From an uncultured Acidobacteriota bacterium (GTDB lineage Bacteria; Acidobacteriota; Terriglobia; Bryobacterales; Bryobacteraceae): a stretch of 64,000 bases of DNA. Location: assembly GCA_902826685.1 (NCBI GenBank), contig CADEFT010000007.1:62001-126000 (forward strand), written 5' to 3'. The stretch's first letter is position 1. Every line of letters begins with the position of its first letter. The translations under genes were made by a program, and so were the position numbers. The notes under the pieces are model-generated. The model did not search any database. It saw nothing but the letters and a program-made list of their open reading frames with translations, and was not told the origin of the DNA. Below, in pieces: positions 1 through 64,000 of the stretch.

Positions 1-199
1 AGCGCAGCCGCTCGCGGTTCGCTTCGTCCTCCAGATCCTTGCCGATCACAAACACCGACCCGCGAATCCGGTGCTTGTCGCACAGCGCCTGGAAACGGTC
101 GAGCACCTGGTGATAGGCGGGGTCGCGGAAGCCCTCGGGATAGCCGAACGCTTCGCCCAGCGAATCGAGATGAAGGCTGACACCGGCGTATTGCGACAT
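1..199 (-). CDS. Polysaccharide deacetylase-like protein, 5' part only
   Basis: Only the first 66 codons are inside the window; the gene runs off the left edge. The ATG at 199-197 is preceded by TAAGGAG six bases upstream, so this start is well supported. The visible residues (start MSQYAGVSLHLDSLGEAF, later RGSVFVIGKDLE) fit the first strand and helix of a NodB-type deacetylase barrel, but the metal-binding motifs are not in view, so the family call is tentative. It lies 9 bases downstream of the flavoprotein gene on the same strand and is probably co-transcribed with it and the glycosyltransferase, which suggests surface-glycan work. Confidence 0.5.
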   Translation of the reverse strand, partial: MSQYAGVSLHLDSLGEAFGYPEGFRDPAYHQVLDRFQALCDKHRIRGSVFVIGKDLEDEANRERLR

Positions 200-208
200 G
201 GAATCTCC

Positions 209-1543
209 TTAGGCGGCCACCGCCGCTTCCCCTTGCGATTCGATGCGTGCAAACGACCGCACATGGGAAGCCACTTTCTTCGCCGTATCCTTGGCCAGGC
301 CGATGCTGGTGTTCCATGCGTTCACCTGCGGATACGCATGCGCCGTGGTGCACAGAAACACGTTGGTGTAGGGAATCTGCGACGGCGGCCGGTTCTGCAG
401 ATAGTTCACCGGCCACACGGGCTCCACGTAGGGGGCGCGGAAAACATAGGTCGCTTCGACGGCGTCTTCATTGAACGTGGAGTACAGGCGTTTCAACCCG
501 TTGATCGCCTGGTAGCGGTAAACGTCGTCGGGCCGTTCGTAAGCCTCACTGCCGGGCTGGCAATAGTTCATCAGGTATGTGATGTGCTTGCCCTTGGTCC
601 AACGCGCGGGGATGACGCGCGTCGTTTCGACGATGCCCTGGAACGGGAACCGCGGATTCACCACTGCGTTCCAGTAGTAAGGCTGCAGCGGCTCCTTCGA
701 AACCATCACCACGTTCACCACGCCCTGGTAAGCCAGGTCCGGGCAAGGCACTTCGGGCTGCAACGAACCCTGGGCGATCTTACGCAACTGCGGCAGCGGC
801 AGCGTGGATACCACGGCGTCGAACCGCTCTTCCACGCCATTGGCGCGGATAAGCGCTCCGCGGGCGTCGTTGATCACGCTTTCCACCGCGGCGTTGCGGC
901 GAACAACGCCACCTCGCGATTCGATGGCGCCTTCCACGGCATTGGCGATCCGGCGGTAGCCGCCCTCGATGTAACCCTTGACTTCCGGTCCACCGCTCTT
1001 TTCGCGGCGCATGCGGCTCCAGAACCAGTAGGCCGGCACCTGCGAGTAGAGATCGCCGAACTTGGCGCGCAGCAGCGGCAGCCAGATCTTTTCAAAAGCG
1101 CTATCGCCGAACCGCTGCCGCAGGAACTGGTCGACCGGAACCTGGTCCAGTCCCTCGGCGTCGTTCATGCGCGAAAGCGCCAGCGCGCCGGCGCCCGTGC
1201 GCACTCGATCCATCATCGAAAGCGCGCCGAACTTCAGCAGATCCATCGGCGTGTTGAAAGGATACAGCTTGCCGTCGATGTGGAAGCCCATGCCCGTCTT
1301 GGTCCAGCGAACCGATTCGTGCAGGTGGAGATCGCGCAGCAGCCGCATCAGATAGCGGTCGGAATTGAGCATCACGTGGTAGAAGCGCTCGATGGCGACT
1401 CCATCGTGGCGGAACACCGAGCCCAAGCCGCCAATCTCATTCGACGATTCAAAAACCACGGGCGTGATGCCGTGACGCTGCAGATAGTAAGCGGTGGCCA
1501 GGCCGGAAATGCCGGCGCCCAGAACGGCGACTCGGGTGCTCAT
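209..1543 (-). CDS. FAD-dependent amine-oxidase-like flavoprotein
   Basis: A 444-residue flavoprotein with an N-terminal Rossmann dinucleotide site (VAVLGAGISGLATAYYL, residues about 5-21) followed by the ESSNEIGG segment typical of the protoporphyrinogen oxidase / UDP-galactopyranose mutase / phytoene desaturase superfamily. The ATG at 1543 overlaps the TGA of the upstream glycosyltransferase (ATGA), which supports this start over a longer in-frame reading to 1600. Co-transcription with a GT2 enzyme and a deacetylase-like protein points to glycan or lipid-linked sugar metabolism rather than haem synthesis. The substrate cannot be told from sequence. Confidence 0.8.
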   Translation of the reverse strand: MSTRVAVLGAGISGLATAYYLQRHGITPVVFESSNEIGGLGSVFRHDGVAIERFYHVMLNSDRYLMRLLRDLHLHESVRWTKTGMGFHIDGKLYPFNTPMDLLKFGALSMMDRVRTGAGALALSRMNDAEGLDQVPVDQFLRQRFGDSAFEKIWLPLLRAKFGDLYSQVPAYWFWSRMRREKSGGPEVKGYIEGGYRRIANAVEGAIESRGGVVRRNAAVESVINDARGALIRANGVEERFDAVVSTLPLPQLRKIAQGSLQPEVPCPDLAYQGVVNVVMVSKEPLQPYYWNAVVNPRFPFQGIVETTRVIPARWTKGKHITYLMNYCQPGSEAYERPDDVYRYQAINGLKRLYSTFNEDAVEATYVFRAPYVEPVWPVNYLQNRPPSQIPYTNVFLCTTAHAYPQVNAWNTSIGLAKDTAKKVASHVRSFARIESQGEAAVAA

Positions 1544-2289
1544 CGTGCGCGCGCCCCCGCCAGCGCCGAGGAGAGCGAATGCGGCGTCCACGCCATCCAC
1601 GCCAGGCGGCTCATCAGCCGCACGTGCGCCTGGATCGCGGCGCCCACGTTGATCTTCGATTCACCATGCACGCGCCGGTCGAGCCTGACCGGCATCTCCT
1701 GAATGCGGTAACCGGCGCGCAGCGCGGCCACCAGAAATTCGGCCACGGCGACGAAGCCGTTCGAGGTGACCGGAATCTTTTCGATCACTTCGCGGCGATA
1801 GGCACGGAAGATCGACGTGTAGCAGTGCAGCTCGCTGCGCAACAGCACGCGATAGAGGCGCGAGCAGCTTTGGCTCAGCACCTTCCGCACCGGATGCACG
1901 TCGCCCTTGCTGCTGGAAGGATGCCACGGTGAGCCGGTGGCGATATCGGCGCCGTTTCGGACCAGGGAGATCAGCTCGGGCAGCCGCTCGGGAGCGAACG
2001 TGCAGTCGCAGTCCATCGAGCACACGATGTCGCCTTGCGCGTGCTCGAAGCCGGTCTTCATGGCCGCGCCCAAGCCAAGGTTGCGCGGATGCTGGATCAG
2101 CCGCACCCACGGGTAGCGCGCGGCGGCGGCCTGTGTGACTTCGGCGGTACGGTCGGTGGAACCGTCGTCGATCACCAGGACCTCCCAGCGCTTGGCTTCG
2201 GGATCCAGCAAGGCGATTCGTTCAATCGCCGCCAGAATGCTGTCTTGTTCGTTCAGGCAGGGGACGATCAGGGAAATGGCCGGTTTCAT
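1540..2289 (-). CDS. Family 2 glycosyltransferase (polyprenyl-phosphate sugar transferase-like)
   Basis: A 249-residue GT-A fold enzyme. It begins MKPAISLIVPCLNEQ, has the DDGSTDRT nucleotide-binding motif near residues 38-45, and has an acidic DCDCTFAPE segment near 95 that supplies the DxD metal site. The layout resembles dolichol/polyprenyl-phosphate mannose synthases, but there is no C-terminal membrane segment. The ATG at 2289 has GAGGAG just upstream; longer in-frame readings lack a ribosome-binding site. It is the first gene of a three-gene minus-strand run with the flavoprotein (4-base overlap) and the deacetylase-like gene. It probably transfers a nucleotide-activated sugar to a lipid or glycan acceptor at the membrane. 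Confidence 0.85.
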   Translation of the reverse strand: MKPAISLIVPCLNEQDSILAAIERIALLDPEAKRWEVLVIDDGSTDRTAEVTQAAAARYPWVRLIQHPRNLGLGAAMKTGFEHAQGDIVCSMDCDCTFAPERLPELISLVRNGADIATGSPWHPSSSKGDVHPVRKVLSQSCSRLYRVLLRSELHCYTSIFRAYRREVIEKIPVTSNGFVAVAEFLVAALRAGYRIQEMPVRLDRRVHGESKINVGAAIQAHVRLMSRLAWMAWTPHSLSSALAGARAR

Positions 2290-2363
2290 ACTCTCCTCGA
2301 ATGTTCTCGGCTCCGTCATACTTTGCATTTTTCCCGACGCGCGCATTTCAAAGAATCTTCTGT

Positions 2364-2386
2364 TCGTACCGTTTTGACCGGTACGA
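2364..2386. promoter_or_regulatory. Inverted repeat, candidate operator
   Basis: TCGTACCG (2364-2371) and CGGTACGA (2379-2386) are perfect reverse complements separated by 7 bases. This fits a dimeric repressor or activator site. It lies 75 bases upstream of the GT2 start codon, where it could control the leftward operon. No regulator is assigned. Confidence 0.4.
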
Positions 2387-2426
2387 TGCCGGTGGCGCCG
2401 GTGGCCGTCAGGTTCCACCGCGTTGC

Positions 2427-2448
2427 GCCCCCCTAGTACTAGGGGGGC
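2427..2448. promoter_or_regulatory. Perfect 22-base palindrome, candidate operator
   Basis: The core CCCTAGTACTAGGG extends on both sides through runs of C and G to a perfect 22-base palindrome with no spacer. There is no T-tract on either side, so it is not an intrinsic terminator. It lies between two divergent genes, about 140 bases from the GT2 start and about 100 bases upstream of the predicted -35 of the sigma54 activator. A DNA-binding site for a symmetric dimer is the simplest reading. Confidence 0.5.
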
Positions 2449-2545
2449 CGACGATAGGCACCGCTCAATTCACCGCACACCCCGCCGGTCCTGGTGCGCG
2501 CCGCCCGCAGCGGTGCGCCCGCGCGCCTGACCACCCCTGTGGGGA

Positions 2546-2574
2546 TTGTGGAATCGCCGCGCAGACTTTACATT
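2546..2574 (+). promoter_or_regulatory. Sigma70-like promoter of the sigma54 activator gene
   Basis: TTGTGG (2546-2551) and TACATT (2569-2574) are separated by 17 bases, giving an expected start near 2581 and a leader of about 27 bases before the ATG at 2608. The -35 box is weak (3 of 6). Confidence 0.4.
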
Positions 2575-2607
2575 CGTGAGTGGTTCAACGCCAATACAGG
2601 GGAGTCG

Positions 2608-3573
2608 ATGAGCTTCATCAACGCGAAGCGGATATTGGTGGGGACCTCGGAGGAAACGGTAAGGCTGTACGACGAAATGAGCCGTGTCGCGCCGTCAAAC
2701 GCGCCGGTGCTCATTCTCGGGGACACGGGGACCGGCAAAGAACTGGTCGCTCGCACGATACACGAGATGGCGCCGCGCGGCTCATTCGTCACAGTCGATT
2801 GTTCGAGCCTGGTTGGTACGCTGCTGGCAACGGAACTTTTCGGCTGTGTGCGGGGGGCCTTCACCGGCGCCACCGAGACCAGGCCGGGATTGCTGGCGCT
2901 AGCCGACGGGGGCACCGCCTTTTTCGATGAAATCGGCGAGTTGCCTCTCGATCTGCAAGCCAACCTGCTCCGGGTTCTCCAGGAGAAACGATACAGACCC
3001 GTGGGGTCGGTGCATGAGAGCCGCTCCGACTTTCGCGTCATCGCGGCAACCAATCGCAATCTGGCACGCGAGGTCGATCTTGGGACCTTCCGGCGCGATC
3101 TTTACTACAGACTGAACGTGGTCACGCTACACGTGAAGCCGTTGTGCCGGCGGCGTGACGACATTCCGCCTCTGGTCGAACACTTCGTCGCCCTTCATGG
3201 CGACGGACAAACAACCGATCCCGATTTGATGGACATTCTCATGGCCTACCATTGGCCGGGAAACGTCCGCGAACTCGAAAACTGCGTCCGGCAAATGCTG
3301 GTTTCAAGCCACGGCCCATCGCTCGGCGTTCATTGTCTGCCGTCTCACTTGGCCGAGTTGTTCGGGGCGCCCGGCCAGACGCCGGGGCGCATTCCACCGA
3401 AGCCGGTACCGTCCGGCCATCCCATCACGCCGCTGGAGGAACTGGAAAGGCGCGCCATCACGCAAGCTCTGGCACACACCGGCGGCGACCGTACGGCGGC
3501 GGCCAAGGCTTTGGGCATTGGCCGTACGACGCTGTATCGCCGGTTGAAGGCGCTCTCGGTCGAAGCGTCGTGA
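2608..3573 (+). CDS. Sigma54-dependent transcriptional activator (AAA+ and Fis HTH, no receiver domain)
   Basis: A 321-residue enhancer-binding protein with the Walker A GDTGTGKE (residues 38-45), the sigma54-contact loop GAFTGA (83-88), the Walker B aspartate and glutamate in FFDEIGELP (107-108), and a C-terminal Fis-type helix-turn-helix (about 275-315). The AAA+ domain starts almost at the N-terminus, so there is no receiver, GAF or PAS input domain. Activity is probably set by expression level or a partner, as in PspF-type activators. ATG 2608 follows AGGGGAG; a longer reading upstream would add low-complexity sequence with no ribosome-binding site. A copy of the last 38 bases of its reading frame occurs again at 3868-3905. 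Confidence 0.9.
   Translation: MSFINAKRILVGTSEETVRLYDEMSRVAPSNAPVLILGDTGTGKELVARTIHEMAPRGSFVTVDCSSLVGTLLATELFGCVRGAFTGATETRPGLLALADGGTAFFDEIGELPLDLQANLLRVLQEKRYRPVGSVHESRSDFRVIAATNRNLAREVDLGTFRRDLYYRLNVVTLHVKPLCRRRDDIPPLVEHFVALHGDGQTTDPDLMDILMAYHWPGNVRELENCVRQMLVSSHGPSLGVHCLPSHLAELFGAPGQTPGRIPPKPVPSGHPITPLEELERRAITQALAHTGGDRTAAAKALGIGRTTLYRRLKALSVEAS
3529..3566 (+). repeat. 3' end of sigma54 activator, duplicated downstream
   Basis: The stretch ACGCTGTATCGC through GAAGC near the stop codon recurs at 3868-3905 with about two or three mismatches over 38 bases. This is the copy inside the intact gene. Confidence 0.85.
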
Positions 3574-3584
3574 ACAGCGCGGTG

Positions 3585-3606
3585 CGGTCAAGCCATTACC
3601 TGCCGC
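3585..3606. repeat. 22-base direct repeat, copy 1
   Basis: CGGTCAAGCCATTACCTGCC plus GC is identical to 3837-3858 and in the same orientation. The two copies bracket the transposase relic. Confidence 0.9.
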
Positions 3607-3660
3607 AGCCGGACTTCGCCCGAAGGATGCACGGCAGAAGTCCGCGAAGCCCGGCTTTTT
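3607..3660 (+). terminator. Possible intrinsic terminator after the sigma54 activator
   Basis: AGCCGGACTTCGC (3607-3619) pairs with GCGAAGCCCGGCT (3643-3655) with one mismatch, and TTTTT follows at 3656-3660. The loop is long (23 bases). Part of the left arm (3608-3623) is also a copy of the 3' end of the J-domain/WG gene, so the hairpin may be an accident of the rearrangement. Confidence 0.4.
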
Positions 3661-3690
3661 GTCGAAAGCGCGGGCGCGGCAATTTGGCTC

Positions 3691-3804
3691 GACCACCCGC
3701 GTCCGCTGCCGAAGCTCGAGGTTTAACCGCTCCAGCGGATTGGTCGAGCTGATCCGAGTGCGGTGCGCCGCCGGGTAGTGCAGACGAAAAGAGCGCCAAG
3801 CAGA
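3691..3804 (-). mobile_element. IS256-family transposase relic
   Basis: About 38 codons on the minus strand (segment SAWRSFRLHYPAAHRTR, then ISSTNPLERLNLELRQRTRVV) match the conserved C-terminal block of IS256/mutator transposases, in which RxRTTNxLERLNxEIRRRTRVV is the family hallmark. Before and after this block the frame loses similarity, so this is a fragment, not a gene. No terminal inverted repeats were identified. It is bracketed by the 22-base direct repeats. Confidence 0.7.
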
Positions 3805-3836
3805 AGGCGGCGGATTTGAAGCGATACGGCGCGGTT

Positions 3837-3858
3837 CGGTCAAGCCATTACCTGCCGC
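3837..3858. repeat. 22-base direct repeat, copy 2
   Basis: Identical to 3585-3606. It is followed within 10 bases by the copy of the activator 3' end at 3868-3905. Confidence 0.9.
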
Positions 3859-3867
3859 GGCCGCACC

Positions 3868-3905
3868 ACGCTGTATCGCTGGTTGAAGGCGCTCGCGGTC
3901 GAAGC
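3868..3905 (+). repeat. Duplicate of sigma54 activator 3' end
   Basis: This 38-base stretch repeats 3529-3566 with about two or three mismatches and encodes the same recognition-helix end (TLYR.LKAL.VEA), but it has no upstream coding sequence. It ends against the 3' end of the convergent J-domain/WG gene. Confidence 0.85.
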
Positions 3906-3915
3906 CTAATGAATC

Positions 3916-4671
3916 TTACAGCGGCCGGACTTCGCCCGACGGGTACACAGCGAACGACCGCGAGGCTTCCCGCGCCAGCGCTCGTCCGGATTCAAAGGAC
4001 TGCATCTCATCGAATCGCGGCAGCACCAGCCATTTGCCGTAGGTGTCGATCAGGCCCCACTTGCCGTCGAGCTTGACGCCGGTGACACCGGCATAAAACT
4101 CGAGCCCGGCGTCGAACCGCGGCCGGATCACCCATTCGCCCTTGGTATTGATGTAGCCGCAGCGGCCAAAGCGCACCAGCGCCAATCCTTCGCTGAATCG
4201 CTGTGCCGCGCTGAAGCGCAGTTCGATCGAGAGCTCCCCGCTCTGCGAGACATATCCGAACGCGCCGCCCTGGCTCACCGCGCCGAAGCCTTCGGAAAAC
4301 GCCTGAGCCGAATCGTAAGCCGGCGCAATGCGGAAAGTTCCATTGTGGTCGGCGTAGCCCCACTTGCCGCGATACAGTTGGGGCTCCGGCGCAGGCGCTG
4401 CCGCGGGGGAGGTCTGCGCGGCACGCGGCGAAGCAGGTGCGGGAGCTTCCGGCTCCTGGCCCAGCGTCTGCTCCAGTATCCGGAAGGCTTCATTCAGCAG
4501 CTTTACTTTTTCCTCGCACCGCCGCCGTAGCCGATCGTCCGATTGAAACCGGTCCGGGTGCCAGACGCGCACCAGGTCGCGGTAGGAAAGTTTCGCCTCG
4601 CTCAGAGAAGCCCCGCGGGGCACCTCGAGCACCTGATAGCTGTCGATAAGATTGAGCGAAGATACGGCCAT
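3916..4671 (-). CDS. J-domain protein with WG repeats
   Basis: A 251-residue protein. The N-terminal 70 residues are a J-domain with the diagnostic HPD tripeptide (VWHPDRF, about residues 36-42), so it should stimulate a DnaK-type chaperone. An Ala/Pro-rich linker follows, then about four WG-type beta repeats (KWGYADHNGTFRIAPAYDSA, then FGYVSQSG, CGYINTKGEWVIRP and KWGLIDTYGKWLVLPRF). WG repeats are usually thought to mediate protein contact. There is no signal peptide, so it is probably cytoplasmic. The ATG at 4671 has no clear ribosome-binding site. Sixteen bases of its 3' end (3924-3939) also occur at 3608-3623. Confidence 0.8.
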   Translation of the reverse strand: MAVSSLNLIDSYQVLEVPRGASLSEAKLSYRDLVRVWHPDRFQSDDRLRRRCEEKVKLLNEAFRILEQTLGQEPEAPAPASPRAAQTSPAAAPAPEPQLYRGKWGYADHNGTFRIAPAYDSAQAFSEGFGAVSQGGAFGYVSQSGELSIELRFSAAQRFSEGLALVRFGRCGYINTKGEWVIRPRFDAGLEFYAGVTGVKLDGKWGLIDTYGKWLVLPRFDEMQSFESGRALAREASRSFAVYPSGEVRPL

Positions 4672-4779
4672 CGCGTTTGAACCAATCTATCGCGGAGGCC
4701 GCTGCCGGCCGAATAGTACACGGCTCCCAAAACGGTGGGCCGCCGGCACACCGTCTCTCCCTCGTTGGTAAGGGCTACC

Positions 4780-5553
4780 TCAAATGCCCGATACCGCGCC
4801 GCCATCCACCCGAATGACCGATCCGGTAACGTAAGCCGCGCGCTCGCTCGCCAGAAACGCCACCACCTCGCCAAACTCCCGCGCCGTCCCATAGCGCCGC
4901 AGCGGCACGTTCGCCGAACGCTCCACCCGTATTTCGTCGAGGGTCTTTCCCTGTTGGGCCGCGGCCATGCCATCCATCGATTCCGACCGCGCCGTCAGAA
5001 TCCGACCCGGGCACACGCAATTCACCAGGATGCCGTCGCCGGCCAGTTCGCGAGCGATCGTCTTCGACCATCCCGCCAGCGCCGGCCGGAATGCGTTCGA
5101 AACGATAAGGCCCGGAATAGGCTCCTCCACCGACGTGGAGACAATGTTAAGGATGCGTCCCCACTTGGCGGCGCGCATGCCCGGCACGACGGCGCGTGTC
5201 AGACGAAGCGCCGAGAGAAACACCTGCTGGTAGGCCTGATCCCACTGTTCTTCGCTAATGGAGTCAAAGGTACCTCCAGGCGGCCCGCCGCAATTGTTTA
5301 CGAGTATCGATGGCGCGCCGAGCTCGGCTTTTACCTTCCGCATGGCCTCCTCGATCGACGAGGCGCTCGCCAGATCGCATGCCACGGCGAGACTGGCGCC
5401 GATCTCCCCGGCGGCGCGGTCGAGTTCCCTCTGTCGCCGGCTGAGAATGGCTACCCGCGCGCCTTCGCGCACCAGTGCCTCGGCCGAGGCTTTCCCCAAC
5501 CCTTGACTGGCGGCGGCGACCACCGCCACTTTGTTCCGGATTCCAAAGTCCAT
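4780..5553 (-). CDS. SDR-family oxidoreductase lacking the usual YxxxK tyrosine
   Basis: A 257-residue short-chain dehydrogenase/reductase. It has a cofactor loop (AAASQGLGKA, about residues 14-23), an NNCGGPPGG segment in place of NNAG, and the C-terminal RVDGGAVSGI. The active-site serine is present (NIVSTS), but where Tyr-x-x-x-Lys is expected the sequence reads LIVSNAFRPALAGWSKTIA. This SNxxR pattern defines a known SDR subgroup often annotated as 3-oxoacyl-ACP reductase. The start is the ATG at 5553; a GTG two codons upstream is possible. The gene is divergent from rpsA. Confidence 0.8.
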   Translation of the reverse strand: MDFGIRNKVAVVAAASQGLGKASAEALVREGARVAILSRRQRELDRAAGEIGASLAVACDLASASSIEEAMRKVKAELGAPSILVNNCGGPPGGTFDSISEEQWDQAYQQVFLSALRLTRAVVPGMRAAKWGRILNIVSTSVEEPIPGLIVSNAFRPALAGWSKTIARELAGDGILVNCVCPGRILTARSESMDGMAAAQQGKTLDEIRVERSANVPLRRYGTAREFGEVVAFLASERAAYVTGSVIRVDGGAVSGI

Positions 5554-5619
5554 TCCCACAGTCTACCGGCTTCGAAACGGGCGTCGGTTTCCCTTCCAAG
5601 GGTACCGCCCGACACCCGG

Positions 5620-5648
5620 TTGACAACCCCACCTCTCTCGGCTATATT
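5620..5648 (+). promoter_or_regulatory. Near-consensus sigma70 promoter of rpsA
   Basis: TTGACA (5620-5625) and TATATT (5643-5648) are separated by exactly 17 bases. Transcription should start near 5655, leaving an untranslated leader of about 125 bases before the rpsA ATG at 5782. The leader is long enough for regulation, but no riboswitch class was recognised in it. Confidence 0.75.
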
Positions 5649-5781
5649 GCTGAAGTACTGATATTTCAACGGCTTGTCAGTTTAGCGGGGCGTCGCTGAG
5701 AAACCTTCTCCCAGTCAGTCGAAGTTTTTCGAAGTTCTGCCTCAAGGTCAGTCAACCGCGGCCGCTAAGGGGGATGGGGCA

Positions 5782-7506
5782 ATGGCCAACGAACCTGAGG
5801 ATCAAACCTTAGACAGCGTTCCTGCGGACGGCCCCGACGACTACGAGCACCTGCTCGAAGAGTACAGTCATTTAGCGCCTCCGGCCGAGGGAGAAATCCT
5901 ACCCGGCCACGTCCTCCGCGTCACCGACAAGGAAGTGATCGTCGACTTCGGCTACAAGTCCGAAGGCATCGTTTCGATCGAGGAATTCAAGCTGCCCGAC
6001 GGCAGCATCGTCGTCAAGAAGGGCGACGCCATCGATGTGATGGTGGACCGGCATGGCCCACACGTCGAAGGCTACGTCACGTTGTCGCACGACAAGGCGA
6101 CCAGACTGCGCAGTTGGGACACGCTGGAGCGCGCCTTCAATGAAGGATTGCTGGTTTCCGGCCGCGTGCTGACGCGCATCAAGGGCGGACTTATGGTGGA
6201 TGTCGGCACGCGCGCGTTCATGCCCGCCTCGCAGGTCGACGTGCGGCCCGTGCAGAACCTCGACAGCCTGATCGGCGCCGACATCGCCGTCAAGATCGTG
6301 AAGCTCAACCGCCGCCGCGGCAACGTCGTGGTCTCGCGCAAACTGGCGGTGGAAGAGGATTCCGTCTCCCGCAAGCAGCAGGTGCTGACCGGCGTCGAAG
6401 AAGGTTCCACCGTCACCGGCACGGTGAAAAACCTGACCGACTACGGCGCCTTCGTCGATCTCGGCGGCATCGACGGCCTGCTGCATGTCAGCGATCTTTC
6501 CTATGGCCGCGTCGGGCATCCGGCCGAGATGCTGCATGTCGGCGATCAGATCACCGTCAAGGTTCTCAAGTTCGAGAAGGACAAGGAACGCATTTCGCTC
6601 GGCCTCAAACAGCTCCATTCCGATCCCTGGGAGTCGGTAATCGAACGCTATCCGGCCGGCGCCAAGGTCATCGGACGCGTGGTCAGCATCACCGACTACG
6701 GCGCGTTTGTCGAGCTTGAGCCCGGCGTCGAGGGGCTGATCCACATTACAGAGATGACGTGGTCCCGGCGCCTTAAGCATCCTTCGAAAGTCGTCAAGGT
6801 GGGCGATAACGTGGAAGTGGTGGTGCTTGAAGTGAAGTCGGGCGAGAAGCGCGTTTCTCTCGGCATCAAGCAACTCGAGCCCGACCCCTGGACCACCGTG
6901 CAGGATCGCTACAGCGTGGGCTCGGTCGTCGAAGGGCGGCTGCGCAAGCTCACCGACTTCGGCGCCTTCATCGAGATCGAAGAGGGCATCGACGGTTTGG
7001 TCCACATCTCCGATATGTCGTGGATCAAGCGCATCAAGCATCCTTCCGAACTGCTCAAGAAGGGACAGATGGTGCAGGCCGTCATCCTCAGTATCGATGC
7101 CGACAATCGCCGCCTTTCCCTCGGCATCAAGCAGCTTCAGCCCAACGCCTGGGAGACCTTCTTCAGTTCCCATCAGATCGGCGACATCATTCGCGGCCGC
7201 GTCAGCCGCGCCTCTTCCTTCGGCGTCTTCGTTGAGCTGGCTCCGAGCGTCGAAGGTCTGTGCCACAATTCCGAGATTCCCGGCGCCGCCGCCAAGCGCG
7301 ATGAATCCCCGCTGCCGATCGGCGAAGAATTCGATTTCAAGATCATCAAGTTGAGCGAGCCGGAAAAGCGCATCGGGCTCAGCCTGCGCGCCGTCGCCGA
7401 AGAAGAAGAGCGGACCCGCCTCGAGGATTACCAGCGCCAGGCCGCCGCCGCCACCATGACCATCGAAGAGGTCATGCAGATCAAAGGGCACGGCGAAGGC
7501 CGTTAA
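5782..7506 (+). CDS. rpsA: 30S ribosomal protein S1
   Basis: A 574-residue protein with six consecutive S1/OB domains at about residues 36-100, 118-185, 205-275, 290-362, 377-449 and 464-535. Domains 3-5 carry the canonical DYGAFV/DFGAF and GLxHxS/T motifs and end in SLGIKQL-type strands. The first two are divergent, as expected for the ribosome-docking domains. It binds mRNA on the 30S subunit and helps initiate translation. The ATG at 5782 follows AAGGGGGATGGGG. It is a single-gene unit with its own strong promoter; the HU/IHF-type gene follows about 130 bases later. Confidence 0.97.
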   Translation: MANEPEDQTLDSVPADGPDDYEHLLEEYSHLAPPAEGEILPGHVLRVTDKEVIVDFGYKSEGIVSIEEFKLPDGSIVVKKGDAIDVMVDRHGPHVEGYVTLSHDKATRLRSWDTLERAFNEGLLVSGRVLTRIKGGLMVDVGTRAFMPASQVDVRPVQNLDSLIGADIAVKIVKLNRRRGNVVVSRKLAVEEDSVSRKQQVLTGVEEGSTVTGTVKNLTDYGAFVDLGGIDGLLHVSDLSYGRVGHPAEMLHVGDQITVKVLKFEKDKERISLGLKQLHSDPWESVIERYPAGAKVIGRVVSITDYGAFVELEPGVEGLIHITEMTWSRRLKHPSKVVKVGDNVEVVVLEVKSGEKRVSLGIKQLEPDPWTTVQDRYSVGSVVEGRLRKLTDFGAFIEIEEGIDGLVHISDMSWIKRIKHPSELLKKGQMVQAVILSIDADNRRLSLGIKQLQPNAWETFFSSHQIGDIIRGRVSRASSFGVFVELAPSVEGLCHNSEIPGAAAKRDESPLPIGEEFDFKIIKLSEPEKRIGLSLRAVAEEEERTRLEDYQRQAAAATMTIEEVMQIKGHGEGR

Positions 7507-7508
7507 CA

Positions 7509-7535
7509 GGCGCGTCCCCGCGCCCCCAAGTTTTC
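7509..7535 (+). terminator. Weak hairpin after rpsA
   Basis: GGCGCG (7509-7514) pairs with CGCGCC (7519-7524) around a 4-base loop, and a short T-run (TTTT at 7531-7534) follows several bases later. The gap between stem and T-run makes intrinsic termination uncertain. Confidence 0.3.
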
Positions 7536-7633
7536 GAAATACGTTCAAAAGTCATAGTTACCTACGGTTTACGCAGGGTGCTGGACATTGGTAAGCTGTA
7601 GGACGTTGGCGGATTGAGATAATTGTGAAGACC

Positions 7634-7954
7634 ATGACGAAAGCCGATCTCATTGAAGAAGTGTCTCGCGTAGTTGAGATGACACGGAAAGACTCAGAAG
7701 TAATCGTGGAGGCGATCTTTGACGCCATTGTGCGGTCTCTTCGCGGCGGCGACAAAATCGAGATTCGCGGGTTTGGCAGTTTCCGTACCCGCCAGCGGCA
7801 ATCGCGCGTAGGCCGCAATCCGAAAACCGGCACCCGTGTCGAAGTTCCTTCCAAACAGATTCCCTACTTCAAACCCAGCAAGGAACTCAAGGATCTCGTC
7901 AATCAGGTCAAAGCGGCGCTCGAGGCCAATCCGCCCGCCGGCCTTGCTCAATAG
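7634..7954 (+). CDS. HU/IHF-family DNA-binding protein
   Basis: A protein of about 106 residues with the full histone-like fold. Helices start TKADLIEEVSRVVEM, followed by the KIEIRGFGSFRTRQRQSR strand and arm region and the RNPKTGTRVEVP minor-groove arm. It bends DNA and shapes the nucleoid. The arm and the longer C-terminal tail (ALEANPPAGLAQ) are IHF-like, but alpha and beta subunits cannot be separated here. The start may be the GTG at 7625 or the ATG at 7634; neither has a strong ribosome-binding site. The HIT gene follows after 12 bases. Confidence 0.9.
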   Translation: MTKADLIEEVSRVVEMTRKDSEVIVEAIFDAIVRSLRGGDKIEIRGFGSFRTRQRQSRVGRNPKTGTRVEVPSKQIPYFKPSKELKDLVNQVKAALEANPPAGLAQ

Positions 7955-7966
7955 CTTCCTCAACAC

Positions 7967-8473
7967 ATGGATCGTCTCTGGAGCCCGTGGCGCTACCGGT
8001 ACGTCGCCAAAGCCGAACCGGCGCCGGGATGCGTCTTCTGCGCCAAGTTGTCGCAGGGCGCCGATGCCGAAAACCTGATCCTCCATCGCGGCAGGACCTG
8101 CTTCGTGATCCTCAATCTATACCCCTACGCCACCGGGCATATGATGATCCTGCCGTTCGAGCATATCGCCCAGTTGCCCGGCCTTTCAGTGGAAGCATCG
8201 CATGAACTGATGGATCTTACGCGATTGGCTGTAAAGGGTTTACAGGCCGTGTACAATCCTCGCGGATTCAACGCCGGCCTGAACCTGGGCGAATGCGCCG
8301 GAGCGGGTGTCGCCGATCATCTCCATATGCACGTGCTGCCGCGCTGGCCCGGCGACGCCAACTTCATGACCACGGTGGGGGAAACTCGCGTACTGCCCGA
8401 AGATCTGGAAACCACCTACCGCCGCCTGCTGGAGTGGTTTCAGCGAGAGGCGTACTCCGGCGGTTCTCTGTAG
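7967..8473 (+). CDS. HIT-family nucleotide hydrolase/phosphorylase
   Basis: A 168-residue protein with the histidine triad HLHMHVLPRW (about residues 118-127), whose central His forms the covalent nucleotidyl intermediate in this superfamily. The N-terminal MDRLWSPWRYRYV and the zinc-type CVFC motif (about residues 22-25) match the AP4A phosphorylase-like branch common in acidobacteria, actinobacteria and others. The likely substrates are dinucleoside polyphosphates or adenylated compounds. It sits between the HU/IHF gene and the kinase gene with small gaps. Confidence 0.9.
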   Translation: MDRLWSPWRYRYVAKAEPAPGCVFCAKLSQGADAENLILHRGRTCFVILNLYPYATGHMMILPFEHIAQLPGLSVEASHELMDLTRLAVKGLQAVYNPRGFNAGLNLGECAGAGVADHLHMHVLPRWPGDANFMTTVGETRVLPEDLETTYRRLLEWFQREAYSGGSL

Positions 8474-8505
8474 CTAGGCCTTCCGCCATCCGATAGGAAA
8501 AGAGG

Positions 8506-10881
8506 ATGGCCGAAGTGCGCGTAAAATCGGGAACCGCGTTGTTCGGCGTGGCCGCGGCCGCGCTGACGCTGCTGGTTTGCGCCTTCGGCTGTTTCGCCGT
8601 CTGGGTCCTGCTGCAGTACGGATCGAAGTCGACCGAATTCGAGTGGCAGGCGCAGCGGCTGGGCGAGCAGTGGTACGTTTCCTACGTGGTGCCGGAAGGC
8701 AACGCCGACGGGTCCCTGGTCAACGGCGACCTGCTGGTGGCGATCAACGGGGAACGGACCGGTAACGTCGCCTCGCTCGGCCCCATGCTGCGCTCGGTGG
8801 CCGGCGCAAGCCTGTACTGCGTGCGGGTGCAGCGCGCCGGGAAAGAGACCGAAGTGTGGCTGCGCGCCCAGGTCCGGTCGAAAGAAAATTTCTTCACCGA
8901 GCGCCTTCCCCTTATGGCGGCGAGCGCCTTCTTCTTCCTGGCCGCGTTGACGATGCTGGCTCGATGGAACAGCCCGGCGGCGCGCATCGGCGCCATCGCG
9001 GCGCTCGCTTCCTCGCTGCGAATGGGAGCCTGGGCGATGCTGCCCGTCGCGGGCTTCTTCCGGCCCTGGGAACTGCATGCCTATTTCCTGTTCTGGCTGC
9101 CGGTGGGCCTGGCACTGCCAGCCACGCTGCATGCCTTGCTGCGGTTCACCGACGACGAAGAACCGGGCCGCGCCTGGTGGGCCGTTTGCGCCTCCGTATA
9201 CCTGCTCTGGGGCACCGGCGGACTCACGCTGCCGCTCAGCGGATCGGTGCCCGCCGCCGTGCCCGATGGCATCGCCTACGTCTTCTGGGACCATGTCGGC
9301 TACTCGCCGGCATCGGCCTTTGTCACGCTGGGATTTCCGCTCCTGCTGCTGGCGAGCCTCGCCGCCTGCGCCATCCGCCTGGTCCAGTTGCTGAGCCTGC
9401 ATCCGGAAGGCGACATCAACCGCCGGCTGCATTGGCTGCTGACCGGCGGCATCCTGTTCGCCCTGCCGATGCTGTTATGCGAAGCGGCGAAGTGGCTGGG
9501 CCTTGAATACCAACTGGCGTCAAGCTGGCTTTCGTCGCTCACCGCCATCTCGGCCAGCTATGCCCTGGCGACGGACTCGGTTTCGGCTCCGTCGGTGGTG
9601 GTGCGCGGCGTGGCCGGTGCGATCCTGCCCTCGCGCTGGTTCGGCCGGCTCGACCAGAGGTACTTCCCTCAGTTGTTCGCGGCCGAGAACACGCTGCGCA
9701 CGGCGCTTGACCGGCTGCGCCGGATTACCCTCGACGAAGACTGGCGCGCGGTGGTGTCCGGGGCGATCGAAACCGCCTTCCACCCCGTAACCTTCCGCAT
9801 CACCGGATCGCTGGCGCCCGGCGAGTTGATCGAGATCGGCGGCAAGCGTTCCGGTGAGCCCTACACGCGGCGCGAGCGGATTCTCGTCGACCGCATCGAA
9901 GATGCTCTCCTGACGCTCATGCAAGGCCAGCGCAAGCCGGCCGAAGCCGCCGCGCGGCCGGCGCCCGAGGCGATCAACCTCCTCCGCGAGTGCCCCAAGT
10001 GCGGCGCCTGCTATGGCGACGACGCGGTGCGCTGCTCCGCCGATGGACAGATTCCGGCTCTGACCCTGCCCGTCGAGCGCGTCGTCGACTCCAAGTACCG
10101 GCTCGACCGCCTGCTCGGCCGCGGCGGCATGGGCTCGGTCTACTCGGCGCGCGACCTGCGTCTGGACCGCAAGGTGGCCGTCAAAATCATGCTGAGCGAT
10201 CTGTTCGGCCATCCCGGAGCCGTCAAGCGATTCGAGCGCGAAGCGCGCCTGGCGGCCAAGATCAGCCACGCCAACGTAATCCAGATCTTCGACTTCGGCC
10301 CCGTCGGAACCATGGGCGCCTACCAGGTGATGGAACTGGTGGAAGGACGCACGTGGCGCCAGGAGATTCACACCGCCGGACGGGTGCCCATCTCCGATTG
10401 CCTGCCCTGGGTCGAACAACTGCTCGACGGTGTGCAGGCGGCGCACGAGGCCGGAGTCATCCATCGCGACCTGAAACCGGACAACCTGCTGCTGGTCGAC
10501 CGCGACGGCGCGCCGCCGCTTGTCAAGATTCTCGACTTTGGCCTCGCCAAAATGAATCTGCTCGATCTTTCCCGCGAGGAGAAGCTGTCGATCGGCATCA
10601 CCACCATCGGCACCGTCGGCTACGTACCGCCGGAACAGCTTACCGGAGGCATCGCCGACCAGCGCAGCGACGTGTACGCCGTGGGCCGCATCCTCATCGA
10701 AACCCTCACCGGCTCGCTGCCTTCCGAAGGTGGGGCCGTGCTCGACAATCCCCTGCGCGATGTGCTCAATCGCTGCACCGCGCTTGCTCCCTCGCAGCGG
10801 CATGAGTCGGTAGCGGCGCTGCGCTCGGAACTGCTGCCGGCCCTGCACGCGGTCTCGGCCGAGGCGGCCGCACCCGTCTAG
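8506..10881 (+). CDS. Membrane Ser/Thr kinase with PDZ-like, multi-TM and zinc-ribbon parts
   Basis: A 791-residue fusion. A first membrane segment (about residues 10-37) leads to a PDZ-like extracytoplasmic domain (about 40-125, with SLVNGDLLVAINGERTG). About seven more membrane segments follow (133-360), then a linker of histidine-kinase-sensor character, a four-cysteine zinc ribbon (CPKCGACYGDDAVRC, about 496-510) and a complete Hanks-type kinase (530-760). The kinase has GRGGMGSVY, VAVKIM, HRDLKPDN, DFGLA and GYVPPEQL, so it should be active. It probably senses a membrane or periplasmic signal and phosphorylates cytoplasmic proteins. The ATG at 8506 follows AGGAAAAGAGG. Its stop overlaps the stop of convergent ligD. 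Confidence 0.88.
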   Translation: MAEVRVKSGTALFGVAAAALTLLVCAFGCFAVWVLLQYGSKSTEFEWQAQRLGEQWYVSYVVPEGNADGSLVNGDLLVAINGERTGNVASLGPMLRSVAGASLYCVRVQRAGKETEVWLRAQVRSKENFFTERLPLMAASAFFFLAALTMLARWNSPAARIGAIAALASSLRMGAWAMLPVAGFFRPWELHAYFLFWLPVGLALPATLHALLRFTDDEEPGRAWWAVCASVYLLWGTGGLTLPLSGSVPAAVPDGIAYVFWDHVGYSPASAFVTLGFPLLLLASLAACAIRLVQLLSLHPEGDINRRLHWLLTGGILFALPMLLCEAAKWLGLEYQLASSWLSSLTAISASYALATDSVSAPSVVVRGVAGAILPSRWFGRLDQRYFPQLFAAENTLRTALDRLRRITLDEDWRAVVSGAIETAFHPVTFRITGSLAPGELIEIGGKRSGEPYTRRERILVDRIEDALLTLMQGQRKPAEAAARPAPEAINLLRECPKCGACYGDDAVRCSADGQIPALTLPVERVVDSKYRLDRLLGRGGMGSVYSARDLRLDRKVAVKIMLSDLFGHPGAVKRFEREARLAAKISHANVIQIFDFGPVGTMGAYQVMELVEGRTWRQEIHTAGRVPISDCLPWVEQLLDGVQAAHEAGVIHRDLKPDNLLLVDRDGAPPLVKILDFGLAKMNLLDLSREEKLSIGITTIGTVGYVPPEQLTGGIADQRSDVYAVGRILIETLTGSLPSEGGAVLDNPLRDVLNRCTALAPSQRHESVAALRSELLPALHAVSAEAAAPV

Positions 10882-13436
10882 CGCTTCACAAGCTTTTCGA
10901 AGTTTTCAATGGCGCGATCGAGCCGCTGCGGCTTGTCGAGCACGCCCGCGAATAAATCTCCCACGCGCGCGAACCGGTCGAGCACGTTGCGCAGATGAAA
11001 CTGCTGAGGGCTCAATCCCGTCTTCACCTCGCGCCATTCGAGCGGCGTGGCCACCGGCGCCCCGGGATAGGCGCGCAATACATAAGGCGCCGAAATTGTT
11101 TTCCCCGAAGAGAGCTGCATCCAGTCGAAGTACACTCTTCCCTTCTCCCGTTTCGATACCGCGCGCGCCGTGGTGAATAAATCGGGCCGCTCGGCCGCCA
11201 GAACGCGCGAGATCACTTCGGCGAACGAGCGCGCCTGCTCAAAGCTGTACACCGGCTCAAGCGGGATGTAGATGTGCATCCCATCGCCGCCGGTCGTCTT
11301 CGGATAGCCCGTCAGTTCGAGCAGATCGAGCTTCTGCCGCACCAGCAGCGCCGCCTCCACGATCTTGTCGTACCCGCACTCCTGCGGATCGAGATCGATG
11401 AGGATGAAGTCCGGGTGCTCGATCGTCTGCAGCCGGCTCATCCACGGGTTCTGATCGATGCAGCCAAGGTTCGCCAGGTAAAGCAGCGAGGGAAGATCGT
11501 TGGCGACGACGAAATGAATCTCGTTGTCGTTGTGGCTGGAGTAAATCGGCGCGGTGCGCAGCCAATCCGGAAAGTGCTCGGAAGCGTCCTTTTGAAAGAA
11601 GGACTCCCCCTCGATGCCGTTCGGATAGCGGCGCAGTGAAAGCGCCCGGTCGCGCAGATGCGGCAGCAGCAGGCCCGCCATCTGGTGGTAGTAGTTGATC
11701 AGGTCGCGCTTGGTGTAGCCGTCCTTTGGATAGTAAAGCTTGTTGAGATTGGTGAAGCTGAGCCGCCGTCCCTCCACCTCGACAATCGCTTTTTCGGCGG
11801 GAGGGGCCAATAGAGGAGGCGGTACGTCGAAGGCCGCGCCGCCCGCCGCCGCCGGTCCCGCTTCGCCCTCAAACACACAATCGGCCGCGCTCACGTCGTC
11901 GCGGAAGCCGAGGTAGACCGGCGCCCGCAGCCGCCGGTCTTCAGTCCAATTGGCGAACTTCACCTGGCAGACCAGTTCCGGCCGGATCCACACCGCGTCG
12001 CGCAGCATATCCGGCCGCTCGGCGAACGGGCACCGCGATGTCACCAGCGGCTTCATCCGCTCAAAAATCCCGGCGATCGTCGCGTTGTCGAATCCGGTTC
12101 CGGCATTGCCGGTCCACAACAGATTCGCCGAGCCCGGTTTTTCATACAAGCCGAGCACCAGCGAACTGAAGTGCTCGCGCTCACCGGTCGTGTATCCGCA
12201 GAGCACGAATTCCTGCTGCTGGAAGATCTTGATCTTCAGCCAATCCGCCACGCGCCTGTGTTCGTAGCAACTGCCCAGGCGCTTGGCCACGATGCCTTCG
12301 AGCCCCGATTGCCGCGCCAGCGCCATCAGGTTTTCGCCCTGATCGAGAAAATCGCCGGAGAGACGAATGCGATCGTTCGGCGTCAGCACGGTTTTGAGCA
12401 CACGCTTGCGATCCTCGATCGCACAGCGGCGCAGATCCCACCCATCCAGGTAGAGCAGGTCGAAAACATACAGGCAGACCGGCTGCTTCTGCGCCATCGC
12501 CACCGCCGCTCCGCGCCCGCCCACATGCATGCGCCGTTGCAGCAGGCTGAACGACGGCAGACCGCGCTCGTCAAGCGCAACGATCTCGCCATCCACGATG
12601 GCCGTTTGAGCGGTGAGGGTCTCGGGCAGTACGGACAGTTCCGGATACTGCCTGTCCATCGCGTTTCCATTGCGCGAAACCAGTTCGGCCTTGCCTTCGC
12701 TCACGTAGCACAGCGAGCGTACACCATCCCATTTCACTTCGAACAACCAGCCGGGATCGGCGGGCGGCCGCGCCGCCGTCTGCGCCATCATCGGCGTCAG
12801 CTTCGAAGGCATCGGCGCCTGCGCGGCTCCCTTCAGGCGGCCGAGCTGGGAGCCGCCGCCCGAGATCGACGGGGTCTCAAGCCCGGCCGCAATCTCCTCC
12901 TGCGTGCGGCCCGTCGCCACGCTGATGGCATGCGCGTCGATACTCCACCCCTCCACCACATAGGCGTCTTTCTTCTTGATGCACAGCCAGTCGTTGTTGC
13001 GGGTGCGCACCAGCACGAAATCGCCGTGCAGCTTCTTGCCGTGGAGCCGGAACTTGAAATCGCCCCGGGTCATCTGGCCTTCCGCCGCCGGATCGCCGAT
13101 CACCTCGTACGTGCCCACGTCCCACAACATCACCGAGCCCGCGCCGTAGTTACCCTTCGGGATATTGCCCTCGAACGTGCCGTACTCCATCGGATGGTCT
13201 TCCACGTGGACGGCCAGCCGCTTTTCCTTTGGGTCGAGCGTCGGCCCCTGTGGCACGGCCCAACTCTTGAGCACGCCGGAAACTTCCAGCCGCAGGTCAT
13301 AGTGCAGCCGGCGCGCATCATGGCGCTGAATGCAATAAAATCCGCCGCGCGTTTGGGGACCGGCCTCCGGCGAGGCACCCGCCGGTTCGGGAGTCTTTTC
13401 GAAATCGCGTTTCCGGGCGTAGTCCTCAAGCGCCAT
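10878..13436 (-). CDS. ligD: Multifunctional non-homologous end-joining DNA ligase LigD
   Basis: An 852-residue protein with the three LigD domains in phosphoesterase-ligase-polymerase order, as in Pseudomonas. The N-terminal 3'-phosphoesterase (about 20-180) has HDARRLHYDLRLE and HVEDHP. The ATP-dependent ligase has its adenylation lysine in EVKWDGVR (near 233). The C-terminal primase/polymerase (about 555-852) begins LSFTNLNKLYYPKDG and has the catalytic DLDPQ and FDW segments. It repairs double-strand breaks together with Ku. No ku gene is in this window. The ATG at 13436 is chosen over a TTG two codons upstream. It is divergent from the sulfatase with only 24 bases between start codons. 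Confidence 0.95.
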   Translation of the reverse strand: MALEDYARKRDFEKTPEPAGASPEAGPQTRGGFYCIQRHDARRLHYDLRLEVSGVLKSWAVPQGPTLDPKEKRLAVHVEDHPMEYGTFEGNIPKGNYGAGSVMLWDVGTYEVIGDPAAEGQMTRGDFKFRLHGKKLHGDFVLVRTRNNDWLCIKKKDAYVVEGWSIDAHAISVATGRTQEEIAAGLETPSISGGGSQLGRLKGAAQAPMPSKLTPMMAQTAARPPADPGWLFEVKWDGVRSLCYVSEGKAELVSRNGNAMDRQYPELSVLPETLTAQTAIVDGEIVALDERGLPSFSLLQRRMHVGGRGAAVAMAQKQPVCLYVFDLLYLDGWDLRRCAIEDRKRVLKTVLTPNDRIRLSGDFLDQGENLMALARQSGLEGIVAKRLGSCYEHRRVADWLKIKIFQQQEFVLCGYTTGEREHFSSLVLGLYEKPGSANLLWTGNAGTGFDNATIAGIFERMKPLVTSRCPFAERPDMLRDAVWIRPELVCQVKFANWTEDRRLRAPVYLGFRDDVSAADCVFEGEAGPAAAGGAAFDVPPPLLAPPAEKAIVEVEGRRLSFTNLNKLYYPKDGYTKRDLINYYHQMAGLLLPHLRDRALSLRRYPNGIEGESFFQKDASEHFPDWLRTAPIYSSHNDNEIHFVVANDLPSLLYLANLGCIDQNPWMSRLQTIEHPDFILIDLDPQECGYDKIVEAALLVRQKLDLLELTGYPKTTGGDGMHIYIPLEPVYSFEQARSFAEVISRVLAAERPDLFTTARAVSKREKGRVYFDWMQLSSGKTISAPYVLRAYPGAPVATPLEWREVKTGLSPQQFHLRNVLDRFARVGDLFAGVLDKPQRLDRAIENFEKLVKR

Positions 13437-13460
13437 CTTCAACGATTATGATGGCAGCAG

Positions 13461-14978
13461 ATGAACCGCCGCCAATTCCTCGCCTCCGGCGCGGCCGCGC
13501 TGCCCAGCGCCGCGAAACCGGACACCCGCCCCAACATCGTCGTCATCATGGCCGACGACCTCGGTTTCTCCGACATCGGCGCCTATGGCTCGGAGATCGC
13601 CACGCCCAACCTCGACGCCCTGGCCAAGGGCGGCGTGAAGTTCACCCAGTTCTACAACACCGCCCGCTGCTGCCCCACGCGTTCTTCGCTGCTGACGGGA
13701 CTCTACAGCCATCAGGCGGGCATCGGCCACATGGTGCAGGATCGCGGCAAGCCCGGCTATCGCGGCTTCCTCAACGACAAGTGCGCCACCATCGCCGAAG
13801 TGCTGCGCCCGGCCGGCTACTCGACGCTCATGTCCGGCAAGTGGCACGTCGGCGAGAAACGGCCCCACTGGCCCACCGATCGCGGCTTTGACCGCTATTT
13901 CGGCCTCATCAGCGGCGGTTCCAATTACTGGAAGCTCGACAAGGGGCGGCAGATGGCGCTCGACGACAAGCCCTATCAACCCGAGCCCGGCAAGTTCTAC
14001 ATGACCGACGCCTTCACCGATTACGCGGTGAACTTCATCGCCGGGGCGGGCCGGAAACAACAGCCCTTCTTTCTCTACCTGGCCTACACCGCGCCGCACT
14101 GGCCGCTGCACGCCTGGCCGGAGGATATCGCCAAATATCGCGGCAAGTATCTCATGGGGTGGGACCGCCTGCGGCTCGAGCGTCACGAGCGCCAGTTGTC
14201 GCTCGGCGTAGTGGACAAGCGCTGGCCGCTTACCCCGCGCGACGGCAAAGTGCCCGCCTGGGATTCGGTTGAGACCAAAGACGATTGGGATCTGCGCATG
14301 TCCATCTACGCCGCGCAGATCGATCGCATGGATCAAGGCATCGGCCGCGTGATGGCGAAGCTGAAGGATCTGAATCAGTTCGACAACACGCTGATCCTGT
14401 TTCTGGCCGACAACGGAGGCTGCGCCGAGGAAAACATCGGCGGCGAGCTGCCCGGTGCGCCGGGCCCCGTCGACTCGTTCACCAGCTACCGCACACCCTG
14501 GGCCAACGCCTCCAATACGCCGTTCCGCCTTTACAAACACTGGGTGCATGAGGGCGGCATTTCGAGTCCCCTGCTGCTGCATTGGCCCAAGGCCGTCAAA
14601 GCCAGCCGGCAATGGGTGCGGCGGCCCTCCCACCTCATCGACATCATGGCCACCTGCTGCGACGTCAGCGGAGCGAAGTATCCTTCTTCGGTGACTCCGG
14701 CGGAAGGCGAAAGTCTCATGGCCGCCGTCCGTGGCCAATCGAGCCGCCGCAAGCCGCTCTACTGGGAACACGAAGGCAATCGCGCGGTACGCGACGGCGA
14801 TTGGAAGCTGGTCTCGCGCCACCCGGGCGATTGGGAGCTCTACAATCTCGCCGAAGACCGCACGGAGCTCAACAATCGCGCTCCATCGGAAACCGCGCGC
14901 GTCTCGGCCCTGCGGCGAAGTTACGAAACCTGGGCCGTGCGCAGCAACGTGCTGCCTTGGGATCAGGTCCGCGCCTGA
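13461..14978 (+). CDS. Arylsulfatase (type I, cysteine-dependent)
   Basis: A 505-residue sulfatase with a short Tat-like leader (MNRRQFLASGAAAL). The metal-binding motif IVVIMADDLGFSDIGAYG is followed by the formylglycine motif Cys70-Cys-Pro-Thr-Arg74 (ARCCPTRSSLLTG), so Cys70 should be oxidised by a formylglycine-generating enzyme. GKWHVG and the later FLADNGG metal motif are present. It hydrolyses sulfate esters, probably in the periplasm. The substrate is unknown; family-wide, such enzymes act on glycans and aryl sulfates. A formylglycine-generating enzyme is not in the window. Confidence 0.92.
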   Translation: MNRRQFLASGAAALPSAAKPDTRPNIVVIMADDLGFSDIGAYGSEIATPNLDALAKGGVKFTQFYNTARCCPTRSSLLTGLYSHQAGIGHMVQDRGKPGYRGFLNDKCATIAEVLRPAGYSTLMSGKWHVGEKRPHWPTDRGFDRYFGLISGGSNYWKLDKGRQMALDDKPYQPEPGKFYMTDAFTDYAVNFIAGAGRKQQPFFLYLAYTAPHWPLHAWPEDIAKYRGKYLMGWDRLRLERHERQLSLGVVDKRWPLTPRDGKVPAWDSVETKDDWDLRMSIYAAQIDRMDQGIGRVMAKLKDLNQFDNTLILFLADNGGCAEENIGGELPGAPGPVDSFTSYRTPWANASNTPFRLYKHWVHEGGISSPLLLHWPKAVKASRQWVRRPSHLIDIMATCCDVSGAKYPSSVTPAEGESLMAAVRGQSSRRKPLYWEHEGNRAVRDGDWKLVSRHPGDWELYNLAEDRTELNNRAPSETARVSALRRSYETWAVRSNVLPWDQVRA

Positions 14979-14997
14979 GATCTGCCAGAATAACGAG

Positions 14998-15825
14998 ATG
15001 GTTGTTGAGATTGAAGGTGTCCCGCTCCATCTGGCTCACCCCGATGAATTGCCGGTGAACTGGGTGGGGCAGGACGACGCGATGCGGCAGTTGCTGGCCG
15101 CCTGGCTGGTGGTGGATGAGCGCGATCTGCCCATGAATCCACGGCTGGTGGGCAAGCCCGGAGTCGGCAAAACCACTCTCGCCTACGCCGCCGCGCGGCG
15201 CTTGGGCAAGGACGTTTACATCATGCAGGCGACCGTCGATACGCGGCCCGAGGACCTCATCGTTCAGCCCGTCATCGAAGGCGCCGGCAAGCTGCGCTAC
15301 GTCGCCTCTCCGCTGGTTTCGGCCATGCTGCGCGGCGGCGTCGCCGTTGTCGACGAGGGTAATCGTATGAGCGAAAAGAGTTGGGCCAGCCTCGCCCCGC
15401 TGCTCGATAACCGCCGCTACGTGGAGTCGATCGTCGCCGGCGTGAAGATCCGCGCCCATGCCGAATTCCGCATGGTAGCCACCATGAACGACGACGCTTC
15501 CACCTTCGATCTGCCCGAGTACATCCATTCCCGCCTGCAGCCGCAGATCCTGATCGACTTTCCCGAACGCGACGAAGAGATGGCGATTCTCAAGGAGAAC
15601 CTTCCCTTCAGCGACGAGTACATTCTCGAGTACGTGACCGATTTCCTCCAGAACGCGCATGCCGCCGACGAGCGCTACTCGGTGCGCGACGGCATCAATC
15701 TGGCGCGCTACGCCACCAAGCTGCGCAAAATGGCCAAGGACGCCGGCGCCTACGACAACGCCCTGCAGGTGGCCATTCTCGAAACGCTTGGCCAGGAAGC
15801 CATGCGCTACGCTCCGCGCCCCTGA
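14998..15825 (+). CDS. MoxR-type AAA+ ATPase
   Basis: A 275-residue AAA+ ATPase with Walker A GKPGVGKTT (residues 52-60), Walker B VAVVDEGNR (near 116-124), the ATMNDD sensor 1 motif and a SRLQPQ arginine-finger region. This matches the MoxR/CbbQ group, whose members help load metals or remodel partner proteins and usually sit beside a VWA-domain gene. No VWA gene is nearby. The ATG at 14998 is 19 bases after the sulfatase stop, so the two may be co-transcribed; a longer reading would overlap the sulfatase gene. Confidence 0.87.
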   Translation: MVVEIEGVPLHLAHPDELPVNWVGQDDAMRQLLAAWLVVDERDLPMNPRLVGKPGVGKTTLAYAAARRLGKDVYIMQATVDTRPEDLIVQPVIEGAGKLRYVASPLVSAMLRGGVAVVDEGNRMSEKSWASLAPLLDNRRYVESIVAGVKIRAHAEFRMVATMNDDASTFDLPEYIHSRLQPQILIDFPERDEEMAILKENLPFSDEYILEYVTDFLQNAHAADERYSVRDGINLARYATKLRKMAKDAGAYDNALQVAILETLGQEAMRYAPRP

Positions 15826-15829
15826 GCGT

Positions 15830-16435
15830 TCAAAGCCTGGGAGGCGTGGTGATCACCACCGCCTTGGCCGCCGCCTGCGCCCGGTAGGAGTGCGGTTCGG
15901 ATGCGTCGAAATAAACGCTGTCGCCCGGCTTCAGCACATGGTCCTCGCCCTGCAAGTGGATCACCAGCTTCCCTTCGAGCAGGAAGAGAAACTCAGCCCC
16001 GTCGTGATAATGTTCCGGTGGCGTTCTCGCGGCCGCCGTCTTCGGAAAGGCCGCCAGATAGGCTTGCAACCCCTTCTCCTGCGCTGAAAACGCCAACACT
16101 TCGAAGAAATAATCGGGCGACGGGTTGTCGGCGCGATCCGGAAAACGCAGCCGTTCGGAAGAGCGGACCATCGTGAACGCCTTGCGCCTTCGCTTGTCGC
16201 CGAAGAAATAGTCGAGCCCCACGTCGAACACCATCGCCACACGGGCAAGCGTCGGCAGCGTGGGGACGAGCTTGCCGTTTTCCAGTTGCGAAAGCATCGA
16301 AGCCGACAGGCCCGTGTGCTTGCCAAGATCTACCAGAGAGATCTTCTTGCGCAGCCGAAGCAGGCGCAGTTTGTTTCCCAACTCGTATCCGGAAAGCACG
16401 CGGGAGATGGTTTGGTGGCCGGTTTCCTCTTCCAT
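15830..16435 (-). CDS. XRE-family transcriptional regulator with cupin sensor
   Basis: A 201-residue regulator: an N-terminal XRE helix-turn-helix (about residues 17-72, with LGKHTGLSASMLSQLENGK) and a C-terminal cupin barrel (about 130-198, with PPEHYHDGAEFLFLLEGKL and the second cupin motif PGDSVYFDASEPHSY). Proteins of this architecture repress or activate nearby metabolic genes in response to a small ligand. It is divergent from the ECF sigma factor. An imperfect dyad, GAACAATATTGCGTTC (16459-16474), in the AT-rich region between them is a plausible site for it. It converges on the MoxR gene. Confidence 0.9.
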   Translation of the reverse strand: MEEETGHQTISRVLSGYELGNKLRLLRLRKKISLVDLGKHTGLSASMLSQLENGKLVPTLPTLARVAMVFDVGLDYFFGDKRRRKAFTMVRSSERLRFPDRADNPSPDYFFEVLAFSAQEKGLQAYLAAFPKTAAARTPPEHYHDGAEFLFLLEGKLVIHLQGEDHVLKPGDSVYFDASEPHSYRAQAAAKAVVITTPPRL

Positions 16436-16545
16436 TTGAAATTCATTTTAACACCGCTGAACAATATTGCGTTCTATTCTCTGTCACTTAAATTTTTTGT
16501 TGTATTGCTGAATTCCGCTCCCAAAGCTTTGCTAGCCTGAGGCCA

Positions 16546-17169
16546 ATGAAGACCAGTGAAGCCTTTCCCGATGTATCCGACGAGCGGTTGGTGCATCTGG
16601 CGCAAGCCGGCGACACCTCCGCCTTCGCCGAGTTGATCGCCCGCCATCGCCCCGGCTGTCTCAAACTCGCCGTCTCCCTGCTCCGTAACACCGCCGACGC
16701 GGAGGACGAAGTCCAGAACGCCGCCTGGAAAGCGTTCGAGCATCTGGCGCAGTTCCAGCGCGACGCCCGGTTCTCCACGTGGCTTACGCGAATCGTGGTG
16801 AATCAATGCCTGATGCGGATGCGCCAACTGAAGCGGTCGCGGCTGCTTTACATCCAGGACGCTCCCGCCGGAGAATCGCCGGCGCCCTACGAACTGCCGT
16901 CCGCCGATCTTTCCCCCGAATCGGAACTGGCAAGGAGCGAAGTCTCGCGCGTGGTGGACGCCGAAATCCGCCGTATTCCGTCGCTGCTGCGCAACGTGGT
17001 CCTGCTGCGCGACGTCGAGAGCCTGCCCATGCCCACCGTGGCGCAAAGGCTGGGTATCTCGGTGGCGGCTGCCAAGTCGCGCCTGCTGCGGGCACGCGGG
17101 GAACTGCGGCAGCGCATGGCGAGGCACGAAGGAAAGCTGGGGCCGGCGACCCTGCTCGCCAATTTCTAA
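16546..17169 (+). CDS. ECF RNA polymerase sigma factor
   Basis: A 207-residue sigma70-family protein. Region 2 (about residues 17-95) contains the typical DAEDEVQNAAWKAFEHL and FSTWLTRIVVNQCLMRMR segments. Region 4 (about 145-195) has LLRNVVLLRDVESLPMPTVA and the KSRLLRARGELR recognition helix. No anti-sigma gene follows; the next gene is convergent and overlaps its stop by 4 bases. GAGG lies just upstream of the ATG with short spacing. The region upstream (16436-16545) is unusually AT-rich and shared with the divergent XRE gene. Confidence 0.92.
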   Translation: MKTSEAFPDVSDERLVHLAQAGDTSAFAELIARHRPGCLKLAVSLLRNTADAEDEVQNAAWKAFEHLAQFQRDARFSTWLTRIVVNQCLMRMRQLKRSRLLYIQDAPAGESPAPYELPSADLSPESELARSEVSRVVDAEIRRIPSLLRNVVLLRDVESLPMPTVAQRLGISVAAAKSRLLRARGELRQRMARHEGKLGPATLLANF

Positions 17170-17918
17170 ACGTCGTTCTGGTGGCCGCAGGAAAGGCCGC
17201 CATCGACCGGCAGCATCACGCCCGTAATCCACGAAGCATCGTCGGAAAGCAGGAACAGAATCGCTTTTCCGATGTCTTCGGGTTCGCCCATGCGGCCGAG
17301 CGGATGCATCGCCTCGATCTTGGCTTTGCGCTCCGGATCGGCGAAGATACCAGCCGTGAGTCCGGTGCGCGCAAACCCCGGGCACACACAATTGACCCGG
17401 ATTCCCTTGGGCGCATAGTCGAGCGCCATGTTTCGCGTCAACGCCACAATGGCGCCCTTCGACGCGGTGTAGACCGCGCGATTTCGTGTTCCGATGATCC
17501 CCACGCCCGACGCAATATGCACGATGCTTCCGCCGCGGCCCATGCGGGCCAGCGCATGCTTGGTACACAGGAAGACACCGCGCACGTTTACGTTCATCAC
17601 CGCGTCCCACCCGGCTTCGTCCTGCTCGCCGAGCGGGAACCGCTGCGCGATGCCGGCCGAGTTGACCAGCCCATCGAGGCGCGTAATCTTGCGGAACGCG
17701 GCGTCCACCGCTTCCGATTCCGTCACATCGACGGCGATCGATTCCGCCTGCCCGCCCGCCGTCCCGATCTCGGCCACCACTTCCTCCAGCGGTCCCGCCG
17801 TCCGGTCGAGGCAATAGACATAGGCGCCCTCGGCCGCCGCCATTACCGCCGCCGCTTTGCCTAACCCCGACGCGGCGCCAGTGACCAGCACGGCCCTGCC
17901 CGACAGACGTTTTGCCAT
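17166..17918 (-). CDS. SDR-family oxidoreductase
   Basis: A 250-residue classical short-chain dehydrogenase. It has TGAASGLGKA (cofactor loop), a VNSAG variant of NNAG, the catalytic Ser in HIASG, YTASK (Tyr-x-x-x-Lys) and a C-terminal PVDGGLSCG. The acidic residue after the second strand (YCLDRT) suggests NAD(H) preference. It is the last gene of the long minus-strand run and lies 7 bases after the next SDR, so the two are probably made together and may act on the same pathway. The substrate is unknown. Confidence 0.9.
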   Translation of the reverse strand: MAKRLSGRAVLVTGAASGLGKAAAVMAAAEGAYVYCLDRTAGPLEEVVAEIGTAGGQAESIAVDVTESEAVDAAFRKITRLDGLVNSAGIAQRFPLGEQDEAGWDAVMNVNVRGVFLCTKHALARMGRGGSIVHIASGVGIIGTRNRAVYTASKGAIVALTRNMALDYAPKGIRVNCVCPGFARTGLTAGIFADPERKAKIEAMHPLGRMGEPEDIGKAILFLLSDDASWITGVMLPVDGGLSCGHQNDV

Positions 17919-17925
17919 ATGCGCC

Positions 17926-18669
17926 TCAATACAGAATCCAGCCAGCGTCCACGTTCAACGTTTGACCGGTCATCGCATCGCTCAGAGAACTCGATAGAAA
18001 CGCGCAGACCTTGGCGATCTCAACCGGTTTCAACCGCCGCTTCAACGCCTGAAGTTCGATGAACTCCTGGCTCTGCTGCTCGGTGACGACCTGCTTCTCC
18101 GACTCGGTTTGAATCGCGCCAGGCGTGATGCAGTTGACGTGGATATTATGTTCGCCCAGTTCCTTCGCCATCACGCGCGTCAACCCCACCACGCCGCCCT
18201 TCGACGCAACGTAGTGGCTCAGCAGTTTCGCTCCCATGAAAAACGTCACCGATGAAATGTTGACGATCTTGCCATGCCCCTGCCGCACCATGTGGCGCGC
18301 CACCTGCTGCGCGATATAGAACGTCGACTTCAGATTGATATCCTGCATCTCGTCCCACTGCCCCTCGGTCACATCCAGGAACGCGCAGCGAGGGTAAATG
18401 CCCGCGTTGTTGATGAGGACATCGATGCGCGAATGCCGCTCGACGGTGGCTTCGATGGCCGCCGCCATCGCCGCGCGGTCGCGAATGTCGCCGTGAAACG
18501 CCAGCGCCTCGCCGCCCGCCCCATTGATCCGCGAGGCCACCGCTTGGGTTCGTTCCGCATCCCGGTCGATCACGGTGACTTTCGCCCCCAGCTCGGCAAA
18601 ATAGAGCGCAGTCGCCTCGCCGATGCCGGCGGCGGCGCCCGTTATGATCGCAACCTTGTCCTGCAGCAC
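17926..18669 (-). CDS. SDR-family oxidoreductase
   Basis: A 247-residue classical short-chain dehydrogenase. It has TGAAAGIGEA, NNAG, the catalytic serine in NISSV, YVASK and a C-terminal NVDAGWILY. The acidic residue in VIDRD suggests NAD(H). It resembles 3-oxoacyl-ACP reductase or sugar/polyol dehydrogenases, which cannot be told apart by sequence alone. It lies between the arginase-like gene (12 bases upstream) and another SDR (7 bases downstream). Confidence 0.9.
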   Translation of the reverse strand: MLQDKVAIITGAAAGIGEATALYFAELGAKVTVIDRDAERTQAVASRINGAGGEALAFHGDIRDRAAMAAAIEATVERHSRIDVLINNAGIYPRCAFLDVTEGQWDEMQDINLKSTFYIAQQVARHMVRQGHGKIVNISSVTFFMGAKLLSHYVASKGGVVGLTRVMAKELGEHNIHVNCITPGAIQTESEKQVVTEQQSQEFIELQALKRRLKPVEIAKVCAFLSSSLSDAMTGQTLNVDAGWILY

Positions 18670-18681
18670 CAGATCAGGGTA

Positions 18682-19527
18682 TCAATTCACCGCCGGGCCC
18701 TTCAATGCGGCCAGCAGCGCGAGCGCCACCCGGCCCGACTGGCCGTCTTCATCGAGACCGGCATTGTAGTTGGTGAGTGCAACGGCGGCCAGCGGCACGG
18801 TCGCGGCCACCAGTTGGATAAGAGCGGCGGCGTCTGGAAGCGGCAGGCCTCCCGGTCCGCGATAGTTCACGCCGGGGTTCTCTTTGCCCTCGATGACGTC
18901 GAGGTCGATGTGAAGGTACACCGCATCGACGCGGCCCGCCAGTTGGTCGAGCGCCACCGGCAGCAGGCCGGGTGAGTCGGACGGATGTACGCTGATCCAG
19001 GACTCGGCCAGCCGCTCCCGCTCGCCGTCCTCGATGTCGCGAATACCTGCGAGCACAACATTCTGATCGGACACAACGGACTCAAGCCCGATCCGTTCGA
19101 GCAGTTCCGCCTGGCAGTGCCCAACCGAGGCCGACAGCGCCATGCCATCCAGAAAGCCGCTGCGGCTGGTCGAGGGCGTGTGGAAATCGGGGTGCGCGTC
19201 CAACCATACGATGCCGAGCCGTTCCACATCGCCGCAACCGGCAAGCGTGCCGAGGCAGGAGTTGCAGTTGCCCGCCAGAACCACCGGCAGCGTGCCGCGT
19301 TCCCGCGCCTCGGCCACCGCCTGGCGCAGCATCCGGTTGACATCGACCACGGCGTCCAGACCGCTGCTGGTCGAATCGCGCGGCCTCACATGTTCCACCT
19401 CCGCCGGCATGCCATCGGCACTCAACACCTGGTCGGCGCCGGCACGCAAGAGCGCCCCGGGCCCCTTGCCCACGGCCACTTCCTCCAGGCCCATGTGAAA
19501 CGGAACTTCGAGAATCGTATAAATCAA
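18682..19527 (-). CDS. Arginase/agmatinase-family protein with altered metal site
   Basis: A 281-residue ureohydrolase-fold protein. Five of six manganese ligands are visible: DAHPD (Asp, His, Asp) in WLDAHPDFHTP and the two aspartates of HIDLDVIE. The first ligand motif, GGDHS in true arginases, reads GNCNSC here, so the His is replaced by Asn. The activity may therefore differ from arginine hydrolysis (agmatine, formiminoglutamate or another guanidino or amide substrate), or only one metal may bind. The apparent start is a TTG overlapping the nucleoside hydrolase stop. It lies inside the long minus-strand run. Confidence 0.8.
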   Translation of the reverse strand: MIYTILEVPFHMGLEEVAVGKGPGALLRAGADQVLSADGMPAEVEHVRPRDSTSSGLDAVVDVNRMLRQAVAEARERGTLPVVLAGNCNSCLGTLAGCGDVERLGIVWLDAHPDFHTPSTSRSGFLDGMALSASVGHCQAELLERIGLESVVSDQNVVLAGIRDIEDGERERLAESWISVHPSDSPGLLPVALDQLAGRVDAVYLHIDLDVIEGKENPGVNYRGPGGLPLPDAAALIQLVAATVPLAAVALTNYNAGLDEDGQSGRVALALLAALKGPAVN

Positions 19528-20498
19528 CGCGCCACCATCAGCTTTCGAAACAACTCATAGACACGCGGATAGTCGACGTCGTTGATCATGCGCACCGGCG
19601 TGGCCCCGGCGCGAAGACGCGCATCGAGGTCCACCACTTTGCCGTATGTTTCGCCGAAGCGCGTTTCGACGTCCAGGTACCGCTCCTCCACGCCGCCGAA
19701 GGCCTCCGGGTCGATCAGCCAGGCGGCCACCAACGCATCCCACAGCGAAACCTTCGCTTGGGGATTTTTGAGGAAGCCGGGATAGCGCACGCCGAAGTCT
19801 TCCCGGAAGCGCGCCGCAACCGGCCCGGCCTCGGCGGCGATCCGGTCAAACCCTGCCTGATCGAGCATCGCCTTGTCGCAAACATCGAGCCCGAACATCA
19901 CCTTCTCCGGAATCGCCGAGCGCAGCACCACCTGCGCGGCTTCCGGATCGAACCAGAAATTGAACTCGGCGGCCTTGGACGCGTTACCCTTCACGCGGTA
20001 CTGTCCGCCCATGAAAACCAGCCGGCGGATTTTGCCTGCGATATCGGGCCGCAGCCGCAGCGCCATGGCAAGATTCGTCATCGGTCCCAAAGCCGCGATG
20101 GTGATCTGGCCGGGGCGCGCATCAATGGCGCGAATCAGATGGCTTACGGCGTTCCCGGCGCGCAGCCCGCCGGGCATGCGCGCGGGCTGCTTTTCATCGA
20201 AAGCGCCACGGAACTCGATGCCGGTTTCCATGGCGGCCATCGCCGCGGTGCGCACCAGGGGCATTTCCGCACCGGCGTAAACCGGCACGCCCGTCTTGCC
20301 CAGCAATCCGAGGATCTCCTGCACGTATCCGGCGCTTTGCCTGGCCCAGACGTTGCCGCTCACGATCGTGATCGCTTCTACTTTCACAATGCCCGGCTGG
20401 CGCAGCAGCATCACCAGCGTGGTGCCGTCGTCGCCGAAGAAGCCGCAGTCCGTATCGACGATCAGGGTGATCGCGGCCAGCGCGGCGGCCGCGCTCAA
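19524..20498 (-). CDS. Inosine/uridine-preferring nucleoside hydrolase family protein
   Basis: A 324-residue protein with the family calcium site near the N-terminus (DTDCGFFGDDGTTL, giving the DxD and DD aspartates), the AALGPMTNLA segment and a C-terminal catalytic-region tail. It cleaves the N-glycosidic bond of nucleosides to base and ribose. The start is a TTG overlapping the symporter stop codon, supported by AGGAG 9 bases upstream. A short hydrophobic Ala-rich leader precedes the active site, too short for a convincing signal peptide. Co-transcription with a transporter suggests nucleoside or organic-acid salvage. Confidence 0.9.
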   Translation of the reverse strand: MSAAAALAAITLIVDTDCGFFGDDGTTLVMLLRQPGIVKVEAITIVSGNVWARQSAGYVQEILGLLGKTGVPVYAGAEMPLVRTAAMAAMETGIEFRGAFDEKQPARMPGGLRAGNAVSHLIRAIDARPGQITIAALGPMTNLAMALRLRPDIAGKIRRLVFMGGQYRVKGNASKAAEFNFWFDPEAAQVVLRSAIPEKVMFGLDVCDKAMLDQAGFDRIAAEAGPVAARFREDFGVRYPGFLKNPQAKVSLWDALVAAWLIDPEAFGGVEERYLDVETRFGETYGKVVDLDARLRAGATPVRMINDVDYPRVYELFRKLMVAR

Positions 20499-21706
20499 GG
20501 CGCAGGCTCCTTATTGAAGTCGACGCCTTCCCAACGGGCCACCACCGCCGTCGCCAGGCAATTGCCTAACACGTTCACCGACGTTCGAGCCATGTCCATG
20601 ATGGCGTCCACGCCGAGAATCGCCGCCACGCCTTCGGTCGGCAGGTGGAAGGCCGAAAGCGTCCCCATCAGGATCACCAGCGATGCACGCGGCACACCGG
20701 CCACGCCCTTACTGGTGAGCATGAGCGTCAGCATCATCGCCACCTGCTGCCCGATGCTCAGTTCAATGCCCGCCGCCTGGGCGACGAACACCGACGCCAG
20801 CGAAAGATAGAGCGTGGTGCCGTCGAGATTCAAGCTATACCCGGTCGGCAACACAAACGCCACGATATGTTTCGGCACGCCGAAGCGCTCCATGTTCTCG
20901 AGCGCGCGCGGCAGCGCCGCTTCACTCGATGCGGTCGAGAAGGCGATCAGGAACGGTTCCTTGACGGCCTGGAAGAACCGGCCGAAAGGAATGCGCGCGA
21001 TCAGCATCACCGTGCCGAGCACGAAGACCACGAACACGACCAGCGCGCCCATCATCGTGCCCACCAGCTTGCCCAGTTGGATCAGCACGGCCAGTCCCTT
21101 TGTGCCAACCGTAATGGCCAGCGCCGCGCCCACGCCAAACGGCGCCAGCAGCATCACGTAGCGCGTATACCGGAACATCACTTCCGATAGCGACTCGGCG
21201 AAATCCACCATCGGCTTGGCCTTTGCGCCGATGGCCGCGCAGGCGGCGCCGAACATGAACGAAAACACGACGATCTGCAGCACTTCGCCTTTCGCCATCG
21301 CGTCGATGATGCTGGCCGGAAACGTATGTTCCAGGATCTGGCCCACAGTGGTATGCTGCACGGGCAGATTTTTGGTGTCTTCGGAAGGCGCCAGATGCAT
21401 GCCCACGCCGGGCTTGGTGAAGTTCACCGCCGCCAGGCCCAACACCAGCGCGATTGTCGTGACGACTTCGAAATAGATGAGAGCCTTGAGTCCGATGCGG
21501 CCCATCGAGGCCGGATTATGGCCGCCACCCGCCATGCCGTAGACGAGAGTGCCGAACAGCAGAGGCGCCACAATCGATTTGATCAGGCGGAGGAAGATAT
21601 TGCTGACAGGGGCGAGGCTCGCCGCCGATGGCCCCATCGCCACGCCGAGAGCGATGCCCACGGCCATGGCGATAAAAATCCAGGTGGTGATGGAAATGCG
21701 CTTCAA
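20495..21706 (-). CDS. Dicarboxylate/amino acid:cation symporter (DAACS family)
   Basis: A 403-residue membrane transporter with about eight membrane helices and two re-entrant hairpins. The hallmark motifs are present: the serine-rich hairpin in IAFSTASSEAALPRALE, the TGYSLNLDGTTLYLSLA motif, and SKGVAGVPRASLVIL. It takes up C4-dicarboxylates, glutamate or aspartate with sodium or protons. The length is normal for GltP/DctA. It lies 4 bases downstream of nadK and overlaps the nucleoside hydrolase. Confidence 0.93.
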   Translation of the reverse strand: MKRISITTWIFIAMAVGIALGVAMGPSAASLAPVSNIFLRLIKSIVAPLLFGTLVYGMAGGGHNPASMGRIGLKALIYFEVVTTIALVLGLAAVNFTKPGVGMHLAPSEDTKNLPVQHTTVGQILEHTFPASIIDAMAKGEVLQIVVFSFMFGAACAAIGAKAKPMVDFAESLSEVMFRYTRYVMLLAPFGVGAALAITVGTKGLAVLIQLGKLVGTMMGALVVFVVFVLGTVMLIARIPFGRFFQAVKEPFLIAFSTASSEAALPRALENMERFGVPKHIVAFVLPTGYSLNLDGTTLYLSLASVFVAQAAGIELSIGQQVAMMLTLMLTSKGVAGVPRASLVILMGTLSAFHLPTEGVAAILGVDAIMDMARTSVNVLGNCLATAVVARWEGVDFNKEPAP

Positions 21707-21710
21707 GATG

Positions 21711-22574
21711 TTAACGCTCCCCCCACTTCAACTTCGCGCGTAGAACGTCGAAAAACTTCTGCGATGGCGGCCGCACCAGTTGGATGGACTTCGCCGAGCG
21801 CCGGCAAACGATGCGATCGTCGCGCATGACCGGCTCGCCCACCTGGCCGTCGATGGTGAGATAGGAAGGCTCACCGACGTCGGTGCAGACGATGTGGACT
21901 TCACTGGTATCGGGCACGATCACGGGCCGGTTGGTGAGCGTGTGCGGACAGATGGGCGTGATGGCCAGCGCCCCCACGGTGGGAAAAATGATGGGGCCGC
22001 CGGCGGCGAGCGAGTACGCCGTCGATCCCGTGGGTGTGGCGATAATCAGCCCATCGGCCTTGTAGCTCGATACGAAATGGCTATCGACATAGGTGTCGAG
22101 ATTCACCATGCGCGCCAGCGCCGCCTTGTTCACCACCGCGTCGTTCAACGCTTCGTATTCCGCCACCTTCCGCCCGCCGCGATGAAGCTCGCAGATCAGC
22201 ATGCGGCGCGGCCCGATGCGATGTTCCCCGCGCAACGCGCGCTCAAGCTCCGGATAAATTTCGTCCACCGTGATGGCGGTGAGAAAACCGAGGCTGCCGA
22301 GGTTCACCGCCAACAACGGAATTTCCTTGTCGCCGATGGCGCGCGCGGCCGAAAGCAGCGTCCCGTCTCCCCCCAGCACGATCACCAGTTGCGTGCCATC
22401 GGGAACCGTTTCGCGCGGCCAGGCGTGGATGCCAGTGGTGTACTCGGCGGTTTCCCGGTCGCAGCGCGCCGCGATGCCGCGTTCTCCGAGCCAGGCGAGC
22501 AGTTCCGGCACCAGCGTGCGCGCACGGTCCGCGCCCGGCTTGCTGATGATGCCGACTGTATCAATGGCTTGCAT
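21711..22574 (-). CDS. nadK: NAD kinase
   Basis: A 287-residue ATP-NAD kinase with the GGDGTLLSAAR catalytic motif, the NE/D-type segment ALNDAVVNK and the GSTAYSLAAGGPI glycine-rich motif. It makes NADP from NAD, in the cytoplasm. The ATG at 22574 has AGGAG upstream and lies inside the 3' end of tlyA (14-base overlap). The pairing tlyA-nadK is conserved in many bacteria, which supports both calls. Confidence 0.96.
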   Translation of the reverse strand: MQAIDTVGIISKPGADRARTLVPELLAWLGERGIAARCDRETAEYTTGIHAWPRETVPDGTQLVIVLGGDGTLLSAARAIGDKEIPLLAVNLGSLGFLTAITVDEIYPELERALRGEHRIGPRRMLICELHRGGRKVAEYEALNDAVVNKAALARMVNLDTYVDSHFVSSYKADGLIIATPTGSTAYSLAAGGPIIFPTVGALAITPICPHTLTNRPVIVPDTSEVHIVCTDVGEPSYLTIDGQVGEPVMRDDRIVCRRSAKSIQLVRPPSQKFFDVLRAKLKWGER

Positions 22575-23295
22575 GCAATAGAAACTCCTGGTTGCCTTCG
22601 GTTCCCAGAATCGGGCTCGGAATCGTCGCGGTCCGGTAGCCCAAGGCGCCGGCGCAAGCCTTCACTTTCGCACACGCCGCTTCGCGCAGCGCCGCATCCC
22701 TTACGATTCCACCCTTGCCCACTTGCCCCTTCCCCACTTCGAACTGAGGTTTTATGAGGATAACGAATTCTCCCCGCCCAGTGAGCAGCGGCGGGAAACG
22801 CTCCATCAACAGCGTCACCGAGATGAAGCTGACGTCGCATACCAGCAGGTCCGCCGGTTCGCCGATACCGGCGGGAGTGAGATAGCGCGCGTTGCAATTT
22901 TCCTTCAGCGTCACGCGCGGATCGCCCCGCAGTTTCCAATCGATCTGACCGGCGCCGGTGTCGATCGCATAGACTCGTACCGCGCCGCGCTGCAGCAGGC
23001 AATCGGTGAACCCGCCAGTGGAAGCGCCAATGTCGATGGCGGTCTTGCCGGCCACGTCAATGGCGAACGCGTCGAGCGCGGCAGCCAGCTTCAAACCTCC
23101 GCGGCTGACATAAGGCAGGCGGCCGGTCACTTCGATCTTCGCCTCCGCATCGACGGACCGGCCCGGCTTGTCGGCTTTCTGATCGCCGATGCGCACCTCG
23201 CCCGCCAGTACCAGCGCCTGCGCTTTCTCCCGCGATTCGGCCAGGCCGCGTTCCACCAGCAACTGGTCGATGCGCCGCTTGGCTCCGGCTTTCAT
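22561..23295 (-). CDS. tlyA: TlyA-family rRNA 2'-O-methyltransferase
   Basis: A 244-residue protein with an N-terminal S4 RNA-binding domain (RIDQLLVERGLAESREKAQ, residues 8-26) and a C-terminal FtsJ-like methyltransferase with the SAM motif DIGASTGGFTDCLLQ and DVSFIS. In mycobacteria the homologue methylates cytidines in 16S and 23S rRNA; the old name hemolysin reflects an unrelated phenotype. It overlaps ispA by 4 bases and nadK by 14. Confidence 0.94.
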   Translation of the reverse strand: MKAGAKRRIDQLLVERGLAESREKAQALVLAGEVRIGDQKADKPGRSVDAEAKIEVTGRLPYVSRGGLKLAAALDAFAIDVAGKTAIDIGASTGGFTDCLLQRGAVRVYAIDTGAGQIDWKLRGDPRVTLKENCNARYLTPAGIGEPADLLVCDVSFISVTLLMERFPPLLTGRGEFVILIKPQFEVGKGQVGKGGIVRDAALREAACAKVKACAGALGYRTATIPSPILGTEGNQEFLLHASH

Positions 23296-24176
23296 GCCTT
23301 GCGTCTCACGATGAAATCGGCCAGGTCGTGGAGCCGCGCGGCGCGTTCGCCGAAAATCAGAAGCGATGCGTGCGCCGCGCCCAATTCTTCCGCCGCCATG
23401 CGGCGCGATTCGGCCAGGCCGTAAACCGCCGGAAACGTGATCTTGCTCTGCTCGGCGTCCTTGCCCGCCGTTTTCCCCAGCGTGGCGGAGGACTCTTCGA
23501 CATCGAGCAAATCGTCCACGATCTGAAACGCGAGGCCGACGCGGTTGCCGTAGGCGGTGAGCGCCGCCAGTTGCTCTTCCGTCGCGCCGGCGTAGAGGCC
23601 GCCCAGGCGCACGCTGGCCGTCAGCAACGCTCCGGTCTTGGCGCGGTGAATCGCATCCAGACGCTCTGGCGTCGGTTCCAGCTTTTCGCCTTCGATGTCG
23701 CGAACCTGCCCGGCGATCATCCCTTCCACGGTGCCCGATGCCGCGGCCAGTTCCGCCACCAGCGCCGCGCGCGTCCCGCCATCGACGCCAGGGAGTTGGG
23801 CCAGCACCTGGAAGGCGAGCGTCAGAAGCGAATCGCCCGCCAGTATCGCCATCGCCTCCCCGAAAACCTTGTGGTTGGTGGGCCGGCCGCGGCGCAAATC
23901 GTCGTTATCGAGCGCCGGCAGATCGTCGTGAATCAGCGAATAGGTATGAATCAATTCAAGAGCGCAGGCCGCCGTCTCCACCCCCGCCACGCGGAGGCCC
24001 ACCGCGCGCGCCGCTTCCATGCACAGCATCGGACGCACGCGCTTGCCGCCCGCAAACAGGCTGTAGCGCATCGCCTTGTGGATGGAGTGCGGGCTCTCGG
24101 TCTCAACCGGCACGACGCGGTCGAGGGCCGCATCCACCAGTTGAATCTGCTCTTTCAGATATTCAGGACTCGTCAT
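23292..24176 (-). CDS. ispA: Polyprenyl (farnesyl/geranylgeranyl) diphosphate synthase
   Basis: A 294-residue trans-prenyltransferase with the first aspartate-rich motif DDLPALDNDD, the second motif QIVDDLLDVE, GKRVRPMLC near the N-terminus and KTGALLTASVRLG. Cytoplasmic, it condenses isopentenyl diphosphate with allylic diphosphates for quinones and cell-wall lipid carriers. Chain length cannot be set reliably from sequence, although the two residues between the first aspartates and the length fit the bacterial farnesyl type. The typical neighbours xseB (upstream, overlapping) and tlyA (downstream) are present; dxs, often next to it, is absent. Confidence 0.93.
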   Translation of the reverse strand: MTSPEYLKEQIQLVDAALDRVVPVETESPHSIHKAMRYSLFAGGKRVRPMLCMEAARAVGLRVAGVETAACALELIHTYSLIHDDLPALDNDDLRRGRPTNHKVFGEAMAILAGDSLLTLAFQVLAQLPGVDGGTRAALVAELAAASGTVEGMIAGQVRDIEGEKLEPTPERLDAIHRAKTGALLTASVRLGGLYAGATEEQLAALTAYGNRVGLAFQIVDDLLDVEESSATLGKTAGKDAEQSKITFPAVYGLAESRRMAAEELGAAHASLLIFGERAARLHDLADFIVRRKA

Positions 24177-24408
24177 GCATGCGCAGCGGCTCGGCTTCCA
24201 CGCGGTTGCCGCGGCGGATCAGTTGCTCCACGCGCGTCTCGGCCTCGTCCAATTGCTTGCGGCACGCGCCGCTCAGTCCGGTGCCTTGCTCAAACAACGC
24301 CAGTGCGCGTTCAAGCGGCAGGTCCCCGCTTTCCAGTTCCTTGACCACCGCTTCGAGTTCGCTGAGGCACTGTTCGAAACTCGGCGGTGCTTTCGCTTCT
24401 TCGGGCAT
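24163..24408 (-). CDS. xseB: Exodeoxyribonuclease VII small subunit
   Basis: An 81-residue protein starting with the family pattern FEQCLSELEAVVKELESGDL, then LPLERALALFEQG and a C-terminal coiled-coil-like helix. It binds the large subunit XseA to form the single-strand exonuclease. xseA is not adjacent and not in this window, which is unusual but not rare. It overlaps ispA by 14 bases and starts 5 bases after the Ldh-family gene. Confidence 0.93.
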   Translation of the reverse strand: MPEEAKAPPSFEQCLSELEAVVKELESGDLPLERALALFEQGTGLSGACRKQLDEAETRVEQLIRRGNRVEAEPLRMHDES

Positions 24409-24413
24409 TGAAT

Positions 24414-25484
24414 TTATCTTAGACTCTCGACTTCGGGCGGTTCGACGCGCACGCTGCGCCCGGCCTTCACCAGTTCGTTCCAGACGCCTTCGGAAAGCGG
24501 AATGCCTTCCTTCAGGCGAAGCTCCCTACTGCGCCATTCCGGCTCATTGGCGATCAGAACCTCGTCGTAACCGGGCGCCGGCCGTGCCGCCTTTACACGT
24601 CCTACCAGATCGTCCATGCGCTCGAGGAACTCCTCCACCGGCATGTAGCGGGCGACGTCGATGGCCAGAAACATTTGACCCGCGCGCATCGGCTTGGTGT
24701 GGTTTCGAATCCCGCCCAGGTCGGTGGACATCGCGCCGCCGCTCAACACCGCCACCAGAATCTCGACCATAAAGGCAAGGCCGCTGCCTTTGTAGCCCCC
24801 AAGCGGCATGGGCAATCCGCGGAAGGCCGCCTCGGTGCTGGTAGTGGGCACGCCCTCGGAATCGAAGGCCCAGCCGGCGGGAATTTCCGCCTGGCCGCTG
24901 AAGCGCGCCTTAAAGATCTTGCCCATGGCGACCGTGGTGGTGGCCATGTCGAGCAGCCACGTATGCTCGTCGCGGCCGGGTACGGCCATGCAGATCGGGT
25001 TCGTTCCGAATCGCGGATCTTTGGCCTGCCATGGCGGAACCTGCGGCGTGGCGTTGCACATCACAATTCCGATCAGGCCGTTGCCGGCGATCTTTTTCGC
25101 CCAAAACGCGGCGGCGCCAAAATGATTGGAGTCGCGCACCGTGACCAGCGCGACTCCATGGGCTTTCGCCAGGCGGACGGCGTGGCCGGTGCAGATATCG
25201 GACACCACCTGGCCAACCCCGTTTTCGGCGTGATACACCATGCAGCCGCCCGATTCGGAGATCACGTGTCCTTCGGCTTCCAGCGCGACACAACCGGCCA
25301 GCATGTGCTCGACGTAATAGTTGAGCAGTTGCACCCCGTGGGAATCGACGCCGCGCAGGTTCGATTCCACCAGCGACCGCGCCAGCAGATCCGCATGATC
25401 GCGCTTGAGGCCCACTCCCACGGCCATGCGGCGCACATAGTCTTCAAGCGCCGCCGCCTCGATTCGAATGTATTGTTCGGCCAT
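24414..25484 (-). CDS. Ldh-family NAD(P)-dependent 2-hydroxyacid/malate dehydrogenase
   Basis: A 356-residue member of the malate/L-lactate dehydrogenase 2 family (YlbC/AllD/DlgD type), which is unrelated to classical LDH. Typical features are VESNLRGVDSHG near residue 41, VRDSNHFGAAAFWA with the catalytic His, and GYKGSGLAFMVEIL. It oxidises 2-hydroxyacids such as malate, lactate, ureidoglycolate or sugar acids; the substrate is not clear. It lies 4 bases after a sugar-binding lipoprotein gene, suggesting use of an imported carbohydrate or acid. Confidence 0.9.
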   Translation of the reverse strand: MAEQYIRIEAAALEDYVRRMAVGVGLKRDHADLLARSLVESNLRGVDSHGVQLLNYYVEHMLAGCVALEAEGHVISESGGCMVYHAENGVGQVVSDICTGHAVRLAKAHGVALVTVRDSNHFGAAAFWAKKIAGNGLIGIVMCNATPQVPPWQAKDPRFGTNPICMAVPGRDEHTWLLDMATTTVAMGKIFKARFSGQAEIPAGWAFDSEGVPTTSTEAAFRGLPMPLGGYKGSGLAFMVEILVAVLSGGAMSTDLGGIRNHTKPMRAGQMFLAIDVARYMPVEEFLERMDDLVGRVKAARPAPGYDEVLIANEPEWRSRELRLKEGIPLSEGVWNELVKAGRSVRVEPPEVESLR

Positions 25485-25488
25485 GCTT

Positions 25489-26433
25489 TCAGTTCTTCTT
25501 CAGATCGGGAAACAGCAGTTGTTTGAACTCGGGTTTGGCCAGGTCTTCTTTGTGCACCAGGACGGCGCTGAGATCGACGCGTTTGGGCGGCGTCTTCCCG
25601 TTGAGTTTGTCCACCAGCGTGCGCACCGCCTCATAGCCGATCTTGTAGGAATCCTGCACGATCATCGAATCGATGGCACCCTCGCGCAGATCGTCGAGCA
25701 TGGTGTCGCTGTTATCGAATGCCACCAGGCGCACCTTGCCCATCAGTCCACGGCCCTTGATGGCGAGCGCGGCGCCCACCGAACTCGGCTCGGTGGAAGC
25801 GAAGATGCCTTTCAGGTTCGTTTGCGCGGTGAGGAAGTTTTCGGCCGCGGCCCGTGCCTTGGCACGGTCGGATTGGCCGAACTGTTCGGCGGCGATCTTG
25901 ATTTTTGGAAACTCCCTGGCGATAGTCTCGCGGAAACCGCGCTCGCGATCCATCGACGACCGGCTTCCCGGCATGTGCATCAGCAGCGCCACGTCGCCTT
26001 CGCCGCCCACCAGTTTCGCCAGTTCGCGCGCCGCGATCACGCCGCCTTCCACATTGTTGGTGGCGAGGAACGTCATGTAGTTCTCGCCCGCCAGCCCCGA
26101 ATCGAACACGGTAACCGGAATGCCGGCGGCCATGGCGCGATCCACCGGCTGCACCAGGGCTTTCTCTTCGGCCGCGGCGACGGCGATGGCGTCCACGCGC
26201 CGGGCCACCATCGAATCCACGATCTGGATCTGCCGTGTGTATTCGGTTTCCGCCGTAGGCCCGTTCCACAGCACATCGACATCGAACTCGCGCCCCGCCG
26301 CCAGCGCGCCCGCCTGCACGGTCAACCAGAACACATGCGACGTCGCTTTGGGAACCACGGCGATCTGTTTTTTCTTGGGGCCGCTCTGGCAGGCCGACAA
26401 CAGCACCAGGGAGGCCGCGAGGCTAAGCCGCAC
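25489..26433 (-). CDS. ABC-type sugar-binding lipoprotein (RbsB-like)
   Basis: A 314-residue periplasmic binding protein of the ribose/LacI type. The GTG start at 26433 is preceded by GGAGG and gives a clean lipoprotein signal (VRLSLAASLVLLSACQSG), with the lipidated Cys near residue 16. Longer readings add an implausible Arg/Trp-rich extension. The mature part has the paired Rossmann-like lobes (VDAIAVAAAEEKALVQPVDR, FASTEPSSVGAALAI). No permease or ATPase gene is adjacent, so it either uses a distant transporter or acts as a sensor. The gene overlaps the upstream SDR by 11 bases. Confidence 0.87.
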   Translation of the reverse strand: MRLSLAASLVLLSACQSGPKKKQIAVVPKATSHVFWLTVQAGALAAGREFDVDVLWNGPTAETEYTRQIQIVDSMVARRVDAIAVAAAEEKALVQPVDRAMAAGIPVTVFDSGLAGENYMTFLATNNVEGGVIAARELAKLVGGEGDVALLMHMPGSRSSMDRERGFRETIAREFPKIKIAAEQFGQSDRAKARAAAENFLTAQTNLKGIFASTEPSSVGAALAIKGRGLMGKVRLVAFDNSDTMLDDLREGAIDSMIVQDSYKIGYEAVRTLVDKLNGKTPPKRVDLSAVLVHKEDLAKPEFKQLLFPDLKKN

Positions 26434-27181
26434 ACCAGCCTCCGTCGATGAGGATGTCGGTACCGGTGATGAAGCCCGCATCGGGCGAACACAGATAGAG
26501 CGCCAGTTGGCCCACCTCTTCCACTTTGCCCCAGCGCCCCAAAGGAATCTTCGAAACAAACTGCGCGTTCAATTCCGCGTTCTGCATCAGCGGAGCGTTC
26601 ATCTCCGTGCCGAACGGACCGGGCGAAATGCCGTTGACGGTTATGGCGTCGGGCGCCAGTTCGAGCGCCAGCGCGCGCGTGACACCAAGCAGCGCCGTTT
26701 TGCTGGCCGAGTAGGCCGTCCGCTCGGGCAGCGAGACATGGCTCATGATCGACGTCATATTCAGAATGCGCCCATAGCCTTTGCCGCGCATGTGAGGCAC
26801 AAAGGAGCGGCACATCAGGAAGACGCTGGTGAGATTGCTATCGAGCACCCGCGACCATTCCTCGAGCGTAAAGTCGGTGATCTTCTTGCGAATGTTGATG
26901 CCGGCGTTGTTGATCAGAATGTTGCACTCGCCGTATTGCGCGACGATCTGCTTCTCCGCCTCGCGCACCTGCGCCTCGCTGGTAACGTCGGCCAGGAACA
27001 CCGAGGCTTCGGCGTTCAAGGCGCGGGCGGCGGCGGCCGTCTCTTCGAGCTTGGCGGCGTCGCGCGCCACCAGGGCCAGCTTCGCTCCGGCACCGGCGAG
27101 CGAGAGCGCCATGGCCCGGCCCAATCCGCGACTGGCGCCGGTGATGACGGCGACCCTGCCTTCCAAAATACGTTCGCTCAT
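26423..27181 (-). CDS. SDR-family oxidoreductase
   Basis: A 252-residue classical short-chain dehydrogenase with TGASRGLGRA, NNAG, NMTSI (catalytic Ser), YSASK and a C-terminal DGGWCAA. VARDAAK after the second strand suggests NADP(H) preference. Its length and the GILINIRK-type segment resemble gluconate 5-dehydrogenase or 3-oxoacyl-ACP reductase. It lies between the PH-domain gene (4-base overlap) and the sugar-binding lipoprotein gene, so a role in sugar-acid metabolism is an inference from neighbours. Confidence 0.9.
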   Translation of the reverse strand: MSERILEGRVAVITGASRGLGRAMALSLAGAGAKLALVARDAAKLEETAAAARALNAEASVFLADVTSEAQVREAEKQIVAQYGECNILINNAGINIRKKITDFTLEEWSRVLDSNLTSVFLMCRSFVPHMRGKGYGRILNMTSIMSHVSLPERTAYSASKTALLGVTRALALELAPDAITVNGISPGPFGTEMNAPLMQNAELNAQFVSKIPLGRWGKVEEVGQLALYLCSPDAGFITGTDILIDGGWCAA

Positions 27182-27621
27182 TTGCTCCTGTTTCCTACCC
27201 GGTCGAGAATCTTTTCCGCCACCGCGCGCGGCTCGCTCACATCCTGCATGGTGAGACTGCCGGCATCGCCCGCGGTGACAACGGTGATATCGCCGACGCC
27301 CATGATCCGCTGGCCCAGCGATTGGCTCACGGTGATGTCCTGCACTTTGGTCAGCGGCACGCTGCGGGACGTTTTCGACGCCATACCGGAGTCCATTTTC
27401 AGACGGTCGCCGATGAGTTCAAGCGTGGTGAAGCGGATCTTCAGATGCCTGCCAACGGCGGAGACGATGAGAATCGCCGGCACGATCAGCCCCCCCAGCA
27501 GCGCCGGCTTCTTCAGCGTGTGCCAGTAATAAAGGACGGCACCAATCAGCACGAGGGCGAGAGCGTACCGCGCCTTGATCAGCGTGGTGCTGGGATGCAC
27601 TTTCATGTCCGCGTTGGGCAT
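27178..27621 (-). CDS. PH domain (bPH2/YdbS-like) membrane protein
   Basis: A 147-residue protein with two N-terminal membrane segments (about residues 14-55) and a bacterial PH-like domain (about 57-147; LELIGDRLKMDSGMASKTSRS, then LTKVQDITVSQSLGQRIMGVG and ITVVTAGDAGSLTM). This is the DUF304 pattern. The function of the family is not well defined. It is the first gene of the long minus-strand run and is divergent from a secreted-protein gene. Confidence 0.85.
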   Translation of the reverse strand: MPNADMKVHPSTTLIKARYALALVLIGAVLYYWHTLKKPALLGGLIVPAILIVSAVGRHLKIRFTTLELIGDRLKMDSGMASKTSRSVPLTKVQDITVSQSLGQRIMGVGDITVVTAGDAGSLTMQDVSEPRAVAEKILDRVGNRSK

Positions 27622-27694
27622 AGTAGGCGAAAACCCTTAGTGTACCCGACCGGGGCCGGTGTCGTACCCTGGGAAAAGAACAGGAGGTTTCCGT

Positions 27695-28795
27695 TTGAAC
27701 CCCAAAGTAATTGTATGTTTGGCGCTGGGTTCGGCCACGTTGCTGGCCGATTTCAGCTACACCACCACCAGCCGCGTGACCGGCGGCGCCGCCGCCGCGA
27801 TGTCGCGCATGATGGGTGGACTCTCCAAGAGCGCCCGCCAGGTCACCGAGGGCACGACCCAGACCGTCGCGATTCAAGGCAACCGCAAGGTGACCTATGA
27901 CGACAAGCACGCCAGCATCATCGATCTGGACAAGGAGGCGTTCATCGAGATCAATTTCGAGAAGCGCACCTATAGCAGCGTGACCTTCGCCGAGATGCGC
28001 GAGGCGATCAAGCGCGGCATGGAAAAGGCCAAGGAAAAGATGGAATCGAAGCCCGACACCAGCGGCGTCGAAGCGGATTTCAAAGTGGAGGTCAAACAGA
28101 CGGGCCAGGCCAAGACCATCAACGGCATTCCCACCAAGGAAATGGTGATGCTGATCCAGTTCATCGGAAAGGACACCAAGACCAATCAATCCGGCGCCAT
28201 GGATGTATTGAATTCCATCTGGGTGGGAGAGCCCAGCGCGGTGCCCGGCCACAAGCAGGAAGAAGAGTTCAATAAGAAGATGGCGTTGAAGATGGCGGGA
28301 GCTTTCTTCGGCTCAGGCGCCAATCCGCAGGCCGCGATGGCCGGCATGAATCCCAAGATGATGGAAGCCATGCGCAAGGCGGGCGAGGAAGCGAGCAAGC
28401 TGCAAGGCGTCCAGGTGATGCATATTTCCAAGATGGGAGCGAACCTGGATCCGGCCACCGCTTCGCAGATCAGCAATCCCAACGACACGCCGCAAGGGCC
28501 CACGGCCGGGCAGGTGGCGGGCGACGCCGCGGCCGGAGCCGCCGAGCGGGAGGCTCTGGGCAGGCTCGGCCGGTTGGGTGGATTCGGCGGTTTTGGCGGG
28601 CGCCGCAAGAAGAACAAGGACGCGGAAGAACCCAAGGCTCCGGCCGAAGCTTCAACCGGTACGGCTCAGCAGGCGGGCCTTCTGATGGAGATGGTCATCG
28701 AGATGAACAACTTCAGCACCGCCCCGATCGATGCCAGCCGCTTCGAAGTTCCGGCCGGGTTCAAACAGGTGGACCGGCCCGGCATGCGGAATTAG
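27695..28795 (+). CDS. Secreted protein of unknown function (DUF4412-like)
   Basis: A 366-residue protein. The TTG start at 27695 has a perfect AGGAGG (27682-27687) seven bases upstream and gives a standard Sec signal peptide (LNPKVIVCLALGSATLLA). The mature part has an N-terminal beta-rich domain with the DLDKEAFIEINFEKRTYSSVTF pattern seen in DUF4412-type proteins, a Met/Lys-rich helical middle and a Gly-rich stretch (LGRLGGFGGFGGRRKKN, about residues 288-304). No enzyme motif is visible. It is probably exported. Confidence 0.75.
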   Translation: MNPKVIVCLALGSATLLADFSYTTTSRVTGGAAAAMSRMMGGLSKSARQVTEGTTQTVAIQGNRKVTYDDKHASIIDLDKEAFIEINFEKRTYSSVTFAEMREAIKRGMEKAKEKMESKPDTSGVEADFKVEVKQTGQAKTINGIPTKEMVMLIQFIGKDTKTNQSGAMDVLNSIWVGEPSAVPGHKQEEEFNKKMALKMAGAFFGSGANPQAAMAGMNPKMMEAMRKAGEEASKLQGVQVMHISKMGANLDPATASQISNPNDTPQGPTAGQVAGDAAAGAAEREALGRLGRLGGFGGFGGRRKKNKDAEEPKAPAEASTGTAQQAGLLMEMVIEMNNFSTAPIDASRFEVPAGFKQVDRPGMRN

Positions 28796-28806
28796 CTTCC
28801 GCCTGC

Positions 28807-29424
28807 TTACCTCGCCAGTTTTTTGGCGATCTCGGCCACGTGCCTGCCCTGGGAACGGGCGATCGCAAGCTCGTTCTCACTGGGCTGGCGCGATCCATCG
28901 CCGCCCGTAATGGTGCTGGCGCCATAGGGGCTGCCACCGCTGATTTCCGTGATCGTCGTCTGCCGGCTCTCCGAGTACGGCATGCCCACCACGATCATGC
29001 CCTGGTGCAACAGCGTGGTGTGGAAACTCAAGATCGTCGATTCCTGTCCGCCATGCTGCGTCGCGGTGGAGGTGAAGACGCTGCCCACCTTGCCGATCAG
29101 CGCGCCCTTGGCCCACAGGCCGCCGGTCTGATCGAGAAAATTGCGCATCTGGGCGCACATGTTTCCAAATCGCGTCGGTGTGCCGAAGATAATGGCGTCG
29201 GCTTCGGGCAGCTTGGCGGTTTCGGCCAAAGGCACATGCGCGAACGCGGCGCGGGCCGCCTTGGCGCCGGTACGCTCGAGTGCGGCATCGGGCACCAGTT
29301 CCGGCACCTGCAAAAGGCTCACCTCCACGCCTTCCACCGAGCGGGCTCCTTCGGCCACCGCTTCGGCCATCTTGTAGACGTGTCCGTACATGCTGTAGAA
29401 AATCACTTGAACTTTGACTGCCAC
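28807..29424 (-). CDS. wrbA: NAD(P)H:quinone oxidoreductase (WrbA flavoprotein)
   Basis: A 205-residue flavodoxin-like protein with the WrbA signature: [20 protein letters not shown] (FMN phosphate loop), [25 protein letters not shown] and the TATQHGGQE segment. It reduces quinones by two electrons, protecting against redox cycling. The start is a GTG at 29424 with AAGGAG seven bases upstream. It ends tail-to-tail with the secreted-protein gene. Confidence 0.95.
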
Positions 29425-29442
29425 GCGATACTCCTTTTTCGA

Positions 29443-30430
29443 TCACCGGTGAAAGAGGGCGAGTTGCCCGCCGGTGTGCCAGAACAGAATCCGCGCATCG
29501 TCGCGGAAACGTCCCTTCCCGATCTGGTCTAACATCCCCGCCATCGCTTTGGCGGTGTACACGGGGTCGAGCACCAGTCCTTCCGTCCGTGCGGCCAACT
29601 CAAAGGCCGCCCGCCCTTCCGGACTCTCGATGCCATATCCTGGCCCGGTGTAGGCGTCCAGCACTTCCACACTGGTCTCGAACTCGACGCCCAGCTTTTC
29701 CCCAACACCGAGTAGGATGCGGCTCACGGTCGATTGGATGCTCGCCGAGTCGTCATCGGGGCTGATTCCGATCAGTTTCGTTTCCGGCAGGAATAGCTGG
29801 AGACCCGCGGCGAGTCCGGCCTGCGTCCCACCGGAGGAAGAACAGACGAAGATCGCGTCGAATTGAAATTCGGTTTGAGCCGCCAGTTCCGGCACCGCCG
29901 AAACGAAGCCCATCGCCCCCAGCGGGACGGAAGCACCCAGAGGAATGATATGCGGCGTGCGGCCTTCGCCCTGCAGGCGCGCGGCGAGTTGCTCCATCAT
30001 CGGAGCGCGTTCGGAACCCCTTGTCAACGCGGGTGACCCTCGCTCCCACCCATTCATCGATGGCGAGGCTCGCCGGAATGCCGTCCACGACCGCCGGCGG
30101 ATTGAGCACCAGGTGGCATTCGAGGCCCAGTTTGGCGGCCAGCATCGCCGTCGCCCGGCAGTGATTCGATTTCTCGCCGCCGCAGGTGACAACGCAATCG
30201 GCCCCATTCGAAAGCGCGGCCGAGAGCAGATATTCGAGCTTGCGAACTTTGTTGCCGCCGAAGCCCGCCCCGGTGTAATCGTCGCGCTTGACGTAGAGCC
30301 TGGGACCGCCGCCAAGGGCCGTACGCAACCGCGACAGCTTCTCGACCGGGGTTGGATAGTGCCCAAGCGCCAATCGTGGAATCTGTTCGAAGCGGTCAAT
30401 GGCCTTGGCGCGGTCCATCGGATGAATCAT
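29443..30430 (-). pseudogene. ACC deaminase/D-cysteine desulfhydrase-family gene, frameshifted
   Basis: Two overlapping frames together make one complete PLP-dependent beta-fold enzyme of about 329 residues. The 5' part (30430 to about 30020) gives RLALGHYPTPVEKL, the Lys-PLP motif GGNKVRKLEYL and GGEKSNHCRATA. The 3' part (about 30016 to 29443) gives SERAPMMEQL, CSSSGGTQAGLAAGLQ and VYTAKAMAGM. The switch falls at a run of four C (30017-30020; GGGG in the coding strand), where one base too many breaks the frame. All conserved parts are intact otherwise, so this is a fresh mutation, a slippage site or a sequencing error. Substrates in the family are ACC or D-cysteine. Confidence 0.85.
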
Positions 30431-30440
30431 GGTGGCAGGC

Positions 30441-30477
30441 TTGACAAATGGCTCTCGCGTTTCATAGGGTAGCCTAT
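30441..30477 (+). promoter_or_regulatory. Promoter and small dyad upstream of the lactate permease
   Basis: TTGACA (30441-30446) is followed after 18 bases by TAGGGT (30465-30470). The dyad ATAGG-GTAG-CCTAT (30464-30477) overlaps the -10 box, where a bound repressor would block transcription. The -10 match is weak. Confidence 0.4.
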
Positions 30478-30488
30478 CGGCCTCTGTT

Positions 30489-32108
30489 ATGTGGCAACAA
30501 AATTACACTCCGCTTGCCGGCAGCCTCGCGCTATCCGCCTTCGTCGCCGCGATCCCGATTTTTGTGCTGTTGTTCCTGCTGGGCGTTTTGCGTAAGCCAG
30601 CCTGGATGTCCGGTCTGGCGGGCCTGGCCGCCGCCATCCTGGTAGCCATCGGCGGCTACGGGATGCCAGCCGGTCTGGCCGCCAGCGCGGTGGGCTACGG
30701 CGCCACGTTCGGCATGTTTCCCATCGGCTGGATCGTGTATTGGGCCATCGTGCTCTACCGCATCGCCGTCGAAACGGGCAAGTTCGAAATCATCAAGGAC
30801 TCGGTGGGCGGATTGACCGACGACCGCCGCCTTCAGGCGCTGCTGATCGCCTTCGCCTTCGGTGCGTTCATCGAAGGCGCCGCCGGATTCGGAACTCCGG
30901 TGGCCGTCGCGGCAGCCATGCTCACGGGCCTCGGCTTCTCCCCGTTCTATGCCGCCGGTATCTGCCTGCTGGCCAATACGGCGCCGGTGGCTTTCGGCTC
31001 GATCGGTATTCCGCTGATCACGTTGAACGGCATCACCGGACTGCCGCTGCTCGATTTGAGCGCCAACGTCGGCCGCATCTGCGCACCGCTTTCGGCCTTC
31101 GTGCCGGCCTACCTGGTGCTGGTGATGGGCGGCTGGCGCGCGCTCAGCGGTGTGATGCCCGCCGCGCTTGCCTGCGGCTTCGGTTTCGCCATCGCGCAGT
31201 TTTACGTTTCCAACTACCTCGGACCGCAGCTCACCGATATCGTCAGTTCCTTGACTGCCATCATCCTGATGGTGCTGCTGATCCGGTTCTGGAAACCCAC
31301 CAACCACTTCGAGCTGGAAGGCGCTACGAAAGGCGCGCCGCCGAAGAAGCATCCCTTCGGCGAAGTGATCCTGGCCTGGTCGCCCTATCTGCTGCTGGTG
31401 TTCTTCGTGTTGGTGTGGGGTGAGAACAAGGCCGCCATCGACAAAGTGGCGTCGATCAGCTTCTCCTGGCCCGGCCTGCACAACCTGATCGAACGGATTC
31501 CGCCGACCGTTACCAAGGCCGCGCCCTATGCGGCGCCCTTCTCGTTCAACTACCTTTCGGCCTCGGGCACGGCCTGTCTTCTCGCTTCCATCGTTTCCTG
31601 CTTCATCCTCAAGATTTCCCCCGCCCGCTATTTCAGCATTCTGGGCAAGGCGTTCAACCAACTCTTCCTCTCGCTGGTGACCATCGGCGCGGTGCTCGGT
31701 CTTGCCTATCTGATGAATTACTGCGGGGCCACGGCGACGCTCGGCCTGGCGTTCGCCGCGACCGGCTCGGCTTTCCCGTTCTTCAGCGCGATGCTCGGCT
31801 GGCTGGGCGTGTTCCTCACCGGCTCCGATACTTCCGCCAACGCGCTGTTCGGCAATCTGCAGGTGGTGACGGCGAATCAGCTTGGGTTGAACCCCATCCT
31901 GATGGCGGCTTCCAATTCGAGCGGCGGCGTCATGGGCAAAATGATCAGCCTGCAGAGCATCGCAGTGGCCGCCGCCGCCACCGGTATGCCGTCGAGCGAC
32001 GAAGCGAAATTGTTCCGCTTCACGCTGCGGCACAGCATCTTCCTCGCCTCCTGCATCGGCGTGATCGTGCTGATTTATGCCTACGTCGTGCCTGGTTGGG
32101 TGCGATAA
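30489..32108 (+). CDS. lctP: L-lactate permease
   Basis: A 539-residue membrane protein of the LctP/LldP/GlcA family with about 13 membrane helices. Characteristic segments include FGAFIEGAAGFGTPVAVAAA, LLANTAPVAFGSIGIPL and GVFLTGSDTSANALFGNLQ. It imports L-lactate, D-lactate or glycolate with protons. No lactate dehydrogenase of the LldD or LutABC type is adjacent. The 3' end carries the promoter of the tRNA gene that follows. Confidence 0.94.
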   Translation: MWQQNYTPLAGSLALSAFVAAIPIFVLLFLLGVLRKPAWMSGLAGLAAAILVAIGGYGMPAGLAASAVGYGATFGMFPIGWIVYWAIVLYRIAVETGKFEIIKDSVGGLTDDRRLQALLIAFAFGAFIEGAAGFGTPVAVAAAMLTGLGFSPFYAAGICLLANTAPVAFGSIGIPLITLNGITGLPLLDLSANVGRICAPLSAFVPAYLVLVMGGWRALSGVMPAALACGFGFAIAQFYVSNYLGPQLTDIVSSLTAIILMVLLIRFWKPTNHFELEGATKGAPPKKHPFGEVILAWSPYLLLVFFVLVWGENKAAIDKVASISFSWPGLHNLIERIPPTVTKAAPYAAPFSFNYLSASGTACLLASIVSCFILKISPARYFSILGKAFNQLFLSLVTIGAVLGLAYLMNYCGATATLGLAFAATGSAFPFFSAMLGWLGVFLTGSDTSANALFGNLQVVTANQLGLNPILMAASNSSGGVMGKMISLQSIAVAAAATGMPSSDEAKLFRFTLRHSIFLASCIGVIVLIYAYVVPGWVR

Positions 32109-32117
32109 AAACAGCCG

Positions 32118-32126
32118 TGTTATAAT
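32118..32126 (+). promoter_or_regulatory. Extended -10 promoter of tRNA-Gln
   Basis: TGTTATAAT is a consensus extended -10 element (TGnTATAAT). A partial -35 (TTGGGT, 32096-32101) lies 19 bases upstream, inside the end of the permease gene. The tRNA starts 26 bases downstream. Confidence 0.6.
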
Positions 32127-32151
32127 CACGATTGGCTGCCCCCCCCAATGC

Positions 32152-32225
32152 TGGGAGGTCGTCTAATGGTAAGACTGCAGACTCTGGATCTGCGTATCGG
32201 GGTTCGAGTCCCTGCCTCCCAGCCA
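32152..32225 (+). tRNA. tRNA-Gln (anticodon CTG)
   Basis: A 74-base cloverleaf. The acceptor TGGGAGG pairs with CCTCCCA, the D stem is GTCT/AGAC, the anticodon stem GCAGA/TCTGC encloses loop CTCTGGA with anticodon CTG, and the T arm is CGGGG-TTCGAGT-CCCTG. The discriminator is G and the CCA end is encoded (32223-32225). It decodes CAG. Confidence 0.95.
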
Positions 32226-32234
32226 ACCGCCGCT

Positions 32235-32549
32235 TCAGGCTGATAGCTTCATCAGACAAAGCCCGCAAACGATGAGCGCGGCCGCCAGGACGCGGATGAG
32301 TGTCATCGGCTCAGAAAAGGGGATGATTCCAGTGGCGAAGGCGCCCAGCGCTCCAATGCCGGTCCATATCGTATACGCAGTACCCAGCGGGAGCGTCCTC
32401 ATCGAAATCGAAAGAAGAACAAAGCTTGCCAGCATCGCAACAATGGTGATGGCTGACGGCACTCCGCGCGTGAAGCCGTAAGAAAGCTTCATGGTGTAGG
32501 CCCAAACGATTTCCAGCAGACCGGCGGCGATCAGAAAAATCCAGGACAT
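32235..32549 (-). CDS. gdx: SMR-family exporter, Gdx/SugE type (guanidinium exporter-like)
   Basis: A 104-residue protein with four membrane helices. The glutamate essential for proton-coupled export is in the first helix (AAGLLEIVWAYTMKLSYGFTR). The WAYxMKxSxGFTR, LPLGTAYTIWTGIGALGAF and GIIPFSEP motifs match the SugE/Gdx branch rather than EmrE. Characterised Gdx proteins export guanidinium. The start ATG follows AAGGAGG. The 93 bases upstream contain an ACGG-loop hairpin that may be part of a guanidine-II riboswitch. It converges on tRNA-Gln. Confidence 0.88.
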   Translation of the reverse strand: MSWIFLIAAGLLEIVWAYTMKLSYGFTRGVPSAITIVAMLASFVLLSISMRTLPLGTAYTIWTGIGALGAFATGIIPFSEPMTLIRVLAAALIVCGLCLMKLSA

Positions 32550-32564
32550 AACAGCCCTCCTTCA

Positions 32565-32600
32565 AAGGATCGGGCCGTCCCGGATTGCCGTCCCCTAATG
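32565..32600 (-). promoter_or_regulatory. Possible guanidine-II (mini-ykkC) riboswitch, incomplete match
   Basis: In the leader of the Gdx gene, CGGG-ACGG-CCCG (32571-32582, read on the minus strand) forms a tetraloop hairpin with the ACGR loop that binds guanidine in this class, and it lies just ahead of the AAGGAGG ribosome-binding site. A second ACGG occurs upstream in GGGGACGGC (32587-32595), but its stem pairs poorly. A true guanidine-II RNA has two good ACGR hairpins, so the call is tentative. Confidence 0.35.
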
Positions 32601-32642
32601 AGAGTGAAGGGCGTGGCCTTCAGTTGACGAACTTTAAGTATC

Positions 32643-33221
32643 TCACGCCGCCTGGCCAACCGCCACCGCCGCCGCCCCGCCATCCAACTGCAGCCGTAGC
32701 GCCCGCCGCATGCGCATCAATCGCACGCGAACGGTGACCGGCTTCATGCCCGTTTGCTCGGCGATCTCCTCCGCCGTGTAGCCTTCCAGGTAATAGCGGG
32801 AAAGCAGCGTGCTCTGCGCGCTATCGCAGCGGTCCAAGATCCCGCCCGCGTCGAGTTCATAGTTCGGACAGGAGCCCGCCGCCGAGGCTTCGGTCAGTTC
32901 CTCCATCCGCTGATCCACTCGAATGCGATTTCGCAGCATGTTCTTGGCGATGCTATTCACCCAGGCGCTTACCATTCCAGGCTGCCGCAACTGAGTGCGG
33001 CATTCCCATCCTTTGGCCCAGGCGCATTGCGCCATCTCTTCGGCCAGATCCGGCCGCGCTCCGAGGGACAGCAGGAATCGCACCGTCATGGGATAACTGC
33101 GCTGGTAGACTTGCCCGAACTGGCGCTGGTTGAGCGTATTTTCCTGTTGGATCGTTGGCTGCACGCTGTCGCCTGTTGCATGTCGCGTGCCAACCCTCTT
33201 AACTGTTGAAAACACCCGCAT
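32643..33221 (-). CDS. ECF-like RNA polymerase sigma factor
   Basis: A sigma70-family protein of about 192 residues. Region 2 contains QVYQRSYPMTVRFLLSLG, RPDLAEEMAQCAWAKGWE and VSAWVNSIAKNMLRNRIR. Region 4 contains LSRYYLEGYTAEEIAEQTG and KPVTVRVRLMRMRRALR. The start is uncertain: the ATG at 33221 is used, while in-frame ATGs at 33257 and 33317 are also possible and none has a clear ribosome-binding site. No anti-sigma gene is adjacent. It lies upstream of the Gdx gene on the same strand. Confidence 0.85.
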   Translation of the reverse strand: MRVFSTVKRVGTRHATGDSVQPTIQQENTLNQRQFGQVYQRSYPMTVRFLLSLGARPDLAEEMAQCAWAKGWECRTQLRQPGMVSAWVNSIAKNMLRNRIRVDQRMEELTEASAAGSCPNYELDAGGILDRCDSAQSTLLSRYYLEGYTAEEIAEQTGMKPVTVRVRLMRMRRALRLQLDGGAAAVAVGQAA

Positions 33222-33315
33222 CTGGCGCCCGGCTTCGAAGTGGCCGTGTAGTTTCATCTGACGTACCGGAAGTTTTCTCTCGGAATGGGGCGCCACCTGA
33301 TATCGTGGACCTTTC

Positions 33316-33927
33316 ATGGCTGCGTTTCCACGAGTCTTCCTGCTTTCCCCCGCCCGCGTCGGCGGCGCGCGCACGGCCATGCTGCTGCGGGAAGGCGCGT
33401 CGTTCGATGTGGCCCTGCGGCTCAAGGCGGGCATCGCCACCACCGGTGAAATCTATTCCTTCCTCAGCGGTCTCTACTTCCGCGGCAAGATGGCCTACGC
33501 GGGCGCCTTCCACCACCCGCCGGCAAACGTACCGCCGGCGCTGGTGATGGTGCCGGGCGCGGGTCTGGTTCCTCCCGAATCGACGATGAGCCGCGACCAG
33601 GTGCTCGCCATTCCATCCGTCCCGGTCGAAGAAGACGAGCCTGCCTTCCGCGTTCCTCTCCTGCGCGATGCCAAGGATCTCGACCGGCGCGCGGGTCCGG
33701 AGTGCCGCGTCATCCTTCTCGGCAGCGTCGCCACGCGCAAGTATACCGGGCCGCTGCTCGAGGTGTTCGGGGAACGCCTTCTGTTTCCCTCCGAATTCGT
33801 CGGCCGCGGCGATATGAGCCGGGGCGGCCTCATGTTGCGCTCGGCCCGATCGGGCGATGAGCTTTCCTATGTGCCCGTGCTCGGCACACCCAACCACGGC
33901 CCACGCCCGCCGCGCCTGCCGCGCTGA
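33316..33927 (+). CDS. Hypothetical protein
   Basis: A 203-residue protein I do not recognise. The first 20 residues (MAAFPRVFLLSPARVGGART) are mildly hydrophobic but not a clear signal peptide. The middle has a segment typical of small soluble enzymes (CRVILLGSVATRKYTGPLLE, with ERLLFPSEFVGRGDMSRGG following), which looks like a conserved active or binding region. The next gene starts 21 bases downstream on the same strand and may be co-transcribed. It is divergent from the sigma factor gene, with overlap if that gene uses its longest start. Confidence 0.65.
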   Translation: MAAFPRVFLLSPARVGGARTAMLLREGASFDVALRLKAGIATTGEIYSFLSGLYFRGKMAYAGAFHHPPANVPPALVMVPGAGLVPPESTMSRDQVLAIPSVPVEEDEPAFRVPLLRDAKDLDRRAGPECRVILLGSVATRKYTGPLLEVFGERLLFPSEFVGRGDMSRGGLMLRSARSGDELSYVPVLGTPNHGPRPPRLPR

Positions 33928-33948
33928 TGCCGGTTGCTACACTCGACT

Positions 33949-34776
33949 ATGGCGTTTCTCTATGCCAGTGCGCTTGAATGTGCCGTGGAAGCGGCCACGC
34001 GCGCCGGCCGTCACCTGCTCGAAGAATCCCGCCGGCCCGGAGGTCCCCGTGGCTGGGGATCGCACGCCGACGCCGATATCGAAGCCGAAGCTTTAATCCA
34101 CGCGAAGCTTCAAAAGCAATTTCCGGATTGGGGATACCTGGGCGAAGAGCTCGGCGTCATGGCCGCGCCCGGGGAACATCTGTGGCTGGTCGATCCTAAC
34201 GATGCCACCTCGGCGTTCCTGCAAGGGCTGCGCGGGCCGTCGGTTTCCATTGCCCTGCTGCGCGACAGCCAGCCCGTGCTCGGTGTCGTGTTCGCCTACA
34301 CCGCACCCGATGAGGCCGGCGACCTGATCGCCTGGGCCGAAGGCTGCGGCCCCATTCGACGCAACGATGTGGCGGTCAACCGTTCCTGGCCCTCCGAACC
34401 CACCGCCAGTTGCGTGGCGCTGGTGTCGGTGAAACGCACCGCCGCCGATCTGCAACGTTCGGCCGCCATCGCCGACCCCATCTCGTTGCGCCAATACCCT
34501 TCCATCGCCTACCGCCTGGCGCTGGTGGCGGCCGGCGAAGCCGATCTGGCGGTTTCGACTACCGGCTTGAAGTCCTGGGATATCGCGGCCGGACACGCCA
34601 TGGTGCGGGCGGCCGGCGGCGTATTGCACGGGGGCGGCTCGGCGCCGATTGAATACGCACAGGACGGCTCCATCGACTCCGGTGGGCGAGTGTTGGGCGG
34701 CTCACCCGCACTAGTGGCGCATGTCGAACAGCGGCTCCGGCAACCACCCACTACCGATAGGGGCGGTCGAAAATAG
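33949..34776 (+). CDS. Inositol monophosphatase-family protein
   Basis: A 275-residue protein with the three metal motifs of the lithium-sensitive phosphatase family: GEE (in YLGEELG, near residue 70), VDPNDATSAF (a variant of DPIDGTxNF) and WDIAAGHAMVRAAGG near the C-terminus. Substrates in the family are inositol phosphate, PAP/3'-phosphoadenosine compounds or fructose bisphosphate; the variant second motif prevents a firm choice. The ATG at 33949 is chosen; another lies 5 codons upstream. It follows the hypothetical gene by 21 bases. Confidence 0.82.
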   Translation: MAFLYASALECAVEAATRAGRHLLEESRRPGGPRGWGSHADADIEAEALIHAKLQKQFPDWGYLGEELGVMAAPGEHLWLVDPNDATSAFLQGLRGPSVSIALLRDSQPVLGVVFAYTAPDEAGDLIAWAEGCGPIRRNDVAVNRSWPSEPTASCVALVSVKRTAADLQRSAAIADPISLRQYPSIAYRLALVAAGEADLAVSTTGLKSWDIAAGHAMVRAAGGVLHGGGSAPIEYAQDGSIDSGGRVLGGSPALVAHVEQRLRQPPTTDRGGRK

Positions 34777-34798
34777 TACACACTATGCTGAATACCGC

Positions 34799-34827
34799 TT
34801 GCTTTTCCGCCGCCTAGCCGCTACTAT
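34799..34827 (+). promoter_or_regulatory. Sigma70-like promoter of smc
   Basis: TTGCTT (34799-34804) and TACTAT (34822-34827) are spaced by 17 bases. Transcription would start near 34834, about 70 bases before the TTG start of smc. Confidence 0.5.
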
Positions 34828-34905
34828 CAAACCAATCCCCCGAGACTGAAACTCTCTCTCGATGTTTCAGTGCGACAAGCTTTGTCTGTTTGAAGGGGTG
34901 TTTCG

Positions 34906-37900
34906 TTGCTTCAAATCAAACGCCTGGAAATCCAGGGTTTCAAATCCTTCGCAGATCGTACCGAACTCAAGTTCCGCGGAACCGGTTTCACTGCCATCGT
35001 GGGCCCGAACGGCTGCGGCAAGTCGAATATCGCCGACGCCATCAGTTGGGTGCTGGGCGAGCAATCGGCCAAGAGCCTGCGCGGCAGCCGGATGGAAGAC
35101 GTGATCTTCGCCGGCACGCGCGACCGTAAGCCGCTCGGTTTCTCCTCGGTGACGATGGGGCTGGTGGACCCGAATCCCGAACCGGAAGCCGCGCCATCCG
35201 CCGAAGCCACTAACGGCAATGGCAACGGCAACGGGCACCACAAGCCCCGTCCCCGCGAGATCACCATCACGCGCCGGCTCTACCGTTCCGGCGAAAGCGA
35301 ATACCTCATCAATGGCGAGAAGGCGCGGCTGCGCGACATCCAGGATATTTTCATGGGCACCGGACTCGGTCCGGAAAGTTACGCGATCATCGAGCAGGGC
35401 CGCATCACTCAGATTCTTTCGACCAAGCCGCAGGAACGCCGGTCGGTGATCGAGGAAGCGGCCGGCATCAGCAAGTTCAAAACCCGCCGCCGCCTGGCCG
35501 AAGCGAAGCTTGAAGGCGCGAAACAAAATCTGGCCCGCGTGTTCGACATCCTCGAAGAAGTGGGCCGCCAGGTGAATTCGCTGAAGCGGCAGGCGGCCAA
35601 GGCCAAGCGTTACGAAGAGCTGAAGACGGAGATGCTCGGCTTCCTCCGCCGCGCCGTCGCCGGCCGCTACCAGGTGCGGGAACGCGAAGCCGCCAAAGCC
35701 GCGCTCGATCTGAACGAAGCCCAATCGGCGCTGCAATCGCTCAACGCCGGCGTGGCCGGTAAAGAACAGGAGCAGGTGCAACTGCAGGAGCGATGCTTCC
35801 ACCTGGAGCATGAACTCACCGGCCATCGCAAGAGCCTGGCCGAGCACCGGGTCGAGTCCGAGCGCGCCCGCGGACGCCTGGAAAATCAGGCGGGTCAGGT
35901 GGCCTCCATCGAAAAGCGGCTGGCGCAAGGCGAAGCCGAGTTGGGCGGCATCGATACCCGCCAGCGCAACCTCGAACAGGAGTTCCAGGCGCATGCCGAC
36001 ACTCTTCAGGACCTGAACCGCCAGTTCGACGAAACGCGTCAACTGCTGGCGTACAAGAGCGAAGAGCGCGACCAGCACCAGTCGGCGCTTAGACAGCGCG
36101 AAGTTTCCATCGAAAGCGGCCGCCAGGCCGTGCTGCAGCTTCTCGGGAAATCGGCCACGCTCAAGAATCAGATCGCACAGGTGAGCGAATACCTGTCGAG
36201 TCTCGACCGGGAATCCACCCGCGCCCAGCGCGAGGAACAGAACGCGGCGCAGGATCTCGAGCGGTTAGGCCAGCAGAAGGAAGAGCTTTCAAACCTCATC
36301 TCCACGCGGCAGATGGAATTGATGTCGGTGCTCGATCAACGCCGCACCGTCGAAGAGGAGTTGCTGGCACGCAAGGGGCATGCCTCCGAATCCCGCCGCG
36401 CGCTGGAAAACGTACGCGCCGAGCTTTCCCGCCTGCGCGCGCGCCGCGACTCCACGCAGGAGATTCTTTCCCACCGTTCCTACACCACCGATTCGGTGAA
36501 GCGTTTGTTCGGAGCCATCGAGAAAGGCGCCGCGCAGGATCTGAAGCCGATGGGCGTGCTGGCCGACTACATGGACGTCGAAGCCAGGTGGGAGAAAGCC
36601 ACCGAAGAATTTCTGCACGAGGAACTGGAATATGTCGTGGTGCGCAACTGGGTAGAGGCGCATTCGGGCGTCGACCTCATGCGCAGCGATCTCGACGGCC
36701 GCGCCACGTTTCTGGTTCACCCCGATGCCGGAGAAGAATTTCCGGGCCTCGTTCCGCGCGAGCCGGTGATCGGACCGGAGACCGGCATCCTCGCCCGGCT
36801 CAGCACCCAGCTTCGTCTCACCAACGGCCTGACCAAGGCCCCGGCTGAATTGATTCCGCGCCTGGCGCGCTGCTTCCTGGTGGAAGATCGCGCCGCGGCG
36901 CAACGTCTTGCGTTGCAGTATCCCGATCTTTACTTTCTTCTGCCCGACGGCGTCTCTTACCACGGACACGCCGTTAGCGGCGGCAAAAAGACCGGCAGTG
37001 GTCCCTTGGCTCTGAAGCGCGAGCTCAGGGAATTGAGTGCCGCCGTACAGGAGAAAGAGCAGTCGGTCGCGGAACGGCAAAGCGCGCTCGAATACCTCGA
37101 ACAGGAGATTCATGTTCTCTCCGAGGATCTCGAGCGTCTTCGCGGTACCCAGCAAGTGCAGGAAAAAGACGCGCTCGCGCTCGATCATGAAATGCGCAAG
37201 CTATCGGAAGAGACCAGCCGCAACAACCAGCGGCTTTCGGTAGTGCGCCTGGAACTCGACCGGCTCGGAAACGATCGCGACAAGGCGAAGGAACGGCTGG
37301 CGGGCGGGCAGGAAACGCTGGAGCAAACCGAAGCCGGCCGCGCCGGACAGGAAGCGGCACTTGAAGCGAGCCGCCTGCTGCTGACCGAACTGCAGGCCGC
37401 CACCACGCGCCTGGCCGAGGAACATTCGGTTCTCCGGGCAGGGCTGGCGGGACTCGAAGAACGCCGCCGCTCCGAACAGGCCGTGCGCGCGCGTCTCGAT
37501 CATCAGATCCGCGAGTTGAACACCCGCCGGCAGGATCTGTCCGCGGAAATGGAACGGATCGGCGTCGATCGCGCCCGGCTGCTTTCCGACAACATGGAGC
37601 TGGACGCCCGGCTCTCCGAACTCACTACCGCCATCACCTCCCTCGAGGACACCGTGCGCTCGCTTGAACAGCAGGCGCAAACCGCGCGCGAGCAGTTGGC
37701 CGCCGTCGAAGAGGCGCTTCGCTCGCTGCGCGGGCAGGTGGCGGGCGCCCAGGAGAACCGTTCGCATCTCGAAGTGGTCCTGGTCCGCCTGCAGTCCGAG
37801 CTTCAATACCTCGACGAAACCTGCCGCAAGGAACTCGGCTGTTCGCTCGGCGAACTGACCGCCGGTCTCGAAACGATTCCCGAGGAAAGCGAACTGGTGG

Positions 37901-38595
37901 AAGCCGAAACGCGCTACCAGGAAGTGCGCACGCGCATCGACAACCTGGGTCCCGTCAATCCGCAGGCGCTCGAGGAATTCAACGAAGCCCAACAGCGCTA
38001 CGACTTCCTCAACACGCAGCGGCAGGACCTGCTCGACTCGATCCGCGACACCGAAAAGGCGATCAAGGAAATCGACGTCGAGTCGCGCAAGCGCTTCAAC
38101 GACGCCTTTGAACACATCAACAACAATTTCCGCGAGATGTTCAAGGTGCTGTTCAACGGTGGCCTCGGCGAAATGCGCCTCACCGACCCGCAGAACGAAG
38201 GCGAATCGGGCATCGACCTGATGGCCTCGCCCCCCGGCAAGAAGCTGCAGAACGTCCTGCTGCTCTCGGGCGGTGAGCGCTCCATGACCGCCATGGCCCT
38301 GCTGCTGGCCATCTTCCAATACACGCCAAGCCCGTTCTGCGTCCTCGACGAAGTGGATGCCGCCCTTGACGAGGCCAATACCGCCCGCCTGGTGCGCCTG
38401 CTCAAGGATATGTCGATGGAGACCCAGTTCATCATCGTCACCCACCACAAGAAAACCATGGAGGCTTCCGAAGCCCTCTATGGGGTGACCATGCAGGAAC
38501 CGGGCGTTTCGAAAATCGTTTCCGTCCGTTTTAATCAGGCCGCGCCGCCGCTGCAGGGATCTCCCTCCTTTGCGATGGCGGCCGGCGCTGATTAG
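34906..38595 (+). CDS. smc: Chromosome segregation protein SMC
   Basis: A 1229-residue SMC ATPase. The N-terminal Walker A is GPNGCGKSNIADAI (about residues 32-45). Long coiled coils flank a hinge domain (about 525-680; VKRLFGAIEKGAAQDLKPMG, then SYHGHAVSGGKKTGSG). The C-terminal signature LLSGGERSMTAMALLLA and the Walker B PFCVLDEVDAALDEAN close the head. Two copies form the DNA-loop-extruding condensin with ScpA and ScpB, which are not in the window. The start is TTG at 34906 with AAGGGG upstream. A poly-Asn/Gly insert (ATNGNGNGNGHHK) near residue 100 is an unusual low-complexity loop within the head. Confidence 0.97.
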   Translation: MLQIKRLEIQGFKSFADRTELKFRGTGFTAIVGPNGCGKSNIADAISWVLGEQSAKSLRGSRMEDVIFAGTRDRKPLGFSSVTMGLVDPNPEPEAAPSAEATNGNGNGNGHHKPRPREITITRRLYRSGESEYLINGEKARLRDIQDIFMGTGLGPESYAIIEQGRITQILSTKPQERRSVIEEAAGISKFKTRRRLAEAKLEGAKQNLARVFDILEEVGRQVNSLKRQAAKAKRYEELKTEMLGFLRRAVAGRYQVREREAAKAALDLNEAQSALQSLNAGVAGKEQEQVQLQERCFHLEHELTGHRKSLAEHRVESERARGRLENQAGQVASIEKRLAQGEAELGGIDTRQRNLEQEFQAHADTLQDLNRQFDETRQLLAYKSEERDQHQSALRQREVSIESGRQAVLQLLGKSATLKNQIAQVSEYLSSLDRESTRAQREEQNAAQDLERLGQQKEELSNLISTRQMELMSVLDQRRTVEEELLARKGHASESRRALENVRAELSRLRARRDSTQEILSHRSYTTDSVKRLFGAIEKGAAQDLKPMGVLADYMDVEARWEKATEEFLHEELEYVVVRNWVEAHSGVDLMRSDLDGRATFLVHPDAGEEFPGLVPREPVIGPETGILARLSTQLRLTNGLTKAPAELIPRLARCFLVEDRAAAQRLALQYPDLYFLLPDGVSYHGHAVSGGKKTGSGPLALKRELRELSAAVQEKEQSVAERQSALEYLEQEIHVLSEDLERLRGTQQVQEKDALALDHEMRKLSEETSRNNQRLSVVRLELDRLGNDRDKAKERLAGGQETLEQTEAGRAGQEAALEASRLLLTELQAATTRLAEEHSVLRAGLAGLEERRRSEQAVRARLDHQIRELNTRRQDLSAEMERIGVDRARLLSDNMELDARLSELTTAITSLEDTVRSLEQQAQTAREQLAAVEEALRSLRGQVAGAQENRSHLEVVLVRLQSELQYLDETCRKELGCSLGELTAGLETIPEESELVEAETRYQEVRTRIDNLGPVNPQALEEFNEAQQRYDFLNTQRQDLLDSIRDTEKAIKEIDVESRKRFNDAFEHINNNFREMFKVLFNGGLGEMRLTDPQNEGESGIDLMASPPGKKLQNVLLLSGGERSMTAMALLLAIFQYTPSPFCVLDEVDAALDEANTARLVRLLKDMSMETQFIIVTHHKKTMEASEALYGVTMQEPGVSKIVSVRFNQAAPPLQGSPSFAMAAGAD

Positions 38596-38616
38596 GCTCT
38601 TACCTCCGAGCCGGAA

Positions 38617-38675
38617 GAGAGATTGGGGCCGGGCCCGTTCCCAATCGTGTTCGTTTCCCAATCTCTCATTTTTTT
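38617..38675 (+). terminator. Strong intrinsic terminator of smc
   Basis: GAGAGATTGGG (38617-38627) and CCCAATCTCTC (38657-38667) form a perfect 11-base-pair stem, followed by A and seven T (38669-38675). The loop contains a further GC-rich pairing. The T-run reaches the stop codon of the convergent Uma2 gene. Confidence 0.85.
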
Positions 38676-39243
38676 ATTCCACCACGGCCCAGATAGGCTC
38701 CAGGTCGAGTACGAAGCCGGCGACAGGTCCTTCGCCTTCCAACTTAGTTATGCCGGTGTGGACCTCAGGTTCAAGCCCTGGCCGGAATACGGTCACTGTT
38801 CTTGCGCGCGGATCGATCATCCATCCCAATTCGGCACCATTGTCGATCCACTCCCGCATTTTTGCCAAAACTTTCCTAGGCCGATCTGAAGGAGACAACA
38901 GTTCGATCACGAACTGCGGGCATGTGGGACGACGTCGCATTCGTGTGGTCGAAATCCAAGCCGCGTCCGGCGCCAGCCGCGCACCGTTCGGAAGAAGATA
39001 GCCCCCGCTCGACTCGGTGACCATACCTGGCCCGCCCAACGCCCATCGTGTGAGCTGATAGGCAATCAAATTGTTTTGGATACTGGTCTCCGGATCCGTG
39101 GGCGGCATGAGAACTACTTCTCCGTCGGCGGTATATTCGATCCGGTAGCCGGCATACCTGTCGCAAAGCTCCGCGAACTGGTCGTCCGTCAGTCCGGGAG
39201 CGGAGAAGGTCACGGGCAAATTGGACTCCTCAACCATCACCAT
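38674..39243 (-). CDS. Uma2-family endonuclease-like protein (DUF820)
   Basis: A 189-residue protein of the Uma2 family, a PD-(D/E)xK nuclease fold. Motifs include RIEYTADGEVVLMPPT, the LAPDAAWIST aspartate strand, FVIELLSPSDRPRKVLAKMREW (the ExLSPSD element and catalytic Lys region) and GAELGWMIDPRARTVTVF. The biological role of the family is unclear; such genes multiply in cyanobacteria, Chloroflexi and acidobacteria and often sit with toxin-antitoxin genes. Here a RelE/antitoxin pair is just upstream. The start ATG follows AGGATGG. Confidence 0.9.
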   Translation of the reverse strand: MVMVEESNLPVTFSAPGLTDDQFAELCDRYAGYRIEYTADGEVVLMPPTDPETSIQNNLIAYQLTRWALGGPGMVTESSGGYLLPNGARLAPDAAWISTTRMRRRPTCPQFVIELLSPSDRPRKVLAKMREWIDNGAELGWMIDPRARTVTVFRPGLEPEVHTGITKLEGEGPVAGFVLDLEPIWAVVE

Positions 39244-39257
39244 ATTTCCATCCTACT

Positions 39258-39282
39258 CTCGGAACTTGCATCCCGCACCGCA
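39258..39282 (-). repeat. Short copy of the epimerase gene 3' end
   Basis: This 25-base stretch matches 39894-39919, the last codons and stop of the downstream-coded epimerase gene, with about two changes and one indel. It sits between the Uma2 and RelE genes, without the rest of the gene. Confidence 0.6.
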
Positions 39283-39289
39283 CAGTCCT

Positions 39290-39523
39290 TTACCGGTAAG
39301 CCTCGCGGCGGTTGCGAACGCGTAACACGGTGACGGTCACGCCGTCGGTCTGGAAACGGACGCGATAGTCGCCGACGCGGAGGCGGAACTCGGGCGGAAC
39401 CATACCTTGAAGCCGCTTGATGTTGCCTGCACCAATCTCGGCGAAACGCTCGACGGATTGCTTGACGCGGCGGGCGACGCCTTTGTCGAGGGAGGCCATG
39501 TCGGTCAGGGCCGCCCAGTCCAT
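39290..39523 (-). CDS. RelE/ParE-family toxin
   Basis: A 77-residue basic protein of RelE fold, with the pattern VKQSVERFAEIGAGNIKRLQG followed by EFRLRVGDYRVRFQ and VTVLRVRNRREAYR. RelE toxins cleave mRNA at the ribosome and ParE toxins poison gyrase; the two are not separable here. It lies 15 bases after the antitoxin gene, with GGAG before its ATG, as in a standard toxin-antitoxin operon. Confidence 0.88.
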   Translation of the reverse strand: MDWAALTDMASLDKGVARRVKQSVERFAEIGAGNIKRLQGMVPPEFRLRVGDYRVRFQTDGVTVTVLRVRNRREAYR

Positions 39524-39538
39524 TCGATCTCCAATTGA

Positions 39539-39790
39539 TTACTCGAGTGCCAGCCGGCGCACAGCTTCTGCGTGAGGGACGCCCTTGCCGCCGTTGTCGC
39601 GGAGCCAACGCTTGGCTTCGGCAACGGCAGTCTTCTCTTCGTCCGTTTCCGGCTCATCGTCGGGCGGCGCGTCGCGTAACGCCGTGGCGACAGGATCGAC
39701 GATAGTTTCCAGGAACCGCACCAAGCCGTTCAGCTGCGTTTCCGGCATGCGGTCAATCAACTGGTGGGCATGTTGACGGGTGTCCCTCAC
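39539..39790 (-). CDS. Antitoxin partner of the RelE-family toxin
   Basis: An 83-residue protein with an N-terminal helical segment (HAHQLIDRMPETQLNGLVRFL), an acidic linker (DDEPETDEEK) and a C-terminal helix (WLRDNGGKGVPHAEAVRRLA) likely to block the toxin. The start is a GTG with a perfect AGGAGG seven bases upstream. The gene order antitoxin-toxin and tight spacing support the function more than the sequence itself does. Confidence 0.75.
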   Translation of the reverse strand: MRDTRQHAHQLIDRMPETQLNGLVRFLETIVDPVATALRDAPPDDEPETDEEKTAVAEAKRWLRDNGGKGVPHAEAVRRLALE

Positions 39791-39894
39791 TTGGATAACC
39801 TCCTGCGCTCATCGATCTCGCGCCAATCGTCTCCACTAGGTGGCGGACGCTCTCTAACTCTCGTCTGGAATTATTACCTGCTTCAATCTTAGCC

Positions 39895-40917
39895 TCAGAA
39901 CTTCCCATCCCGCACCGCAAACCCCGTCGGCTTCCCATACGTGCGGCCGCTCATTCCAACCCACCGTGCGATCCATTCGATCAGCTCTTCCGGCGTCACC
40001 GACGGATAGCCGAACAGGCGATGGCAGCGCGATGCGTTGTTGAGCAGCGCCGTCTCCGCTTCCACGCCTTTAAAGATTGGATCCACTCCCAGGATCTGCC
40101 CAAAGCGCTCGGCGATGGAGCGTACCGACAGCGTCTCCGGTCCGGTGAGATTCAGCGCCATCGGCGGCGACGAGCAAAGATCGAAAGACCTCAGCACCAC
40201 CGAGTTGGCGTCGCCTTGCCAGATCACGTTGACGGCTCCCATGGTCAGGTCCACCGGCCGCCGCTCGAACACCGCGCTGCCGATATCGAGCAGCACGCCG
40301 TAACGCAACTCCACCGCGTAGTTCAGCCGGATCAGGGCGACCTTGGTTTCGTTGCGAACCGAGAAGAACTCAAACAGCCTCTCCCGCGCCAGTACCGATT
40401 GGCCGTACTCGCCAACCGGAGCGAGCGGAGTTCCCTCCACCGCCCCGCCCGAAGTCACCGGCATCATCGGATAGATGTTGCCGCTCGATAGCGAGACAAT
40501 GCGCGCATCGGAATAACGTTCGGCCACCAGCGCCGGCAGCCAGGCGTTCATGCCCCAGGTGAGATACTCCCCGCCGGTGGAGCCGAACTTACGCGCCGCC
40601 AGGTAAATCACGTTGGCCACATCGGGCAGCGAAGCCAGTTGCCGCCGGTCGAGCAGATCGGCGCTGATGACTTCGAGGCCCCAGTTTTCCATCTGCTGTT
40701 TGACCGCATCGCTTGAATAACGCGACACGGCGATCACCCGCTTGCCGGTGCCGGCGTCCTGAGCCGCGCGTGCCGCCCGGCGCGCCAGGCTCGGCCCCAT
40801 CTTTCCACCCGCGCCCAAAATAATGATGTCGCCGCTGAGCCTCTTCAGGAACTCCACGTCGGCCGCCGAAGGGCGCGACAACAATTCTTCCAGTTCTTGT
40901 TCCGAGGCAATGATCAT
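39895..40917 (-). CDS. NAD(P)-dependent epimerase/dehydratase-family protein
   Basis: A 340-residue extended SDR with a Rossmann motif in IIILGAGGKMGPSLARRA (about residues 30-47), a SLSSGNIYP segment in the active-site position (Ser and Tyr), and a C-terminal substrate domain (LNLTGPETLSVRSIAERFG). The usual YxxxK is not obvious, so catalysis may differ; family members include sugar epimerases and reductases. It overlaps the adenosine-specific kinase gene by 4 bases, suggesting coupled translation. Confidence 0.82.
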   Translation of the reverse strand: MIIASEQELEELLSRPSAADVEFLKRLSGDIIILGAGGKMGPSLARRAARAAQDAGTGKRVIAVSRYSSDAVKQQMENWGLEVISADLLDRRQLASLPDVANVIYLAARKFGSTGGEYLTWGMNAWLPALVAERYSDARIVSLSSGNIYPMMPVTSGGAVEGTPLAPVGEYGQSVLARERLFEFFSVRNETKVALIRLNYAVELRYGVLLDIGSAVFERRPVDLTMGAVNVIWQGDANSVVLRSFDLCSSPPMALNLTGPETLSVRSIAERFGQILGVDPIFKGVEAETALLNNASRCHRLFGYPSVTPEELIEWIARWVGMSGRTYGKPTGFAVRDGKF

Positions 40918-41396
40918 CTCTTATACCCGATCTTTCGTAAGAATCCATGCCGCCATTCGCGGCCGGCGCCGTCTTCCACGCCCTTGGGCGCGGCGCCGTC
41001 GATGACGCCCAGAATGCCGCGGCCCTGTTCGGTAACGGCGACGATCGCCTCCACCGGATTGGCGGTCGCGCAATAAATCCCCACCACTTCTGGAACGTCC
41101 CTGATGCGGCTCAGCACGTTGATGGGGAAGCCTTCCTTCATCACGACCACGAAGCAGTGGCCCGCGCCGACGGCGGCGGCATTGGACACCGCGGCGGCCT
41201 TCATCGCCTCGTCGTTTCCTTCCACGCGAATCAGGCAGGCCCCCGAAGCTTCATTGAACGCCACGCCGAACTTCATCTGGGGGACCGTGTTCACAATGGC
41301 TTCGTAGATGTCTTCCACCGTCTTGACGAAGTGGGATTGGCCCAGAATGATGTTGGCGCCCTCGGGAATTTCGAGGCGCACCGGCTTCAGTTCCAT
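40914..41396 (-). CDS. Adenosine-specific kinase-family protein (PF04008 type)
   Basis: A 160-residue protein starting MELKPVRLEIPEGANIILGQ, with HFVKTVEDIYEAIVN and GAGHCFVVVMKEGFPINVL, which match the adenosine-specific kinase family first described in archaea. Few members have been tested, so activity in this organism is inferred. It is divergent from rnr with only 21 bases between start codons and overlaps the epimerase gene. Confidence 0.85.
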   Translation of the reverse strand: MELKPVRLEIPEGANIILGQSHFVKTVEDIYEAIVNTVPQMKFGVAFNEASGACLIRVEGNDEAMKAAAVSNAAAVGAGHCFVVVMKEGFPINVLSRIRDVPEVVGIYCATANPVEAIVAVTEQGRGILGVIDGAAPKGVEDGAGREWRHGFLRKIGYKR

Positions 41397-41417
41397 CGCT
41401 CTAGGATACTAGGTAGA

Positions 41418-43706
41418 GTGACCGACGCCGATCTGCTGAAGCACATCACCCGCCTTCCCCACGCCCGCGCCACCTATAAGCAACTGGTGCGCGAACTGGG
41501 CTCGAAAGGCACGCCGAAAAACGAGGTCGAAGACTCGCTCGAAAGACTGGAAGCCAAGGGCGAGATTCTCGAAACGCGCGGCGGCCACTATGTCGTCACG
41601 CGCCTCAATCGCGAATACGCGGCCGGCCGTTTCGTGCAGCACCGCGACGGCTTCGGCTTCGTGATTCCCGACCCGCCCATCGAAGGATTAAAGGGCGATC
41701 TCTTCCTGCCGCCCGATGAAGCGGAGAAAGCGATGCATGGCGACCGCGTGCTCACCCGCATCTCACGCTTTGGCCGCGACGGGCGCGCCGAAGGGGAAAT
41801 CGTGCGCATCGTCAAACGCGCCCATGCCGAAGTGGTGGGCGAGTTCAAGATCCATCGCAAGGGCAACTATGTCGTCCCCCACGACGACCGCATTAAGCAA
41901 TGGATCCGCATTCCGGAAGGTTTCGAGAAGCCACCAGCCGGCGGCGATGAGCATCGCGTGGGCGCCGCACCCGCGGCGGTGCGCAGCGTCGAGGATCTGG
42001 ACGGCATGATCGTCCATTGCGAGATTCTCGACTATCCCGAAGACGGCGGTCACGCCACCGGCCGCGTCATCGAGATTCTCGGCGAGCCTGGCGCCTTCGG
42101 CGTGGACGTCGAGATCATGATCCGCAAGCACCACATCCCGCATCGCTTCCCCGATGACGTGATCGAGCAGGCCCGCGCGATCTCGCCAACGCTCACCGAA
42201 GCCGATCTGCGCGGCCGGCGCGACTTTCGCCACATGGACATCGTCACCATCGACGGCGAGACGGCGCGCGACTTCGACGACGCGGTGTGGATCGACCGTC
42301 TGGCCAACGGCAACTGGGTGCTGCACGTTCACATCGCCGACGTCGGCCATTACGTCCGTCCCGGCACCCCCATCGACCGCGAAGCGCAGTTCCGCGGCAC
42401 CAGCGTCTACTTCCCCGACCGTGCCGTCCCCATGCTGCCGGTCGAGCTTTCCACCGGCATCTGCTCTCTCAAGCCGGGCGAAGACCGCCTGGTGCTTTCC
42501 GCCCTGCTCGAACTCGATCCGCGAGGAGAACCGCTTTCGCGCGAGTTCACCCGCGGCGTCATTCGCAGCGCCGAGCGCATGACCTACACCAACGTCCACA
42601 AGCTGATTGAAGAGAACGACCCCGCCCTTGGCGAGCGGTACAGCCGCCTGCTCGGCAAGTTCGCCCTCATGCGCGATCTGGCGCAGATTCTGACGCGCAA
42701 GCGGCAGCGGCGCGGATCCATCGATTTCGATCTGCCCGAAGCGCTGATCGAGTTCGACGAGTTCGGCGAAATGGAAGGCGTCAGCCGCGCGCCGCGCAAC
42801 ATCGCCCACAGGCTGATCGAAGAGTTCATGCTGGCGGCCAACGAAGCGGTGGCCGAACACATCCAGTCGCTCGAATGGCCGCTGCTCTACCGGATTCATG
42901 AGCCGCCCGACGCCAAACGCGTCGCCGACTTCGAGCTGATCGCCGCCCAGTTCGGCTATTCGCTCGGCGTGGGAGCCATCCCGGCGCGCCGCTTTCCCAT
43001 CGTCGACCGCCACCGCGACGGCCGCAAGTCGCGCAAGGACCTGACCATGATCGACGAGGCGAAGCTCCACGTGACCTCGCGCATGTATCAGAAGCTGGTG
43101 GCCAGGATCGAAGGCAAGCCCGAGGAGCGCATTCTCAGCTACCTCATGCTGCGCTCGCTGCGGCAGGCGCGGTATTCGGCGGAGAACTCCGGCCACTTCG
43201 CGCTGGCTGCCCCGGCTTATCTGCACTTCACCTCGCCCATCCGCCGCTACCCCGACCTGATCGTGCACCGCATTCTCGGCGCGTGGCTCGACCAGTCGCG
43301 GCCGCCTTACGAGCACGAGGCGCTGCGCTCTCTCGGCGACGATTGCTCGTTCACCGAGCGGCGCGCCGCCGAGGCCGAGCGCGAACTGGTCGAGTGGAAG
43401 AAGCTTCAGTTCATGGCCGATCGCGTAGGCGCCGACTTCCCCGCCCTCATCATTCAGACCGCCAAGTACGGCTTCTTCGTGGAGCTAGAAAATCTCTTCA
43501 TCGAAGGATTGGTGCCCATCGATTCGCTGCCCGGCGACCGCTACGGCTACCGCGAGAATACGCGCCAGATCGTGGGCGAGCGGTCCAAGCGGATCTTCTC
43601 GATTGGCGAGAAAGTGCGGGTGGTGCTTGATCGCGTGGACGTGGTCGAAAAGCGGCTTCAGTTCTCGCTGCTCGAACCGGCGCGGCCTCGGCGGAAGAAG
43701 CGCTAA
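41418..43706 (+). CDS. rnr: Ribonuclease R
   Basis: A 762-residue exoribonuclease of the RNB family. A winged-helix-like N-terminal part and OB domains (VQHRDGFGFVIPDPP) precede the RNB catalytic domain (about residues 265-595). That domain has the metal motif DGETARDFDDAVWI, then SFRGTSVYFPDRAVPML-like elements. A C-terminal S1 domain follows (YGFFVELENLFIEGLVPIDSL, about 670-745). It degrades structured RNA in the 3' to 5' direction. The start is taken as the GTG at 41418; in-frame readings further upstream run antisense through the kinase gene and are not credible. Confidence 0.95.
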   Translation: MTDADLLKHITRLPHARATYKQLVRELGSKGTPKNEVEDSLERLEAKGEILETRGGHYVVTRLNREYAAGRFVQHRDGFGFVIPDPPIEGLKGDLFLPPDEAEKAMHGDRVLTRISRFGRDGRAEGEIVRIVKRAHAEVVGEFKIHRKGNYVVPHDDRIKQWIRIPEGFEKPPAGGDEHRVGAAPAAVRSVEDLDGMIVHCEILDYPEDGGHATGRVIEILGEPGAFGVDVEIMIRKHHIPHRFPDDVIEQARAISPTLTEADLRGRRDFRHMDIVTIDGETARDFDDAVWIDRLANGNWVLHVHIADVGHYVRPGTPIDREAQFRGTSVYFPDRAVPMLPVELSTGICSLKPGEDRLVLSALLELDPRGEPLSREFTRGVIRSAERMTYTNVHKLIEENDPALGERYSRLLGKFALMRDLAQILTRKRQRRGSIDFDLPEALIEFDEFGEMEGVSRAPRNIAHRLIEEFMLAANEAVAEHIQSLEWPLLYRIHEPPDAKRVADFELIAAQFGYSLGVGAIPARRFPIVDRHRDGRKSRKDLTMIDEAKLHVTSRMYQKLVARIEGKPEERILSYLMLRSLRQARYSAENSGHFALAAPAYLHFTSPIRRYPDLIVHRILGAWLDQSRPPYEHEALRSLGDDCSFTERRAAEAERELVEWKKLQFMADRVGADFPALIIQTAKYGFFVELENLFIEGLVPIDSLPGDRYGYRENTRQIVGERSKRIFSIGEKVRVVLDRVDVVEKRLQFSLLEPARPRRKKR

Positions 43707-43709
43707 GGG

Positions 43710-46067
<2,358 letters not shown>

Positions 46068-46139
46068 CAAATGAGCCCTAAGGGAAAAGCTGGGCTTTTC
46101 CTAATAGCTCATCGACCCCAAGGGGGGTACCGTTAGCCG

Positions 46140-47267
46140 CTAGCCGGCCATGGCACCCTGTTGCCGCGGCTTCTCCATTCCCAGCCGCCGCAGCATCAGG
46201 AATTCCGCCAGATTTTCTTTCGTCAACAGACCGAGCAGACGCCCCTCGTCCATCACCAGCGCACAGCTTGCCGTCGCGGCCAGCAGCGGCACCGCCTCCG
46301 CCAAATCCATGCCGGGTGTCAGCACCGTATAGTCGCGATCCATCGCACCGGCGACGTAGCCGTCCGGCCCCTGTTGCGCCAAGGCGCGCAGCAGCGTCGA
46401 CCGGCCGAGCAATCCCAGCACCTGATCGCCATGCACCACCGGAAAATCCTGCTGCGAGGTCGCCAGCAGCAGGTTGGCCGCGTCGCGAATGCTGTCGCCA
46501 TGGCCGAGCGTGCGGAAATCCGTTACCATCGCCGCCTTGACGGGAACGCCTTGCGTCAGCGCCCGCCCCAGCACCGCCGCGCTTTCCTGCGCCGCCCCCA
46601 AGTAAACGAAGAACGCCACGAACACCAGCATGAAATTGCCGCTGATCAGACCGAACAGGCCCATCAGAATCGCAAACGCCCGTCCGGCACGCGCGGCGAC
46701 GGCCGTCGCGCGCTCTTCCCCGATCCGAAGCGCCAGCGCCGCGCGCAGCACGCGGCCGCCATCCATCGGAAACGCCGGCAGCATGTTGAAGGCGGCCAAC
46801 AGCAGGTTACCTGCCGCGATCTGCCCCAGCAGACTGCCGCTGCGGCGCGCAAAGACGCTCTCCCAATCGACCGACGCCGAAGCCGCGGCCGCCGCGCCCA
46901 GCAACCCGGCCGCGATTACCAGGTTCACCGCCGGACCCGCCAGCGCGATCCAAAGTTCTTCCCTCGGACGCGGATTCCGTTCCAGCCGCGCCACGCCGCC
47001 AATCGGAAACAACACGATTTCGTGCGTGCCGATCCCGTAGCGCCGCGCCACCAGCGCGTGACCCAATTCGTGCAGCAGGATACACCCGAATAGCGAGAGC
47101 ACATAGATGGCGGCTTCGGCTCCCGACGGACCATCTAGGCCCATGAACACCAGAAACACCGCCAGCAAGACGAAGGTGAAATGGAATCGGACCGGCACTC
47201 CAAGAACGGAAATGCTGAACAGACTGCCGGGAATGGATGGCTCAGGGACGGGTCTGCGCGGCTCCAT
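46140..47267 (-). CDS. Site-2 protease-family metallopeptidase with CBS domains
   Basis: A 375-residue M50-type intramembrane protease with six or so membrane helices, the zinc motif HELGH (about residues 66-70) and the second-ligand motif FNMLPAFPMDGGRVLRA. A C-terminal CBS pair (about 240-365) probably binds nucleotides and controls activity. Such enzymes cleave membrane-bound anti-sigma factors or regulators. The ATG at 47267 is directly preceded by two tandem copies of a 21-base sequence and has no strong ribosome-binding site. The hybrid histidine kinase follows 72 bases downstream. Confidence 0.92.
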   Translation of the reverse strand: MEPRRPVPEPSIPGSLFSISVLGVPVRFHFTFVLLAVFLVFMGLDGPSGAEAAIYVLSLFGCILLHELGHALVARRYGIGTHEIVLFPIGGVARLERNPRPREELWIALAGPAVNLVIAAGLLGAAAAASASVDWESVFARRSGSLLGQIAAGNLLLAAFNMLPAFPMDGGRVLRAALALRIGEERATAVAARAGRAFAILMGLFGLISGNFMLVFVAFFVYLGAAQESAAVLGRALTQGVPVKAAMVTDFRTLGHGDSIRDAANLLLATSQQDFPVVHGDQVLGLLGRSTLLRALAQQGPDGYVAGAMDRDYTVLTPGMDLAEAVPLLAATASCALVMDEGRLLGLLTKENLAEFLMLRRLGMEKPRQQGAMAG

Positions 47268-47309
47268 AGCTCACAAGATATCAGACAGAGCTCACAAGAT
47301 ATCAGACAG
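47268..47309. repeat. Perfect tandem duplication of 21 bases
   Basis: Positions 47268-47288 and 47289-47309 are identical (AGCTCACAAGATATCAGACA plus G), ending exactly at the start codon of the site-2 protease gene. The unit is AT-rich compared with its surroundings and contains GATATC. Confidence 0.95.
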
Positions 47310-47420
47310 GCGGAGCCGCGCAAACGTTTCGATGCGAAGCTTCTAAGGACTCGCCCGCAAAACGCAGCGCGCGGGCAGAGTCCTGGAATGTCCTGAGGGC
47401 GCCCGCGCGCCCTTTGCGGG

Positions 47421-47813
47421 CTAATTGGTAATGTCGTGCGTCCGGCTTTCCCCGCGCATAGGAATGTAGACCTTCTCCCACTCCTTGTGCGCCGGATGAT
47501 CGCCGTAAGCCTTGAAAGCGGCCTCGTCCTTGAACTCCATCACAAAGGCGCTGGTGAGCGTCTTGCCGCCCGCGTCGCCCTGCACCTTTACGCTCTTGAG
47601 CCAAAGGTTGGTGATACCCGGAATCGCCGCGGCCATCTTCTCGGTGGCCGCCCACACCTGCTGCTTCTGCGCGTCGGTGGTGCCATCCTTCCAGTAAAGC
47701 GTCACCACGTGAATGATCGACGCCGGCTTTTTGTACTTGTTGGCGGCGAGCGCGCTGCCGGTCGCCGTCATCGCGCCGGCCAGAACCGCGGTCAGATTTT
47801 GCCTTCTAGTCAT
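47421..47813 (-). CDS. Dabb-domain (stress-responsive alpha/beta barrel) protein with signal peptide
   Basis: A 130-residue protein. The N-terminus (MTRRQNLTAVLAGAMTATGSALA) is an export signal with twin arginines, and the rest is a Dabb barrel (SIIHVVTLYWKDGTTDAQK, then AFVMEFKDEAAFKAYGDHPAHKEW). The dimeric alpha/beta barrel family has few proven activities; most are small-ligand binders or stress proteins. It lies 16 bases after the upstream hypothetical gene, at the end of the hslVU operon. Confidence 0.85.
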   Translation of the reverse strand: MTRRQNLTAVLAGAMTATGSALAANKYKKPASIIHVVTLYWKDGTTDAQKQQVWAATEKMAAAIPGITNLWLKSVKVQGDAGGKTLTSAFVMEFKDEAAFKAYGDHPAHKEWEKVYIPMRGESRTHDITN

Positions 47814-47829
47814 GGTTTCAGTTTCTCTC

Positions 47830-48216
47830 CTATCCGTTGATAATCTTGGAACTTCTCAGCCCGCTCCAATCCTCCGCAATGAGAATCGACTCATATGGAT
47901 TGCGGGCCGAATATTTGACGTAAGCCGGTCCGATAATCAGGCTGGGGTCGCCCGGAATGCGCTCCCGGAAGATTTCCACGTCCTGTGAGGAATCGTAGAC
48001 GACGCCCGCGATCTCGTACTGGTAAGCGATCTTGTGATCCTCGATATCGGTGACGTAGGCTTCGGCCAGCCTGCCCTCGGTGCTCAGCACACGGCGCCGC
48101 GCCCGCGCGCGCTCTTCCGGCGACCGGCGCCTGCGCGCAAGGATCCAGGCAACCAGCACCACCAGTGCCGCCGCCAACGCCGACAACGACAATACGGCTA
48201 CCTGATCGTCCCGCAC
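47830..48216 (-). CDS. Hypothetical membrane-anchored protein (DUF3592-like)
   Basis: A 128-residue protein with a single N-terminal membrane helix (VAVLSLSALAAALVVLVAWI) followed by an Arg-rich stretch and a small beta domain with YQYEIAGVVYDSSQ, a pattern like DUF3592-type proteins. The GTG at 48216 is preferred because longer readings enter the transaldolase gene. The start codon lies 4 bases after the transaldolase stop. The function is unknown. Confidence 0.7.
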   Translation of the reverse strand: MRDDQVAVLSLSALAAALVVLVAWILARRRRSPEERARARRRVLSTEGRLAEAYVTDIEDHKIAYQYEIAGVVYDSSQDVEIFRERIPGDPSLIIGPAYVKYSARNPYESILIAEDWSGLRSSKIING

Positions 48217-48220
48217 GCGC

Positions 48221-48883
48221 CTACTTGACCGTGGCCGTTTCCTGGAACACCTTGGCGTAATCCTTGAGGAAGGTCTCAAGCCCCTTGTCCGTCAAAGGAT
48301 GATTGAACAACTGGTCGAGCACTTTGAACGGCATGGTGCCGATGTGCGAGCCCGCCAGCGCCGAATCGAGCACGTGCAGCGGATGGCGCAGCGACGCCGC
48401 CAGCACCTGCGTCTTGAAGCCGTAATTCTTGTAAATGGTGCAGATCTGCCGGATCAGGTCCATGCCCACGGCGGAGATATCGTCCAGCCGCCCGACGAAC
48501 GGGCTGATGATATAGGCGCCCGCCTTGGCCGCCAGCATCGCCTGGTTGGCCGAAAAGCACAGCGTTACGTTGGTGCGAATGCCGTCTTTCGAAAGCGCCG
48601 CGCAGGCCTTGATGCCGTCGCGCGTCAATGGCAGCTTCACCACGATGTTCTTGTGGATCTTGGCAAGTCCACGCCCCTCGCGGATCATCTCACCGCTTTC
48701 GATCGCCACCACTTCCGCGCTGATATCGCCATCGACGATGTCGCAGATCCGGCGCACCTGCTCCTCGATGGGCCGTCCCTCTTTGGCGATCAGCGAAGGG
48801 TTGGTCGTGACGCCGTCGACGATGCCCCAGTCGGCGCCCTTCTTGATTTCATCCAGGTTTGCCGTATCCAGAAATATCTTCAT
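48221..48883 (-). CDS. fsa: Fructose-6-phosphate aldolase / transaldolase
   Basis: A 220-residue class I aldolase of the small transaldolase family: [35 protein letters not shown], and the Schiff-base lysine in [12 protein letters not shown]. It is either a transaldolase of the pentose-phosphate pathway or the related fructose-6-phosphate aldolase; family members of this length are often annotated as transaldolase. It lies between the FAH-family gene (1 base) and the hypothetical gene (4 bases). Confidence 0.93.
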
Positions 48884-48884
48884 T

Positions 48885-49676
48885 TCATCCTCTAATAACT
48901 TTGTTTTCGAGCGCGCCTATGCCGCCGATTTCCACCCGGACCGTATCGCCCGGCTGAATGGGTCCGACTCCCGGCGGCGTGCCAGTGGCGATAAGATCGC
49001 CGGGCTCCAGTGTCTGAAACGCGGTGACAAAGGCGATGATGTCCCCTACTGAAAAGATCATATCGCGGACCGAGCCGTCCTGTTTCTTCTCGCCGTTGAC
49101 CCAGGTTTGAATGCGCACGTCTTCAAACTTCACTTCGTTGCGCGGCACCACCCACGGCCCCACCGGACAGAACGTGTCGCAGCCTTTGGCGCGCGCCCAC
49201 TGGCCGTCTTTTTTCTGCAGATCGCGTGCGGTAATGTCGTTGACGATCGTGAACCCGTACACATATTGCATGGCTTCTTCTTTTGACACGTTGCGCGCCT
49301 GCCGCCCGATCACCAACCCTAACTCACCTTCGAAACTCACCAGTTCGCTCATGGTGGGATAGACGATCGAATCGCCTGAGGCCACCAGCGACGACAGCGG
49401 CTTGTAGAACAGCAGCGGCTCCACCGGCACCGGATTTCCCAGTTCCTTGGCATGATCGACGTAGTTGCGTCCCACGCACACGATCTTCGATGGCCAGACC
49501 GGCGGCAGCAGCCTTACATCCGCCAGCCCATACTCTTCGCCGGCTTCCCGGCTCCAAAGCGAATCGGTCTCATAGACCGTATCGCCTTCCACCAGGCCAT
49601 AGCGCACCAGCGGCGAGCCATCGGGCGTGGTCGGCCACGTCTTGCGATTCGGACTGAAGCGAACATGCTTGGTCAT
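48885..49676 (-). CDS. Fumarylacetoacetate hydrolase-family protein
   Basis: A 263-residue FAH-fold protein with the metal-binding glutamates in the [16 protein letters not shown] strand, [22 protein letters not shown], and [14 protein letters not shown] near the C-terminus. The family hydrolyses or isomerises acyl-pyruvates and similar beta-diketones. The short length (under 300) is typical of acylpyruvase or 2-keto-hydratase members rather than tyrosine-pathway FAH. It is 2 bases from the Fn3 lipoprotein gene and 1 base from the transaldolase gene. Confidence 0.92.
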
Positions 49677-49678
49677 GC

Positions 49679-50638
49679 TTATTGCGGCGCCGCGATCGCG
49701 ATCGGTTCGCTCCGGGCGCTTTCGTTTCCTTTCTGGTCCACGGCCGTTACGGCATACCGGTAGCTCAAGCCGGCCTGCACGGACTTGTCGCTGTACGCCG
49801 GAGCCTCGGTGGGCTCGCCGAGGCGCTCAAAGGAGCCCTCGCCTGCGGCCCGATAGATATGATAGCCCCGGAAGTCGGCTTCGGTGTTGCGCTCCCAGGC
49901 CAGTTCGATCGAGCTCAGACCGGCGATGGCGGTGAGAGCCTTGGGAACGGCCGGGGCAAACGTGTCCACCGCCGTGATCGCGACGGCATCGGAAAGTTCG
50001 CTCTCGGCCTCTCCGCCGCCGGCATCGATGGCAGCCTGCACTTGATAGCGATAGGGCACGCCGTATAGCGCCGTCCGGTCGATCCAGGGAGTGGCGGCCT
50101 TTGACTCGATCAGGGTGGGCCGCTCTTCCTTCTCCGCCTGGCGAAAGACGCGAAAGCGGCTACCTGACGGCGTGGGATGCTTCCAGCTGAGCCGGACTCC
50201 GGCCGCATCCGCCGCCACTTGAAAATCCGCCGGTTTGGCCAAGGGCGCCGCGATCGAAACCGCGACCACGTTCGACCAATCCGACCAACGGTCTCTGACG
50301 CCCCTGGTCCGCACCGCCGCGAAGATTTCCTTGCCCACAAAGGAGCCGATCTCCGCTTCGGCGGAAACACGCGTGGCCGTTGAGGCCCAGGCATTCACGT
50401 CGAAATTTCCTTGCGCGGCCGGACCCACCCGCAGGTCCACTTCCCCAGGCTGCGCGACCGGCAATTGCTCCGTGGTTTTGATGGGAGGCGTAAAGGTCAG
50501 GTAAAGCTTCGCCCCGCGCTGGACCGCCTTGAGATCGGTCACCGCCACCGGAATGTAGAGCGCCGGCGGCTGAACGTCGCCCACATAACCGCAGCCCAAC
50601 AGCGGCACCATCGCGGCCGCCGGCCAGAATCCGCGCAT
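49679..50638 (-). CDS. Fibronectin type III domain lipoprotein
   Basis: A 319-residue protein with a lipoprotein signal ([20 protein letters not shown], lipidated Cys16) and three Fn3-like repeats. The last has the classical strands YSDKSVQAGLSYRYAVTAVD and IELAWERNTEADFRGYHIYR. It probably sits on the outer or inner membrane and binds proteins or glycans. The start ATG overlaps the hslU stop by one base, an unexpected partner for a protease gene. Confidence 0.87.
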   Translation of the reverse strand: MRGFWPAAAMVPLLGCGYVGDVQPPALYIPVAVTDLKAVQRGAKLYLTFTPPIKTTEQLPVAQPGEVDLRVGPAAQGNFDVNAWASTATRVSAEAEIGSFVGKEIFAAVRTRGVRDRWSDWSNVVAVSIAAPLAKPADFQVAADAAGVRLSWKHPTPSGSRFRVFRQAEKEERPTLIESKAATPWIDRTALYGVPYRYQVQAAIDAGGGEAESELSDAVAITAVDTFAPAVPKALTAIAGLSSIELAWERNTEADFRGYHIYRAAGEGSFERLGEPTEAPAYSDKSVQAGLSYRYAVTAVDQKGNESARSEPIAIAAPQ

Positions 50639-51996
50639 TAGAGAATGTACCGGCTCAGGTCCTGATCCTTCACGATATCGGCCAACTGCAGCCGTATGTA
50701 GGCCGCGTCGATCTTGATGTTCTTCTTCTTCAGATCCGGTCCCTGAAACGAGATTTCCTCGAGCACTTTCTCCATGATGGTGTGCAGCCGCCGCGCCCCG
50801 ATGTTCTCCATCGACTCGTTCAGCTTGGTGGCGTAACGCGCGATCTCTTCGAGCGCGTCGTCGACGAACGTCAGCTTCACGCCCTCGGTCTCAAGCAGCG
50901 CCACGTACTGCTTCACCAGCGCGTTCTTCGGCTCCTTCAAAATGCGGATGAAATCCTGTTCGGTGAGCGATTTCAACTCCACCCGGATCGGAAATCGGCC
51001 CTGCAGTTCCGGAATCAGATCGCTCGGCTTTGAGACATGAAACGCGCCGGCGGCGATGAACAGAATGTGATCGGTGCGCACGAACCCATAGCGCGTGTTG
51101 ACCGTCGTCCCTTCGACGATAGGCAGGATGTCGCGCTGCACACCCTCGCGGCTGACGTCCGGCCCGTGGCCCCCTTCGCGTCCGGCGATCTTGTCCACTT
51201 CGTCGAGGAAGATGATGCCGTTGCGCTCCACGCGCTCAAGCGCGACGCGGGTCACCTGATCCATGTCGATGAGCTTTTGCTCCTCTTCCTGAATCAGGTA
51301 ATCCATGGCTTCATGCACACGCATCTTGCGCTTTTTCGTGCGCCCGCCGAACAGATTGGGAATCATCTCCTTGAGATTGATATCCATCTCTTCCATGCCA
51401 GGCGCGGCGGTTACTTCAAAGCGCGGGCCGCTGTCCTTGACGTCCAGTTCCACGGTGCGGTCGTCCAGCTTGCCCGCGCGAAGCTTATCGCGCAACTTCT
51501 CCCGCGTGCGCTCGGTGGACTCGGTGCCCTCGCCCGCCGCAGGCATCAGCAGATCGAGCAGCCGCTCTTCGGCGTTGCGCTCCGCCCGGTCGGCCACTTC
51601 ATCCAGCTTCTGCTCACGCACCATGTCGATGGCGATTTCCACCAGGTCGCGGATCATCGCTTCCACGTCGCGGCCCACATAGCCGACCTCGGTGAACTTG
51701 CTCGCTTCCACTTTGAGGAACGGCGAATTCGCCAGCCGCGCCAGGCGCCGCGCGATTTCCGTCTTGCCCACGCCCGTCGGCCCGATCATGAGTATGTTCT
51801 TCGGCATGACCTCTTCGGCCATCTCCGGATCGAGCCGCTGGCGCCGGATGCGGTTGCGCAGCGCGATCGCCACCGCGCGCTTGGCATCGGCCTGTCCCAC
51901 GACGTGCTTGTCCAGTTCCCTGACGATTTCGGCCGGCGTCAATTCATCGAGCAGCGGGCCTTCATCGAGGGCCTGGGTCGGAAGATAAATAACCAT
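50638..51996 (-). CDS. hslU: ATP-dependent protease ATPase subunit HslU
   Basis: A 452-residue AAA+ unfoldase with Walker [16 protein letters not shown], Walker [12 protein letters not shown], the [12 protein letters not shown] region ([14 protein letters not shown]) and a C-terminal SRYIL tail that docks into HslV. The inserted I domain lies around residues 110-245. It unfolds substrates and feeds them to HslV. The ATG at 51996 overlaps the hslV stop by one base; longer readings would run into hslV. Confidence 0.96.
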
Positions 51997-52535
51997 CAGC
52001 CCAGTTCCTCGATGGTGAGGTTGAGGTTGGTATAGATACAGGTCTCGCCGGCGATCTTCATGGATTTCTCGACAATCTCCCGCGAGTTGAGGTTCGTATT
52101 CTCCATCAGCGCCACGGCCGCCGCCTTGGCGAACGGGCCGCCCGAACCGATGGCGGCGATATGATCGTCGGGTTCGATCACGTCGCCGTTTCCGCTGACG
52201 ATATAAGTGTTCTGCGTATCGGCCACCAGCAGCAGCGCCTCCAGATGCCGCAACGCGCGGTCCGTGCGCCACTCCTTGGCCAGTTCCACCACCGACCGGC
52301 CGAGGTTCCCCCCATGCTGTTCCAGCTTGCTTTCAAAACGCGCGAACAACGCAAAAGCGTCGGCCGTGGAGCCGGCGAATCCGGCCAGAATCTTGTTCTG
52401 ATAAAGGCGGCGTAATTTGCGGGCCGAGGATTTCAACACCTCCTGCCCCATCGTCACCTGGCCGTCGCCCGCCATCGTCACTTTGCTGTTGCGGCGCACG
52501 CACAGGATCGTCGTCGAACGGATGCGAGACTGCAT
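51996..52535 (-). CDS. hslV: ATP-dependent protease subunit HslV
   Basis: A 179-residue proteasome-like peptidase: [24 protein letters not shown], then [19 protein letters not shown] and [15 protein letters not shown]. In most HslV proteins the catalytic Thr follows Met1. Here seven residues (MQSRIRS) precede the TT pair, so a short propeptide must be removed, as described for some Gram-positive HslV/ClpQ. It forms the first gene of a seven-gene minus-strand run and is divergent from the pfkB gene. Confidence 0.96.
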
Positions 52536-52581
52536 GTAGTCAAAACTTCATTGTATCGCGGCCGTGTTACTCTACCCGTTT

Positions 52582-53541
52582 ATGCCTGAATTCGACGTTG
52601 TGGGCATTGGCCTCAACGCTACGGACACCCTCATCCTGGTTCCGCACTTTCCTCCCTACGCCGGCAAGGTGGCCTTCGACGACGAGATGCTGAGTCCGGG
52701 AGGACAGGTGGCCTCGGCGATGGTCACCTGCGCGCGGCTCGGGCTGCGGGTGAAGTACATCGGAACCATCGGCGACGATGAGCGCGGGCGCGTTCAGGAC
52801 GCGAGCCTTCGCGGCCTGGGCATCAATCTGGACGACGTGCGGGTGCGCGCGGGCTCGCCCAACCAGACCGCCTACATCATCATCGACCGCACCACCGGCG
52901 AGCGCACCGTTTTCTGGAGCCGCCCGGAAAGCCTGCGCCTCACGCCCGAGGAGATCGAGCCCTCCATGATCGCCTCGGCGCGTCTGCTGCACATCGACGG
53001 GCACGATACCGAAGCGGTGGAGAAGGCTGCCCGCATCGCGCGCGAGCACGGCATCCCCGTCACCGTCGACGTCGACACCATCTATCCGGGATTTGAGCGC
53101 GTGCTGCCGCATGTCACGCACCTGGTCGCCAGTTCCGAATTCCCCATCGCCTGGACGAAGGAAAAGGACCCGTTGAAGGCGCTCGGCATTCTGCAGAAGG
53201 AGTACAACATTCCGGTGGCGGCGATGACGCTGGGCTCCTATGGTGCGCTGGCGCGAGTCGGCAGCGAAGTCTACTATTCGCCCGCTTTCGTGGTGAATTG
53301 CGTGGATACCACGGGCGCCGGAGACGTCTTCCACGGGGCCTTCTGCTATGCTGTGCTCGAAGGTATGCCCATGGGCGACGCGCTCGATTTCTCCAATGCC
53401 ATGGCCGCTTTGAACTGCCGCGCCCTGGGCGCGCGCGGCGGCATTGAGACCGCCAGAGACGCTTACGCACTCATGGAGCGCGCTGAGCGCCGGTCGGATG
53501 ACGGCTTCCGCAAAAAGGCGTCCGTGACGACGCACGCCTGA
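52582..53541 (+). CDS. PfkB-family carbohydrate kinase
   Basis: A 319-residue ribokinase-like protein with the N-terminal glycine motif (SPGGQVASAMVTCARLG, about residues 38-54) and the C-terminal signature DTTGAGDVFHGAF with the catalytic Asp. It phosphorylates a sugar or nucleoside; ribose, fructose and adenosine cannot be separated here. The ATG at 52582 follows an in-frame GTG at 52564; the former gives the typical FDVVGIGLNATDT start. It is followed by the rhomboid gene after 4 bases. Confidence 0.92.
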   Translation: MPEFDVVGIGLNATDTLILVPHFPPYAGKVAFDDEMLSPGGQVASAMVTCARLGLRVKYIGTIGDDERGRVQDASLRGLGINLDDVRVRAGSPNQTAYIIIDRTTGERTVFWSRPESLRLTPEEIEPSMIASARLLHIDGHDTEAVEKAARIAREHGIPVTVDVDTIYPGFERVLPHVTHLVASSEFPIAWTKEKDPLKALGILQKEYNIPVAAMTLGSYGALARVGSEVYYSPAFVVNCVDTTGAGDVFHGAFCYAVLEGMPMGDALDFSNAMAALNCRALGARGGIETARDAYALMERAERRSDDGFRKKASVTTHA

Positions 53542-53545
53542 CGCC

Positions 53546-54217
53546 ATGATTCCGCTTCGCGATACACAGCCGAGCTACGTCACACCAATCGTCACCATCG
53601 GATTGATTCTGGCCAATGTGGCGGCTTTCCTCTACGAGATCTCGCTCGACTCGTTTTCCCTCAACCATCTGCTGGCCGACCGCGGCATCGTCGCGGCCCG
53701 ATTTCAAACCGTCGACCTGTTCACATCCATGTTCCTGCACGGCGGCTGGATGCACCTGATCGGCAACATGTGGTTCCTGTGGATCTACGGCGACAACGTC
53801 GAAGATATCCTCGGCCACGGCCGCTACATCGTGTTCTATCTGCTGTGCGGCGTGGCCGCCGGAATGGTGCATATCCTGTTCAACGCCGGCTCGAAGATTC
53901 CCACCATCGGAGCGAGCGGCGCCATCGCCGGCGTCATGGGCGCCTACATGGCCAAGTTCCCGCATTCGAAAATTCTCACCGTCATTCCGTTCATCGTCTT
54001 CTTCACCACCGCCGAGATTCCGGCCGTGTTCATCCTGGCCTATTGGTTTATCATTCAGATCTTCAGCGGCGTGGGTGAGGTGGGCCATTCCTCGGCCTCC
54101 CAAGGCGCTGGCGTGGCGTGGTTTGCCCACGTCGGCGGCTTCGTGGCCGGCTATATTCTCATCCGCCTCATGCCCACTCACGATCGCTACCGCCACCGGC
54201 CGGATCTTAACTGGTAA
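53546..54217 (+). CDS. Rhomboid-family intramembrane serine protease
   Basis: A 223-residue protein with six membrane segments. The catalytic serine is in GASGAIAGVMGAY (about residues 125-137) and the catalytic His in AHVGGFVAGY near the C-terminus. The HGGWMHLIGNMWFLWIYG segment carries the conserved HxxxN oxyanion region. It cleaves membrane proteins within the bilayer. The neighbours pfkB and bshB1 (3-base gap) suggest one transcript but no common function. Confidence 0.93.
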   Translation: MIPLRDTQPSYVTPIVTIGLILANVAAFLYEISLDSFSLNHLLADRGIVAARFQTVDLFTSMFLHGGWMHLIGNMWFLWIYGDNVEDILGHGRYIVFYLLCGVAAGMVHILFNAGSKIPTIGASGAIAGVMGAYMAKFPHSKILTVIPFIVFFTTAEIPAVFILAYWFIIQIFSGVGEVGHSSASQGAGVAWFAHVGGFVAGYILIRLMPTHDRYRHRPDLNW

Positions 54218-54220
54218 CTC

Positions 54221-54958
54221 ATGCTCGATCTTGCCGACGATTTCAAACCGCTCGATATTCTTGCCATTGCCGCCCATCCCGACGATGTGGAACAAACCTG
54301 CGGCGGCACGTTGATCCGCATGGCCGAACAGGGCTACCGCACCGGCGTACTCGATCTGACGGCGGGGGAAATGGGTACGCGCGGCACACCGGCGCTGCGC
54401 ATCGAAGAATCGCAACACGCGGCAAAGCATATGCTGTGCGCCTGGCGCGGCAACCAGCGCTTCCCGGATGCGCGGCTGGATAATTCGCTGCCCGCCCGCA
54501 TGACACTGGCCGGTGAAATCCGCCGCCTGCGGCCGCGCGTGGTCATTCTGCCTTATTGGGAAGGCCGGCATCCGGATCATTACGTCGCGTCGAAGCTCGG
54601 TTACGAAAGCTGCTTTCTCGCCGGACTGGCCAAACTCGACGAAGGCGAATCCGTTCCGCACCGCCCGTTCAAGGTGATTTACGCGTCGCTCTACGCCAAC
54701 GTAACGCCGTCGTTTGTCGTGGACATCAGCGCGCAGTTCGAACGCCGCATGAAGGCGCTGCTCGCCTACCGCTCGCAGTACGGCGATCACGTGGAAGGCA
54801 GCGGTCTGTTCCCCAAAGAAGAAGAGATCCGCGAGCGCCTCGGCTCGGTCGCGCGATTCTATGGGAACCTCATCGGCGTCAAGTACGGCGAACCGTTTGT
54901 CGTCAAGGAAGCGATGCGCGTGGACGACATCGCGCAGATGGGCGTCCGGAGTTTCTAA
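54221..54958 (+). CDS. bshB1: Bacillithiol biosynthesis deacetylase BshB1-like (PIG-L family)
   Basis: A 245-residue zinc-dependent LmbE/PIG-L deacetylase. The metal motif is AHPDDVEQTCGGTL (residues 18-31) and the third ligand is in YWEGRHPDHYVASKLG (near 112). The GYESCFLAGL and LFPKEEEIRERLG regions match BshB1. It would deacetylate GlcNAc-malate to glucosaminyl-malate for bacillithiol. bshA and bshC are not in the window, so the pathway is inferred. It is followed by the deletion-scar region. Confidence 0.85.
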   Translation: MLDLADDFKPLDILAIAAHPDDVEQTCGGTLIRMAEQGYRTGVLDLTAGEMGTRGTPALRIEESQHAAKHMLCAWRGNQRFPDARLDNSLPARMTLAGEIRRLRPRVVILPYWEGRHPDHYVASKLGYESCFLAGLAKLDEGESVPHRPFKVIYASLYANVTPSFVVDISAQFERRMKALLAYRSQYGDHVEGSGLFPKEEEIRERLGSVARFYGNLIGVKYGEPFVVKEAMRVDDIAQMGVRSF

Positions 54959-55061
54959 CTACGCGAGCAACCGCTTGGCGAAATCGAACTCGCCGCCCAC
55001 GCCTGAAGCGAATCGGGAACGGCGATAGCGGCAATTGAGAGGTTACGAACGCGAGTTGCAT
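54903..55061 (-). pseudogene. Orphan gene start fused to a gene-end copy (deletion scar)
   Basis: The minus strand shows AAGGAG and an ATG at 55061, with the plausible N-terminus MQLAFVTSQLPLSPFP, which is like the first strand of a TIM-barrel or similar enzyme. After about 20 codons the frame enters, out of phase, the 43-base copy of the DUF1501 gene 3' end (54959-55001) and then the antisense of bshB1. Nothing supports a functional product. It looks like the two ends left after a deletion. It is not needed for any neighbour. Confidence 0.5.
54959..55001 (-). repeat. 43-base copy of the DUF1501 gene 3' end
   Basis: The stretch matches 60708-60750 at 42 of 43 positions and encodes VGGEFDFAKRLLA and the stop in the DUF1501 gene. 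Here the rest of the gene is missing. Confidence 0.9.
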
Positions 55062-55186
55062 CGTAGATTCTCCTTTCCGGTAAAGCGCGAATTTCTCCAA
55101 ACCGCCATTAGCAGTTTTGCGATTCGATAGCGCCTTACTGGCTGAACGCGGACGTAACGAACCGCGGTACAGAAGGAGAAACAACC

Positions 55187-56551
55187 ATGACTCGAATCCA
55201 TCGATTTTCGCTGGCGGTGCTGGCCGCCGGCTTGCTGAACACGGCCGCGGTGCAAGGACAGAACACCATGATTGAACCGGGCGCGGGCAACTGGAAGACG
55301 TTCGCGATCCCCTCCGGCAAAGACTATCGGGTGCCGCCACCGCCGGGCGAAGCGGAAAGCCGTGCCGAAATCGCCTGGCTCAAGGGCGTGACCGCGGAAA
55401 CCGATCCGCGGATCGCCGAGCAGGTTCAGTTCTGGGACGCCGGCGCGCCCGCCTACCGTTGGATTGACATGATGGTGAAACGCCAAACCGGCGGCCAGGC
55501 GATGACGCCCTTTCCGCATCGTGTGTTCACCTATGTGTCGATGGCGATGCATGACGCGACGGTGGCCGCCTGGGAATCGAAGTATTTCTATAACCGGCGC
55601 CGGCCGAGCGAAACCGATCCTTCGTTGAAGACGCGCGTGGCGGTGCCCGCCAGCCCGTCCTATCCTTCGGAGCATGCGGCTGCCGCGGGCGCCGCGGCGG
55701 CGGTGCTGGCAGCGATGCTGCCAGGCGAAGCGGCAGCCTTTGAAGGGCTGGCGGAAGAAGCGGCGCGCAGCCGGCTCTATGCGGGCGTGCAGTATCCCAG
55801 CGACTACTTTGCCGGTCTCGAACTCGGCCGGCACGTGGCGCAAAAGGTGATGGAACGCGCGCGGGCCGATGGTTCGGACGCAGTGTGGGCGGGCACCGTG
55901 CCATCGGGTCCGTGTATGTGGACGGGAACGAATCCGGGAAACGCGACCATGCCGAATTGGCGTCCGATCCTGCTGCGCTCGGGCAATGAGTTCCGTTCGG
56001 AGCCGCCACCCGATTGCCGCTCGGAAAGAATGCGTGCGGAATCGGACGCGGTGAAGAACTTTCCGCGCACGCTGCAAACGAACATGCGCGCCTTCTACTT
56101 CCATTCGCCTGAAGGAACGTTTACCGATTTCCACATGCTGTTGAGCCGGATGATGTTCGAGGACCATCTCGACCAGAATCCTCCGCGCTCGGCCAGGGCT
56201 TACGCGATGCTGGCGGGCGTGCTTTATGACACCTGGATCGCCAGTAACGATTCCAAGTACGCCTATTGGTATCTGCGCCCGCATCAGTTGGACTCGGGTA
56301 TCAACCCTCTGTTTCCGGCGCCGAACTTTCCTTCGTACCCGTCGAATCATTCCGCACTTTCGACGGCCCGCGCGGAGCTGCTGGGGTTCCTGTTCCCGGC
56401 CCGGAAGGACGCGATGACGGCGCTCGGCAAAGAGGCGGGCGATTCCCGGATCTGGGCCGGCATCCATTATGAAATGGACAATCAGGCGGGCGCGACCATG
56501 GGCCGGGCGGTGGCACGGAGGTTCATGGAATGGATGGATTCGGATCGATAA
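55187..56551 (+). CDS. PAP2/vanadium haloperoxidase-family protein with two PAP2-like cores
   Basis: A 454-residue exported protein with an AGGAG ribosome-binding site and a Sec signal (MTRIHRFSLAVLAAGLLNTA). Two consecutive halves each carry the superfamily motifs. The first has YNRRRP, SYPSEHAAAAGA and YAGVQYPSDY (Gln where a His is expected). The second has YLRPH, SYPSNHSALSTA and IWAGIHYEMD (His intact). The second half should bind phosphate or vanadate, while the first is probably degenerate. Such enzymes remove phosphate or oxidise halides. It is followed by an ECF sigma factor 54 bases downstream. Confidence 0.85.
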   Translation: MTRIHRFSLAVLAAGLLNTAAVQGQNTMIEPGAGNWKTFAIPSGKDYRVPPPPGEAESRAEIAWLKGVTAETDPRIAEQVQFWDAGAPAYRWIDMMVKRQTGGQAMTPFPHRVFTYVSMAMHDATVAAWESKYFYNRRRPSETDPSLKTRVAVPASPSYPSEHAAAAGAAAAVLAAMLPGEAAAFEGLAEEAARSRLYAGVQYPSDYFAGLELGRHVAQKVMERARADGSDAVWAGTVPSGPCMWTGTNPGNATMPNWRPILLRSGNEFRSEPPPDCRSERMRAESDAVKNFPRTLQTNMRAFYFHSPEGTFTDFHMLLSRMMFEDHLDQNPPRSARAYAMLAGVLYDTWIASNDSKYAYWYLRPHQLDSGINPLFPAPNFPSYPSNHSALSTARAELLGFLFPARKDAMTALGKEAGDSRIWAGIHYEMDNQAGATMGRAVARRFMEWMDSDR

Positions 56552-56605
56552 AGGAAACCGTGCCCGTGGTGAGCCAACCGGCGCCTGTCTCTCGCTATTC
56601 AGGGT

Positions 56606-57169
56606 ATGCAGGATACGACTCAACTGCTGGTCGCCTGGGGCAAAGGCGACCAGCAGGCTTTCGAATGCCTCACGCCGCGAGTGCAACAGGAACTACATCG
56701 GGTGGCGATGTACTATATGGCTGGAGAAAGGCGCGGACACATGCTGCAGGCGACCGCGCTGGTGAACGAAGCCTACATGAAGCTGATTGGCTGGAAGGGC
56801 GTCGAATGGACGGGCAAGCAGCATTTTTTCGGAGTGGCCGCTGGATTGATGCGGCGGGTGCTGGTGGATTACGCTCGATCGGGCGGACGGGCCAAGCGGG
56901 GTGCGAACACGGCGCGGGTGCCCCTTGCGGACGCTGGAGAGCTGGCTTTCCCGGCGGGCGCCGGCGTAGTGGCGGTGGATGACGCGATGAAAGACCTGGA
57001 GCGGCTGGCGCCGCGGCAAAGCAAGATCGTTGAGCTGCGTTACTTCGGCGGGTTGAGCCTGGAAGAGATCGCCGCCGCGATCGAAGTTTCGGTGGCCACC
57101 GTGCGGCGCGACTTCAGCATCGCCAAGGCCTGGTTGTTCCGTGAGCTCAGCCGGAAATCGATGGTATGA
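56606..57169 (+). CDS. ECF sigma factor (acidobacterial/planctomycete type)
   Basis: A 187-residue sigma factor with the pattern of the ECF group typical of acidobacteria and planctomycetes: LLVAWGKGDQQAFECLTPRV, then RRGHMLQATALVNEAYMKLI, KQHFFGVAAGLMRRVLVDYAR and LEEIAAAIEVSVATVRRDFS. These factors lie next to large Ser/Thr kinases, as here: its stop overlaps the kinase start (ATGA), so the two are translationally coupled. The kinase may regulate the factor by phosphorylation, as proposed for related pairs. Confidence 0.92.
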   Translation: MQDTTQLLVAWGKGDQQAFECLTPRVQQELHRVAMYYMAGERRGHMLQATALVNEAYMKLIGWKGVEWTGKQHFFGVAAGLMRRVLVDYARSGGRAKRGANTARVPLADAGELAFPAGAGVVAVDDAMKDLERLAPRQSKIVELRYFGGLSLEEIAAAIEVSVATVRRDFSIAKAWLFRELSRKSMV

Positions 57170-60100
57170 CACCGGAGCGCTACCAGCAGGTTGCCGATAT
57201 CTTTCACGCCGCCAGCGGGCTGGAGCAGGCCAGACGCAAGAGCTTTCTCGCCAGTGCGTGCGGCGCGGATGCGGAGCTGTTGCGGGAAGTAGAATCGCTG
57301 CTGGAAGCGGGCGGGCAGGCCGGGGATTTCATGGCATCGGGCTTGGAAACGAAGGTCTCCATGGATCTACGTCTGCCGGCCGGACGCCACATCGGACACT
57401 ACCGGATTGAGTCGTTTCTCGGCGCCGGCGGAATGGGGCAGGTGTACCTGGCGACGGATGTGCGATTGGGGCGCAAGGTAGCTCTGAAGATTCTGCCGGC
57501 GTCGGGCGAAAACGAGCAACGCCTGGAACGGTTCGAGGCCGAAGCCAGGGCCGCATCGGCGCTGAACCATCCCAACATCGTGACCATTTACGACGTGGGC
57601 CGCGACGAGGACGGTAAATTCCTGGTGATGGAGCATGTGGCGGGCCGGACGCTGCGCGACCTGCTGGAGAACGCTCCGATGCCCGAAGCCATTCCGCAAG
57701 TAGGGCTGCAACTGGCGCGAGCCTTGCGCGCAGCGCATGCCGGAGGCATTACGCATCGCGACATCAAGCCGGAAAACATCATGGTCCGCGAGGATGGTTT
57801 CGTGAAGGTGCTCGATTTCGGGCTGGCAAGGTTGATGAGCGCGGGTAACGATGTGACCAACGAAAGCGCGAACGGGGGCCGCATGGGCACGGTGCGCTAC
57901 ATGTCGCCGGAGCAGGCCGGAGGTGGCCATGTGGATCCTCCATCGGATGTGTTTTCGCTAGGCATCGTGTTTTATGAGATGGCCACGGGACGGCACCCTT
58001 TTCCAGCCCACTCCACCCTTGGAAGCTTCCACGCGGTGATGGTTTCGGCGCCGCCCCGCCCGTCTGCCATCCAAGCTTCGCTGCGGCCGGGCGTGGAGAG
58101 ACTGATTCTGGCGATGCTGAAAAAAGATCCCACCCGGCGGCCCACCAGCGCGCAGGTGGAAGCGGCGCTGGAAGCCGAAGCGGGACTGTCCCCGGCGGCC
58201 CACAACCTTCCCGTTCAACGAACGCCATTCGTGGGACGCGAGGAAGAACTGTTCCTGCTTGACTCGATGCTGCGGGACCCGGAGGGCCCGCGGCTGGTGA
58301 CGTTGACGGGACCGGGCGGCACGGGTAAGACGCGGCTGGCGCTGCGGGCGGCCGAAAACGCGATGGACGCCTTCATGGGCGGGGTCTACTTCGCGGATCT
58401 GGCGCCTCTTACCGAGCCGCGCCAGGTGGCTTCGGCCATCGCGATGAGCGTGGGCGTGCGCGAGACGGCGGACTTGGAACTTTGCGCGGCCATCGCTCAA
58501 CGGCTGGATTCTGCTGGCCCGGTGCTGTTGGTGCTGGACAATTTCGAACACCTGATGGAAGCCGCATCGGGAATCGCGCGGCTGTTCGAGCGGTGCGCGA
58601 CGGTGAAGATTCTCGCCACCAGCCGCCTGCCCCTTCACCTGTATGGCGAGCAGGAATTTCCCGTGCCGCCGCTGCCTCTGCCCGCCGAAGACGGCTCCGG
58701 CCGGGCGATGGATTTCGCTTCCATCGAGCTGTTCGTGCAGCGCGCCGCGGCGGTGAGGCCAGGCTTTGCCTTGACGGCGGAAAACACCGCCGCCGTTGCC
58801 GAGATCTGCCGCCGCCTGGATGGGTTGCCTCTGGCCATCGAACTGGCGGCCGCGCGCACGAAAGTCTTGCCTCCACGGGCGCTGCTGGCGCGCATCGAAA
58901 ACCGGCTGGAGTTGTTGACCGGAGGCAGCCGCGATCTGCCCGAGCGGCACCAGGCGTTGCGGCGCACCATCGGCTGGAGCTACGAACTGCTGACGCCCGC
59001 CGAGCGCAAGCTCTTCACGCGCCTCGCGGTTTTCGTTGGTGGCTGTACGCTCGAAGCGGCCGAGGCGGTGTGCAACACCCGCGAAGACCTGGAAGTCGAT
59101 ATTACCGAGGGCATTTCGTCGCTGGTGGACAAGAGCCTGATCCGGCAGGGCGCCGAGGAGCCGGGCGAGCCTCGTTTTTCGATGCTGGAGACAATCCGCG
59201 ACTACGCCCGCGAACGCCTTGCCTCAAGCGGCGACATGCCCGAGACCGAACGCGCGCATGCGGCCTACTACCTGGTGCTTTCCGAGGAACTGGCCGGTTC
59301 GGGTCCGGCGCAGCAGGAAGCGCTGGCTTTTTACCAACGCGAGTATGGCAATGTGCGAATGGCGATCCGCCACCTGATCGCAAGCGGCAACGGCGAATGG
59401 GCTTTGCGTTTGGGTGGCGCACAGCTTTGGTTCTGGGAACAGGTGGAATACTTCGGCGAAGGGCGTGAGTTGCTGGAAGCCATTCTGCGCATGCCTTCGG
59501 CGCAGGCGCCCACCGCCTTGCGGGCTCGCGTCGCTTATTTGCAAGGGACGTTGTGTTACCGCCTGGGCGATTACAGCCAGGCGCTGCGGCTTCAGGAGGA
59601 TGAGGCGCTCGCCATTTTCCGCCAGCTCGGCGACCGGCGCGGTATGGCGTCCGCCTTGATCGGAGTCGCTACGATCAAGCATGCGCTCAAGCGGAGCGGC
59701 GAGGCCATGTCCCTGCTTCGCCAAGCGGAGCGGATGTGGCGCGAGCAGGGCGACGACTCGGCGGCGGATTATTGTCTTCATAACCTGGCGCGCATCGCCG
59801 CCGCGCGGGGAGAATACGCCACGGCGCGCGGCTTGCTGGAAACCATCGCCGTCCAATTCGAACGGAGGGGCGACCGGCGCGGCGCCGCCTCAGCCTTTTG
59901 CAGCCTGGGCGACCTGGCGGAACAGGAGGGCGACATTGAGGGGGCGCGCGCGCATCAGCTGGATGGACTGCGCCAGTTCGAAGCATTGGGTGACGTGTCG
60001 GGCAGTGCGCGGGTTTTGGCCGATCTGGGAGACCTCGCCCGCCGCGCCCATAATTATGGCGAAGCGGAAGGCTTTTACCGCGATTCGCTGCGCGAGGCGA

Positions 60101-60384
60101 AGGAAGCGGCCCGCCGCACGCAGATCGCACGAGCCCTGGTGGAACTCGCCGGATGCTCACTGCTGCGGGACCGGCCGGAACGCGCCCTCACCCTGGCGAC
60201 GGCGGCCGCGAGCATGTTGCGCGCCGTGGCTTCCTCAAGCGTGGATCCGCTCCGGCAGACGGCTTCTGAAACCAGGAGCGCGGCGCGATCGTCGCTCGAT
60301 CAGGCGGCGGCAGGCAGCGCCGAGACCCTTGGGCGCAGCTTCACTCTGGAACAGGCGATCGAATACGCGCTGCGGCAGGACTAG
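57166..60384 (+). CDS. Ser/Thr kinase fused to an NTPase (AfsR-like) and TPR domain
   Basis: A 1072-residue protein. The N-terminal leader (TPERYQQVADIFHAASGLEQ) is typical of acidobacterial kinases. The kinase (about residues 82-345) has GAGGMGQVY, VALKIL, HRDIKPEN, DFGLARL and RYMSPEQAG. A STAND-type NTPase follows (about 350-640; P-loop LTGPGGTGKTRLAL, then LLVLDNFEHL and LATSRLPL), then a winged-helix-like region and TPR-like repeats to about 1040. No membrane helix is seen, so it is probably cytoplasmic. This layout suggests a signal-dependent switch in which NTP binding and TPR contacts control the kinase. It overlaps the sigma gene by 4 bases and the convergent DUF4242 gene by 4. Confidence 0.88.
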   Translation: MTPERYQQVADIFHAASGLEQARRKSFLASACGADAELLREVESLLEAGGQAGDFMASGLETKVSMDLRLPAGRHIGHYRIESFLGAGGMGQVYLATDVRLGRKVALKILPASGENEQRLERFEAEARAASALNHPNIVTIYDVGRDEDGKFLVMEHVAGRTLRDLLENAPMPEAIPQVGLQLARALRAAHAGGITHRDIKPENIMVREDGFVKVLDFGLARLMSAGNDVTNESANGGRMGTVRYMSPEQAGGGHVDPPSDVFSLGIVFYEMATGRHPFPAHSTLGSFHAVMVSAPPRPSAIQASLRPGVERLILAMLKKDPTRRPTSAQVEAALEAEAGLSPAAHNLPVQRTPFVGREEELFLLDSMLRDPEGPRLVTLTGPGGTGKTRLALRAAENAMDAFMGGVYFADLAPLTEPRQVASAIAMSVGVRETADLELCAAIAQRLDSAGPVLLVLDNFEHLMEAASGIARLFERCATVKILATSRLPLHLYGEQEFPVPPLPLPAEDGSGRAMDFASIELFVQRAAAVRPGFALTAENTAAVAEICRRLDGLPLAIELAAARTKVLPPRALLARIENRLELLTGGSRDLPERHQALRRTIGWSYELLTPAERKLFTRLAVFVGGCTLEAAEAVCNTREDLEVDITEGISSLVDKSLIRQGAEEPGEPRFSMLETIRDYARERLASSGDMPETERAHAAYYLVLSEELAGSGPAQQEALAFYQREYGNVRMAIRHLIASGNGEWALRLGGAQLWFWEQVEYFGEGRELLEAILRMPSAQAPTALRARVAYLQGTLCYRLGDYSQALRLQEDEALAIFRQLGDRRGMASALIGVATIKHALKRSGEAMSLLRQAERMWREQGDDSAADYCLHNLARIAAARGEYATARGLLETIAVQFERRGDRRGAASAFCSLGDLAEQEGDIEGARAHQLDGLRQFEALGDVSGSARVLADLGDLARRAHNYGEAEGFYRDSLREAKEAARRTQIARALVELAGCSLLRDRPERALTLATAAASMLRAVASSSVDPLRQTASETRSAARSSLDQAAAGSAETLGRSFTLEQAIEYALRQD

Positions 60385-60653
60385 GCGTAGCGTGCCGGAT
60401 CGATCATGCGGCGGACGGCGGAAATTCGATTGGCGGGAACACCCAACTGGCGGGCATGTTCCCGGATGATGCCTTCATCCGGAGCCAGATAGACGCAAAA
60501 CAGCTTGTTGTCGGTGACGTAGCTGTGCAGCCACTGAATCTCACCACCGAGCGAGCGGATGACTTCGAGCGACTTCAGCGATGCCGAGCGGACTTGATCT
60601 TCGGTCCAAGCGCCCGCGCCGGGGATCTCGCGCTCGATTACGTACTCCGGCAT
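60381..60653 (-). CDS. DUF4242-domain protein
   Basis: A 90-residue small ferredoxin-like-fold protein of the DUF4242 family: YVIEREIPGAGAWTEDQVRS, IQWLHSYVTDNKLFCVYLAP and ANRISAVRRMIDPARYA. Members bind metals or act as small monooxygenase-like proteins; the family has little experimental work behind it. It converges on the kinase gene and lies upstream of nothing else on its strand within 50 bases. Confidence 0.87.
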   Translation of the reverse strand: MPEYVIEREIPGAGAWTEDQVRSASLKSLEVIRSLGGEIQWLHSYVTDNKLFCVYLAPDEGIIREHARQLGVPANRISAVRRMIDPARYA

Positions 60654-60707
60654 AGGCGCAGAATATCACAGGAGCGAGTGGCTGCTGTGCCTCTCGTTTC
60701 CTATCCG

Positions 60708-60750
60708 CTACGCGAGCAACCGCTTGGCGAAATCGAACTCACCGCCCACG
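60708..60750 (-). repeat. 3' end of the DUF1501 gene, source of the copy at 54959
   Basis: The last 43 bases of the DUF1501 gene, including its stop, recur at 54959-55001 with one mismatch. Confidence 0.9.
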
Positions 60751-62159
60751 TCGGTCAACCGGAAATCCCGCCCCTGGAAAAAATACGTGAGCTTCTTGTG
60801 CTCAAGCCCGATCAGGCTCAGCAGCGTGGCGTGCAGGTCGTGCATCGACACCCGGTCTTCGGCCGCCTTCAAACCGATCGCGTCCGTGGACCCGATCGCC
60901 TTGCCGCCCTTGATGCCGCCTCCGGCCATCCACACCGAAAAGCCGTAAGGGTTGTGATCCCGTCCGTTGTGATTGCCCGTGCCGCCTTCGGCGCCGTCGG
61001 TGAACGGAGTCCGTCCGAAATCGCCGCCCCAAACAACGACCGTGCTATCGAGCAGACCGTGCGCCTTCAGATCGGCGAGCAGCCCGGCGATCGGTTTGTC
61101 CACCTTGTTCGCCATGAACGTATGGTTACGGTCGCATTCGTTGTGCGCGTCCCAGCCGACCTCGGCGCCCTTCTTGCCGCCTGAGTAGAGCTGCACGAAC
61201 CGCACGCCGCGCTCCACCAGCCGCCGCGCCATCAGACACATCGATCCGAATTCGGAGGTGTCCTTTTCATCCATGCCATAAAGCTTCCTGGTCGCCTCGG
61301 ATTCCTTACTCAGATCCGCGACGTCCGGTACCGACATCTGCATCTTGAACGCCAGTTCATACGAAGCGATACGCGCCGCCAGTTCCGTATCCTCGGCGCG
61401 CGAAGCGCGATGCCCCTCGTTGTAGTCGCGCAACAGGTCGAGCATCCGCCGCTGCTCTTCCACCGTCGTGCCTTGCGGCGGATGGACGTTCAGAATCGGC
61501 GGCCCTTCGCTGCGCAGCACCGTGCCCTGATACATGGCCGGCAGAAATCCCGAACCATACGCCGGCGACCCGGCCTTGATGCCGCCATCGAGCATCACCA
61601 CATAAGCCGGCAAATTCTCCGACTCGCTTCCCAATCCATACGTCACCCAACTGCCGATACTCGGACGGCCCACGCGCGCCCACCCGGTATTCATCCACGT
61701 CTGCCCCGTCACGTGCGTGAACCCGTCGTGATAGCAGGAGCGAACCACGGCCAGATCGTCGGCATGCCGCGCGACATTCTCAAACAGGTCCGATATCTCC
61801 AGCCCCGATTGACCGCGCCTCCGGAAGGTACGCCGAGACGCCATCAACGGCACCTTCTCCATCCGCGTGAATTGAAAATCCACTTTGCCGAAACTCTCAG
61901 GCACCGGCTGGCCGTCGAGCTTCGCCAACTCGGGCTTGGGATCGAAGCTGTCGATGTGGCTCGGACCGCCGTGCATGAACAGGAAGATCACCGCCTTGCC
62001 CTTGGCGGCAAAATGCGGTGGCCGCGCCGCCATCGCGTTGCGCGCCGCCTGTGCGTCGCGGCCCAGGAGAAAAGAGGCGGCCAGCGATCCAAACCCGAGC
62101 CCGGAACGTTCCAGGAACTGGCGGCGGGAAGCGGCTTCGAATGTTTTTCGGCAAAGCAT
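60708..62159 (-). CDS. DUF1501-domain protein with twin-arginine signal
   Basis: A 483-residue protein with a Tat signal (SRRQFLERSGLGFGSLAASF) and the sulfatase-like fold of the DUF1501 family: IFLFMHGGPSHIDSFDPKPE near residue 57, VVWGGDFGRTPF and LTYFFQGRDFRLTDVGG at the end. The family occurs in planctomycetes, acidobacteria and Verrucomicrobia, nearly always beside a DUF1549/DUF1553 gene, and is thought to be periplasmic; its reaction is unknown. It starts 4 bases after the stop of that partner. Confidence 0.93.
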   Translation of the reverse strand: MLCRKTFEAASRRQFLERSGLGFGSLAASFLLGRDAQAARNAMAARPPHFAAKGKAVIFLFMHGGPSHIDSFDPKPELAKLDGQPVPESFGKVDFQFTRMEKVPLMASRRTFRRRGQSGLEISDLFENVARHADDLAVVRSCYHDGFTHVTGQTWMNTGWARVGRPSIGSWVTYGLGSESENLPAYVVMLDGGIKAGSPAYGSGFLPAMYQGTVLRSEGPPILNVHPPQGTTVEEQRRMLDLLRDYNEGHRASRAEDTELAARIASYELAFKMQMSVPDVADLSKESEATRKLYGMDEKDTSEFGSMCLMARRLVERGVRFVQLYSGGKKGAEVGWDAHNECDRNHTFMANKVDKPIAGLLADLKAHGLLDSTVVVWGGDFGRTPFTDGAEGGTGNHNGRDHNPYGFSVWMAGGGIKGGKAIGSTDAIGLKAAEDRVSMHDLHATLLSLIGLEHKKLTYFFQGRDFRLTDVGGEFDFAKRLLA

Positions 62160-62163
62160 AGAT

Positions 62164-64000
62164 TCAGTCCACGTACAAAAATTCGTTCATGTTGAACAGC
62201 ACCAGGCACAGCCGCTCGAGCGACTTCGCGGCGTCGCCTTCCTTCAGGTAGGCCACCGCCTTGCGGCGTTCCTCTTCACTCGCCGTGCGGCCAAGCGCGA
62301 GCCGCCACGCCGTATCGATCCACTGTTCCGGCGCCTGGTTCCGCACGCGTTCGGCGAACAGGCGCGCCTGCGTCACCGTAAACTCACCGTTCATCAGCGT
62401 CAGCGCCTGCGGAGCGACGGTGGTGGAATCGCGCCGCGGACAGCTTACCGACGTATCCGGCGAATCAAACGTGGTGAACATCGGCAACGGAAACGCACGC
62501 TTCACATAGAGGTAAACGCTGCGGCGATTGTGTTCCTTCGGGTCGAGCGACTCCGGCCATTGATTGCGCGCCCACATGCCGGTGTACTCCTCGGCGGTGA
62601 GCTTGGGAACCACCGGACGGCCGCCCATGGCCGTGTTCAACTGTCCGCTCACCGCGAGCGTCGCGTCGCGCAGCGTTTCCGCCTCCACACGCTGCCGGTT
62701 CATCCGCCACAGGTAGCGGTTGCCCGCGTCAATCCTGCCGTTGGGTTCGTTCCACAGGCCCGACCGCCGGTAAGTTTCCGACATCAGGATCACCTTGTGG
62801 AGTTTCTTCACGCTCCAGCCTTGGCCGGCGAATTCGGAGGCCAGCCAGTCGAGCAGCTCCGGATGCGTGGGTTCCTCGCCCTGGCGTCCGAAATCGCTGG
62901 GAGTCGCCACGATGCCGCGGCCGAAATGCCATTGCCACACGCGATTCGCCATCACGCGCGCGGTCAGCGGATGGCTGGGCCTGGTCAGCCATTCGGCCAA
63001 CGGCTTGCGCCGTGTCTCTCCGGAGATCTCATTCTCCCCGGCCAGCACCTCGGGCAGACCCGGCGACACCTTGTCTCCGGCCGCGCGCCAATCGCCGCGG
63101 CTGGTCATGTGCACGTCGGGAATCAGATCGGCCCGGCCGAGCACCGTCGCCGTCTGCATCACGGGATTGGCCCGCAACGACGCCTCGCCCAGTTCCTTAA
63201 TCAACCGCGCCCGCTCCGCCTGCTCCTGCTCCGTAAAGGGGATATCGGCCGTCTTGCCTTCCGCGTTTTCCCCCAAGCCCGCCTGATTGAACGCCGTCTC
63301 CACCTGCTCGGCCAGCGCGCGCTGCGCGGCGGTACGCTTGTCCGTCGGCAGGTCGTAAGCGGCGAGCGTTTCCGCCGCGAAGCGGGAACGGATCTTGTCC
63401 ACCACCCGCTGCCGCGCCACGCGTTCCAGCCGCCCCACGGCGCCTTTCAAGTCCTCCACGCGCAGCCAGTTGGGATAGCCCGACTTGAACCCGAAAATAT
63501 TGAACTTGCTGACGACCGGAATCTCGCGCTCTTCGCTCGCCGCGAAGACGGCCATCATGCGGTGATAGTCGCGGCTGGTCAACGGATCGAACTTGTGGTT
63601 GTGGCAGCGCGCGCAGCCAAGCGTGAGGCCGAGAAACGCCTCGCCCGTCGTATCCACCACGTCGGTCAACCACTCATAGCGGACCTGCCCGCCAAAGAAA
63701 GCCGCCTCGTGATAGACGGGTCCGATCGTGTAAAGGCCCGTGGCGATACGCGCCTCCAGGTGTTTCTGCTTTTCTTCGGGAACCTTGAAGCCTCCCGAAA
63801 GGTCGAGATTGTCCGGCCAGATCTCATCGCCCGCAATCTGTTCCTGCACGAAGCGGTCATACGGCTTGTCGTCGTTAAACGACTTGATCACGTAGTCGCG
63901 ATAGCGCCAGGCGTTGGGAAAATAGATGTCGGTCTCAAAGCCGCCGGTGTCGGCATAGCGCACCACGTCCAGCCAGTGCCGTCCCCAGCGCTCACCATAT
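62164..64000 (-). CDS. DUF1549/DUF1553-domain protein, 5' end outside the window
   Basis: 612 residues are visible and the 5' part lies beyond the right edge; the frame is open to position 64000 (YGERWGRHWLDVVRYADTGG). A CxxCH motif (LGCARCHNHKFDPLTSRDYH) follows in the DUF1549 part, suggesting a covalent haem or metal site. The DUF1553 part contains MANRVWQWHFGRGIVATPSD and SDFGRQGEEPTHPELLDWLA. C-terminal MNEFLYVD is typical of the family. The pair with DUF1501 probably forms a periplasmic complex; the substrate is unknown. Confidence 0.92.
   Translation of the reverse strand, partial: YGERWGRHWLDVVRYADTGGFETDIYFPNAWRYRDYVIKSFNDDKPYDRFVQEQIAGDEIWPDNLDLSGGFKVPEEKQKHLEARIATGLYTIGPVYHEAAFFGGQVRYEWLTDVVDTTGEAFLGLTLGCARCHNHKFDPLTSRDYHRMMAVFAASEEREIPVVSKFNIFGFKSGYPNWLRVEDLKGAVGRLERVARQRVVDKIRSRFAAETLAAYDLPTDKRTAAQRALAEQVETAFNQAGLGENAEGKTADIPFTEQEQAERARLIKELGEASLRANPVMQTATVLGRADLIPDVHMTSRGDWRAAGDKVSPGLPEVLAGENEISGETRRKPLAEWLTRPSHPLTARVMANRVWQWHFGRGIVATPSDFGRQGEEPTHPELLDWLASEFAGQGWSVKKLHKVILMSETYRRSGLWNEPNGRIDAGNRYLWRMNRQRVEAETLRDATLAVSGQLNTAMGGRPVVPKLTAEEYTGMWARNQWPESLDPKEHNRRSVYLYVKRAFPLPMFTTFDSPDTSVSCPRRDSTTVAPQALTLMNGEFTVTQARLFAERVRNQAPEQWIDTAWRLALGRTASEEERRKAVAYLKEGDAAKSLERLCLVLFNMNEFLYVD

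Follow-up and report, generated by a model that had tools for sequence, protein, structure and literature searches.

A 43-base direct repeat of a DUF1501 gene end brackets a four-gene segment beside bshB1 in an uncultured Acidobacteriota bacterium

The locus lies in a draft genome of 7.42 Mb in 83 contigs, with an estimated contamination of 3.29%. The window is the whole 64,000-nucleotide stretch of contig C7 that was analysed. On its plus strand, bshB1, coding for a bacillithiol biosynthesis deacetylase (54221-54958; NCBIfam TIGR04001, above the cut-off), is intact to its stop codon. It is followed by a displaced copy of the 3′ end of a DUF1501 gene, stop codon included (54959-55001, minus strand; copy 1), and by an orphan gene start on the same strand (55002-55061), recognized from the sequence and a motif count as a good ribosome-binding site AAGGAG, an ATG and 20 codons. 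Four genes come next. The first encodes a PAP2-superfamily phosphatase (55187-56551, plus strand; PF01569), whose best relatives are 52-58% identical and whose N-terminus, judged by eye, looks like a signal peptide. The second encodes an ECF sigma factor of the Sig-70_X6 subfamily (56606-57169, plus strand; PF07638, TIGR02999) and the third a Ser/Thr protein kinase with AAA and TPR regions (57166-60384, plus strand; PF00069, PF13401, PF13424). The fourth gene, for an SCO4226-like small protein that we take to be DUF4242 (60381-60653, minus strand; PF14026), is convergent with the kinase gene and overlaps it by four bases. No recombinase was found among these four genes. The intact DUF1501 gene is then read on the minus strand (60708-62159; PF07394, E 5.7e-148), and its native 3′ end, identified by comparison with homologues, constitutes copy 2 (60708-60750). 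Upstream of it, its PSD1/DUF1553 partner extends from 62164 to about 64605 (PF07587, PF07583). The segment bracketed by the two copies (55002-60707), defined by the repeat coordinates and by its gene content, is hereafter called X.

The sequence comparison bears out the copy of the DUF1501 3′ end that the preliminary description had reported 5.7 kb from the gene. Copies 1 and 2 are identical at 42 of 43 bases and have the same orientation, forming a direct repeat with a start-to-start spacing of 5749 bases. The single mismatch (54992/60741) exchanges GGC for GGT and leaves the encoded DUF1501 residue unchanged. Without interruption, the two copies agree over at most 33 bases. Copy 1 has a sharp edge, starting at the first base past the TAA codon of bshB1 (54956-54958). 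In the DUF1501 sense, this edge of the repeat is the last base of the TAG codon. Copy 2 is an intact DUF1501 end with its stop codon, and copy 1 is the same save one silent base. The sequences flanking the two copies are unrelated on either side.

In a search of the own genome with positions 54880-55080, the second copy was retrieved with an E-value of 6e-14, and the next match (33 nt, 85% identity) had an E-value of 0.06. These values show that the repeat is neither a chance match nor a dispersed repeat. With 40 of the 71 first-look candidates scored, the draft genome yielded no third copy. The presence of the same 43 bases at many sites, proposed earlier as a sign of a mobile or structural element, thus turned out negative, and REP or MITE sequences are ruled out by the presence of two copies only. 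The search was extended to 237 genomes of the family, including the own one, with three candidates scored per genome. Four of the 236 others gave weak matches (24-44 nt, 86-96%) to parts of 54940-55200, which we read as chance; two of these, in genomes G014 and G002, sit within long open frames unrelated to the bshB1-DUF1501 locus. Spaced direct repeats of this kind are scarce in comparable DNA: only one other (33-120 bases, at least 93% identity) was detected in 1.24 Mb of sequence from 80 loci of relatives. On the own contig, 144 kb contained a single further repeat above the length and identity cut-offs, a near-tandem 80-base pair, 94% identical, lying outside the window at 121270-121449 on the window scale. 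Further identities were tried and rejected. A phage attachment site was discarded, as a search of viral contigs with the 33-base exact stretch gave no match. For a structured RNA or a terminator, DNA fold z-scores ranged from -0.42 to 0.05, positions 54700-55400 gave no Rfam match at E≤1, and no terminator pattern was present within 54850-55250.

With a draft of 83 contigs and a few percent of estimated contamination, one has to consider that assembly or binning made a wrong join at a repeat. However, an exact run of 33 bases, in copies that differ by one base, would be short for such a join, the pfkB-rhomboid-bshB1 run is syntenic in same-genus relatives, and neither G+C content nor third-position GC shifts at the two joins. 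We therefore regard an artefact as very unlikely.

Counting both strands of the 64-kb window, AAGGAG precedes an ATG by 4-15 nt in just five places, among them the PAP2 start. Because of this rarity, the ATG at 55061 is a credible former gene start. As described previously, the ribosome-binding site and the ATG are present, and the stretch of about 20 codons is exactly 20 codons long (55061-55002). The frame then enters copy 1 out of the DUF1501 frame and reaches a stop at 54903. The 20-residue peptide has no convincing homologue in the 237 family genomes, the best foreign match having an E-value of 0.14, and no Pfam match. We also considered the orphan frame as a gene spanning the junction of a circle. 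In a modelled circle it stays open for 89 codons, through the copy and into the other border. This was set aside as uninformative since 48% of random frames drawn here are open for at least 50 codons.

A gene tail that abuts a gene start broken off after 20 codons has the look of a deletion scar or gene remnant. The preliminary description proposed that a DUF1501 paralogue and a second gene had stood between bshB1 and PAP2 and had been almost wholly lost. DUF1501 paralogues are indeed numerous, with at least 26 matches in the own genome (26 scored). That the site is a rearrangement scar holds. The loss of two genes, on the other hand, is unlikely in our view: it requires a DUF1501 duplication followed by a deletion, the orphan peptide lacks a convincing homologue, and the copied tail is a near-perfect match to the neighbouring intact gene, with which it forms a bracket, rather than to a diverged paralogue. 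The bracket around four genes had been overlooked, and it is equally explained by one insertion at the DUF1501 3′ end.

The specificity of the tail also bears on the age of the event. The last ten or so codons of the DUF1501 gene in the window differ from those of all 12 homologues compared (11 from other genomes and one own paralogue). Because the tails of the homologues differ while copy 1 matches the window's own version, the copying, as judged from these alignments, most likely postdates the split from the sampled relatives. The event can be called recent in this sense, as had been suggested. One difference per 43 bases makes a finer dating of copy 1 impossible.

We then examined the genomic context of bshB1 in relatives, using 30 + 42 loci (L111-L148 and the DUF1501 loci were left out). 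Among named relatives of bshB1, the best carry the labels Bryobacterales, Bryobacteraceae or Acidobacteria. Relatives at 77-84% identity are present in 10 of 11 same-genus genomes, and they share the length and the C-terminus of the window's protein. The pfkB-rhomboid-bshB1 run (52564-54958) is conserved in the same-genus loci and in most other loci compared. The DNA 3′ of bshB1 varies among most relatives, L071 and L074 being alike and L070 and L073 more loosely so. In ten relatives, the sequence past bshB1 is unrelated to that of the window, and a search of 144 kb of the window's contig with their open reading frames downstream of bshB1 gave only distant matches (at most 45%), including one between L075 and the kinase domain of the window's kinase. 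Within the flank examined, a DUF1501 match past bshB1 was found in none of these ten. The comparison of the bshB1 to PAP2 interval suggested in the preliminary description, which expected a relative with one or two full genes, the last ending like DUF1501, therefore did not bring one to light; as the ten are all other species, this counts only weakly against a deletion.

On the other side of the interval, the PSD1/DUF1553-DUF1501 pair is present in all 11 loci from other genomes and in one own paralogous locus. The neighbours of the pair in other genomes do not match the neighbours found here, and bshB1 was absent from the stretches around the 11 homologues. In the literature searched, we found no paper naming both DUF1501 and DUF1553. 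Same-genus relatives, with about 80% identity in bshB1, are non-syntenic over the bshB1-DUF1501 interval. An empty site, with bshB1 joined to DUF1501 without X, was not found in the loci compared, which all come from other species.

The distribution of the X genes was investigated at 20 other loci carrying a kinase homologue, of which 19 belong to the family and one to the order. Fifteen of them have a DUF4242 gene downstream of the kinase homologue and convergent with it, although in five of these (L217, L219-L222) the match to the kinase is confined to its C-terminal AAA/TPR part. The remaining five showed no DUF4242 gene in the stretch examined; at two of them the contig breaks off within the kinase gene. 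The recurrence of the convergent pair in other genera suggests a functional link. An ECF match is present at nine of the 20 loci and PAP2 at none. The three genes ECF, kinase and DUF4242 are arranged as in the window at L207 only, so X is not a fixed unit already known. In the genus as sampled, the X genes have no close homologues. No kinase match at E 1e-150 was obtained in the 11 same-genus genomes (up to 12 candidates scored per genome), DUF4242 was found in one (49% identity, G010), and PAP2 in four (52-55% in three, 39% in the fourth). More distant ECF or kinase genes (35-46%) occur near the pfkB-bshB1 run in L070, L071, L073 and L075. The composition of X is not clearly atypical, 12% of 277 like-sized windows deviating as much or more. 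A comparable repeat flanking kinase-DUF4242 genes was not found at 11 loci representing 10 places, the best candidate being 23 nt long at 91% (E 0.001); a twelfth locus had too little flank and was left out.

We tentatively favour insertion as the simplest single event giving the whole pattern. On this reading, whose probability we put somewhat below even, the 5.7-kb segment X entered the DUF1501 gene at its 3′ end and the two copies are its direct-repeat borders. Until then, bshB1 and DUF1501 would have faced each other as convergent genes with touching stop codons. After the insertion, the DUF1501 end would be intact at 60708-60750 and displaced at 54959-55001, beside bshB1. The orphan start (55002-55061) would then be the cut edge of a gene borne at the left end of X. 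As for the route, the insertion may have been site-specific, with an enzyme acting in trans or since lost, or may have used recombination via short homology. The occurrence of the insertion, its direction and its route are what we infer from the direct orientation of the repeat, from the gene 3′ end completed by one copy exactly at the stop codon, and from the lack of a third genomic copy. The recurrence of kinase-DUF4242 elsewhere and the scarcity of the X genes in a sampled genus where bshB1 is nearly constant argue in the same direction. Against insertion, no base could have separated the two convergent genes, X has no recombinase, neither an empty site nor DUF1501 directly past bshB1 was found in the loci compared, the composition of X is not clearly atypical, the kinase-DUF4242 pair shows no comparable repeat at the loci tested elsewhere, and some relatives carry more distant ECF or kinase genes near pfkB-bshB1. 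Moreover, a patchy spread is not special to X: DUF1501 relatives at 75% identity or more are present in just two of the 11 same-genus genomes (78% and 75%; another genus has one at 77%), and a control gene outside X, to the right of PSD1, was found in four of 11, in three at 73-75% over partial length. The spread of this outside gene speaks against taking patchiness for a proof of a foreign origin of X.

The main rival to insertion is a short templated copy. The 43 bases of the DUF1501 tail would have served as filler during repair or replication at a break between bshB1 and PAP2, where the body of the orphan gene was lost and X was already present. One such event yields both edges of copy 1, works without a recombinase and takes its template from a donor merely 5.7 kb distant; since genes outside X are also patchy in the genus, X need not be new. 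However, the edges on one side fall exactly at the ends of the stop codons of both DUF1501 and bshB1, and no further templated piece accounts for 55002-55186 in the surrounding 144 kb. There, a patchwork of templated pieces was rejected, the best hit reaching 28.2 bits when 30 shuffled queries gave 22.3-34.2. We consider a templated copy a serious possibility, though on balance a doubtful one. The available relatives are all other species, with other DNA past bshB1 and around DUF1501.

X can be compared with genomic islands that have entered a protein-coding gene at its 3′ end, such as PAISt at bacA (PMC4057263). Like X, such islands lie between direct repeats, one of which coincides with a gene 3′ end. 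X differs in having no recombinase and in its 43-base repeat, as compared to the 8-base palindrome of PAISt. Because no recombinase is present, we do not file X as an integrase-type genomic island or IME. X also resembles the small variable segments studied in three bacterial species, 10-18% of which are flanked by direct repeats, most (66-94%) shorter than 30 bases (PMC2884548). In both cases, a variable segment past a conserved gene is bracketed by short direct repeats and holds no known mobile element. That variation was observed among strains, whereas X is known here from one genome and has a repeat of 43 bases. X as a recombinase-less mobile islet, carrying a kinase-DUF4242 signalling pair and using DUF1501 3′ ends as attachment site with an enzyme supplied in trans, is very unlikely; if it were true, the many DUF1501 genes of these genomes, this one included, would form a large pool of landing sites.

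The feature is an ordinary kind of rearrangement trace. If an insertion is confirmed, the repeat marks the limits of an arriving four-gene, kinase-bearing segment in one Acidobacteria species; if not, it reflects an ordinary local rearrangement. More generally, a short repeat can be read as the scar of a loss until its second copy reveals a bracket.

The control gene to the right of PSD1 is contained in a 490-residue frame (L168:90-1559) for a xylose-isomerase-like TIM barrel. Its true start is probably further in, since relatives match from residue 110 or later only.
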